42,027 nucleotides of DNA, taken from contig DYRG01000009.1 in NCBI GenBank assembly GCA_020718845.1, positions 1 to 42,027 on the forward strand. The letters are read 5' to 3'. Both the position numbers and the translations under genes were made by a program. Source of the stretch: Thiomargarita sp. GTDB taxonomy: Bacteria > Pseudomonadota > Gammaproteobacteria > Beggiatoales > Beggiatoaceae. The notes beneath the pieces are model-generated. The model was given only the letters and a program-made list of their open reading frames with translations. It had not been told where the DNA came from and ran no database searches. This document shows positions 1 through 42,027 of this stretch, piece after piece (position 1 is the stretch's first letter; every line of letters starts with the position of its first letter).

Positions 1-48
1 ATTGAAAGAAAAGTTACGTTTATTATTCGAAAAGAAAGAGGAGCAACA

Positions 49-516
49 ATGCTAACTTTAACCATTAATGGAAAAGCCCACGAAGTCGACGTGCCGAATG
101 ACATGCCGTTGTTGTGGGTGTTGCGCGATGTGGTCGGTTTGACGGGCACAAAATACGGCTGCGGAAGCGCATTATGCGGCGCGTGCAGCGTTTTGATCGA
201 TAATCAACCCGCCAGAGCGTGCGTGTTGCCAGTGTCAGAAACTGTAGGAAAATCAATCACTACCATCGAAGGTTTGCACGGCGCAATCGCAGAAACCGTT
301 CAACAAGCGTGGATCGCCGAACAAGTTCCTCAATGTGGCTATTGTCAATCGGGTCAAATCGTGAACACGGTGGCGTTATTGGCGACAAATAATTCCCCGA
401 CAGATCAAGACATTGACAACGCCTTAGCAGGAAATTTATGTCGTTGCGGAACGTATCAACGGGTTCGCGCAGCCGTGCATTCCGCCGCCGCTCAATTGAA
501 GGGGAAACAATCATGA
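49..516 (+). CDS. (2Fe-2S)-binding subunit of a molybdenum hydroxylase (isoquinoline 1-oxidoreductase alpha type)
   Basis: A 155-residue iron-sulfur subunit that passes electrons from the molybdenum centre of its partner to an acceptor. The N-terminal plant-ferredoxin-like cluster shows C38, C43, C46 and C58 ([10 protein letters not shown]...ARAC). The C-terminal helical cluster shows C96, C99, C131 and C133 (QCGYC...NLCRCG), so both 2Fe-2S sites are complete. Length is normal for stand-alone small subunits of the xanthine oxidase family. A GAGGAG ribosome site lies 6 bases before the ATG. The stop overlaps the next gene's start (ATGA), indicating translational coupling. No FAD subunit follows, which matches the two-subunit isoquinoline/aldehyde oxidoreductase type. 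Substrate cannot be read from the sequence. Confidence 0.93.
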
Positions 517-2660
517 ACCGTCGCCAATTCTTACAAATGAGTTTAACGGTGGGAGGAAGTTTGTTAATTGGCATCGACTTAGCCGCCAATGAAACCAAAT
601 CAGAAACCACTTCTTCTAATGTTTCAAATAAAAAATCCTTTAATCCAAACGCGTGGATTAAAATCGATCCCGATAACAAAATTACCTTTCAAATTGATCG
701 CTCAGAAATGGGTCAAGGGGTAATGACTTCTTTAGCAATGTTGATTGCCGAAGAAATGGAAGTTGATTTAGACCAAATTACCACCGAATTTGCACCCGCC
801 GGCGATCAATATCGTAACTCATTGATTGGATTGCAATTAACTGGTGGAAGCACGAGTATTCGTGAAGGTTGGGAAAAATTACGACGTGCGGGCGCGGTTG
901 CAAAATATTTACTGCTCGAAGCCGCTGCTCAAACGTGGGATGTTCCCAAAGAAGAATGCCGCGCACTCAAAGGACACATTTCACATCAGGAAAACTCCTT
1001 TAGTTACGGGAAGTTAGTTGCACGCGCCGCCAAATTACCGTTAATTGATCCAAGCCATGTCGAATTAAAATCCCCCGCCGATTTCAAATTGATCGGTAAA
1101 AAAACACAACGCCTTGATTTATATGATAAAGTTCATGGAAAAGCGATGTTTGGGATCGATGTCAAATTGCCTAACTTATTGATTGCAAGCGTAATTCGTC
1201 CGCCGCTAATTGGAGGAAAATTAAAAGATTACGATGACAGCGAAGTCCGTAAAATCAATGGGATACGTCATGTTATTAAAACAACGGATGGAATTGCGGT
1301 AGTTGCGGATAATTTTTGGCTTGCAGAACAAGGGGTTAAAGCCCTCAAAGTTGAATGGAAAGGGGGCGACGACAAATTATCTTCTGAAAGCATTTTGGAA
1401 AGTTTGAAAGAAGCCGCCGCCCAAGATAAGTCTGTGATTGCAAAACAAAAAGGCTCGATCAAATCCGCAAAATCCGATGCCGCAAAAACACTCGACGTTG
1501 AATATATCGTTCCTTTTCAAGCACATGCGTGTATGGAGCCATTAAATTGCACCGCCGATGTCAAAAAAGACAGTTGCGAAGTGTGGGTCGGCACGCAAAA
1601 TCAAACGGGAACGCTCCAAATTACTAAAGAAATCACTGGCTTAGATGAATCGGCGATTAAAATTCATACCACTTATTTAGGTGGGGGATTTGGACGGCGC
1701 GGCGAAAAAGATTTTGTGCGGGACGCGGTTGAAATCTCGAAAGCCATTGATTCTCCAGTAAAAGCAATTTGGACACGCGAACAAGATATGCAAAACGATG
1801 TATATCGTCCAAATGGATACAATAAATTAAGCGCATTTATCAATAAAAACAATGAGTTAATTGGTTGGCAACAACGGATTGTAAGCCCATCGATTTTTGC
1901 GCGGGCAATGCCAGATCAACTTAAAAATGGTTTGGATCACAGTTCGGTCGAGGGTTCGGGTGCGGACTTGCCTTACGATGTTAAAAACCTTGTTGTCGAT
2001 TATGTGCTTAAAAATCAAGGGAATGTGCCCGTCGGATTTTGGCGAGCGGTCGGACATTCGCAAAATGCGTTTATCACTGAATCGTTCATCGACGAAATCG
2101 CTCATGCGTGCGGCAAAGACCCTTTTGAATTTCGGAAAACCTTGCTCAAAGATCAACCCCGTCATTTAGGCGTTTTAGAATTAGCCGCAGAAAAAGCTAA
2201 TTGGAATCAAAAACTTACGAGAGGCGAAGGTCGAGGCATTGCGGTTCATCATTGTTTTGGGAGTTATTGTGCGCAAGTCGCTGAAATTGTTATAGATAAA
2301 AGCGGAAACGTGCGCGTCAAAAAAGTCGTGTGCGTGATCGATTGCGGGCAAATTGTGAATCCCGACACCATCGAAGCCCAAATGCAAAGCGCGATTGTGT
2401 ATGGTTTGACGGCGGCGTTGCACAGTTCGATCACGATTAAAAACGGCAAAATTCAACAAACGAATTTCGATAATTTTCCCCTTTTAAAAATGGGAGATAT
2501 GCCGCAAGTTGAAGTGCATATTGTTGATAGTAAAGAAAAACCAGGTGGGGTTGGCGAACCAGGATTACCGCCGATTGCTCCTGCCGTTGCAAATGCGATT
2601 TTCGCCGCGACGGGCAAACGCATTCGCCAATTGCCCATCAAACCCGCTGATTTAGCTTGA
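513..2660 (+). CDS. Molybdopterin-binding large subunit of molybdenum hydroxylase (isoquinoline 1-oxidoreductase beta / aldehyde oxidase type)
   Basis: Catalytic subunit of 715 residues, using the ATG at 513 that overlaps the upstream stop. The N-terminus [18 protein letters not shown] is a twin-arginine signal (RRQFLQ), implying export of the folded cofactor-loaded enzyme to the periplasm. Family features include [12 protein letters not shown] (cofactor-binding glycine-rich loop) and, near the C-terminus, [20 protein letters not shown], which carries the catalytic Glu of the GEPG motif. A longer in-frame start at 438 would delete the twin-arginine position and overlap the small subunit, so it was rejected. 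Electron acceptor and substrate are not encoded nearby. A hairpin terminator follows. Confidence 0.93.
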
Positions 2661-2670
2661 TTTTTTAAAT

Positions 2671-2703
2671 AAAAAGGAGGAATAGCTTTATTCCTTTCTT
2701 TTT
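2671..2703 (+). terminator. Rho-independent terminator after the molybdenum hydroxylase genes
   Basis: A stem AGGAATA / TATTCCT with a 4-base loop, extended by A/T pairs and followed by a T-rich run, starts 11 bases after the stop codon. Confidence 0.6.
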
Positions 2704-2732
2704 CACATTCACTGCCCAAAAGAAAATTTGAA

Positions 2733-3200
2733 ATGCGATGGATTAAAGTCAGTATTAAAGAACAAAAATTATGGATGTTTGAAGAACAAACAGAAATTTT
2801 CTCTGCCGTTGTTTCAACTGCTAGAAATGGTGCAGGTGAAATCAAAAATAGTTATTGTACGCCTCGAGGATGGTTAGAAATTAAAGAAAAATTCGGAGAA
2901 AACTGTCCCGAAGATGCAATATTTGTCGAGCGTAAATGGATGGGCGAAATTTACCATGATCATTTGAGCAAAAAAGATTGGATTTTAACCCGCGTGTTAT
3001 GGTTAAATGGATTAGAAGAAGGTAAAAATTTCGGAGGAAACGTTGATACTTTTGAAAGATTTATTTATATTCATGGCACACCAAGTTGTAATCCGATGGG
3101 CATCCCATTATCAAAAGGTTGTATTCGAATGCGCAACCCTGATTTGTTAAAGCTATTTGATTTAGCTGATATTGGAACAAAAATCTTTATAGAAGAATAA
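2733..3200 (+). CDS. L,D-transpeptidase (YkuD family)
   Basis: A 155-residue YkuD-fold enzyme expected to make 3-3 peptidoglycan cross-links or anchor proteins to the wall. The catalytic signature is clear: IYIHGTP with H114, then PLSKGCIRM with nucleophile C130. No signal peptide is visible at this start; the protein begins directly with the YkuD strand [16 protein letters not shown]. It may be cytoplasmic, or an upstream signal may be missing, though no in-frame extension is evident. The ribosome site is weak. It starts a run of small genes leading to pcm. Confidence 0.88.
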
Positions 3201-3203
3201 AGA

Positions 3204-3479
3204 ATGACATTGAAAAATGAAACCGCTAATACATTGATTGTACTTTCAATTTTTATATTCATTTTTTCTTTTGTAGTAATTTCTCCCACTGCCCAATTTT
3301 TTGGGTTCATTTTCGCAGGATTTTGGATGCTTTTTCCTTTGTTGTTTGGAGAGAAAAAATATCAAATTATCGCTGGTTGCATTTTAACACTTTGCTCTTT
3401 ATTAAGTTTTAATGCCTATCCCGCTTTCTATAAAGATTATCATGGCTATTTTGAGCGAACAAAATCAAAACAAAAGTAA
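3204..3479 (+). CDS. Small two- to three-helix membrane protein, function unknown
   Basis: 91 residues beginning 3 bases after the L,D-transpeptidase stop. Three hydrophobic stretches (about 8-28, 30-46 and 51-67) end in a short basic tail (RTKSKQK). No family was recognised. Close spacing on both sides makes co-transcription with the transpeptidase and the TPR gene likely. Supported by position and membrane character rather than by homology. Confidence 0.6.
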   Translation: MTLKNETANTLIVLSIFIFIFSFVVISPTAQFFGFIFAGFWMLFPLLFGEKKYQIIAGCILTLCSLLSFNAYPAFYKDYHGYFERTKSKQK

Positions 3480-3489
3480 GGAACTTTAA

Positions 3490-3816
3490 ATGACTGCACC
3501 ATTACAAGCAATGGAAAAAATGTTAGAGCAAGGTAAAGATAATGCCATGTTACGTTGTGGTTTGGGAATGGGTTATTTAAAAGAAAAGAATTTTGAGAAA
3601 GCAATTGAGCATTTTGCATTTGCGTTGTTATATGATCAAAGCTATTCGGCAGCGTGGAAAGGTTATGCAAAAGCCTTGACCGAAAATAACCAGTTTGAAA
3701 TGGCAATTGATACCTATCAAAAAGGGATTACAATTGCTCAAAAGAAGGGTGATTTGCAAGCCGTTAAAGAAATGCAGATTTTTCTCAAAAGATTACAAAC
3801 AAAATTAACCTCTTAA
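3490..3816 (+). CDS. Tetratricopeptide repeat protein
   Basis: 108 residues made almost entirely of TPR units, for example GMGYLKEKNFEKAIEHFAFAL and a second at AWKGYAKALTENNQFEMAIDTYQKG. No signal peptide, so a cytoplasmic adaptor is likely. An AGGA ribosome site sits 8 bases before the ATG. It lies between a small membrane protein and pcm, 1 base from the latter. The binding partner is unknown. Confidence 0.8.
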   Translation: MTAPLQAMEKMLEQGKDNAMLRCGLGMGYLKEKNFEKAIEHFAFALLYDQSYSAAWKGYAKALTENNQFEMAIDTYQKGITIAQKKGDLQAVKEMQIFLKRLQTKLTS

Positions 3817-3817
3817 T

Positions 3818-4495
3818 ATGCCTTTGCCTGCACATTTATCTCGTTTTTATGGAAGTGGATTAACTTCTCAAGCTGCGCGTGATCGATTGGTTGAAAGATT
3901 GCGTGATCAAGGTATTTCAAATGAAAGCGTTTTAGAAATCATTCGACAAACCCCTCGCCATCATTTCATCGATGAAGCATTAGAAAACCATGCCTATAAT
4001 AATACTGCATTACCAATTGGATTTGGACAAACCATTTCTCAGCCGTATATTGTGGCGAAAATGACCGAAGCATTAATTGAGAATGGGCGATTAGAAAAAG
4101 TATTAGAAATCGGGACGGGTTGTGGGTATCAAACGGCGATATTAGCGCATTTCTCAAACCAAGTGTATAGTATTGAAAGAATTGGTTCTTTTTTGATTTC
4201 AGCACAAAAACGCCTTGAGCAATTAAAGATTAAAAATATTCAATTAATTCATGGGGATGGTTATTTAGGATTAAAAGAATATGCGCCTTTTCAAGGAATT
4301 TTAGTTGCTGCTGCGCCGCCAGAAATTCCTCGATCTTTATTAGAGCAACTTGCTTTAAATGGACGTTTGATTATTCCAGTCGGGGATGCTCAACATCAAA
4401 CACTCTATCAAATCACGCGCACACGCAACAACTTTGAATCAAAAATTTTGGATAAAGTGTATTTTGTACCCTTAAAAGAAGGTTTATATACTTAA
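3818..4495 (+). CDS. pcm: Protein-L-isoaspartate O-methyltransferase
   Basis: 225 residues. Methylates isoaspartyl residues in aged proteins so they can revert to aspartate, using S-adenosylmethionine. The SAM-binding motif VLEIGTGCGYQTAIL lies near residue 88, preceded by the family segment QTISQPYIVAKMTEAL. In many gammaproteobacteria pcm sits in surE-pcm-nlpD-rpoS; here it lies 27 kb from nlpD-rpoS, after a TPR gene. A two-way terminator follows immediately. Confidence 0.95.
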   Translation: MPLPAHLSRFYGSGLTSQAARDRLVERLRDQGISNESVLEIIRQTPRHHFIDEALENHAYNNTALPIGFGQTISQPYIVAKMTEALIENGRLEKVLEIGTGCGYQTAILAHFSNQVYSIERIGSFLISAQKRLEQLKIKNIQLIHGDGYLGLKEYAPFQGILVAAAPPEIPRSLLEQLALNGRLIIPVGDAQHQTLYQITRTRNNFESKILDKVYFVPLKEGLYT

Positions 4496-4514
4496 ATGGC
4501 TTTTAATTAGAAAT

Positions 4515-4553
4515 AAAACTAATTTGGGATGCGGTTTCCCGCATCTTAGTTTT
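4515..4553. terminator. Bidirectional terminator between pcm and sppA
   Basis: Outer stem AAAACTAA / TTAGTTTT encloses an inner GC-rich stem GATGCGG / CCGCATC. The A and T tracts make it usable from both strands, which suits the convergent genes. It overlaps the first bases of the sppA stop codon. Confidence 0.8.
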
Positions 4554-5646
4554 AATGAGAGCAAATTTTGGTAGGATTACCGTAATAGGCTAAAGGTAGA
4601 TGGCTAAATTTATTGCAAAATTGGCTTTTGAGAGAAGAAACTTTGAGGGGTGCGGGTTTGGGTTTCAAAACGCCTAATAATGAAGATAACAAACTATGAC
4701 TTTTATCGGCGGTTTGAATTAATTGATAATCATCGGTTTGAATTTGCGCTAATTCGGCTAAACGTTTCACGCTTTCTCGATAGTTCAACGTGCCATTAAT
4801 TAAACCAAATTTCTTTGCTGATTCATTATCAAAAATATGCGCGCCCATTTGCTCACGAATGACTTTTGAATCCATTTCACGGTTCTCTGCGACGTGTTTT
4901 ACAAACAAATCGTATTCGTGATCAATATCGTCTTGCAAACGTTTGAGTTCTTCTTTGGTTGGACGACGAAATGGATTTCCCAAATCTTTACCTTTTCCAG
5001 CAAAAACAATGGTTTGTTCGATGCCGTCTTTGGTGGTGATGCCGCCGCCCAATAATCCCCCATCGATAGCGGTGGGTTTGTTGAAATAGGTCAAAGTGTC
5101 GCCGATCACGCCGATACTGCCCACTAAACTGCCGTGATCTGCGTAGATTTCGTTTGCGCCAATCATCGCCATCACCCCGCCCGATGCCGACATTCCCTGC
5201 ACATACGCAACGACTGGATTTCCCGTTTTTTCGCGGTACATTTTGATGCCGTCAAAAATCGCCCGCGACCCAAAAATCGTTCCGCCGGGCGTTTGTAAAT
5301 ACAAAAGAATTCCTTTGATGGTAGAATCTTTGGAGGCTTCGATAAAAATATCTTGAATATCATAGCCATACGCGATTCCTTCTTCCGAAAACCACTGCAA
5401 ATCATAACTCTGCGGCGAACTGCCTAAAATTACGCCTTCCACGTTGATTTTTAAGAGAAAATTGCTGCTCGACTCATCGCCAAGCACAAAATTATAAGGC
5501 GAAGGCTCGAGGGTTTCGGTGTCGAAGTTCGAGGCAATCCCAAATCCGATCCCAAACGCTAAAATTCCTAACACCATGATTAATAAGGCAAAACCCATTA
5601 AAAACGACAACATTTGCCCCAATAAATGCAAAAAACTTTTTAACAT
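4552..5646 (-). CDS. sppA: Signal peptide peptidase SppA, S49 family
   Basis: 364 residues, membrane anchored by one N-terminal helix (about 12-38) with the catalytic part outside. The nucleophile region is GMSASGG with Ser155 as the likely nucleophile. AGKGKDLGNPFRRPT carries candidate general-base lysines K218/K220, as in the short SppA type. Family segments ILLYLQTPGGT and GSLVGSIGVIGD are present. It degrades cleaved signal peptides in the inner membrane. It starts 6 bases after uppP and probably shares its transcript. Confidence 0.9.
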   Translation of the reverse strand: MLKSFLHLLGQMLSFLMGFALLIMVLGILAFGIGFGIASNFDTETLEPSPYNFVLGDESSSNFLLKINVEGVILGSSPQSYDLQWFSEEGIAYGYDIQDIFIEASKDSTIKGILLYLQTPGGTIFGSRAIFDGIKMYREKTGNPVVAYVQGMSASGGVMAMIGANEIYADHGSLVGSIGVIGDTLTYFNKPTAIDGGLLGGGITTKDGIEQTIVFAGKGKDLGNPFRRPTKEELKRLQDDIDHEYDLFVKHVAENREMDSKVIREQMGAHIFDNESAKKFGLINGTLNYRESVKRLAELAQIQTDDYQLIQTADKSHSLLSSLLGVLKPKPAPLKVSSLKSQFCNKFSHLPLAYYGNPTKICSH

Positions 5647-5652
5647 CTTGTT

Positions 5653-6447
5653 TTACCACATGAATAGTAAGAAAACACCCAACGCCAAACGATAAATCAC
5701 AAACGGCATTAAACTCGCGTGACTTAGCCATTTAATCAAAAAAGCGATGCAAAAATAAGCGGTTATCGCAGAAACGACCATGCCCAATCCCATCGAACCC
5801 CAATCGACATTTGCGGGATTTTTGAGCATTTTTAAGCCGTCGTGCGCGCCCGCCAACGCAATGATCGGGACTGACAACAGAAACGAAAATCGTGCCGCCG
5901 CCGTTCGAGTCAATCCTAAAAACAATCCCACTGTCATGGTAATGCCTGATCTCGACGTGCCCGGAATCAACGCAAGTGCTTGACCACAACCGATTAAAAC
6001 CATTTCTTTCCATGTCAAAGAGAATTCGCCGCGTTCGCGTTTGCCAAAAATGTCTGCCGCGCCCAATAACGCTCCATAAAATAGGGTTGTGCCCGCAACG
6101 ACCAATGGAATCCGCAAGTTATGTTCGATAAAGTCCGAAAACGCTAATCCCACTAATCCAGCGGGAATTGTTCCGAGCAAAATTCCCCACGCCAAACGGC
6201 TTTCTTGAGAATGTTTTCTTTTAATAACGCTGTCAAACCAAGCCTTTGATATTAAAAGCAAATCTTTGCGAAAATAGATCAACACCGCGATCAAACTCCC
6301 CACATGAAGCGCAACGTCAAACTCTAAACCCTGATCCGCCCATTTTGTCAAATGCGGCACTAACACCAAATGCGCCGAACTCGATATCGGCAAAAACTCC
6401 GTCAATCCTTGAACAATCGCCAACGTGATAACTTGCACTATGCCCAT
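5653..6447 (-). CDS. uppP: Undecaprenyl-diphosphatase UppP (BacA)
   Basis: 264-residue polytopic membrane enzyme that dephosphorylates undecaprenyl pyrophosphate to recycle the lipid carrier for peptidoglycan and polysaccharides. Both family motifs are visible: the Glu/Ser-rich QGLTEFLPISSSAHLVL near residue 14 and PGTSRSGITMTVGLFLGL near residue 165. First gene of a uppP-sppA pair. Functionally it fits the other envelope genes in the window such as murG. Confidence 0.96.
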   Translation of the reverse strand: MGIVQVITLAIVQGLTEFLPISSSAHLVLVPHLTKWADQGLEFDVALHVGSLIAVLIYFRKDLLLISKAWFDSVIKRKHSQESRLAWGILLGTIPAGLVGLAFSDFIEHNLRIPLVVAGTTLFYGALLGAADIFGKRERGEFSLTWKEMVLIGCGQALALIPGTSRSGITMTVGLFLGLTRTAAARFSFLLSVPIIALAGAHDGLKMLKNPANVDWGSMGLGMVVSAITAYFCIAFLIKWLSHASLMPFVIYRLALGVFLLFMW

Positions 6448-6519
6448 CTTTAAACTCCAAAAAAGACTATTGTACCCTATTGCTTTAAAACTCTAACAGA
6501 TTCAAATACGAAATACTGC

Positions 6520-6533
6520 ATCACTATAGTGAT
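6520..6533. repeat. Perfect 14 bp palindrome resembling two MITE ends back to back
   Basis: The sequence ATCACTATAGTGAT is a perfect palindrome. Its halves resemble the terminal repeats of the MITE described below (ATCACACTATA and TATAGTGTAAT). It lies 17 bases before the first IS630 remnant. It could be an operator-like site or an excision footprint; the sequence does not decide. Confidence 0.35.
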
Positions 6534-6549
6534 ATTATACGGGATATAA

Positions 6550-6866
6550 ATGAACAAGGAGAGAGAAGGGGGAATTGAATTATTTGACGGAGGTGTTGCT
6601 CCACCCCTAAATTTTGTAGAATGGTTAAGAGAGAAACATCCGAAAGCAAGAAATGTTTTAATATGGGATTGTGCGAGCTACCATAAATATGGAGCATTTA
6701 GAGATTATTTGATTGAAAAAATAAAGGATTAATGGAAAAAAGTTGGCAATTAGTTGTGTAAATTTTTCTCCATATGCCATCCAAGAAAATCCTGTAGAAG
6801 ATATTTGGTTAACACCCCAAAATTGAATCAGAAAAAATTATTACAAATATGAAACATTTGAGCAAT
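6550..6866 (+). pseudogene. IS630-family transposase remnant, C-terminal catalytic half
   Basis: The first frame (to 6732) encodes NFVEWLREKHPKARNVLIWD and CASYHKYGAF, the block with the second catalytic Asp. After a frame change, NFSPYAIQENPVEDIWL (third acidic residue) and NYYKYETFEQL follow up to 6866. The N-terminal half is missing and there are stops and frameshifts, so it is dead. A hairpin repeat (6590-6607) is embedded in frame as GVAPP. It is followed directly by a MITE. Confidence 0.85.
6590..6607 (+). repeat. TTGCTC-loop hairpin, copy 1
   Basis: Stem GAGGTG, loop TTGCTC, stem CACCCC (one A-C mismatch), inserted in frame in the IS630 remnant. First of five copies in the window (also 7199, 7306, 14648 and 15471). 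Confidence 0.75.
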
Positions 6867-6971
6867 TATAGTGTAATTTCTCTAAAATGATGAATAGGAA
6901 TATTTTTATTGCATTGATTTTCAATAAATTTTCATAATTCATCTTCACACAAATCCACTCATCACACTATA
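6867..6971 (+). mobile_element. MITE-like element, copy 1 (about 105 bp)
   Basis: The ends form an inverted repeat: TATAGTGTAAT at the left and ATCACACTATA at the right. The whole element is repeated in reverse orientation at 14802-14908 with nearly identical sequence and no coding capacity. TA at the ends fits the TA target preference of the IS630/Tc1-mariner group, so an IS630-type transposase is the likely mover (inference). Confidence 0.75.
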
Positions 6972-7198
6972 TAGTATAATACCTAAAAACAAATGAAGAA
7001 TAGAGAAAGAGGAAAGAAAAGATGAGTTACGGATTAGAATTAAGAGAAAGGGTAATAGAGTTTGTATTGGAAGGAAAAACAATGCAAGAAGCGCATAAGA
7101 CATTTAAAGTCCATTACAATACGATTTCAAAATGGTTGAATAGATATTTGGAAGAAGGATACCTCAATCCAAAAGAAGCCTATCGGCAAGCACCTGCG

Positions 7199-7216
7199 GG
7201 GGTATTGCTCTACCCC
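7199..7216 (+). repeat. TTGCTC-loop hairpin, copy 2, with compensated stem
   Basis: Stem GGGGTA, loop TTGCTC, stem TACCCC. Relative to the 14648 copy, one stem base pair is changed on both sides (G-C to A-T), so pairing is kept. It interrupts the transposase reading frame after APAG. Confidence 0.75.
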
Positions 7217-7305
7217 TAAAATAAATTGGGAAGAATTAAGAGATTATGTTAAAGAGAATCCCGATTTAACTCAAGAAAAATATGGAGAACATTTTGGGGT
7301 TTCCC

Positions 7306-7321
7306 GTGTGGAGCAACACAC
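7306..7321 (-). repeat. TTGCTC-loop hairpin, copy 5 (reverse orientation)
   Basis: On + the sequence is GTGTG, loop GAGCAA, CACAC; read on - the loop is TTGCTC. The 5 bp stem differs in sequence from other copies but pairs perfectly. It sits in the recognition-helix region of the IS630 remnant as extra codons (EQHT). Confidence 0.55.
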
Positions 7322-7665
7322 AGCTCAAATAGGTAGAATATTAAAAGCGTTGGATATTACTTATAAAAAAAAGTCTAACCTATTTAGAGCAAGACCCAGA
7401 AAAAGTTGAAGAATTCAAGAAATTATTAGAAGAAATACCTGCTGAAACACCGATAGTTTATTTAGATGAAAGTGGTATAAAACAAGAGGTTACGAGAGAA
7501 CATGGTTATGCAGAACGAGGAAAAGAAGTGTTTGGGAAGGTTAGTGGAAAGAGAACAAAGAAACTTAATATTATTGCCGCGCTGTGTGATTCTGTATTTA
7601 CAAATCATTTTATTACCTTTAATTAGCCTTTGGAACAGTTGTAATTTGATTTCACTTTAAAGAAA

Positions 7666-7700
7666 AAGCTCTCTTGTTAAAATAAAAGAGGGCTTTTTTT
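7666..7700 (+). terminator. Rho-independent terminator after the IS630 remnant
   Basis: Stem AAGCTCTCTT / AAGAGGGCTT (one G-T pair) followed by seven T residues. Confidence 0.75.
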
Positions 7701-7759
7701 ATTGGACATTTTGAGACAGGTTTTAAGTTTAGTTTTTATCATTTGTCAGTGCAATTACA

Positions 7760-7849
7760 TTACACCTTACGGGTTAAGACTTTCTCTGATAACAATTCTT
7801 GATGATCATGCCACCAAATAAATGTATGGGTGTCTAAAATATATTTCAT
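7760..7849 (-). pseudogene. Truncated VapC/PIN-domain toxin
   Basis: An ATG 3 bases after the antitoxin stop opens a 29-codon frame: MKYILDTHTFIWWHDHQELL, then SEKVLTRKV and a stop. This is the start of a PIN-domain toxin, including the first catalytic Asp of LDTHTF. Normal toxins are about 125-135 residues, so over 100 residues are missing. No PIN continuation was seen up to the adjoining IS630 patch. Confidence 0.75.
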
Positions 7850-7852
7850 GGT

Positions 7853-8083
7853 TTATTTCTCGCCTAACCAGAAACTATCGGGCAAAGGTTCATCAAAATC
7901 TTCACTCATCCAAGTGCTTCCTTTTCCTAAACCTGCTTGTCGTTTTAAAGGTTTAGTATTTTGAATAGGGTTAGCTGCAATGGATTTGATAAATAAACTG
8001 AAATCTAAAATACTTTGTTGTTTGTCTAATGGCAAATCGTGCATATTGTCGAGCACTTCTTTTTCAATAACAGTTAATTGCAT
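7853..8083 (-). CDS. VapB-like antitoxin (DUF2281 type)
   Basis: 76 residues. The C-terminal DFDEPLPDSFWLGEK is the acidic toxin-binding tail typical of antitoxins paired with PIN-domain toxins; the N-terminal half (LDNMHDLPLDKQQSILDFSLFI) fits DUF2281. It directly precedes the broken toxin frame. It is now an antitoxin without a working local partner. It might still repress its own promoter or buffer a toxin encoded elsewhere. An AAGGAG ribosome site is visible before the start. Confidence 0.78.
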   Translation of the reverse strand: MQLTVIEKEVLDNMHDLPLDKQQSILDFSLFIKSIAANPIQNTKPLKRQAGLGKGSTWMSEDFDEPLPDSFWLGEK

Positions 8084-8095
8084 GAAATTCTCCTT

Positions 8096-8512
8096 TTATT
8101 CGGTTGGTTGCTTTTTTATTAAAGAAATGATTTCCTTGAGATGGGTGTTTTCTTCTTTTAAATAGCCAATTTCTTTCGCTTGTTGTTCGATAATTAAATG
8201 CGCTTTTTCTAATTCGTGAACGCATTGGGTTTCGCTTAAAACAATATTACATTTTATATTATTACTATGAGTGTAATTTTCAGCAAAATTAAAAACATTT
8301 TCTCCATTTAATTCTTTTAATAAAAGTTCTAATTTTTGCCAATCTATTCCTATCGTTTTAATAATTTCTTCTGCTTTCTCATCATCAATTTTGGTTTTGC
8401 CGCGTTCGACTTTTCCGTAACCGCTCACCGAATATCCTAATTTCTCAGCCATTTTGTCTTGTGACCAACTTTTTAATGTACGAACCGCTCTAAGTTTTTC
8501 ATGAAAGTGCAT
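8096..8512 (-). CDS. XRE-family helix-turn-helix regulator with C-terminal coiled coil
   Basis: 138 residues. Residues 4-65 form a lambda-repressor-like helix-turn-helix (LRAVRTLKSWSQDKMAEKLG, then SVSGYGKVERGKTKIDDEKA). Residues about 100-135 are a predicted coiled coil (HELEKAHLIIEQQAKEIGYL, then KEENTHLKEI), probably for dimerisation. It lies 12 bases upstream of the vapB-like gene in the same direction, so it may share or control that transcript. The inverted repeat at 8551-8578 is a candidate operator. Targets are unknown. Confidence 0.85.
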   Translation of the reverse strand: MHFHEKLRAVRTLKSWSQDKMAEKLGYSVSGYGKVERGKTKIDDEKAEEIIKTIGIDWQKLELLLKELNGENVFNFAENYTHSNNIKCNIVLSETQCVHELEKAHLIIEQQAKEIGYLKEENTHLKEIISLIKKQPTE

Positions 8513-8550
8513 AAAATCTACCCTAAAAGTGATGAAAATAATCCTTTTTG

Positions 8551-8578
8551 GCTCTGTTATCTTCCAACATTACAGAGC
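8551..8578. promoter_or_regulatory. Inverted repeat between the XRE gene and the YVTN gene
   Basis: GCTCTGT and ACAGAGC are separated by 14 bases in the 112-base gap between two divergent genes. It could be the operator of the adjacent XRE regulator; this is inferred from position only. Confidence 0.4.
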
Positions 8579-8624
8579 ATTATAGTCAATCTTTGCAAAT
8601 TTACTACTTTTCTTTGGAGGCAAC

Positions 8625-10091
8625 ATGATGATTAAACATTCAAGATTCTGGCTCGGCGCATTCGCAGGAGCCTTTTTAATAACCCAAGGCGCACAAGCCG
8701 ATAAACTTTATGTCGCTAATCAAGGCGGTAGCACTGTTAGCATCATAGATACCGATGCTAATAATACAGTAAAATCAGTCACTACAAGTAGCGGTGCGGT
8801 TGGTGTTGCAGTAAATGCTGCTGGGACAAAAGTTTATGTAACAAATAGCGGTGGTGATACTGCAAGCGTTATAGACACCAGCACTGATAAAGTGTCAGCC
8901 ACTATTAATTTAGGAAACTTTCCTAACGGTATAGCAATCCATCCAACTAATGGACGTGCTTATGCAAGTAATTGGTTTAGCAATAGTTTAAGCGTAATTG
9001 ATACGAGCACAAATAGTGTAACTGCAACTATATCAATAGGAACAAATCCTGAAGGAGTTGCTATCAATCCAACTATGAATCGAGTTTATGTTGCTAATGT
9101 TTCTAGCAATACGGTTAGCGTAATAGATACTACTAATAATACAGTAGTAAAAACCATTTCTGTTGGAGAAAGTCCTCATAACATTGTCATTAATTCATCT
9201 GGTACTCGCGTTTATGTCACTAATCTTAAAAGTAATTCTATTAGTGTAATAGATGCTAGTAATAATAGTGTTGTAAGCACTTTAACGGTAGGAAACTTAC
9301 CTAACAATATAGGAATTAATCCATCAGGAACGCATTTGTATGTACCTATCAATCCCGTGAATGGTAATGGTGCTGTTCAAGTAATAAATCTTAGTGACAA
9401 TAGTATTACATCAACTATTTTAGTAGGTTTAAGTCCCTATGGAATAAAATTCAATTCAACGGGTTCACGAGCTTATGTTGTTAATGCAAAAAGTGGTAAT
9501 GTCAGCATAATAGACACTAATAGCGATACAGTCATTTCAACTGTTACAGTAGGAAGCTGGCCAATGGGAATTGCTGTTGTTTCAACAAACGCTTGCCCAG
9601 CAGATAGTAATGGTTCAACACAAACAGGTATTGATTTAGTTAAAGCCACGCCAAGCAATTACAGTTTATTTACGCAAACTCAAATAGATGCAGCAAAACA
9701 AAGCGGCATTCAATCTTGTAAAGATAATCCAACAACTTGCGGTATTTCTATTTCTAGTGGTTTTACGCAAGCACAAATGGATGCGGCAATAAGTACAGCT
9801 AAACAAAGTTGTAAAACAAATCCCGCTTCTTGTGGAATTACGGTTAGTCAAAATACCGATGGTTCAACACAGGCTGGCATCGACCAATGCAAAGCTGATC
9901 CAAATTGTAAAGGAACTTCTTCTATTTCGGGGATTCACGCGACTTATGATGCTGCAAAAGGAGAATTGCACGTTCCTTTTGTTGATTTAATAACACTTGG
10001 TGTTGTTCAAACTTTCGACGTGTATTTGTTACAAAGAAACGGTTCTTTCACCTTTGATTTAGATTTGAGCAGAGTTGCTTTAGTCCAATAA
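8625..10091 (+). CDS. Secreted YVTN beta-propeller protein with Cys-rich repeat tail
   Basis: 488 residues. Signal peptide MMIKHSRFWLGAFAGAFLIT, with cleavage near AQA-DKL. From about residue 26 to 320 come seven to eight repeats of about 42 residues with the YVTN pattern (e.g. LYVANQGGSTVSIIDTDANN and RVYVTNLKSNSISVIDASNN), a seven-bladed-propeller family found in surface proteins. After it, three short Cys-pair repeats appear: CKDNPTTC, CKTNPASC and CKADPNC. The conserved-looking end is GSFTFDLDLSRVALVQ. Its last 19 codons and 3' flank are duplicated at 12971-13140. GGAGG precedes the start. Ligand unknown. Confidence 0.88.
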   Translation: MMIKHSRFWLGAFAGAFLITQGAQADKLYVANQGGSTVSIIDTDANNTVKSVTTSSGAVGVAVNAAGTKVYVTNSGGDTASVIDTSTDKVSATINLGNFPNGIAIHPTNGRAYASNWFSNSLSVIDTSTNSVTATISIGTNPEGVAINPTMNRVYVANVSSNTVSVIDTTNNTVVKTISVGESPHNIVINSSGTRVYVTNLKSNSISVIDASNNSVVSTLTVGNLPNNIGINPSGTHLYVPINPVNGNGAVQVINLSDNSITSTILVGLSPYGIKFNSTGSRAYVVNAKSGNVSIIDTNSDTVISTVTVGSWPMGIAVVSTNACPADSNGSTQTGIDLVKATPSNYSLFTQTQIDAAKQSGIQSCKDNPTTCGISISSGFTQAQMDAAISTAKQSCKTNPASCGITVSQNTDGSTQAGIDQCKADPNCKGTSSISGIHATYDAAKGELHVPFVDLITLGVVQTFDVYLLQRNGSFTFDLDLSRVALVQ

Positions 10092-10103
10092 TTGAGCAAA
10101 ATT

Positions 10104-10140
10104 AAACCTGACAGGTTTTTGAAACCTGTCAGGTTTTTTT
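10104..10140 (+). terminator. Terminator of the YVTN gene
   Basis: A perfect 15 bp stem (AAACCTGACAGGTTT / AAACCTGTCAGGTTT) with a 3-base loop and a T run. Each arm is itself nearly palindromic. Confidence 0.85.
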
Positions 10141-10162
10141 ATAGTGAAATATTTATAAAGAC

Positions 10163-10185
10163 GTTCCACGTTCGAGTGTGGGAAC
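10163..10185. repeat. GTTCC...GGGAAC palindromic repeat, copy 1
   Basis: An imperfect palindrome starting GTTCCACG and ending GTGGGAAC, inside the 170 bp repeat; the second copy is at 13101-13123, where one base change in the centre improves pairing. Similar GTTCCCACGC-type palindromes are common as REP-like elements in related bacteria (recollection, not searched). Confidence 0.5.
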
Positions 10186-10202
10186 AAGTTTGAAAAAGCT
10201 AT

Positions 10203-10314
10203 ACTAACAGAAGACCGTATTTGTGGAACAATAAAAAGCAAATTACGAGATTTGTTTAGCGGCATCATAAAGAAAAAAGGCTTAACGGTTAAGGAATTAC
10301 TCAAAAAAGAATAA
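10203..10314 (+). pseudogene. Fragment of the 3' end of an unknown gene
   Basis: An open frame with no start reads ILTEDRICGTIKSKLRDLFS, then GIIKKKGLTVKELLKKE and a stop. It begins exactly where the 170 bp repeat ends, and lies before a hairpin. Codon pattern and the basic C-terminus look coding. The family was not recognised. Confidence 0.35.
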
Positions 10315-10320
10315 AAAACT

Positions 10321-10339
10321 CCCCTCTTAAAAAGAGGGG
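10321..10339. terminator. Hairpin between the gene fragment and budA
   Basis: Stem CCCCTCTT / AAGAGGGG with a 3-base loop between convergent reading directions. The A tract on its left favours use by the - strand gene budA. Confidence 0.6.
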
Positions 10340-10380
10340 ATTATGAGGGATGGTGTTTATCTCATACCAAAAATTAAAAT

Positions 10381-11154
10381 TCATTTTTGCAGTTTTTCTA
10401 CTTTTTCTAAATCTGCTTGTTTATCTTCGGATAAATCAACATGATAGAAATGTTCATTATTTGGGACAATCATCGAAAAATTTGAGATTTCATCGATTTC
10501 AAGTTGCGCATTATCAATTACAAAATCTAAAATATGTCCACCCGCTTGTTCGTTTGTGGTTAAATAATGCAAATGATAACCCGTAACATTTATCCCTTTG
10601 AAATAACTAGGAAAACGAAATCCTACAATTGTTCCTTCCGAATTCTCAAAATCAAAAATCGCTTGTTGATTTACAATGTCTTTTAAAAGACGATAGGGCT
10701 TTTCTTGCTTTGCAACACTTCTAGTTTTCATTTGCTTAAATTTTCCTTTAATTTTAATGGCGTAAAAAATATTAGTTGTTGGGAGTATTTTATCGATAAA
10801 TTGTTCAAGTTGTTTGAAATCTAATGCTTGGTTTAAAAGAAGGGTTTTATCGGTTTTAAAAAAGGTAACAACGGCAGAAGGGGTACAGGTTTCTAAAGGG
10901 GGTTGAATTGTTTTACCATTTTGAGGAACTTGATAAATATTTCCATTTAGAACAACCATTTCTCCATTCAATGCATTGAATGTTCCTAAACCAAAATCTC
11001 CATATTGTTTTAATTTTCCAATCTGAAAATCGCTGTCATAAACCCCGCTTAATAACGCATCGATAGTCGATATTTGCATTACTTGATCGGTTTGTGCATA
11101 AACCATCACTTGCAATAAAAATGCAAAAGCAAAACTTATTAATTTTCTTATCAC
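10381..11154 (-). CDS. budA: Acetolactate decarboxylase, with signal peptide
   Basis: 257 residues. Converts alpha-acetolactate to acetoin with CO2 release. Zinc ligands H194, H196 and H207 are in GYHLHYLTTNEQAGGHILDF. Active-site candidates E65 (NGEMVVLNG) and R145 (KTRSVA) are also present. Residues 1-20 (MIRKLISFAFAFLLQVMVYA) are a clear Sec signal peptide ending at YA-QT, so the enzyme should be exported; most bacterial enzymes of this family are cytoplasmic. No acetolactate synthase or butanediol dehydrogenase is nearby. It lies downstream of the exported apyrase but is separated from it by a hairpin. Confidence 0.92.
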   Translation of the reverse strand: MIRKLISFAFAFLLQVMVYAQTDQVMQISTIDALLSGVYDSDFQIGKLKQYGDFGLGTFNALNGEMVVLNGNIYQVPQNGKTIQPPLETCTPSAVVTFFKTDKTLLLNQALDFKQLEQFIDKILPTTNIFYAIKIKGKFKQMKTRSVAKQEKPYRLLKDIVNQQAIFDFENSEGTIVGFRFPSYFKGINVTGYHLHYLTTNEQAGGHILDFVIDNAQLEIDEISNFSMIVPNNEHFYHVDLSEDKQADLEKVEKLQK

Positions 11155-11178
11155 GTTTATATCCTCATTTAAAAGAAA

Positions 11179-11208
11179 TCTCCCATTACTTTTAAAAATA
11201 ATGGGAGA
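11179..11208 (-). terminator. Terminator after the apyrase gene
   Basis: Stem TCTCCCATTA / TAATGGGAGA lies 12 bases past the apyrase stop; on the - strand it is followed by a T-rich run. It separates the apyrase from budA. Confidence 0.7.
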
Positions 11209-11220
11209 AAAACTAAAAAA

Positions 11221-12384
11221 TTATTTCAAACAACCTTTATCCAACCAACGACAGAAAGGAGGAGTTTTAGCTGCTGGTTCTAAGCATTTGTTTTCTTTAC
11301 AAACTACTGCACCTTGCGTCCAACTTACGTTTAGTTTTGGTGCATCAACGGGGATTTTAAAGGTTTCAAGATATTTCACTGGATAAATTGAACGATAACA
11401 GAATTTTTCTTCATCGCTTAATTTAGGGTCTTTTACACAATAGGTTTCAATATTAGCCGGATTGATATAATTAAATGCACCGGTTAGAAACCATTTATTA
11501 GAGTCCGCTTTGTCAATGGGTGGTTGTTCTTGAGAACCTAACTTTTCTCCCACAAAGTTATACGGATCACGCACACCTTTCTCTACGGTTAATTGGATTT
11601 GATTTGCACAATCTTGGGGTTTCCAATTAGCTTGTTTTGTTGCAGCACCGTTCACGCAACTTGTTGGTAGACCTAAACTTTTTGGTGCTTCATCTTGACC
11701 CAATCCTAAATAAGAATAACTATACATTTTCAACGCTTTACCATCTAATTGAATAGTTCTGGTGCTTGGTTGAGTATCTTCACATTTTGAACAAGGAAAA
11801 GTAATTTGTGCAGATGCACCGCCCATTTCTGCAATACCAAAGGATTCATTCTTTTGTTGTTCACGCACGGCTAACCACGCAAATAAACCTTCTTCAAATC
11901 CTGTTAAAGTTTTAGCATCAACATCGACTTTCTCACCTAATTTTGCTACTAATTTTTGTTTCAAATTAGTCCACAAAGTTAAGCTTCTTTCTTTGTTAGA
12001 TTGCTCTGCTAGACGCATACCCGCCGTTGCATATACTGCCGCCGATTTGATTTGACATTGTTTTGACCAATCAAATGCTTTCCAAGCTGGTTTGTTATTT
12101 TTAACAGGACCATCTTGTTTAATAGAATCTAATGCGGCTACAACTTCATTTAAAACCGAATCCACATCTTGCCATTTCTTACCCCGAAATTCTCTCACGG
12201 GATCAGCTAATGCTGTTACTTTTGGACCTTCGTGTTCTACCCAATTTTTCCCTTGTTGTTCATATACATACAAACGAGTTCCACTACTCCCTGCATCATA
12301 AAGAATATGACAAACCGGCAAATCTGCCATTGCAACTGATGAGACAAACATCAGTCCACTAAAAAATGCTTTTTTCATCAACAT
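11221..12384 (-). CDS. Exported apyrase (GDA1/CD39 nucleoside phosphatase family)
   Basis: 388 residues from the ATG at 12384, which has GGAG 6 bases upstream; a TTG at 12396 lies within that ribosome site and was rejected. Signal peptide ends near AMA-DLP. Apyrase conserved regions: ACR1 DAGSSGTRLYVY (30-41), ACR2 YATAGMRL, ACR3 TGFEEGLFAW with the catalytic Glu, ACR4 AEMGGASAQITF. It hydrolyses nucleoside tri- and/or diphosphates, probably in the periplasm or outside. The family is mostly eukaryotic; Legionella has secreted members. Several Cys residues in the C-terminal half may form disulfides. Confidence 0.92.
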   Translation of the reverse strand: MLMKKAFFSGLMFVSSVAMADLPVCHILYDAGSSGTRLYVYEQQGKNWVEHEGPKVTALADPVREFRGKKWQDVDSVLNEVVAALDSIKQDGPVKNNKPAWKAFDWSKQCQIKSAAVYATAGMRLAEQSNKERSLTLWTNLKQKLVAKLGEKVDVDAKTLTGFEEGLFAWLAVREQQKNESFGIAEMGGASAQITFPCSKCEDTQPSTRTIQLDGKALKMYSYSYLGLGQDEAPKSLGLPTSCVNGAATKQANWKPQDCANQIQLTVEKGVRDPYNFVGEKLGSQEQPPIDKADSNKWFLTGAFNYINPANIETYCVKDPKLSDEEKFCYRSIYPVKYLETFKIPVDAPKLNVSWTQGAVVCKENKCLEPAAKTPPFCRWLDKGCLK

Positions 12385-12474
12385 AATTATCTCCAAATAA
12401 GTTCAAAAAGAGCGTTTAGTATAATGCATCTTTTTGTGCATATCAAATAAATTTACCCATACTAACCTGATGCT

Positions 12475-12945
12475 TTAGTTATGCGCCTTCATAACTCGTG
12501 ATTTCTCACGTTGCCAATCACGATCTTTCTCTGTATCACGTTTATCATGTTCTTTCTTGCCAGTTGCCAATGCGATTTCAAGTTTTACCCGATTATTCTT
12601 CCAATACATTGCGACTGGAATTAACGCTTTTCCTTTACGCTCTACTGCACCGATGAATTTGTTCAGTTCCTCACGATTTAATAATAATTTGCAAGTGCGA
12701 TTGTTTTCTGGAACATAATGCGTAGAAACCGTTCCTAACGGCGTAATTAATGCGCCTAGCAACCATGCTTCTGCATTTTTAATAATCACATACGCATCAC
12801 GCAATTGCACTTTGCCAGCACGCAAATTTTTTACTTCCCAACCTTGCAAAACCATACCGGTTTCAAAACGTTGTTCTAAAAAATAATCAAATCAGGCTTT
12901 CTTATTCAAACAAATTGTACCTGAAGCAGCTTTTTTGTCAGCCAT
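12475..12945 (-). pseudogene. smpB: SsrA-binding protein SmpB, interrupted by an in-frame TGA at codon 18
   Basis: SmpB binds tmRNA and rescues stalled ribosomes. The full-length frame (156 residues, GAGG ribosome site before the ATG at 12945) reads MADKKAASGTICLNKKA, stop, [20 protein letters not shown], then [10 protein letters not shown]. The TGA (12892-12894) sits where the family has Arg in NKRARHEYF, so a single CGA or AGA to TGA change explains it. Everything after is intact to [10 protein letters not shown] shorter product could start at the internal ATG at 12855 (126 residues) but would lack the first tmRNA-binding strand and has no clear ribosome site. Sequencing error, real pseudogene or internal start remain possible. 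Confidence 0.85.
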
Positions 12946-13041
12946 AATTCCTCTCTTTTCCTTTAAAATAAAAGAAACGGTTCTTTCACCTTTGATTTAG
13001 ATTTGAGTAGAGTTGCTTTAGTCCAATAATTGAGCAAAATT

Positions 13042-13078
13042 AAACCTGACAGATTTCAAAAACCTGTCAGGTTTTTTT
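13042..13078. terminator. Terminator hairpin within repeat copy B
   Basis: Same hairpin family as 10104-10140 but with a mismatch in the left arm. It lies downstream of tyrS on the - strand and could reduce read-through into smpB. Confidence 0.5.
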
Positions 13079-13100
13079 ATAGTGAAATACTTATAAAGAC

Positions 13101-13123
13101 GTTCCACGCTCGAGTGTGGGAAC
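13101..13123. repeat. GTTCC...GGGAAC palindromic repeat, copy 2
   Basis: Copy with a central CTCGAG, part of the 170 bp repeat B. Confidence 0.5.
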
Positions 13124-13149
13124 AAGTTTGAAAAAGCTATCTAAGGATT

Positions 13150-14343
13150 TTATTTCACTAAAACCTTTGCGAAATGGCGTTTGCCGACTTGATAAACTTG
13201 TTGAGAACCGACGTTAATTTGTAACTGTTTGTCAGTGATTTTCTCGCCGTTGATTTTAACTGCGCCTTGATCGATTTGACGCATTGCCTCAGAAGTGGTT
13301 GCAACTAAACCCGCTTCTTTGAGCAAATTCGCAATTTTGAGAAATCCTTGTGGCGCATTGACGGTGATTTCTGGTAAATCATCTGGCAATTGATTTTGAC
13401 TAAAACGTTGAATGAAATCTTGATGCGCAGATTCGGCAGCATTTTGATCGTGGAAACGTGCAATTAATTCTTTGGCTAAATCGATTTTAATGTCACGAGG
13501 ATTCTTACCTTCTAAAGCGGCTTTTTTCAAACTTTCAATTTCAGATAACGGTTTGAAACTCAACAATTCTAAATAACGCCACATTAATGTATCAGAAATC
13601 GACATAATTTTTCCAAACATTTCAATTGGTTGCTCACTAATACCAATGCTATTTCCTAACGATTTCGACATTTTATGAACGCCGTCCGTTCCTTCTAAAA
13701 GTGGCATCGTTAAAACGATTTGTGGTGCTTGTCCAAAATGTTTCTGCAATTCACGTCCGACCAATAAATTAAACTTTTGATCTGTTCCGCCTAATTCAAC
13801 GTCTGATTTGAGAGCAACTGAATCGTAACCTTGCACTAATGGATAGAGAAACTCATGGATTGCAATCGGTTGATTATTTGCGTAACGTTTGCTGAAATCA
13901 TCACGTTCTAACATTCGAGCAACCGTGTGAGTAGCCGCGAGTTGAATTAACTCAGAAGAACTTAATTTATCCATCCATTGAGAATTAAAGCAAATTTCAG
14001 TTTTATTCAAATCCAAAATTTTGCCGACTTGTTGCTGATAAGTTTGAGCATTTTCAAGGACTTGCTCTCGCGTTAAAGGTTTGCGAGTAATATTTTTACC
14101 CGTCGGATCGCCAATCATCCCCGTAAAATCCCCGATCAAAAACAACACTTGATGACCTAAGTCTTGGAATTGCTTGAGTTTATTCATTAAAACCGTATGA
14201 CCCAAATGCAAATCAGGCGCGGTCGGATCAAAACCAGCTTTAATGCGTAAGGGTTTGTTTGTATTAAGTTTTTTAATCAATTCCTCTTCAATAAGGATTT
14301 CTTGTGCGCCGCGTTTGATTTCTGCTAAAGCATTGCTGATCAT
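13150..14343 (-). CDS. tyrS: Tyrosyl-tRNA synthetase
   Basis: 397 residues; a class I synthetase that charges tRNA-Tyr. The HIGH-like motif is HLGH (46-49) and KMSKS is at 224-228. Tyr-binding segments [20 protein letters not shown] and a C-terminal S4-like RNA-binding domain ([20 protein letters not shown]) are present. Full length with no odd residues. The transcript runs toward repeat copy B and smpB. Confidence 0.97.
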
Positions 14344-14647
14344 GCGTAATTCCCAAATTCAAAATGTTTCATTCTACAATAAAGTGAAAATGGAGACTAG
14401 AAAACAACCACTCTCCAATCCGAAGGTTTTGCATCCTAATGCTCACTATTTTCTAGGAACTTCACTATGAAATACATCAATAAATTTTTTGCAATTGCAA
14501 TTTGTTCACTTCTTATTGAATTTTTTGAAACCAAAATCCGTGTAAGGATTCAAATAACGAAACATTTGAGTTTTCTCCCAACAATAACAAAAGGAAAATA
14601 TAGCAGATTAAGTTAAAAAGATTTTATTTTTCAACTGGGAAAAATAC
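14344..14647. other. Gap between tyrS and the IS630 tail; one weak small open frame
   Basis: About 300 bases of AT-rich sequence. The only candidate is 14467-14616 (+), 49 codons, preceded by AGGA at 9 bases: MKYINKFFAIAICSLLIEFF followed by a basic stretch. It looks like a signal peptide joined to unrelated sequence, possibly the stump of a lost exported protein. Nothing else was recognised. Confidence 0.3.
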
Positions 14648-14665
14648 AGGGGTGTTGCTCCACCC
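14648..14665 (+). repeat. TTGCTC-loop hairpin, copy 3 (perfect stem)
   Basis: GGGGTGTTGCTCCACCCC: a 6 bp perfect stem with loop TTGCTC, immediately before the IS630 3' remnant. Confidence 0.78.
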
Positions 14666-14722
14666 CAAAAATTGGATCAGATAAAATTATTATCAATATG
14701 AAACATTTGAGCAATTAATAGG
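14666..14722 (+). pseudogene. IS630-family transposase 3' end remnant
   Basis: The stretch matches 6818-6866 with few changes and encodes the transposase tail NYYQYETFEQL after a NWIR-like segment. Only the last ~18 codons remain, starting right after the hairpin. Confidence 0.7.
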
Positions 14723-14801
14723 ATATTGTTATGATTTTTTCAAAACCCGTATTTTTAACTTTGAGAAAATTTGGCTGCGCCTTTTCTCTAATTAATCTAT
14801 A

Positions 14802-14908
14802 TATAATGTGATGAGTGGATTTGTGTGAAGATGAATTATGAAAATTTATTGAAAATCAATGCAATAAAAAAATATTCCTATTCATCATTTTAGAGAAATT
14901 ACACTATA
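14802..14908 (-). mobile_element. MITE-like element, copy 2 (inverted)
   Basis: Reverse complement of 6867-6971, with two extra T in a T-run and one change in one terminal repeat. It lies 80 bases past the IS630 tail, so both MITE copies are next to IS630 remnants. Confidence 0.75.
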
Positions 14909-14939
14909 TGATATTACTATATCATTCTCTTCTTTAACA

Positions 14940-15164
14940 CTACCATTTTATTTTAGACACAATCATAACAAGCCAAAGTGCCAAAATCGAGAGCAAAGTG
15001 ATCCAAGCCATGATGCTGTCAAAAATGTAACCGTATTTTTGTTTTGATGCTGTGTTCAACCAAAAATAAACCATCTTCATTAAAACAAAAACCGTCACGA
15101 AGAGAATAATAATTAAAAATACTCCTTTCGACGCAAACGGTAATCCCTCAAAAAATTGTAACAT
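14940..15164 (-). CDS. Small membrane protein, function unknown
   Basis: 74 residues with two hydrophobic helices (about 13-37 and 49-70) joined by a polar loop (NTASKQKYGYIFDS). AGGAG lies 10 bases before the ATG. No family was recognised. It stands alone between a MITE and an IS982 remnant, so it is probably a survivor in a rearranged region. Confidence 0.5.
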   Translation of the reverse strand: MLQFFEGLPFASKGVFLIIILFVTVFVLMKMVYFWLNTASKQKYGYIFDSIMAWITLLSILALWLVMIVSKIKW

Positions 15165-15192
15165 ATAGTTAAGCTCCTAACAAAGTATTAAC

Positions 15193-15678
15193 TAACCTGA
15201 GTTCGGGATAAGGAAGTAGATAACATATTGAATTTCCAGAAAAATTGTTGATAATGGCGTTTGCGACTTTACTACAACCACTTAATATGGAGATTCTCGG
15301 ATATGATAAACTTTGTTGAATTATTTTGTCACGTCGATGATTTTTGCCGACGTTTTATGCTAGTGTATTAAAAAACGTTTTTTAGAACAATAGGTTAAAC
15401 ATCATAAAACCCGTGAGTGTTCTTTAAGTACTTCCGAAATTATAACCATCATTCTTTACTTTTATCATTTGGGGTGTTGCTCCACCCTTTAAAATGATGT
15501 ATGAACTTGAGCATACTAAACATCGTTGCTTAACAGGTTTGATGATTCATTTGCTCGGGGTTTTAATTGCTTATTCTTGGCAATCTCTCAAACCCTCTTT
15601 ACGCTTACGAAAATATTCTCCTTCTTCTCTTTCTTCTAACCTTTATTCATCTTAAAATATTATCCCGAACTCGGGTTA
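15193..15678 (+). mobile_element. Internally deleted IS982-family element with both terminal repeats
   Basis: Terminal inverted repeats of 19 bp: TAACCTGAGTTCGGGATAA at the left and the complement at 15660-15678 (one mismatch). Inside, an N-terminal transposase piece starts at 15303 (MINFVELFCHVDDFCRRFML), continues after frame damage as KTRECSLSTSEIITIILYFY, and stops at a hairpin at 15471. A C-terminal piece follows (MMYELEHTKHRCLTGLMIHL, then GVLIAYSWQSLKPS). The central catalytic part is missing. The 486 bp length is about half of a normal IS982 element. No target duplication is obvious. Confidence 0.85.
15471..15488 (+). repeat. TTGCTC-loop hairpin, copy 4, at the IS982 deletion point
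   Basis: Stem GGGGTG, loop TTGCTC, stem CACCCT (outer G-T pair). It lies exactly between the N- and C-terminal transposase pieces, where the central part is missing. Confidence 0.75.
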
Positions 15679-15872
15679 TAAAAAATGACTTGCAATCCTT
15701 TGAAAGCTATGCGATTATCATGAGCAATGGGAATTGCAGTTTGTTTCACTTTGAAACAGTTTCTTGATAAACATAGTTGGTGTAGGCGGGACTATTTATC
15801 CGATATTTTATTGTTGGATAAGCATTAGTCGAAACTCGGTGATAGATCAAATAAATAGCAGGAGAAAAAGCA

Positions 15873-16478
15873 ATGAGCAAAAATAAAATGACTGTCTCAA
15901 TTGTGTTAACGATTAATTTACTTTTATTTTCTACAATCATCCAAGCCGAAGACTTTCTTAATATGCTCATTAAGGGCATAGCAGTTGAACTGGTTATTGA
16001 AGGCTTAAAGTCTGCGTATGCCTCTCGAAACTCAAGCCCTCAAAGCTACACGCCTCAAAATTTAAGAAGTATTTCTCCTAATGAAACAGTTAAAAGTCAG
16101 GTACAAGAAATAATTTTGAAATTGCTTGACTCAAATCAACCTCTTTCTCAAAAGATTAATCTTTATGCCGAAAGAGTGGATTTTTTTAAGGAGGGAGTTG
16201 TAAGTAAAAATTATATTCGTGATAATGCATTGAAATATATGAAAAAATTTCCAAGCCGTTCTTATAAGTTGAAAGACATTCAAGAAATAAAGCTAGACGA
16301 AGGTGGGAATATTGCTGCTGTTCGTTATACCTATGAATTTGAAGTGAACAACGAAAAAAAATCAATCAGTGGCAATGTCGAACAAGCAGTTTTAATTGGA
16401 AATTTAGGTTCACAACCAAAAATCTATGCAATTAAAGAGTGGGTCGCAAATAGAAATTATGATTACACAGTTAAGTAG
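15873..16478 (+). CDS. Exported protein with an NTF2-like domain, function unknown
   Basis: 201 residues. Signal peptide with hydrophobic core VSIVLTINLLLFSTI, cleaved near QAE. The C-terminal half (YAERVDFFKEGVVSKNYIRD, then ALKYMKKFPSRSYKL and IKEWVA) resembles the NTF2-like domain seen at the end of some bacterial caspase-like and lipoprotein-type proteins. AGGAG lies 9 bases before the ATG. A strong terminator at 16623 ends the unit. It sits next to the IS982 remnant; whether it arrived with the mobile DNA is unclear. Confidence 0.72.
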   Translation: MSKNKMTVSIVLTINLLLFSTIIQAEDFLNMLIKGIAVELVIEGLKSAYASRNSSPQSYTPQNLRSISPNETVKSQVQEIILKLLDSNQPLSQKINLYAERVDFFKEGVVSKNYIRDNALKYMKKFPSRSYKLKDIQEIKLDEGGNIAAVRYTYEFEVNNEKKSISGNVEQAVLIGNLGSQPKIYAIKEWVANRNYDYTVK

Positions 16479-16622
16479 TATGTACCGTTGTTTTACGTAC
16501 CCAAATATTCTTAACACGTCCTATTGATACTTTCAGCACAATATTTCTAGGTTGGTTCAAGATTTTTTAATTTGTTACAACCTATCTCGAATGCAGGCGA
16601 TTGAAATAAACTTAAAGAAAAA

Positions 16623-16663
16623 AACCTACTAGAAACTAAAAAATCTAGTAGGTTGTCTTTTTT
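16623..16663 (+). terminator. Terminator before murG
   Basis: Perfect 11 bp stem AACCTACTAGA / TCTAGTAGGTT with a 10-base loop, then GTC and a run of T. Confidence 0.85.
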
Positions 16664-16754
16664 TAGCGTTTGCGAAACTCCAGACATGACAAGAAAAAAA
16701 CACTGAAACAGGCGAGGGCGGTATAATGGACGATTTTGCAGAGCGTGAATTGAC

Positions 16755-17810
16755 GTGCAAACACAAAATAAACCCATTTTAATCATGGCGGGCGGGACGG
16801 GCGGTCACGTTTTTCCCGCGTTGGCGTGTGCGACTGCCCTTATAAAACAAGGATTTAAGGTCGAATGGCTCGGCACAGCGCACGGTTTAGAAGCCCAAAT
16901 CGTTCCCAAAGTCGGGATTAATTTAAATATCTTAACAATCAAAGGGTTACGCGGAAAAGGTTTTTTATCATGGTTTGCCGCCCCTTTTAAAATTATCAAA
17001 GCAGTTTGGCAAGCTATTGAAATTATTGATAAATTAAAACCAAGCGTTGTGTTGGGAATGGGCGGATTTGCCAGCGGTCCTGGGGGAATTGCTGCAAAAC
17101 TCCTTGGAATTCCGTTAGTTATCCACGAACAAAACGCCAAAGCAGGTTTAACCAATCGAGTTTTAGCCCGTTTTGCGAAACGAACTTTAGTGGCTTTTCC
17201 TGATGTTTTTCCTAATAAAATCAATCCCATACACACTGGCAATCCGTTGCGTTTTGATATTTTGAGCGAAAATCCACCCGAACCACGTCCGATTCATCAA
17301 CCTTTGCATCTTTTGGTCGTGGGAGGAAGTTTGGGTGCGCAAGCGTTGAATAGCTTAGTCCCTGAATCGATTGAAAAAATGCAACATTCCGTGCGAATTT
17401 GGCATCAAACAGGCAAAAATAGCCACGTCACCGCGCGTCCCGATTCGCAAGATCGCGTCGAGCCATTCATTGAAAACATGGCAGAGGCGTATCGATGGGC
17501 GGATGTGGCGGTGTGTCGCGCAGGAGCCTTAACAATCAGTGAGTTAGCACAAATGGGTGTCCCCGCGATTTTAGTGCCTTTTCCCCATGCTGTCGACGAT
17601 CATCAAACTGCAAATGCGCAATTTTTAGTGAAATCTGGCGCGGCGATTTTAATTCAGCAAAAAGATTTAAATTCAACGCAACTTGCTGAAATTCTTGATA
17701 ATTTTATAGAAAACCCTGAGCAATTACAAAAAATGGCAACCGCCGCTCGTCAATGTGCAAAACCTGAAGCAACTCAACAAGTTATCCGTCATTGTTTGGA
17801 AGTCATGTAA
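16755..17810 (+). CDS. murG: UDP-GlcNAc:undecaprenyl-pyrophosphoryl-MurNAc-pentapeptide GlcNAc transferase
   Basis: 351 residues. Makes lipid II at the inner face of the membrane. The N-terminal GGTGGH loop (MAGGTGGHVFPALA), the second glycine loop LGMGGFASGPGG, HEQNAKAGLTNR and the UDP-GlcNAc site CRAGALTISELAQMG are present. The start is GTG, with no strong ribosome site, chosen because it gives the usual short lead before the glycine loop. It is unusual that no other mur/fts genes flank it: it heads murG-trmB-gshA instead. Confidence 0.97.
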   Translation: MQTQNKPILIMAGGTGGHVFPALACATALIKQGFKVEWLGTAHGLEAQIVPKVGINLNILTIKGLRGKGFLSWFAAPFKIIKAVWQAIEIIDKLKPSVVLGMGGFASGPGGIAAKLLGIPLVIHEQNAKAGLTNRVLARFAKRTLVAFPDVFPNKINPIHTGNPLRFDILSENPPEPRPIHQPLHLLVVGGSLGAQALNSLVPESIEKMQHSVRIWHQTGKNSHVTARPDSQDRVEPFIENMAEAYRWADVAVCRAGALTISELAQMGVPAILVPFPHAVDDHQTANAQFLVKSGAAILIQQKDLNSTQLAEILDNFIENPEQLQKMATAARQCAKPEATQQVIRHCLEVM

Positions 17811-18487
17811 TGGAACAACGTACCATTCGCAGTTTTGTGCGTCGTAATGGACGCATTACCGATTCTCAACATCGAGCGATAGAAACTTTAAATCAATTTA
17901 TTTTACCGATTGATAAGAAACTTGATTTGAATACCCTATTTCAACGCGATGCAGAAAAACATTTAGAAATCGGTTTTGGAATGGGTGATAGTTTGGCAGA
18001 AATGGCGGCAAAACATCCAGAGCATGATTATTTAGGTATTGAAGTTTATCAAGCGGGCGTTGGACATTTGTTATTGCAATTAGAAAAGCTATTTCTAAAA
18101 AATATAAGAATTTTGAGCACCGATGCGGTAAATGTTTTAAAAGAACAATTAGAACCACAGAGCATCGATGTGATTTATATTTTCTTTCCCGATCCTTGGC
18201 ATAAAAAACGTCATCACAAAAGAAGATTGATTCAAACTGCATTTCTGGATTTATTAGCAACTGTCCTAAAAAAAGATGGCAAATTGTACATTGCAACGGA
18301 TTGGGAAAATTACGCCGAGCATATTTTAGAAGTTGCAGATCAACATCCCGCTTTTATAAATCAATTTGGCAAAGGAAACTTTGCGCCTCGTAATGAAGAA
18401 CGTCCTTTAACAAAATTTGAGAAACGTGGTCAACGTTTAGGGCATGGTGTGTGGGATTTTGCTTATCAGTGTGTACCTAATGAATGA
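17810..18487 (+). CDS. trmB: tRNA (guanine-N7-)-methyltransferase
   Basis: 225 residues. Forms m7G46 in tRNA using SAM. Motifs: LEIGFGMGDSLAEMA, YIFFPDPWHKKRHHKRR (family signature) and GKLYIATDWENYAE, with TKFEKRGQRLGHGVWD at the C-terminus. The ATG shares one base with the murG stop; the longer frame from 17792 would lie inside murG and was rejected. Its 3' end overlaps gshA by 8 bases. Confidence 0.97.
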   Translation: MEQRTIRSFVRRNGRITDSQHRAIETLNQFILPIDKKLDLNTLFQRDAEKHLEIGFGMGDSLAEMAAKHPEHDYLGIEVYQAGVGHLLLQLEKLFLKNIRILSTDAVNVLKEQLEPQSIDVIYIFFPDPWHKKRHHKRRLIQTAFLDLLATVLKKDGKLYIATDWENYAEHILEVADQHPAFINQFGKGNFAPRNEERPLTKFEKRGQRLGHGVWDFAYQCVPNE

Positions 18488-20060
18488 CTATTTTAAACTA
18501 GAAAAAAAATTAATTAAATTAATGCCTTACAGTCATTTATTAAAAGGCAATTTGCGCGGTTTAGAAAAAGAATGTTTGCGTATTTCTGATCAAGCAACCC
18601 TTTCACCCTTACCGCATAGCAAAAAATTAGGTTCAACTTTAACGCATCCTTATTTAACCACTGATTATGCTGAACCTCAATTAGAGTTTGTCACGCCGCC
18701 TTTTTCTTCTAATCAAGAGGTTTTAAATTTTTTAGATCAACTTCATCAATGGGTGTATCAAAACTCAGAAGAACTTCTTTGGTCTTCGAGTATGCCTTGT
18801 CGTTTGAATGGTGAGGAAAGTATTCCGATTGCTCAATATGGTTCTTCTAATCAAGGTTTGTTTAAAACCATTTATCGACGCGGTTTGGGTTATCGATATG
18901 GAAAAATGATGCAAGCAATTTCTGGTGTGCATTTTAATTTTTCTATTTCAAATGAATTATGGCAAGCATTACAAATCATCTATCAAAATAATGATAGTTT
19001 ATCGTATTTCAAAAGTGAGCATTATTTTGGTTTAATCCGTAATATGCAACGTTTTGGTTGGTTAGTTCCGTATTTGTTTGGAGCATCGCCCGCCGTTGAT
19101 AAATCTTTTTTAGAGGAAAAACGCCATAGAAAGTTGCAACATTTTGATGAAGATACTTATTTCTTACCTTATGCAACGTCTTTAAGATTAGGTGATATTG
19201 GTTACAATAATAAAAAGAATAACAAAAGTGGCGTAAAGTTAAATTATGATAGTGTAGAAACTTACGCAAAAGGTTTAAAAGAAGCGATTTCAAAATCCTG
19301 TCCATTCTATGAAAAGATTGGGGTTTTAATCAATGATGAATATCGGCAATTAAATACTTCTATTCTACAAATTGAAAATGAATATTATAGTACGATTCGT
19401 GCAAAACAAATTTTAGAAAAAGGTGAAAAACTTTATCAAGGATTACAAAGAGATGGCGTTGCCTATATTGAGTTACGTTCTTTAGATGTAAATCCTTATT
19501 ATCCCGTTGGAATTAGTGAGGAACAGTTAGGCTTTTTAGAAATTTTAATGATGTTTTGTTTATTATTAGAAAGTTCTTTTTTAACACCTCAGGAACGAGA
19601 GGAAATTGATTGGAATCAAAACCAAACTGCACATCAAGGACGCGACCCTTCTTTATTGCTAAGACGTTGTGGAGAAACACAGTTATTGAGAACGTGGGCT
19701 TCGGAATTATGTAATGCAATGCGGGGCGTAGCAGAATGGATGGATCGCGTTGATTCTAAAAGATTTTATGCGAAAACATTAGAGAAACAATTAGAAATTA
19801 TTCACAACGCCGAGCAAACTCCGTCGGCAAAAATATTGGAAGATATGCAACAACATCATGAAAGTTTTGCAGAATTTGCTTATCGTTTATCAAAACAACA
19901 TCGTGAAACCTTACAAACCCAGCCAACAAATGATTTACAAATGCAGTATTTTAATCAACTTGCTCAACAATCTTTAATTGATCAAGAACAATTAGAAATG
20001 GATACTTTACCTTTTGATATGTATTTGAAAAATTATTTTAATACCCACGAGAAGAGTTAA
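18480..20060 (+). CDS. gshA: Glutamate-cysteine ligase
   Basis: 526 residues, close to the E. coli enzyme length. Catalyses the first step of glutathione synthesis (gamma-glutamylcysteine). Family segments: NLRGLEKECLRIS near the start, EPQLEFVTPPF, ISGVHFNFSIS and YIELRSLDVNPYYPVGI. The start at 18480 overlaps trmB by 8 bases; an upstream start at 18444 has no support. Glutathione would fit sulfur handling in this organism (inference). gshB is not in the window. Confidence 0.96.
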   Translation: MNDYFKLEKKLIKLMPYSHLLKGNLRGLEKECLRISDQATLSPLPHSKKLGSTLTHPYLTTDYAEPQLEFVTPPFSSNQEVLNFLDQLHQWVYQNSEELLWSSSMPCRLNGEESIPIAQYGSSNQGLFKTIYRRGLGYRYGKMMQAISGVHFNFSISNELWQALQIIYQNNDSLSYFKSEHYFGLIRNMQRFGWLVPYLFGASPAVDKSFLEEKRHRKLQHFDEDTYFLPYATSLRLGDIGYNNKKNNKSGVKLNYDSVETYAKGLKEAISKSCPFYEKIGVLINDEYRQLNTSILQIENEYYSTIRAKQILEKGEKLYQGLQRDGVAYIELRSLDVNPYYPVGISEEQLGFLEILMMFCLLLESSFLTPQEREEIDWNQNQTAHQGRDPSLLLRRCGETQLLRTWASELCNAMRGVAEWMDRVDSKRFYAKTLEKQLEIIHNAEQTPSAKILEDMQQHHESFAEFAYRLSKQHRETLQTQPTNDLQMQYFNQLAQQSLIDQEQLEMDTLPFDMYLKNYFNTHEKS

Positions 20061-20064
20061 AAAA

Positions 20065-20574
20065 ATGAAAGTTTGTATTTTATCTGATAGTCATGATCAT
20101 ATTCCTTTGCTCTGTTCTTCTGTTAAGCAAGCAAAAGAAAAAGGGGCTGAAGCAATTTTACATTGTGGTGATATTGTTGCGCCAAGTACCTTAGGTAAAT
20201 TGAAACCCTTTGAATTACCCATTTATGCAATTCATGGAAATAATAGCGGAGATATGTATTTCCTTTCCAAACTTGCTCATGATTCAAATGGGTTAATTCA
20301 TTATTATGGTCAAGATGCAGCAATTAGTTTAGGCGGTCGCCATATTTTTTTAGTTCATTACCCGCATTATGCACGAGCAATGGCTGTGACGGGAGATTAT
20401 GATTTGGTGTGCTGCGGACACACACACAAAGCAAAAATTGAGGAAATTCAAAATATTAAAGGTAAAAAAACTATTTTTTGTAATGCAGGTACAGTAGGAG
20501 GAATTGCCGCAGTTCCTACCTACGTGTTTGGTGATTTAGAAACCCTTGAGTTTAGCATTTGTAATGTCGATTGA
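20065..20574 (+). CDS. Metallophosphoesterase, YfcE/MJ0936 family
   Basis: 169 residues with all metal-binding motifs in order: DSHDH near residue 8, HCGDIV, HGNNS, VHYPHY and CGHTHKAK, then NAGTVGG. Small phosphodiesterases of this family act on model phosphodiesters; the natural substrate is uncertain. It starts 4 bases after gshA and probably ends that operon. It converges with the glycosyltransferase gene, leaving only 2 bases between their stop codons. Confidence 0.9.
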   Translation: MKVCILSDSHDHIPLLCSSVKQAKEKGAEAILHCGDIVAPSTLGKLKPFELPIYAIHGNNSGDMYFLSKLAHDSNGLIHYYGQDAAISLGGRHIFLVHYPHYARAMAVTGDYDLVCCGHTHKAKIEEIQNIKGKKTIFCNAGTVGGIAAVPTYVFGDLETLEFSICNVD

Positions 20575-20576
20575 AA

Positions 20577-23500
20577 TCACGGCAATATTTCTTGATTAGT
20601 TTCACAATAATATGGCGAATCTGGACTAATTGAGAAATCCGTTGCATATAAAGTTAAATTTGGATTGTAATACGGATCATGATCAATAATATGCTGCCAA
20701 CGTTGTTTCATTAAATTAGTTTCTTGTGTAAAACGGCGTTGTTTCTCTGGTGTATCATCTAAGCCGCGACTCTTTGATTCGTGGTGATACAATAAAATGT
20801 GTGGTAAAACAACGTGGCGATAATTTTTGCTCAACAATCTCAAACAAAAATCCACATCATTATAAGCCACTGCCAAGGTTTCATCAAAACCATTCACTTC
20901 TTCCCAAATGCTACGTCTAATCATAAAGCAAGCACCAGTTGTTGCACTATAATTAGAAACAATTGTCAAACGTGCATAATAACCAGGACTACTTACTGGC
21001 AAGTTCAAATGGCTATGGCTCGCAATTCCTCCCAATCCACAAATCACACCCGCGTGTTGAATTGTTTGATCATCATAAAGCAACTTGCAACCCACACAAG
21101 CAATCTCTTTACGTTGTGCATAACCCACCATTTCCTCTAACCAATTATTTGGTGAAATAACCTCGGTATCATTATTTAACATTAAAATCATCTCACCAGA
21201 AGATGCTTTCACACCATTATTCACTAATCTTGAGAAATTGAAAACATCGTCATCATGAATAACTTTAAATTTTTCTTTAAGTAATTGTTGGTATTCTTCA
21301 AATAGTTGAAATGTTTCTGGTTCTAACGATCCATTATCAACAATCACAATTTCAAAATTTGAATAAGAAGTGTTTTTAACTAAAGAAATTAAACAGGGTT
21401 TTAGTAATTCTGATTTATCTTTAGTTGGAATCACAATGCTTACTAATGGTTTGTTTTTAATAGGGTATTGAACTAATACACAGTTATTATCATTATTTAA
21501 GTGTGCAATTCCTCCCTCATTTTCGCGTTCTAACGCATCATTTACTGCTTTTAAACCAGCAATGACTGCATAGTTCTTTTGATTTGCGTGTTGCGCGGTA
21601 GAATTACTATGTTTTCTCCAATGGTATAATATTTTTTGAATATGGCAAATGCTTTGTGCTTTCTCTGTAACTCTTAATGCTAAATCCCAATCTTGGCTTC
21701 CTTCTAATCCTAATCTAAAACCACCCACTTCTTCTACTAAGTTTCTCCGATAAATTCCCAAATGACCAATATACATTTGACCTTTTAAATTTTCAGGCGA
21801 CCAATCAGGTTTAAAAAAGGGTTCATCAAAACATTCTGCAACATCATTCCATTTATCTTCATCTGAATAAATCACATCGACTTGTTTCTCATGTTTTTGA
21901 TTTAATAATTTAACCACTTCAAATAACGCATCTTCGGTTAATAAATCATCATGATCAAGCAATGCAACAAATTCACCTTCTGCCATTTCTAATGCTGCAT
22001 TTGTAGTGGCAGAAATATGGCGATTTTCTTCACAGAAAATTAATTTTATTTGAGTTGGGAAGCGCTCACGATATTCTTCTAAAATTTTTTTAACTTGAAG
22101 TTCTTTTGAAGCATCATCTGCAATACATAATTCCCAGTTTTGATAGACTTGATTAATAACTGAATCTAAGCATTCTCGTAAGAATTTTTCATTAGTATTA
22201 TAGGTAGGAATTAAAATACTAATCAGAGGACGATAGGTTAATTTTAAAAGCCCTTCTTCTAATAAAGTGCGATTTGGAAATTGATAAATATAACTACGAA
22301 AAGTTTGAGCACCTAATACTCGATGATTTGTAGTTAGCCAAACACCCAATAAATGTTGATTATTATCAGTATTTGGAGAAGAAAGTTCACATATATAACG
22401 TCCTGTAAATAAAGGCTTATTTAGAGGAAAAGCCATATATTCATTATCTTCTACATATTTCCCTTCAATATAGGATTCAATAATTTCTCCTTGCTTATCT
22501 TGAGGAATCATTGTTAATTTTAATTGGCAATGATTTACTCGGCAATATGTTCCTAGTTGTAATGCAATTGAATGTCCTTGGATTTCTTGCTGCCAACTTA
22601 ATTCCCACTGAAATATTTTTCCTTTAGTAATTGGAGTTGCAAACTTAATATCTTGAAAGATAGGAATTGCGGAATAAACAGTAGAAGATTTTGCAGCAAA
22701 AATTTGCGCTGGAATTGTTAAGCCTAAAGCATTTAAATTAATAATTTCCTCTCGCCCATCAAATGCAATGTGTAACATTAAACGATTTAAAACTTGATGA
22801 AATCTAGTGAGCCATTGACGTTTATGATATTCATTTTGCCCATACAAATGATTAGCTTGATTTTGAAAATTATGCAATTGTTGTTCAGTTACTTTTAATT
22901 TATTTTCTACAGCAAATAGTTTAGATTCCATTTCTTCTGTTAACAGCTTAGACTCCATTTCTTGGGATAGTTTTAACTGATAATTACACCCATTTAATTC
23001 AGCTTGAATACGATCTATTTCACTTTGAAATGTGATATGTTGTTTATCTAATTCATTTCTACAGTAGACGTGTAATTCTTGTGATTTTTCATTAAGTACA
23101 TTAATATTATTTACACTCACTTTAAAGAGGATTTTTGGAGAAAATAAAGCATGATGTTTTTCAAAGAATTTTTGGCGATAAATACTCTCTTGGTGATTAT
23201 TTTGTCCAGTAATAAATCCTTCACCCCATACACGATAATTTGAAACGACTTGAGGAACATATTGAACGCGAGCATTCTGAGAAAGTCTAAAATAAAAATC
23301 CCAATCTTCTAAATATTCAAATTCACAATCAAAAGCACCCATCTTTAAAGCATTTTCTTTTTTACAAATATAAGCACAAATCGCAATTTGATTACACAAC
23401 CATAAAGCATCTGATTTATATTCACCCATTGTTGCAAGCAATTTATTTTCTTCATTTGAAACAGACATTTGCCAAACATTGACTTGACCATAAATAATGT

Positions 23501-23849
23501 CTTTATCCCATTTAATATATTGAGCAAGTTGTTCTAAACCGTTGGGTTCAAAAATATCGTCATCATCGAGAAATGCAATCCATTCACCTTTGGCTGATTC
23601 AATACCAGTATTTGCAGCCGCAGAACGTCCTTCTTTTATGTTTTTTTCAATGAGTTGAAATCCACCACTTATTTCATTTTCAAATAGTTCTACAATATGT
23701 TTAACGGATTCTCCGCCATCATTAACCACAACTGCTTCGACAAATGGATAAGTTTGTTGAGCAATGCTCTGCAATGCTTCACGCAATAAATGAGGACGAT
23801 TTTGAGTACGAATAATAACTGAAATTAAAGGTTGATCTATTTGATTCAT
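20577..23849 (-). CDS. Multidomain glycosyltransferase with three GT2 domains
   Basis: 1090 residues, no signal or membrane span. GT2 domain 1 spans about 8-215 (PLISVIIRTQNR; DXD-like LDDDD). A coiled-coil linker (about 250-340) and a segment of unknown fold (350-530) follow. GT2 domain 2 starts at about 540 (RPLISILIPTYN; LDHDD) and domain 3 at about 800 (KPLVSIVIPTKD; LNNDTE). The layout resembles large O-antigen or surface-polysaccharide polymerising transferases in which each domain adds one sugar. No other polysaccharide genes lie beside it. It follows clpX on the same strand but a terminator separates them. Confidence 0.9.
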   Translation of the reverse strand: MNQIDQPLISVIIRTQNRPHLLREALQSIAQQTYPFVEAVVVNDGGESVKHIVELFENEISGGFQLIEKNIKEGRSAAANTGIESAKGEWIAFLDDDDIFEPNGLEQLAQYIKWDKDIIYGQVNVWQMSVSNEENKLLATMGEYKSDALWLCNQIAICAYICKKENALKMGAFDCEFEYLEDWDFYFRLSQNARVQYVPQVVSNYRVWGEGFITGQNNHQESIYRQKFFEKHHALFSPKILFKVSVNNINVLNEKSQELHVYCRNELDKQHITFQSEIDRIQAELNGCNYQLKLSQEMESKLLTEEMESKLFAVENKLKVTEQQLHNFQNQANHLYGQNEYHKRQWLTRFHQVLNRLMLHIAFDGREEIINLNALGLTIPAQIFAAKSSTVYSAIPIFQDIKFATPITKGKIFQWELSWQQEIQGHSIALQLGTYCRVNHCQLKLTMIPQDKQGEIIESYIEGKYVEDNEYMAFPLNKPLFTGRYICELSSPNTDNNQHLLGVWLTTNHRVLGAQTFRSYIYQFPNRTLLEEGLLKLTYRPLISILIPTYNTNEKFLRECLDSVINQVYQNWELCIADDASKELQVKKILEEYRERFPTQIKLIFCEENRHISATTNAALEMAEGEFVALLDHDDLLTEDALFEVVKLLNQKHEKQVDVIYSDEDKWNDVAECFDEPFFKPDWSPENLKGQMYIGHLGIYRRNLVEEVGGFRLGLEGSQDWDLALRVTEKAQSICHIQKILYHWRKHSNSTAQHANQKNYAVIAGLKAVNDALERENEGGIAHLNNDNNCVLVQYPIKNKPLVSIVIPTKDKSELLKPCLISLVKNTSYSNFEIVIVDNGSLEPETFQLFEEYQQLLKEKFKVIHDDDVFNFSRLVNNGVKASSGEMILMLNNDTEVISPNNWLEEMVGYAQRKEIACVGCKLLYDDQTIQHAGVICGLGGIASHSHLNLPVSSPGYYARLTIVSNYSATTGACFMIRRSIWEEVNGFDETLAVAYNDVDFCLRLLSKNYRHVVLPHILLYHHESKSRGLDDTPEKQRRFTQETNLMKQRWQHIIDHDPYYNPNLTLYATDFSISPDSPYYCETNQEILP

Positions 23850-23873
23850 GAGTGTAAATTTCCATAAAATTTA

Positions 23874-23910
23874 TAAAAAAAGAGAGTGCAAAAATTACTT
23901 ATTGCACTCT
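23874..23910 (-). terminator. Terminator after clpX
   Basis: Perfect 9 bp stem AGAGTGCAA / TTGCACTCT with a T run on the - strand. It ends the tig-clpP-clpX unit. Confidence 0.85.
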
Positions 23911-23935
23911 TTAATTTATTACATAAGCAAAAGGT

Positions 23936-25222
23936 TTAACGGTCGTCTGTTCCAGAACGAAGCTCGGTTTTCTTAAACATCATTAAAGGTTTTGATTCAC
24001 CATTAATGACAGAACTATCTACTAAAACTTTTGCAACACCACCTAAAGACGGGATTTCATACATGGTATCTAACAAAGACATTTCCAATATAGAACGCAA
24101 ACCCCGTGCACCCGTATTTCTTTCCAAGGCTTTCTTTGCAATTGCAATAATGGCATCATCACGAAATTCTAATTCTGTGCCTTCCATATCAAACAATTTG
24201 GTGTATTGTTTTGTTAAGGCATTTTTAGGCTCAGTTAAAATGCGAATTAATTGAGATTCATCTAATTCATGTAAAACTGCGTGAACAGGCAAACGACCAA
24301 CAAATTCAGGGATCAAACCAAACCGAATTAAATCTTCTGGTTCGAGTTGTTTTAAATACGCATTTAAACCTTTTTTATCATCTTTGTTCTTCACTTCAGC
24401 AGAGAAACCAATGCCAGTTTTCTCTGTACGACCACGCACGACTTTTTCCAAACCTGCAAACGCGCCACCACAAATAAATAAAATATTTGAAGTATCAACG
24501 TGGAAAAACTCTTGTTGAGGGTGTTTTCTTCCACCTTGGGGAGGAACTGATGCAATCGTGCCTTCAATGAGTTTCAATAACGCTTGTTGAACGCCTTCAC
24601 CAGATACATCGCGGGTAATCGATGGATTATCAGACTTACGAGAAATCTTATCAATTTCATCAATATAGACGATCCCTGTTTGGGCTTTTTCTACATCATA
24701 ATCGCATTTTTGCAATAATTTTTGAATGATATTTTCTACGTCTTCACCCACATAACCTGCTTCGGTTAAAGTGGTTGCATCTGCAATGGTGAAAGGAACA
24801 TTTAAAAGGCGTGCAAGAGTTTCTGCAAGAAGCGTTTTTCCTGAACCAGTTGGACCGATCAACAAAATGTTGCTTTTAGAAATTTCAACTTCTTCTTTGT
24901 CTTTTTTCAAACCACCCGTTTGAATGCGTTTGTAATGGTTATACACCGCGACAGAAAGCACTTTTTTTGCTTGATCTTGACCAATCACATAATCATCGAG
25001 TTTTTCTTTAATTTCCTGTGGGGTGGGCAATGCACGTTTATTTGAGTGAGAAGTATTTTCTTGAATTTCTTCACGAATAATATCATTACACAATTCTACG
25101 CATTCATCACAAATAAACACCGAAGGACCTGCGATAAGTTTACGCACTTCGTGTTGGCTTTTGCCGCAAAAAGAGCAATACAACACGCGATCATCGTCCC
25201 CAGATTTCCTTCTATCACTCAT
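23936..25222 (-). CDS. clpX: ATP-dependent Clp protease ATP-binding subunit ClpX
   Basis: 428 residues. AAA+ unfoldase that feeds ClpP. The zinc-binding domain has C16, C19, C38 and C41; Walker A is GPTGSGKT (123-130), Walker B IVYIDEID, and [19 protein letters not shown] precedes the pore region. The start at 25222 has AGGTGG 8 bases upstream; the longer frame to 25285 overlaps the end of clpP and was rejected. ClpXP normally degrades SsrA-tagged proteins made through tmRNA-SmpB, which is notable given the smpB stop codon in this window. Confidence 0.98.
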
Positions 25223-25250
25223 GTTTTGTTCCACCTTTTCAAATAAAAAC

Positions 25251-25868
25251 TTACAGATCAGTTCGTTTGGTGAGGATTTGATCAATCAAACCGTAATCTT
25301 TTGCTTGTTCCGCATTCATGAAATTGTCACGGTCGGTATCTTTTTCAATCTGTTCTAACGATTGACCTGTGTGACCTGCTAATAAATTATTAAGCAAATC
25401 ACGAGTTTTGAGGATTTCTTCGGCGTGGATTTTAATATCCGTTGCTTGCCCACGAAATCCACCTAAAGGTTGATGAATCATTACCCGAGAATGTGGTAAG
25501 CAGAAACGTTTTCCTTTCGCTCCACCAGTGAGCAAAAATGCTCCCATGCTCGCAGCTTGACCAATACATAAAGTGCTAATGTCAGGTTTAATGAATTGCA
25601 TAGTATCGTAAATCGCCATACCAGCAGTGACAGAACCACCTGGAGAATTAATGTACAAATGAATATCTTTATCGGGATTCTCTGATTCGAGAAAGAGCAA
25701 TTGTGCAACGATTAAGTTTGCAGAATAATCCTCAACTTCTCCGACCAAGAAAATCACCCGTTCTTTGAGCAAACGGGAGTAAATATCAAAAGCACGTTCT
25801 CCTCGAGCGGACTGCTCGATCACCATAGGAACTAAGCCACCTGCGGCTTTAATAATTGAATTATTCAT
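25251..25868 (-). CDS. clpP: ATP-dependent Clp protease proteolytic subunit
   Basis: 205 residues. The catalytic triad is S107 (GQAASMGAF), H132 ([10 protein letters not shown]) and D181 (DTDRDNF), matching the E. coli triad with a uniform offset of four. It starts 5 bases after the tig stop and precedes clpX, the conserved order. Confidence 0.98.
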
Positions 25869-25873
25869 GGTGA

Positions 25874-27175
25874 TTATTTTTGTTTGTCCATAATGTCAGA
25901 GAAATTGACGGTTTTCTCGGTCACTTGAACGCGCTCTAAAATCCATTCAACGACTTGTTCTTCGATGACAGTGTTTTCAACGTCGCGCAAATTTTCTTGG
26001 TTTGAATAGAACCATTTGATGACTTCTTCTTGTTCTTCATAAGTAGCCGCGATGGCTTCAATAGCTTCACGGACTTTTTGAGAATCAGGGCGTAATCCAT
26101 TTTTAGAAACGATTTCGCTTAATAAAATGCCTAATTTAACTCGTTTGAAAGCATTTTCTTTAAAATGATCAATAGGCAAATTCATTTGACCTTGATAACC
26201 CTGTCCTCTCATATTTTTTTCAAAGCTATCTCTCAAACGTTGTGCTTCTTCTTCCACTAAAGAATCTGGAATAGGGATTTCATTTGCCGCTAACAAACTA
26301 TCCATAACCTGTTGTTTTAGTTTGCTTTTTAAGGTGTAACTTAATTCACGTTGCATATTATTGCGAACTTCTTTGCGTAAGTTTTCTAACGTGCCATCTT
26401 TTACACCAAATGCTTGGATGAATTGCTCGGTGATTTCAGGTAAAACAGGTTCGCTCACGCTGTTTGTGGTGACTTTGAAAGTGGCGTTTTTGCCAGCCAT
26501 TGCTGCGTCGTAATCGTCGGGGAAAGTTACTTTTACGTCGCGGGTTTCTCCAACGTTAATGCCGACTAATGCAGATTCAAATCCGGGGATAAAGGAATTG
26601 CTTCCCAAAACTAAAGGATAATCTTTACTGCTGCCGCCGTTGAAAGGTTCGGATTCGCCTTCTAAAACGCCTTCAAAATCAATCGATAAGCGATCTTTGT
26701 CTTGGGCAGCGCGGTCGACGGTTTGCCAAGTTTTGCGTTGATCGCGTAACTTGTTGATCATATTATCAACGTCGATTTCGGTGACTTCTGAGCTGAGTTT
26801 TTCGACTTGAATGCTGTCGAGTTTAATTTCGCTGATTTCTGGATAGACTTCAAAATCGGCAATTAAAGCCATTTCTGCGCTGTCTGGCTCGTCTTTGAAC
26901 TCAATGGAGGGATAACCAGCGGGGTGAAGTTTTTCTTGCGTGACGGCGGCTTGGAAGTTTTTGCGGGCAATTTCATCTAAGGCATCTTCGCGGACTTGTT
27001 GACCGTAGCGTTGTTGAATGACGCGCGCAGGAACTTTACCGGGACGAAATCCATCGAATTTTCTTGTCCGCGCTATCTCTTTGATTCTTTTTTCAATTTC
27101 TTGTTCAAGATGTTGCTTGGGAAAACCGATTGTCATACGACATTTCAATTCGTTACGTTCTACGGAGACCTGCAT
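25874..27175 (-). CDS. tig: Trigger factor
   Basis: 433 residues. Ribosome-bound chaperone and prolyl isomerase. The ribosome-docking signature GFRPGKVP is near residue 44; an FKBP-type domain lies at about 155-240, followed by the C-terminal helical arms. The start [18 protein letters not shown] at 27175 has GAGG 6 bases before; the longer frame to 27271 runs into the tRNA gene and was rejected. Together with clpP and clpX it forms a protein-quality operon. Confidence 0.97.
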
Positions 27176-27229
27176 GATTAACCTCGTTGGCGCGCTGGAT
27201 CGCTTAAATATTGAATAATAAAGGAATTC

Positions 27230-27314
<85 letters not shown>

Positions 27315-27325
27315 GTAAATTTTAT

Positions 27326-27354
27326 AGTATAAAACGACATCCCCTTTCCGACAA
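27326..27354 (-). promoter_or_regulatory. Sigma-70 promoter for tRNA-Leu / tig-clpP-clpX
   Basis: On the - strand: -35 TTGTCG, 17-base spacer, -10 TATACT, ending 11 bases before the mature tRNA 5' end. A GC-poor discriminator follows. Confidence 0.75.
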
Positions 27355-27615
27355 GTCTTTTTACACTTTTTTATTAAAATCATCATCTTAGAATAATTTT
27401 TTCCTTAAGTTGGGGTGCGTGTTACCGCAGCATTTGTTTAATTTGGTTATTTCTTGCTACAATTGCATTACACTGTACAAATGTAATATGTACTAAAAAT
27501 TGTATGATTAGAGCGAATTACAAATGATTACATTCAAATCAAAAAAAGCCATCCCAGAATGCAACCATTTGAAACGCAATTATAAACCTTTTAAATAACA
27601 CAACAGGATAAAACA
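27355..27615. other. AT-rich gap upstream of a small membrane frame
   Basis: Mostly featureless. An inverted repeat ATTACA/TGTAAT occurs at about 27468-27488. A 24-codon frame (27524-27598, +, MITFKSKKAIPECNHLKRNY...) sits just before the small membrane frame. No known gene is seen. Confidence 0.3.
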
Positions 27616-27744
27616 GTGAATAGTTTTATGTGGCAATATATTTTTCTCATCTTTGTGGGTTTAATGGCATTAGAAGTGAGTTTCTTCAAACCCATTATTG
27701 AAATATTTTGTGAATCGTGGCATTTTATTTTCAATTCTATATAA
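27616..27744 (+). CDS. Possible 42-residue single-span membrane protein
   Basis: GTG start with AGGA about 8 bases upstream. The product VNSFMWQYIFLIFVGLMALE, then VSFFKPIIEI and FCESWHFIFNSI, has one hydrophobic helix (about 7-24). A perfect 13 bp stem-loop lies 108 bases downstream. No family was recognised; composition and signals support it only moderately. Confidence 0.4.
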   Translation: MNSFMWQYIFLIFVGLMALEVSFFKPIIEIFCESWHFIFNSI

Positions 27745-27852
27745 AGAATTTAAAGTTGTCGCAGCAGTTATTTAGCTTTAACAAATGGCGCAAACTTTTT
27801 TGATAATCCTTTGTAACAATTGTTGTTTAATGTGTAATTTTTTAATTTTAAT

Positions 27853-27891
27853 AAATACAGATAAATCAAATAGTTAAGTTTATCTGTATTT
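27853..27891 (+). terminator. Stem-loop before pdxB
   Basis: Perfect 13 bp stem (AAATACAGATAAA and its complement) with a 13-base loop; the T tract after it is weak (TTTGTTATAT). It may end the small frame upstream. Confidence 0.5.
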
Positions 27892-27976
27892 GTTATATAT
27901 AGCTAAAAAGATATAAATAATATAATATTGATCCATTAGACCTTTTTGCTTTTACTTGGATCATAATTATAAAGAA

Positions 27977-29098
27977 ATGAATATTTTTGCTGATGAAAAC
28001 ATTCCATTGGTTTGTGAGGCTTTTGCTCACTTTGGAAATGTAACAACTTTTAATGGTCGCCAGCTTTCTGCGGATCATTTAAACGATGCGGATATTTTAT
28101 TGGTTCGCTCGGTAACAACTGTGAATGAACAACTTCTAAAAAAAAGCAACATCAAATTCGTTGGATCAGCGACGATTGGTTTTGATCATATTGATTTGAA
28201 TTATCTTCAAACTCAAAACATTGGATTTGCGCGTGCGCCTGCGAGCAATGCGATTTCTGCGGCAGAATATGTAATTGCGGCGTTGTTTTCTTTGTCGCAA
28301 ACGCAATGTTTTGATTTAACTCAAAAAACTGTCGGAATTATTGGTTGTGGAAATGTTGGATCGCGGGTTTTAGCACGTTTGGAAGCATTGGGTGTGAAAT
28401 GTTTAATTAATGATCCACCTTTAGAACAACTTTTAAATAAAAACTTCACTTTTTCTCCCTTAAAAGATATTTTAAATTGCGATATTATTTCTTTGCACGT
28501 TCCTTTAATTTTAGATGGAGAATATCCGACTTTTGAATTGGTTAATGACACATTTTTAAGTGAATTAAAAAACGGTACGGTTTTAATAAATACATCGAGA
28601 GGAAAAGTGGTCGATGAAACCGCTTTGTTAAAACACGCAAATCGTTTGAGTTTAGTGTTAGATGTATGGAGAAACGAGCCAAATATTAATCAAACTCTTT
28701 TAGAGAAAACTTGTTTAGCAACGCCTCATATTGCGGGTTATAGTTTTGATGGAAAAATTCGTGGAACAACTATGATTTATGAAGCGTGTTGTGAGTATTT
28801 CAATGTTGAAAAAAAGTGGCGAGCAAATTTACCCAAACCACCCATTGAAAAAATCGTATTTTCCGATCAAATTTCAAAAGAAAAAGCCTTACATTTAGCG
28901 ATTTTAGCTTGTTATGATCTTCGAGCAGATGATGCTAAGTTAAGAAACATAAAAAACCAACCAGAATCGGATAAATATTTTGATCAACTGCGTAAAAATT
29001 ATCCAATTCGTCGAGAATTTTCAACTTTAAAAGTTGAAATACAACGCTTTGATTTGATTGAATTATTATTAAAGTTGGGATTTCAAGTAGGAGGGTAG
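27977..29098 (+). CDS. pdxB: Erythronate-4-phosphate dehydrogenase
   Basis: 373 residues. NAD-dependent D-2-hydroxyacid dehydrogenase, second step of the deoxyxylulose-5-phosphate-dependent vitamin B6 pathway. N-terminal ADENIPLV is typical. The NAD loop is GIIGCGNVGSR; NTSRGKVVDE and the catalytic His in ATPHIAGYSFDGK are present, followed by the PdxB-specific C-terminal dimerisation part. The start at 27977 aligns with the family; the TTG at 27956 was rejected. The ribosome site is weak (AAAGAA). Monocistronic. Confidence 0.95.
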   Translation: MNIFADENIPLVCEAFAHFGNVTTFNGRQLSADHLNDADILLVRSVTTVNEQLLKKSNIKFVGSATIGFDHIDLNYLQTQNIGFARAPASNAISAAEYVIAALFSLSQTQCFDLTQKTVGIIGCGNVGSRVLARLEALGVKCLINDPPLEQLLNKNFTFSPLKDILNCDIISLHVPLILDGEYPTFELVNDTFLSELKNGTVLINTSRGKVVDETALLKHANRLSLVLDVWRNEPNINQTLLEKTCLATPHIAGYSFDGKIRGTTMIYEACCEYFNVEKKWRANLPKPPIEKIVFSDQISKEKALHLAILACYDLRADDAKLRNIKNQPESDKYFDQLRKNYPIRREFSTLKVEIQRFDLIELLLKLGFQVGG

Positions 29099-29437
29099 CA
29101 GATAAATATCGATAAAACAAAAAGTAACCCCAAAATAATCAATTTCTTTCTTAAAAAAATGAGTATTTTTCTTATTAACTAGAAGCTCATTATCTTATAT
29201 AATTTTACTAAACTTTTCTACATAATTAGTTTCTCCCTTTTCTTTAAACAATGAAATGCTGGCATCTGCTTTGTAAATGCCAGATATTTGTTGGTAGACT
29301 TTGGATAAAAATCTGCCAATGATTTTTCTTAATAATGATGGCTTTTTCGAGCTGAGTGTTAAATTTTTCGAAGACGGGCGGGATGATGTAGACTGTCATT
29401 TTTTACCACAGATGTGGCATTAATGTGACAATGATTG
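29099..29437. other. Gap between pdxB and the lytic transglycosylase promoter
   Basis: About 340 AT-rich bases. A 51-codon frame on - (29244-29399, MTVYIIPPVFEKFNTQLEKA...) has coding-like composition but no ribosome site or recognised family; it may be a gene remnant. No repeat from elsewhere in the window was found here. Confidence 0.3.
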
Positions 29438-29466
29438 TTGCATTTTTGTTGCAGTGTTGTTAAACT
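29438..29466 (+). promoter_or_regulatory. Candidate promoter of the lytic transglycosylase gene
   Basis: TTGCAT, a 17-base spacer and TAAACT. It leaves a leader of about 135 bases that contains a stem-loop. Confidence 0.5.
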
Positions 29467-29485
29467 CCAAACCAATCAACGATTG

Positions 29486-29516
29486 ACTGATCTGCGAACC
29501 CATTTGCGAGGTCAGT
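29486..29516 (+). promoter_or_regulatory. Leader stem-loop upstream of the lytic transglycosylase
   Basis: ACTGATCT pairs with AGGTCAGT (one G-T pair) and TTAATTTT follows. It could act as an attenuator or mRNA-stability element; no riboswitch class is recognised. Confidence 0.35.
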
Positions 29517-29608
29517 TTAATTTTCGCTCTTATAAAAAAATAGTCAGTTAAACCAACAAATTGGATGATGAAGGCAAGTAGTAACCTTAACAACAGCAGG
29601 AGTTATTT

Positions 29609-30211
29609 ATGTTACACCGCAAATATCAACGATGGTTAGGCGCTGCGTTATGCGTTTGGCAAATGCAAGCAAGCGCCAATGTCGATGAACAACCCACGGT
29701 ACTTTCCCCCACCCACGCATTAGATGAACCCATTCAGCAGCCCGTAATTAGTTTAGCCGAGCTCAAAAAATTAGCGGACAAAGCGGCAATTGAACATGGT
29801 GTGAATCCTTATTTGTTTCGTGCTTTAATTACCCATGAATCACATTGGAATGCGCGCGCAGTTTCTCCTCAAAATGCGATCGGGTTAGCTCAAATACAAC
29901 CCGCAACGGCTGGAGAGATTTGTGGGCTTGAGGCAGAAGAGCTGTTCGATGCAGAGAAAAACCTCGATTGTGGCGCGCAATATTTCTCTGAACTTTTAGA
30001 GCAATTTGGCACAGCTGATTTAGCTTTATGCGCTTATAATGCTGGTCCTAATCGAGTGAAAAGAAATGGAGGAAAATGTCCCGCCGATTATAGAGTAACT
30101 CAAGAATACGTTCAAACCGTTACAGAAACATGGCGTGAAACCCTTTGGAGTAATGTATGGGTATTGGATAAATGGGGCTACCATTTAGAAGATATGTTTG
30201 ACTTTTCTTAA
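29609..30211 (+). CDS. Exported lytic transglycosylase, SLT domain
   Basis: 200 residues. Signal peptide with core WLGAALCVWQMQ, cleaved near ASA-NVD. The SLT domain spans about 52-180: catalytic E77 in LITHESHWNARAVSP, then GLAQIQPATA and LCAYNAGPNRV. It cleaves peptidoglycan glycan strands in the periplasm with formation of 1,6-anhydro ends. AGGAG lies 8 bases before the ATG. Single-gene unit ended by the terminator at 30270. Confidence 0.93.
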   Translation: MLHRKYQRWLGAALCVWQMQASANVDEQPTVLSPTHALDEPIQQPVISLAELKKLADKAAIEHGVNPYLFRALITHESHWNARAVSPQNAIGLAQIQPATAGEICGLEAEELFDAEKNLDCGAQYFSELLEQFGTADLALCAYNAGPNRVKRNGGKCPADYRVTQEYVQTVTETWRETLWSNVWVLDKWGYHLEDMFDFS

Positions 30212-30269
30212 CATAGATTTTCAGAAAAACCTTGTCGTTTAGAAACGAGATTTTTCTACAAATCTATTC

Positions 30270-30306
30270 AAGCGCATGATTTAGGAAATTGTGCGCTTTA
30301 TTTTTT
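30270..30306 (+). terminator. Terminator after the lytic transglycosylase gene
   Basis: Stem AAGCGCA / TGCGCTT followed by TATTTTTTG. A smaller hairpin (TCGTTT / AAACGA) lies 20 bases upstream. Confidence 0.8.
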
Positions 30307-30385
30307 GTTTAAAAGATTAAGAATACCCTCTTATACTAAATCCTGTTAAAATTGACTCAATTTTTTGATTTAAAGAGGATTCAAA

Positions 30386-31435
30386 ATGCAAATGAAATTT
30401 TTAGGCATCTTGGCGTTAAGTGTGTTAAGCGCGTCGTGTGCACAACAGTATGTCCCTGAAAATACACCAGATTCACCCGCTTCATCGACATCAAACAAAC
30501 CCAATGTGTTGATTTATGATCCGATCACTGGCACAACTCGACCTCAAGACCCCGCCGACACATCGATTGATCCAACTTCTTCCGAAACATCAGCAACTTA
30601 CACGATCAAAAAAGGCGACACCGTGTATTCGATTGGGCGAGCGTATGGACTTGCGCCTGCGGATATTATCGCGTGGAATGGTTTAACGCCGCCGTACGCG
30701 CTGTCGGTGGGTCAAACCCTCACGTTGCAAGGCGTGCCGACCGACGCGCCCAAACCGCCCATTAGTCTAACGCCGCCTTCCAAAACGGGAATGTTGTCCC
30801 ACACCGTTAAAAAAGGCGACACCTTGTATTCAATTGCGAAACGTCACGGGCGCACGCCGCAAGAAATCATGGCGTGGAATGGATTGAGTTCGCCAAATAC
30901 CTTACAACATGGTCAAGAATTAAAAGTTGCACCCTCAAAAACTTCAATAAAATCAATCGCTAAAGCCCCAGCAAACACTTCCACACACGTTGTCGGGGCA
31001 AATGAAAATTTGTATCGAATTGCCCAGCGTTACGGACAAAATGTTGATGAATTAGCGAATTTGAATGGATTATCAAAGCCTTACACGTTGACGGTCGGTC
31101 AAACTTTGCAAGTCAAAGCACCCGCATCGAAAGCCAAAAAAGCCAAAACATCGACGAAAAAACTTTCGCCAAAACCTTCCGCCAAAATCGTCAAAACCGT
31201 CGAAAAAGAACCCGAAACGGTTTCTGATCCCAAACCCACTAAAACTAAAACTGCTGAAAAAACAACAACTAACACGGGTGGATTTGAAATTGTGCGTCAT
31301 AAAGTGGCGACGGGCGATTCTTTAGAAACCATCGCGCAAAAACACGGACAAAAAGTCGAAGATATTGGTTTGTGGAACGGCATCGCCCCGCCTTATGCCG
31401 TCCAAGAAGGTCAAACTATCTTGATTTATAAATAA
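30386..31435 (+). CDS. Lipoprotein with four LysM domains
   Basis: 349 residues. Lipoprotein signal MQMKFLGILALSVLSASC, with lipobox LSAS-C18. Four LysM peptidoglycan-binding domains lie at about 72-115, 134-177, 199-243 and 304-348, three of them with the same WNGL motif, joined by Ser/Thr/Lys/Pro-rich linkers (a long basic one at 244-300). There is no catalytic domain. It overlaps nlpD by one base, so the two were probably derived from one family and may work together in activating amidases (inference). Confidence 0.9.
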   Translation: MQMKFLGILALSVLSASCAQQYVPENTPDSPASSTSNKPNVLIYDPITGTTRPQDPADTSIDPTSSETSATYTIKKGDTVYSIGRAYGLAPADIIAWNGLTPPYALSVGQTLTLQGVPTDAPKPPISLTPPSKTGMLSHTVKKGDTLYSIAKRHGRTPQEIMAWNGLSSPNTLQHGQELKVAPSKTSIKSIAKAPANTSTHVVGANENLYRIAQRYGQNVDELANLNGLSKPYTLTVGQTLQVKAPASKAKKAKTSTKKLSPKPSAKIVKTVEKEPETVSDPKPTKTKTAEKTTTNTGGFEIVRHKVATGDSLETIAQKHGQKVEDIGLWNGIAPPYAVQEGQTILIYK

Positions 31436-32100
31436 TGAAACGCCTTGTTTTAATTGGATTTTTTTTAGGATTATCGGGTTGCTCGATGTTTCAAGAATCG
31501 CCGCCTGATAATTCAAAAATCTCCATTAAAACAACGGGTTATGAATCATTTTATCAAGTAAAACGGGGTGATACTTTATTCAACATTGCGCGGCGGCATG
31601 GCGTAAAAACGTCGGACATTGCGAGTTGGAATAGTTTGATCCCGCCTTATAAATTGCAAGTTGGACAAATGTTGCGCCTTTTAAATTCTTCAATAAAATC
31701 AACGGATTATATGGAATTTTCAAAATGCACACCGATTCAATGGCAATTTCCAACGGGCGGTCAAGTTGTGCGGAAAATCTCACGAAATGGTCGGGAAGCC
31801 CTTGAAATTACAGGAAATACTGCCCAAACGATCTTTGCAGCGGCGGACGGAACGGTTGCGTACAGTGGAAATGGTGTGCAAGGTTATGCAGGCGGGTTAA
31901 TAATCCTAAATCATTCAATGGGTTGGCACAGTGTGTATGCGCACAATCAGCGGCGTTTGGTGGCAAAAGGCGCGTCGGTGAAACGTGGTCAACCGATTGC
32001 AACGTTGGGGGTCAATGCGCGTCGTCATCCTGTGTTGCATTTTGAAATACGTTGCGGGCGACAAACCCTCAATCCACTGCGTTATTTATCGGAGAAATAA
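31435..32100 (+). CDS. nlpD: Murein hydrolase activator NlpD (LysM + degenerate LytM lipoprotein)
   Basis: 221 residues. Lipobox LSGC at C16; one LysM domain (about 41-84, YQVKRGDTLFNIARRHG); LytM/M23 domain (about 115-218). The C-terminal LHFEIRCGRQTLNPLRYL matches NlpD, whose LytM domain lacks full zinc ligands and activates the amidase AmiC at the septum rather than cutting itself. Shorter than E. coli NlpD. The ATG overlaps the upstream stop by one base. It directly precedes rpoS, the conserved arrangement; in E. coli an rpoS promoter lies inside nlpD. Confidence 0.94.
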   Translation: MKRLVLIGFFLGLSGCSMFQESPPDNSKISIKTTGYESFYQVKRGDTLFNIARRHGVKTSDIASWNSLIPPYKLQVGQMLRLLNSSIKSTDYMEFSKCTPIQWQFPTGGQVVRKISRNGREALEITGNTAQTIFAAADGTVAYSGNGVQGYAGGLIILNHSMGWHSVYAHNQRRLVAKGASVKRGQPIATLGVNARRHPVLHFEIRCGRQTLNPLRYLSEK

Positions 32101-32103
32101 ACT

Positions 32104-33054
32104 GTGAGCAACGATGTTTTTGAACCATTAGAAACGGATTTACTTTTATTAGAAGAAACTGTTGAAGAAGAAAGCGAAAATTTAGAGGAAGTTTATAAAG
32201 CAAGTACAATTTATGCAGAACCCGATACGATGCGTTTATATTTACAAGAAATTGGTGCAACACCCTTATTAAAACCCGAAGAAGAACTTCATTTAGCACG
32301 CTTAGTTTGTCAAGGGGATAAGAAAGCGAATCAAAAAATGATTGAATCAAATCTGCGTTTAGTCGTGAAAATTGCTCGACGTTATTTGAATCGGGGAATG
32401 CCTTTATTAGATTTAATTGAAGAAGGAAATATTGGTTTAATTAAAGCCGTTCAAAAGTTTGATCCAGAACGCGGTTTTCGTTTCTCGACTTATGCAACTT
32501 GGTGGATTCGACAAACCATCGAACGCGCGATTATGAATCAAACTCGAATGATTCGTTTGCCCGTCCATATTATTGTAGAAATTAACAAATATTTGCGTGC
32601 CTCAAAATTATTACGTCATCAATTTCAACGTGAACCTTCAAATGAAGAAATTGCTCACTATTTAGAAAAGCCTTTACATTCCATTAACCGTATGGCATCT
32701 TTCTTAGAACCAATTGCCTCAATTGATATGCCTCGCACCGATGATATGGAGAAATCATTGCTCGACACCATTCCAGATGATTACAACCCTGAACCTAGTT
32801 TATGTATTGAAAGCACAGATATTGATCGTCAATTAAAGGTTTGGTTATCGCAACTCTCTGAAAAACAACAACAAGTTATTGCATTACGTTTTGGTTTTCA
32901 AAAATTTGGAGAAATCTTTACTTTAGAAGAAGTAGGCGCAAAATTAGGTATCACCCGTGAAAGTGCTCGACAAATCCAAATTGATGCACTTTCTAAACTT
33001 CGAAAATTATTAGAAAACGACGGTCTTTCTTCCTATGAATTACTTCACAAATAA
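32104..33054 (+). CDS. rpoS: RNA polymerase sigma factor RpoS
   Basis: 316 residues; stationary-phase and general-stress sigma factor. [11 protein letters not shown] (region 1.2), [20 protein letters not shown] and [20 protein letters not shown] (region 2), [16 protein letters not shown] (2.4), [12 protein letters not shown] (3) and [11 protein letters not shown] (region 4 helix-turn-helix) are present. GTG start, with GGAG about 10 bases upstream, 3 bases after nlpD. The slightly extended acidic N-terminus ([13 protein letters not shown]) is common in RpoS. Confidence 0.96.
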
Positions 33055-33060
33055 TCACTT

Positions 33061-33735
33061 ATGAAACTACTTGCTTTAGATACTTCTTCCGATGCGTGTT
33101 CTTGCGCTTTACAAATCGATGATAAAATAATTTCCTTTGAGGAAATTGCTCCGCGTCGTCACGCTGATTTAATTTTAGAAATGATTGATCGTTTATTTAT
33201 AGAAAGCGGCGTTTCTCCCTCTGAATTAGATGCCGTTGCTTTCGGTTGTGGACCTGGAAGTTTTACTGGAATTCGCATTGCAACAGGCGTGACCCAAGGC
33301 ATTGCATTTGGATTACAACTTCCCGTGATTCCGATTTCAACTTTAGCCGTTTTAGCACAAGGAGCTTTTCATAACAATCCTCAATGTAATCGTGTTTTAG
33401 TGGCGATTGATGCGAGAATGAGCGAAGTTTATTGGGCAGAATATCAATTAAATCAACATATTATGCAATTAATTGGTGAGGAAATTGTTTGCAAACCCGA
33501 TGCATTGCCTTTATATAAAAATCAACAATATTATGGGGTTGGATGCGGTTGGAAAACTTATCATGACATTTTAAAAAACCGCTTTGAAAATGTTTTATTA
33601 GAAATAATAGAAGAACCTTATCCTTTTGCTAAAAATATGTTACCCTTAGCAAAGAAAGCCTTTGAAGAACAACATTATGTAAATGCAGAACAAGCATTAC
33701 CCATTTATTTAAGAAACCAAGTGACTTTTAGCTAA
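33061..33735 (+). CDS. tsaB: tRNA threonylcarbamoyladenosine biosynthesis protein TsaB
   Basis: 224 residues. Partner of TsaD/TsaE in t6A37 synthesis. N-terminal ASKHA-fold start LLALDTSSDACSCAL, then RHADLILEMID and GCGPGSFTGIRIATGVTQGIA, which are TsaB hallmarks. It starts 6 bases after rpoS and ends 5 bases before cbiA. Confidence 0.95.
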   Translation: MKLLALDTSSDACSCALQIDDKIISFEEIAPRRHADLILEMIDRLFIESGVSPSELDAVAFGCGPGSFTGIRIATGVTQGIAFGLQLPVIPISTLAVLAQGAFHNNPQCNRVLVAIDARMSEVYWAEYQLNQHIMQLIGEEIVCKPDALPLYKNQQYYGVGCGWKTYHDILKNRFENVLLEIIEEPYPFAKNMLPLAKKAFEEQHYVNAEQALPIYLRNQVTFS

Positions 33736-33740
33736 AAAAT

Positions 33741-35102
33741 ATGCCTCATTTATTGATTTCTGCTGCTCACAAATCCTCAGGAAAAACCACCTTGAGCATT
33801 GGTTTGTGCGCGGCGTTGAAAAATCGTGGTTTAATCGTGCAACCTTTTAAGAAAGGACCTGATTACATTGATCCGCTTTGGTTAACTGAAGCAGCGGGAA
33901 GGGCTTGTTATAATTTAGATTTTTACACCATGTCACATGAGGAAATCATTAAATTAATGGTTTGTCGATCGAGAGAAACTGACATTTCAATTATTGAAGC
34001 AAATAAAGGTTTGTACGATGGTTTAGATTTGGATGGAAGTAATAGTAATGCAGCCTTAGCAAAATTAGTGAATGCACCGGTAATTTTAGTATTAAGTACC
34101 AAAGGAATGACGCGAGGAATTGCGCCGTTAATTTTAGGGTATCAACAATTTGATAAAGATATTCATATTGCGGGCGTAATTTTAAATCAAGTCGGAGGTT
34201 CTCGACACGAATCAAAATTGAGAGCAATTATTGAACATTATACCAATGTAAAAATATTAGGCGCGGTGCAATTTAATCCCGAATTAAATATCGATGAACG
34301 ACATTTGGGTTTAATTCCCAGTAATGAGGTAAAAATAGTACAAAATAAAATTCAAACCATTGCAAATATTGTTTCAAATTCAGTGGATTTAGATCAATTA
34401 TTAAGTGTTGCAAATTTTACTGCACCAACGGTTTCAAGTTGTTCAAAGAAAACGAATAAAAAGCCTCATTTAAAATTAGGAATTTTGCGCGATCAAGCGT
34501 TTGGATTTTATTATCCTGAAGATTTAGAGAATTTTCAACAACTTGGCGCAAAATTGGTTTTTATCGACGCATTACAAGATCAAACCTTGCCAGAAATAGA
34601 TGGTTTGTTTATCGGCGGTGGATTTCCAGAAATGTATGCCGAGCAACTTTCCTCAAATTTAAACTTAAAAAATGCGATTTTAAATGCGATAGAAAATAAT
34701 TTGCCAGTTTATGCGGAATGTGGTGGTTTAATGTATTTGGCAAAGCATTTAATTATTAAAGAAAAATTATTTGAAATGGTTGGTGCTTTAGATTTAGATA
34801 CACAAATATTTGAACGCCCACAAGGTCGAGGATATGTGCATTTGCAAGAAACGGGAAAAGGTTTGTGGAATTTGGAAGAAACTTTTGCCGCGCATGAGTT
34901 TCATTATTCCAAAGCAATTAACATTTCTCCAAACTTACAATTTGCTTATAAAGTGTTGAGAGGAATGGGCGTTGATGGTGAGCATGATGGAATTGTTTAT
35001 AAAAACACTTTAGCTTCTTATACGCATTTGAGAACGGTTGAAAAAAATAGATGGACAGATCGTTTTATTCAATTTATTGAAAACACTAAACAAAGTAGAT
35101 AA
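33741..35102 (+). CDS. cbiA: Cobyrinic acid a,c-diamide synthase
   Basis: 453 residues. Glutamine- and ATP-dependent amidation of the a and c side chains of cobyrinate in B12 synthesis. P-loop-like [16 protein letters not shown] near the start, [11 protein letters not shown], and a C-terminal class I glutamine amidotransferase domain with Cys in [10 protein letters not shown] and HEFHYSK. It is the only cobalamin gene in the window, placed between tsaB and rimO. It may belong to a scattered B12 pathway or act on imported intermediates (inference). Confidence 0.92.
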
Positions 35103-35104
35103 TT

Positions 35105-36442
35105 ATGGACAAAAAAATTGGTTTTATTTCTTTAGGCTGTCCTAAAGCAACTGTCGATTCAGAACGCATTTTAACTCAATTACGTTCTGAAGGTTATCAA
35201 TTGGTTTCTGGTTATGAAGAATCTGATTTAATTATTGTGAATACCTGTGGTTTCATTAATGATGCTATTGATGAATCATTAGAAACCATTGGAGAAGCAC
35301 TTGCAGAAAATGGTAAAGTAATTGTGACAGGTTGCTTAGGAAAACGTGCGGATTTAATTAAAGAAAACTATCCCGAAGTTTTAGCAATCACCGGACCCGA
35401 TGCTTTAAATGATGTGATGAATGCTGTTCATTTGAATTTATCTGCACCACATGAACCTTTTAGTGATTTGATTCCGCCAGCGGGTTTGAAATTAACACCT
35501 CATCATTATGCGTATTTGAAAATTGCGGAAGGTTGTAATCAAAGTTGTAGTTTCTGCGTGATTCCAAGTTTGAGAGGAAAATTGGTGAGTCGACCAATTA
35601 ATAAAATCTTAGATGAAGCAACGCATTTGGTGAATGCAGGTGTGAAAGAATTATTGATTGTTTCGCAAGATACTGCTTCTTATGGGGTTGATGTGAAATA
35701 TCAAACGACTTTTTGGCAAGGTCGTCCTTTAAAAACTCGTATTTCTGAATTAGCAAAACAACTCGGTAATTTAGATGCGTGGATTCGATTGCATTATGTG
35801 TATCCTTATCCTCACGTTGATGAATTAGTGGAATTAATGGCGGAAGGTTTTATTTTGCCGTATTTGGATATTCCATTACAACACGCTTCTCCCAACATTT
35901 TAAAAGCAATGAAAAGACCCGCCAATGTTGAGAATATGTTGAAAAGAATTGAACATTGGAGAAGTATTTGTCCAGATTTAACCATTCGGAGCACTTTCAT
36001 TGTTGGATTCCCGAATGAAACTGAGCAAGAATTTAATGAATTATTAGATTTCTTAGTTGAAGCGCAATTAGATCGAGTTGGTGCATTTGCTTATTCTAAT
36101 GTTGAAGGTGCACCCGCAAATAGCTTTGAAAATCAAGTAGATGAAGAAACTAAAGCGGAACGTTTAGATCATTTTATGCGAGTACAAAGTGCGATTAGTG
36201 CCGATAAATTACAAAAGAAAATAGGTACAATTGTTCCTGTCATTATTGATGCAATTACTGACGAAGGAATTATTGCACGCAGCAGTGGTGAAGCGCCAGA
36301 GGTCGATGGTGTCATTTGGATTGATTTACCTGAGGAAGAATTTGATCTTGAATCGGGCGATTTCGTTGATGTAAAAATTCGAGCAGCAGATGAGCATGAT
36401 TTGTATGCTAGTTTAGTCATGGATGTTGATTATGATAGTTAA
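35105..36442 (+). CDS. rimO: Ribosomal protein uS12 methylthiotransferase RimO
   Basis: 445 residues. Radical SAM enzyme that methylthiolates an Asp of ribosomal protein S12. N-terminal UPF0004 domain with [19 protein letters not shown] and GCLGKRA; radical SAM cluster CNQSCSFC; C-terminal TRAM domain. It starts 2 bases after cbiA; its end overlaps mtnB. Confidence 0.96.
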
Positions 36443-37076
36443 TGAAATGATGTTTCAAACTGCCGCTCAAAACATTTGTGAAGTCGGGCGGTTTCTTTAT
36501 AGCAAAGGTTGGTGTCCAGCAACCAGTAGTAATTTCTCAGTGCGAATTGATCAAGATTATGCAGCGATTACTGCATCGGGTAAGCATAAAGGTGAATTAA
36601 CAGAGGAAGATATTTTATTAATTGATTTGAATGGGAAAGCAATTCAAAGCAATTTAAAATCTTCCGCAGAAACCTTTTTGCATACGGGTTTGTATCAACG
36701 AGATAAAGCAATTAAAAGCGTTTTACATACCCATTCTGTGAATGCAACAGTGCTTTCTCGGTTGTATGAAAAACAAGGTTTTATTCGAGTTGAAGATTTT
36801 GAGGTATTGAAAGCATTACCCAATATAGAAACCCATGAAACTTTCTTAAATATTCCGATTTTTCTAAATACTCAAGATATTGCAACTTTATCAAAAGAAG
36901 TTGATCAATATTTAGATAATAATCCTCATACATTTGGTTATTGCATTGCGGGACATGGTTTCTATACATGGGGAAATAATTTAAATGCCGCCCGACGACA
37001 TATTGAAGCATTTGAATTTTTATTTGAATGCGCTATTTTAGAAATGCAATTACAATGCAAATCAAACGCATCTTAG
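36423..37076 (+). CDS. mtnB: Methylthioribulose-1-phosphate dehydratase
   Basis: About 217 residues. Zinc class II aldolase-fold enzyme of the methionine salvage pathway. [14 protein letters not shown] near the start, zinc ligands in LHTHSVNAT, and AGHGFYTWG match the family. The start is uncertain: ATGs at 36423, 36432, 36447 and 36450 are in frame, and a GGA about 7 bases before 36432 makes that one attractive. It overlaps rimO. No other mtn genes are nearby. Confidence 0.92.
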
Positions 37077-38110
37077 TGATTTCAACGCGGCAAATTGGTG
37101 ATGTTTTATTGACCACGCCGCTCATTCATTCCTTAAAACAAGCAACGCAAGCAAAAATCGACGTTTTAGTATTTCAAGGAAAAGGTGCAATTTTAGAAGG
37201 TAATCCTGATCTAAATGAAATCATTGAAATCCCTGAACGTCCGCATTTCAAAGATCATTTCAAATTATTTCAAATTATTTATAGAAAATACGATTTAGCG
37301 ATTTCTACACAAGCGGGAGATCGCCCTGCTATTTATGCGTTTCTGGCGGCGAAATATCGGATTGGAATATTGCCTAATCTTTCTTTAAAAAATATTTGGA
37401 AAAAATGGTTGTATCAGAAATCAATTATGTTTGATGATTGGGATACGCCAACGATTTTACAAAATTTGCAACTTGTTGATTTACTTGAAATTAACCGTTA
37501 TTATCAAGTTATTTTGCCGCGTTCTAATTCTGAAATAAAACAACTTCCTCAAAGTTCTTATGCGGTTTTACATTTAACGCCGATGTGGAAATACAAACGC
37601 TGGACAAAAGAAGGTTGGGAGAAAGTTGCTCAGTGGATTGCAGATCAAAATTGGCAAGTTGTTTTAACGGGAAGTGCTAATCAAGAAGAACAACAATATC
37701 TTATTGAAATTACTCAAAATTTCCCCAAAAATACATTAAATTTAGCGGGAAAATTATCATTTGGACAAGTTGCACAACTTATTGAAAAATCTGAAATTTT
37801 TATTGGTGTCGATACAGCGGTGACACATTTAGCAGCAGCAACAGGCGTTCCAATGATTGCGTTATTTGGTCCGACAAATCCGATCAAATGGTCACCTTTT
37901 CCAAAAGATTACGCAGACAACAAACCACCTTTTGAACGAATAAAACCCTTTCAAAGAAATAAAAATATTGTTTTAATTCAAGGGATTGCAGAATGTGTGC
38001 CTTGTCATCAAGAAGGCTGCGAGAAACATCGACAAAGCCATAGTCGTTGTTTAGATGAAATATCCGCTGAAAGGGTGATCGAAGCGATAATTGCTTTAAA
38101 AAGGGCATAA
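37055..38110 (+). CDS. Glycosyltransferase family 9 (LPS heptosyltransferase type)
   Basis: 351 residues. N-terminal [23 protein letters not shown] is the GT9 signature; the nucleotide-sugar half has GVDTAVTHLAAATGVPMIALFGPTNP. It is expected to add heptose or a similar sugar to the lipopolysaccharide core on the cytoplasmic side. The C-terminal Cys pattern (CVPCHQEGC) is frequent in heptosyltransferases. The ATG at 37055 overlaps mtnB by 22 bases and was preferred over 37028 because it begins just before the signature. Last gene of the run starting at 30386. Confidence 0.92.
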   Translation: MQIKRILVISTRQIGDVLLTTPLIHSLKQATQAKIDVLVFQGKGAILEGNPDLNEIIEIPERPHFKDHFKLFQIIYRKYDLAISTQAGDRPAIYAFLAAKYRIGILPNLSLKNIWKKWLYQKSIMFDDWDTPTILQNLQLVDLLEINRYYQVILPRSNSEIKQLPQSSYAVLHLTPMWKYKRWTKEGWEKVAQWIADQNWQVVLTGSANQEEQQYLIEITQNFPKNTLNLAGKLSFGQVAQLIEKSEIFIGVDTAVTHLAAATGVPMIALFGPTNPIKWSPFPKDYADNKPPFERIKPFQRNKNIVLIQGIAECVPCHQEGCEKHRQSHSRCLDEISAERVIEAIIALKRA

Positions 38111-38141
38111 AAAAAGCCACATTTAAGATAAATGTAGCTTT
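38108..38141 (-). terminator. Terminator after soxZ
   Basis: A 13 bp stem with one mismatch (AAAGCTACATTTA against TAAATGTGGCTTT on -), followed by a T run on the - strand. It lies between convergent genes and overlaps the end of the GT9 gene. Confidence 0.8.
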
Positions 38142-38160
38142 GAGATATTGAAACCAAAAA

Positions 38161-38475
38161 TTAAGCTTTAATTTTAGCTTCTTGGGTTTCGGTTTCGCCT
38201 TTGTTATCTTTCCAAGTGACTTTAACGCTTTCTTCTGCTGCGCCGCCCTTGAATTTGAAAGATAAGTAAGGGTTTTTAGAAATACCACCACTCCAATCAG
38301 AATTTAAAACAACTTTCCCGTTATGTTCACAAGTAACTTCGGTAATGAAATGTGCGGGAATAACTTCATTAGTTTTTTGATCTTTACGACCACCAGTTTC
38401 CATAGGGTGATTCATTAAGATTTTAACTTCTGTTTCACCATTAGCAACTTTGGCTTGTACTCTCATACCTGACAT
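38161..38475 (-). CDS. soxZ: Thiosulfate oxidation carrier complex protein SoxZ
   Basis: 104 residues. With SoxY it forms the carrier to which sulfur intermediates stay bound during thiosulfate oxidation. Family features: VKILMNHPMETGGRKD near the start, HFITEVTCEHNGK, and NPYLSFKFKGG. No signal peptide; SoxZ is exported together with SoxY. It starts 25 bases after soxY. Confidence 0.96.
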   Translation of the reverse strand: MSGMRVQAKVANGETEVKILMNHPMETGGRKDQKTNEVIPAHFITEVTCEHNGKVVLNSDWSGGISKNPYLSFKFKGGAAEESVKVTWKDNKGETETQEAKIKA

Positions 38476-38500
38476 AATTCAATGCTCCTTTTTGAAATGA

Positions 38501-38968
38501 TTAACCGCCGCAACCACCAACGGTGACTTTAACTTCTTTCTTTACTGAGAAATATTTGCCGTCGGATTTCACGAGTGCAACCACATTAGAAGTGCCGCCC
38601 ATTTTAATTCGGGTAGAAATATAACCCACGCCATTTTCCGCAAATTTGAAATTAGCAATTAAAGGAACGGGATTTTTTTCTACTAAAATTGCAATGGATT
38701 CAATTTTAGGTAATTCGGCGTTAATTTGGATAGGAACGACCGATCCATTTTCTGCAATATCGGGAACTTTAATTGCAATTGCGGGGCTTTCGGTGACTTC
38801 TGCGCCGCCAGAAACGGCTTTTAAAGCGTCGTCGTAAGTTTTTGCGTCAAAACCTGCGGGGGCTTTTGCGCCCTCAGCAAACACCAAACGCGGCATTAAA
38901 CCAGCAGTCGCGGCAACCGCACCGCTTGCTAACGCACCTTTTAAAAAAGTTCTGCGTTTCATACTCAT
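38501..38968 (-). CDS. soxY: Thiosulfate oxidation carrier protein SoxY
   Basis: 155 residues. Twin-arginine signal MKRRTFLKGALASGAVAATA; the C-terminal GGCGG-type swinging arm (VTVGGCGG) carries the Cys that binds the sulfur substrate covalently. Three ATGs lie close together (38971, 38968, 38962); the second has the best distance to AGGAG. Only soxYZ is present locally, with no soxXA or soxB and no soxCD. Confidence 0.96.
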   Translation of the reverse strand: MSMKRRTFLKGALASGAVAATAGLMPRLVFAEGAKAPAGFDAKTYDDALKAVSGGAEVTESPAIAIKVPDIAENGSVVPIQINAELPKIESIAILVEKNPVPLIANFKFAENGVGYISTRIKMGGTSNVVALVKSDGKYFSVKKEVKVTVGGCGG

Positions 38969-39021
38969 CATTGCTCCTGTTGTTTCAAAGCGTGTAAAAA
39001 GACATATAACAATAACCTAAT

Positions 39022-39050
39022 ATGATAGGCAATAAATTGATTGTTGACAA
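39022..39050 (-). promoter_or_regulatory. Sigma-70 promoter of soxYZ
   Basis: On the - strand: -35 TTGTCA, a 17-base spacer and -10 TATCAT, about 50 bases before the soxY start. A strong match, suggesting soxYZ is transcribed independently of bepA upstream. Confidence 0.75.
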
Positions 39051-39062
39051 GCTATATTCGCA

Positions 39063-40517
39063 TTACTCTTTGTTTTTACGACTATTTTTATCTTGATCTT
39101 TTTTACTTTCACGCAATTCAGTTTCCCATTGATTCAAACGAGATTCTAATCGTGATGCCAGATAAAAACTCAGGTTTTTCAAACGCAATGCTTGTTTCAA
39201 TTGTTCTACTGCCAAACCAGTTTGTCCATTCAAATAATAAAATTCACCCATTACCAAATGAGATTCTCCAATTTGTTGCGCTTCTTGATAGGCTTGCGCT
39301 AATAAACGGTAAAAATCAGGGCGTTTTGAAGAAAGTTCTTTTAAAATATTCACTGCTTCTTCGGGTCTTTTTTCCTCTAAAAGTAATTGGGCATATTTGC
39401 TAGAAATCAACACGTCTTTTGGATAAATTTTTAAAGCACTTTCACATAATTCTAGGGCTTTTTTTCTATTATCTTGTAATGCCGCTAATTGAATTTCTGC
39501 ATGACGATAAACAACCCGATCCATATCGCTTTCTTGTAACCATTTTAAATGCGAAGTGACTTTTTCAGGTTGTTTTAAAGATAAACCCGCTTGTACTAAT
39601 CCATAATGCACTGCTCTTTCATCTCTAAATTTACCCGTTTCTAATGATTTTTCTAATTGTTTTATTAGCTCTTCTAAATCATCAGTAGTTTCTATCAATA
39701 CCTTTGCCTTCATTAACGCATATTCATGACTATCTTTATGCCAAGTTTCTTGATGCGCAATTTTCTCTGCGCGATCCTTAGCTTCTGCAATCCGATCCGT
39801 TGTAACTGGATGCGTGCGGAGAAACTCTGGAATATTATTTTCATAAAAACGATTTTCTAATTGCAAACGTTCAAAGAAAGACGGCATACTTAAGGGATTA
39901 AAACCCGCCTTTGAAAGCGTTTCCATTCCAACCCGATCCGCTTCTCTTTCATGCGCACGGGTGAAATCAATTTGCATTTGAACATTTCCCGCCATAATTG
40001 CCGCTAAACCTGCGTGCCCTAAATCTGCATTTCTTGCACCCGCTAACACCGCTGCAATAATCGCTGCCACAGAAATCAACGATATTTTTCCTCCTTCTTC
40101 GACTTTTCTCGCAATATGACGCTGGGTAACGTGAGCAATTTCATGCGCTAAAACCGACGCTAATTCGCTTTCATCACGGGTTTGTAGAATTAAACCACTA
40201 TGCACACCGACAAACCCTCCTGGGGCTGCGAAGGCGTTAATATCTGACGCTTTTATAACGAAAAAAGTAAAAGGTTGGACTGGATTTTCACTATTTGCCG
40301 CTAATTGATAACCAATGCTATTGAAATAATTTTCTACCTCTGGATCATCGATAATTTTTACTTGCTGACGTAATTGTCGCATAAACTGCTGACCGATTTC
40401 TTGTTCTTCTGCGGGAGAAAAGATTTGATCGGCAGATAAACCGATTTCTGGTAAATTCATCCCATACACATTTACAAATGCGCATAATGTAATAAAAGTA
40501 AAGATTTTCTTTAACAT
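39063..40517 (-). CDS. bepA: Beta-barrel assembly-enhancing protease BepA (M48 family)
   Basis: 484 residues. Periplasmic zinc metalloprotease and chaperone that helps LptD/BAM substrates fold or degrades stalled ones. Signal peptide MLKKIFTFITLCAFVNVYG; the HExxH motif is in LASVLAHEIAHVTQRH, and the third ligand Glu in RAHEREADRVG. The C-terminal third (about 290-465) is TPR repeats. The ATG begins directly after the dnaX stop (TAAATG), so translation is probably coupled. Confidence 0.95.
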   Translation of the reverse strand: MLKKIFTFITLCAFVNVYGMNLPEIGLSADQIFSPAEEQEIGQQFMRQLRQQVKIIDDPEVENYFNSIGYQLAANSENPVQPFTFFVIKASDINAFAAPGGFVGVHSGLILQTRDESELASVLAHEIAHVTQRHIARKVEEGGKISLISVAAIIAAVLAGARNADLGHAGLAAIMAGNVQMQIDFTRAHEREADRVGMETLSKAGFNPLSMPSFFERLQLENRFYENNIPEFLRTHPVTTDRIAEAKDRAEKIAHQETWHKDSHEYALMKAKVLIETTDDLEELIKQLEKSLETGKFRDERAVHYGLVQAGLSLKQPEKVTSHLKWLQESDMDRVVYRHAEIQLAALQDNRKKALELCESALKIYPKDVLISSKYAQLLLEEKRPEEAVNILKELSSKRPDFYRLLAQAYQEAQQIGESHLVMGEFYYLNGQTGLAVEQLKQALRLKNLSFYLASRLESRLNQWETELRESKKDQDKNSRKNKE

Positions 40518-42027
40518 TTAAGTTCCCTCTGGTGTTATCACGCGAACGCTATGTTCATCAATCACTGCATTAAAAGTTTCTTTGAGTCCTTTTACAAATG
40601 GGTCTTGTTCTAATTGCGCAATTAGTTTTTGTTTGTGTGTGATGGCAATTTGCTTTTGACGAGCAGCGGGTGTTGTTTGTAATTGTTGCTCAGAAAATCT
40701 AACGGGTTTAAATTGCAAGTTAATCTTTTGATTGAAATGCTTTTCTAAGGCTGCTGTTAATTCATTTTGGGTTGCCACTCCTAAACGCTCAACGAATTGA
40801 TGATTTAAAGAAAGAAAAACCGTGTTTTCTTCCCATTTTGTAATCAAACATTGAGCGGCTAATTCTCGACAACGTGGACTTAAATTTAACGATTGATTGA
40901 TCAATTCAATCCATTTCTCAATCAATTCATTATTATCGTTATTTGTAATTTCAACAACCTTTTCAATAACGGGTGGTTTTATTTCTGGTTGTTTAGGTGG
41001 AGAAACTAATCGAGTGGGTTCAGTTTTTTTTTTGGATCGGACGCACTTAACGATGCCCGCAACGCAGAGAAACTATTTGCGGGCGACGGCGTGGAAGGCG
41101 GTATTTGTCGAGGTTGAGTTGTTTGAACAGATTGAGAAGAAGTTATTTGCGCCAATTCACTCGGACGAAACGCTAACATTCTTAACAAAATCATTTCAAA
41201 TCCACCTCGAGTATCGGGCATAAACGCCAAATCCCGACGACCTAACAATGCAATTTGATAAAACAGTTGAACTTCCTCTGGCGACAAATGCTGACAAAGC
41301 AAATGAATATCGGCATTATCGGGATCATTTTCCTCTAAAGTCGCGGGAACAACTTGAGCAATTGCGATGTGTTGCAAAACCGCTAATAATTCAGCCAAAA
41401 CTTGAGCATAATCTGGACTATATTCTGCTAAATGAGCAACTTGCGCCATTAAACCCGCGCCATCGCGTTGCGCCAAATATTTGAGCAATTCAACCACGCT
41501 ACCTTGATCTAAAGTTCCTAACATATTGTGGACATCTTCCACGCCAACTTTTCCCGCACCGTATGCAATTGCTTGATCTAAAAGACTTAATGCGTCACGC
41601 ATACTTCCGTCGGCGGCTTTTGCAATCAATTTTAAGGCGGGCGTTTCGTGAGGAAGTTGCTCTAAAGTTAAAACCTTGATCAAATACTCAGCGATCATTT
41701 CTACGGGCAAGCGTTTCAAATTAAATTGCAAACACCGAGAAAGCACCGTAATCGGTAATTTTTGAGGATCAGTGGTTGCAAATAAAAATTTAACGTGCGC
41801 TGGCGGTTCTTCTAAGGTTTTTAAAAGCGCGTTGAAACTACTATCAGAAAGCATATGTACTTCGTCGATCAAATATACTTTGAAACGCCCGCGAGTGGGT
41901 GAATATTGCACGTTTTCTAATAATTCACGGGTATCATCAACTTTAGTTCGAGAAGCAGCGTCGACTTCAATTAAATCGACAAACCGTCCCGCGTCAACTT
42001 CTTTACACGTCATGCAATGTCCGCATG
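40518..42027 (-). CDS. dnaX: DNA polymerase III subunits tau and gamma (partial; frame change at A10)
   Basis: Clamp-loader ATPase; the gene's 5' end lies beyond the window. The first frame (to 41006) covers the zinc module (CGHCMTCKEV), the EVHMLSDSSFNALLKTLEEP region and sensor GSMRDALSLLDQAIAYG. It stops soon after DPKKK at a run of ten A (about 41025-41034). The C-terminal tau domain (NNELIEKWIELINQSLNLSP onward to VITPEGT) continues in the -1 frame, joined by a Pro-rich linker (TEPTRLVSPPKQPEIKPPVI). Thus the zero frame gives a gamma-like protein and -1 slippage (or one extra A) gives tau. A homopolymer sequencing error would look the same. Confidence 0.92.

Follow-up and report, generated by a model that had tools for sequence, protein, structure and literature searches.

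A direct repeat and a broken second smpB in a Thiomargarita contig are best read as an ordinary relic of genome shuffling

In a contig of Thiomargarita sp., a 170-nt direct repeat brackets the genes for an acetolactate decarboxylase (budA), an apyrase-like phosphatase and a broken second smpB. We found that this locus is probably a dead-end composite of two ectopic copies, in which smpB would have arrived first and the 170 nt later, followed by the decay of smpB. We give this reading a probability of about 0.55. The window analysed is a stretch of 42,027 nucleotides (contig DYRG01000009.1 of assembly GCA_020718845.1, positions 1 to 42,027), and positions refer to it unless another contig is named.

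Repeat finding across the whole window returned one direct repeat longer than 100 nt, a gapless pair with 96% identity. Copy A (10033-10202) and copy B (12971-13140) have the same orientation, are 170 nt long each and are spaced by 2938 nt, so that the coordinates, length and orientation given for them in the sequence-only reading were exact. In a base-by-base comparison 163 of the 170 positions matched, and the longest identical run was 44 nt. Three of the seven mismatches are adjacent (10119-10121 versus 13057-13059) and form the spacer of a palindrome, which reads TTG in A, whereas B has the reverse complement CAA. These three look like one event and are best counted as a single 3-nt inversion. 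All four remaining mismatches are transitions, and one of them changes a palindrome arm of B. Each copy contains the last 18 codons of a beta-propeller ORF with the stop codon, a hairpin and a GTTCC palindrome, as had been described before, and the identity of A and B continues for 111 nt beyond the stop codon. The hairpin, a 33-nt palindrome with 15-nt arms (10104-10136 in A, no strand assigned), had been called a terminator. A hairpin scan supported this name on the - strand for both copies and on the + strand for A, where the palindrome is terminator-like in both directions, and did not support it on the + strand for B.

The source of the unit is the gene for a beta-propeller (YVTN-repeat) protein of 488 aa at 8625-10091 on the + strand (TIGR02276, E 1.1e-70). 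Its ORF crosses into A without a break and ends there, and B has only its last 18 codons. These results indicate that A, on the + strand, is the source copy. In B the left edge falls inside this ORF, as in a partial duplication, and B (also + strand) is an excerpt with two abrupt edges. To its left lie 25 nt that belong with smpB (12946-12970, - strand), and its right end is 9 nt before the stop codon of tyrS (13150-14343, - strand; PF00579), the only tyrS match in the genome. Copy B was thus correctly described as lying without an attached gene between tyrS and smpB. No other beta-propeller homologue of this genome exceeds 40% identity.

An open frame of 42 codons plus a stop crosses the right edge of A (10186-10314, + strand), and no Pfam match was found for 41 of its residues. 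A second copy of this stretch was not found either; apart from copy B, 10180-10380 had only fragmentary matches elsewhere, of 31 nt and 24 nt. The frame only hints that A is native on the right, being too short as proof in AT-rich DNA in which it may be there by chance, and position 10202, the right end of A, could itself be a joint.

Three ORFs of at least 100 aa lie between the copies, all on the - strand: budA (10381-11154; TIGR01252, E 4.5e-75), the apyrase-like GDA1/CD39 family nucleoside phosphatase (11221-12396; PF01150, E 6.2e-21) and the second smpB (12475-12945). No transposase was found in the 170-nt unit, and neither a transposase nor a recombinase among these three ORFs. A mobile cassette was considered and rejected on the latter count. 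The locus resembles a composite transposon or IS-flanked segment in having direct repeats on both sides of three genes, but differs from one in that no transposase was found in the unit or the larger ORFs and that the only annotated coding part of the repeat is the tail of a gene. The flanking repeats show no sign of belonging to a transposable element, since the unit was found only twice and its coding part is this beta-propeller gene tail. A promoter scan gave no more hits than expected by chance (11 versus 11.4 in shuffles) and is uninformative on promoter loss.

We determined how often the unit occurs. Its full length was matched twice in the organism's own genome (2,979,191 bases in 123 contigs), and no third full copy was found in these 2.98 Mb with 40 of the 49 first-look candidates scored. 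The comparison set comprised 57 genomes including its own, 36 of them from the same family, 21 from other families and none from the same genus. The full-length unit was not found in the 56 other genomes among the matches listed, best E-values first, with up to 14 candidates scored per genome; the matches listed there centre on the palindrome inside the unit. Within the organism's own genome, the matches at 12 other sites are confined to the palindrome and its surroundings and span 33 to 59 nt (among the same 40 of 49 candidates). The palindrome region was matched in 32 of the 36 same-family genomes versus 0 of the 21 from other families. Besides A and B, the genome has three more sites for the GTTCC palindrome (10163-10185 in A, no strand assigned) when up to 3 mismatches are allowed. 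The 33-nt palindrome is therefore like REP-type dispersed palindromes, with its 12 other sites, whereas the 170-nt unit, which includes coding sequence, shows no such dispersal. The sequence-only reading had held that presence in dozens of unrelated places would make the bracketing a matter of chance. With two full copies found among the candidates scored, the reading of the unit as a dispersed repeat was rejected, and only its inner palindrome is dispersed.

The smpB gene directly inside the boundary had been called damaged, and in this assembly codon 18 of its frame is indeed a stop. When the long open part of this gene was searched against the family, a second, open and full-length smpB came up in the same genome, located behind glgP on another contig (C77). 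Window positions 12477-12972 align to positions 8166-8661 of the C77 stretch (L128) as a single match with 91.3% identity, and by eye the identity begins at 12473. The homology covers the whole gene, stop codon included, together with about 27 nt upstream of the start, and it stops at the left edge of copy B. The shared 5' flank (12946-12970) has 1 mismatch in 27 positions compared, and its C77 counterpart consists of the last 10 nt of the glgP frame and intergenic bases. As an open smpB is present on C77 and the homology ends at copy B, the window smpB is the spare one of two, and between the apyrase gene and tyrS two copied pieces make up the composite block 12473-13140. The tail of glgP in the shared flank fits derivation from a glgP-smpB arrangement. 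The frame in the window is not intact, with its stop at codon 18, and the 126-aa frame after this stop scores 161.7 against the SmpB equivalog model, above the cut-off of 130; the C77 copy scores 208.8. GC3 is 0.306 in each copy, and this equality gives no compositional sign of a foreign donor. Among the paper titles and abstract beginnings listed in our searches, we found no report of this locus or of a similar broken second smpB.

The two smpB copies differ at 43 of 471 positions. Silent changes are present in 28 codons (including the terminal stop codon), and 10 codons have changed meaning (including the stop at codon 18). The dN and dS values were 0.029 and 0.40 by NG86, and 0.027 and 0.30 by YN00. 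We simulated free drift of one copy in 20,000 runs. With 21 changes, which assumes an even split between the two copies, a mean of 14.4 codons changed, and 10 or fewer changed in 2.6% of runs. With 42 changes the mean was 28.1, and 10 or fewer were reached in 0 of 20,000 runs. Since free drift gives more than the 10 changed codons seen, these results suggest that both copies were under selection for much of the time since they parted. The ten residue differences were also compared with nine relatives. The window copy departs at four invariant positions and the C77 copy at one, with five positions that are unassignable; this pattern fits a recent loss of constraint in the window smpB.

We next consider the family. 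Among 42 family genomes including its own, matches were found for smpB in 38, tyrS in 41, glgP in 40 (several weak), budA in 6 and the apyrase in 2; the tyrS matches in two genomes (G014 and G018) were only at about 30%. Adjacency of tyrS and smpB had been envisaged as the ancestral state, and the survey did not bear this out: among the 37 other genomes of the family in which smpB was matched, none shows the two genes side by side, a count from which contig breaks could hide cases. They share a contig in five of the 37, at 24.5 kb to 2.1 Mb from each other. The remaining 32, among them G014 and G018, have the two genes on separate contigs, so that adjacency could be masked by a contig end, and in one genome (G017) both lie less than 400 bases from a contig start. 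The expected absence of budA and apyrase from relatives held insofar as both are patchy (5 and 1 of the 41 other family genomes, respectively), and nothing ties their gain to the repeats. Being patchy, both may be gains. The only other genome with the apyrase (G061) has its budA on another contig. Neighbouring glgP and smpB were not seen in any other family genome, subject again to contig breaks that could hide cases, and the C77 arrangement is for this reason probably itself derived. A tblastn search with nine proteins of the two loci against 12 smpB loci of nine relatives found only smpB, at loci of which nine hold about 1.5 kb or less per side. In a TyrS search of a contig collection, the best match was 72% and none was close among the best 80 of at least 592 matches, in a collection from which records near the window may be absent; these 80 included Thiomargarita and Thiotrichaceae records among many other Gammaproteobacteria and Betaproteobacteria. 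The excerpt at this place had no full-length match among those listed for the 56 other genomes, of which none is of the same genus and none was seen with tyrS beside smpB, and a locus in its state before the insertion was not encountered.

The relative ages of the two copyings were compared by divergence. Copies A and B have 4 substitutions in 167 nt when the spacer is set aside, and smpB has 28 synonymous differences over roughly 100 such sites (Fisher p 7e-10); when all 7 mismatches in 170 nt are counted, p is 5e-8. With far fewer differences between A and B than synonymous ones in smpB, the A/B copying looks younger than the smpB divergence. Either the copying of the 170 nt is the later event, or the smpB piece had already diverged in a relative when it was acquired. 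Copies A and B could also have been kept alike by gene conversion, which would make the copying older than it appears. Intergenic DNA may also change more slowly than synonymous sites, as the 27-nt smpB flank with its 1 mismatch hints.

The composite could have arisen in three steps. In the first, the second smpB with about 27 nt of 5' flank would have entered the gap between the apyrase gene and tyrS, its donor being the glgP-smpB locus now on C77 or the same locus in a close relative, and would have been under selection for much of its divergence from the C77 copy. In the second, of which the product is seen, illegitimate recombination or template switching would have placed a copy of the 170-nt excerpt of the beta-propeller tail, 2.9 kb away, directly at the 5' edge of smpB. 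In the third, smpB, severed from its upstream region, would have gained the codon-18 stop and the changes at conserved residues that are present in the sequence. This order of smpB, 170 nt and decay is the one that we infer from the divergence values. The 170-nt unit would have no function of its own, with its hairpins carried along. The earlier suggestion that the segment or a second gene was rearranged here stands as to rearrangement, which is visible in the block 12473-13140, and finds no support as to the repeats as borders of a unit, since the beta-propeller gene passes into A without a break.

The left joint of B reads ...AAAATAAA followed by AGAAACGG..., and it is the only joint that is readable for shared sequence. 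By inspection, the parents share about 2 nt there. With so little in common, homologous recombination is an unlikely maker of this joint, and illegitimate recombination or template switching would be the simplest. In joining short distant excerpts with about 2 nt in common and abrupt edges, the locus is like dispersed partial duplications or templated insertions; the papers listed in a search on this subject, by their titles and abstract beginnings, concern eukaryotic cells, and here the mechanism is one that we infer. The 3-nt inner spacer may have flipped as by template switching at inverted repeats. A passage in PMC8604942 names spacer inversion as a product of such switching, and the 3-nt spacer reversed between 15-nt arms in B is like it. 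The case in B differs in that an arm is also substituted and that the inversion is seen between two copies of a single genome instead of along a lineage. In principle, homologous recombination through the 44-nt identical run could remove or double the 2.9 kb.

Other histories were weighed against this one. Tandem duplication of 10033-12970 head to tail, followed by deletion of the second copy except for its first 170 nt, would produce exactly the end-to-start joint seen between smpB and copy B, fits the direct orientation and agrees with the divergence data. It requires two independent illegitimate events at one place, however, and a second budA or apyrase was not found in the genome; we consider it unlikely. 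A single crossover of the Campbell type, by which a circle or segment with budA, apyrase and smpB entered an ancestral order of beta-propeller gene, 170 nt and tyrS via the 170-nt homology, would likewise leave direct repeats at both ends. The patchiness of budA and apyrase in the family and the unproven native right edge of A are in its favour. But B is 5'-truncated within coding sequence, so the donor circle would need an illegitimate joint of its own; the ORFs of at least 100 aa in the segment are budA, apyrase and smpB only, and the ancestral order was seen in no relative searched, none of them of the same genus. This integration seems quite unlikely to us.

We also give little credence to a single repair or replication event that joined both pieces of 12473-13140 from two distant loci as a multi-template insertion. 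If it took place, DNA taken up from a close relative would have supplied the smpB piece, with its high synonymous divergence, and the resident chromosome the 170 nt. The sequence-only reading had offered a second beta-propeller gene between smpB and tyrS, deleted except for its tail. Copy B does start inside coding sequence and end past the stop codon, like the remnant of a gene; yet the identity of A and B over 111 nt past the stop points to a duplicated segment and not merely a homologous gene, and the low identity (at most 40%) of the other homologues in the genome likewise makes such a gene improbable. An assembly artefact might be suspected in a draft genome of 123 contigs, but the copies differ at 7 positions, the flanks of each are distinct, and a third copy that could cause a misjoin was not found, which renders this explanation highly improbable.

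Read as two successive ectopic copyings, the locus shows no sign of a mobile unit or switch and is best taken as an ordinary relic of genome shuffling. It would illustrate on a small scale how direct repeats that resemble the borders of a mobile unit can be left behind by short ectopic copies and by template switching at palindromes, and it probably has little significance beyond this genome. For annotation it carries a warning: loss of smpB from the organism should not be concluded from the broken gene in this contig, since an open full-length copy exists.

The AACCTGACAGGTT-type palindrome at 10104-10136 forms the inner part of copy A of the 170-nt direct repeat. Matches to this palindrome were found in 32 of the 36 same-family genomes searched, and in none of the 21 searched genomes of other families. 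It may be a dispersed hairpin that is specific to the family.

A GGGGTGTTGCTCCACCCC-type palindrome is present in four copies in the window, at 6587, 7196, 14646, and 15468, with copies 2-4 being 71-86% alike to the first. The 211-nt stretch at 15469-15679 has a second occurrence (86%) on contig C40 of the same genome, at 99-309 of L129, the part of C40 compared with the window. There it adjoins a sequence matching, at 40%, the C-terminal part of the 488-aa YVTN-repeat beta-propeller protein encoded at 8625..10091 (+). The sequences at 6813-6973 and 14661-14908 are two rearranged copies of one element: they share 57 nt that run the same way in both (91%) and 109 nt that are inverted in one relative to the other (97%). 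Near these copies, the ORF at 7022-7219 resembles the start of an IS630-type transposase below threshold (27.8 bits against a cut-off of 100). The element could be an insertion sequence or MITE that was broken and had its inner part flipped.

A GDA1/CD39-family nucleoside phosphatase is encoded at 11221-12396, and its start appears signal-like by eye. It was matched in just 1 of 41 other family genomes, at 50% identity, and the gene was perhaps gained by acquisition.

The long open part of the damaged second smpB (12475-12945, minus strand) was used as the smpB query. In the draft family genomes G060 (C198:3004-3375) and G034 (C42:2426-2797), the sole smpB matched has one internal TAA. Another family genome, G030, has two smpB matches, the second of which (C162:9066-9452) shares just 41% identity with the query. 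Spare smpB copies may recur within the family.
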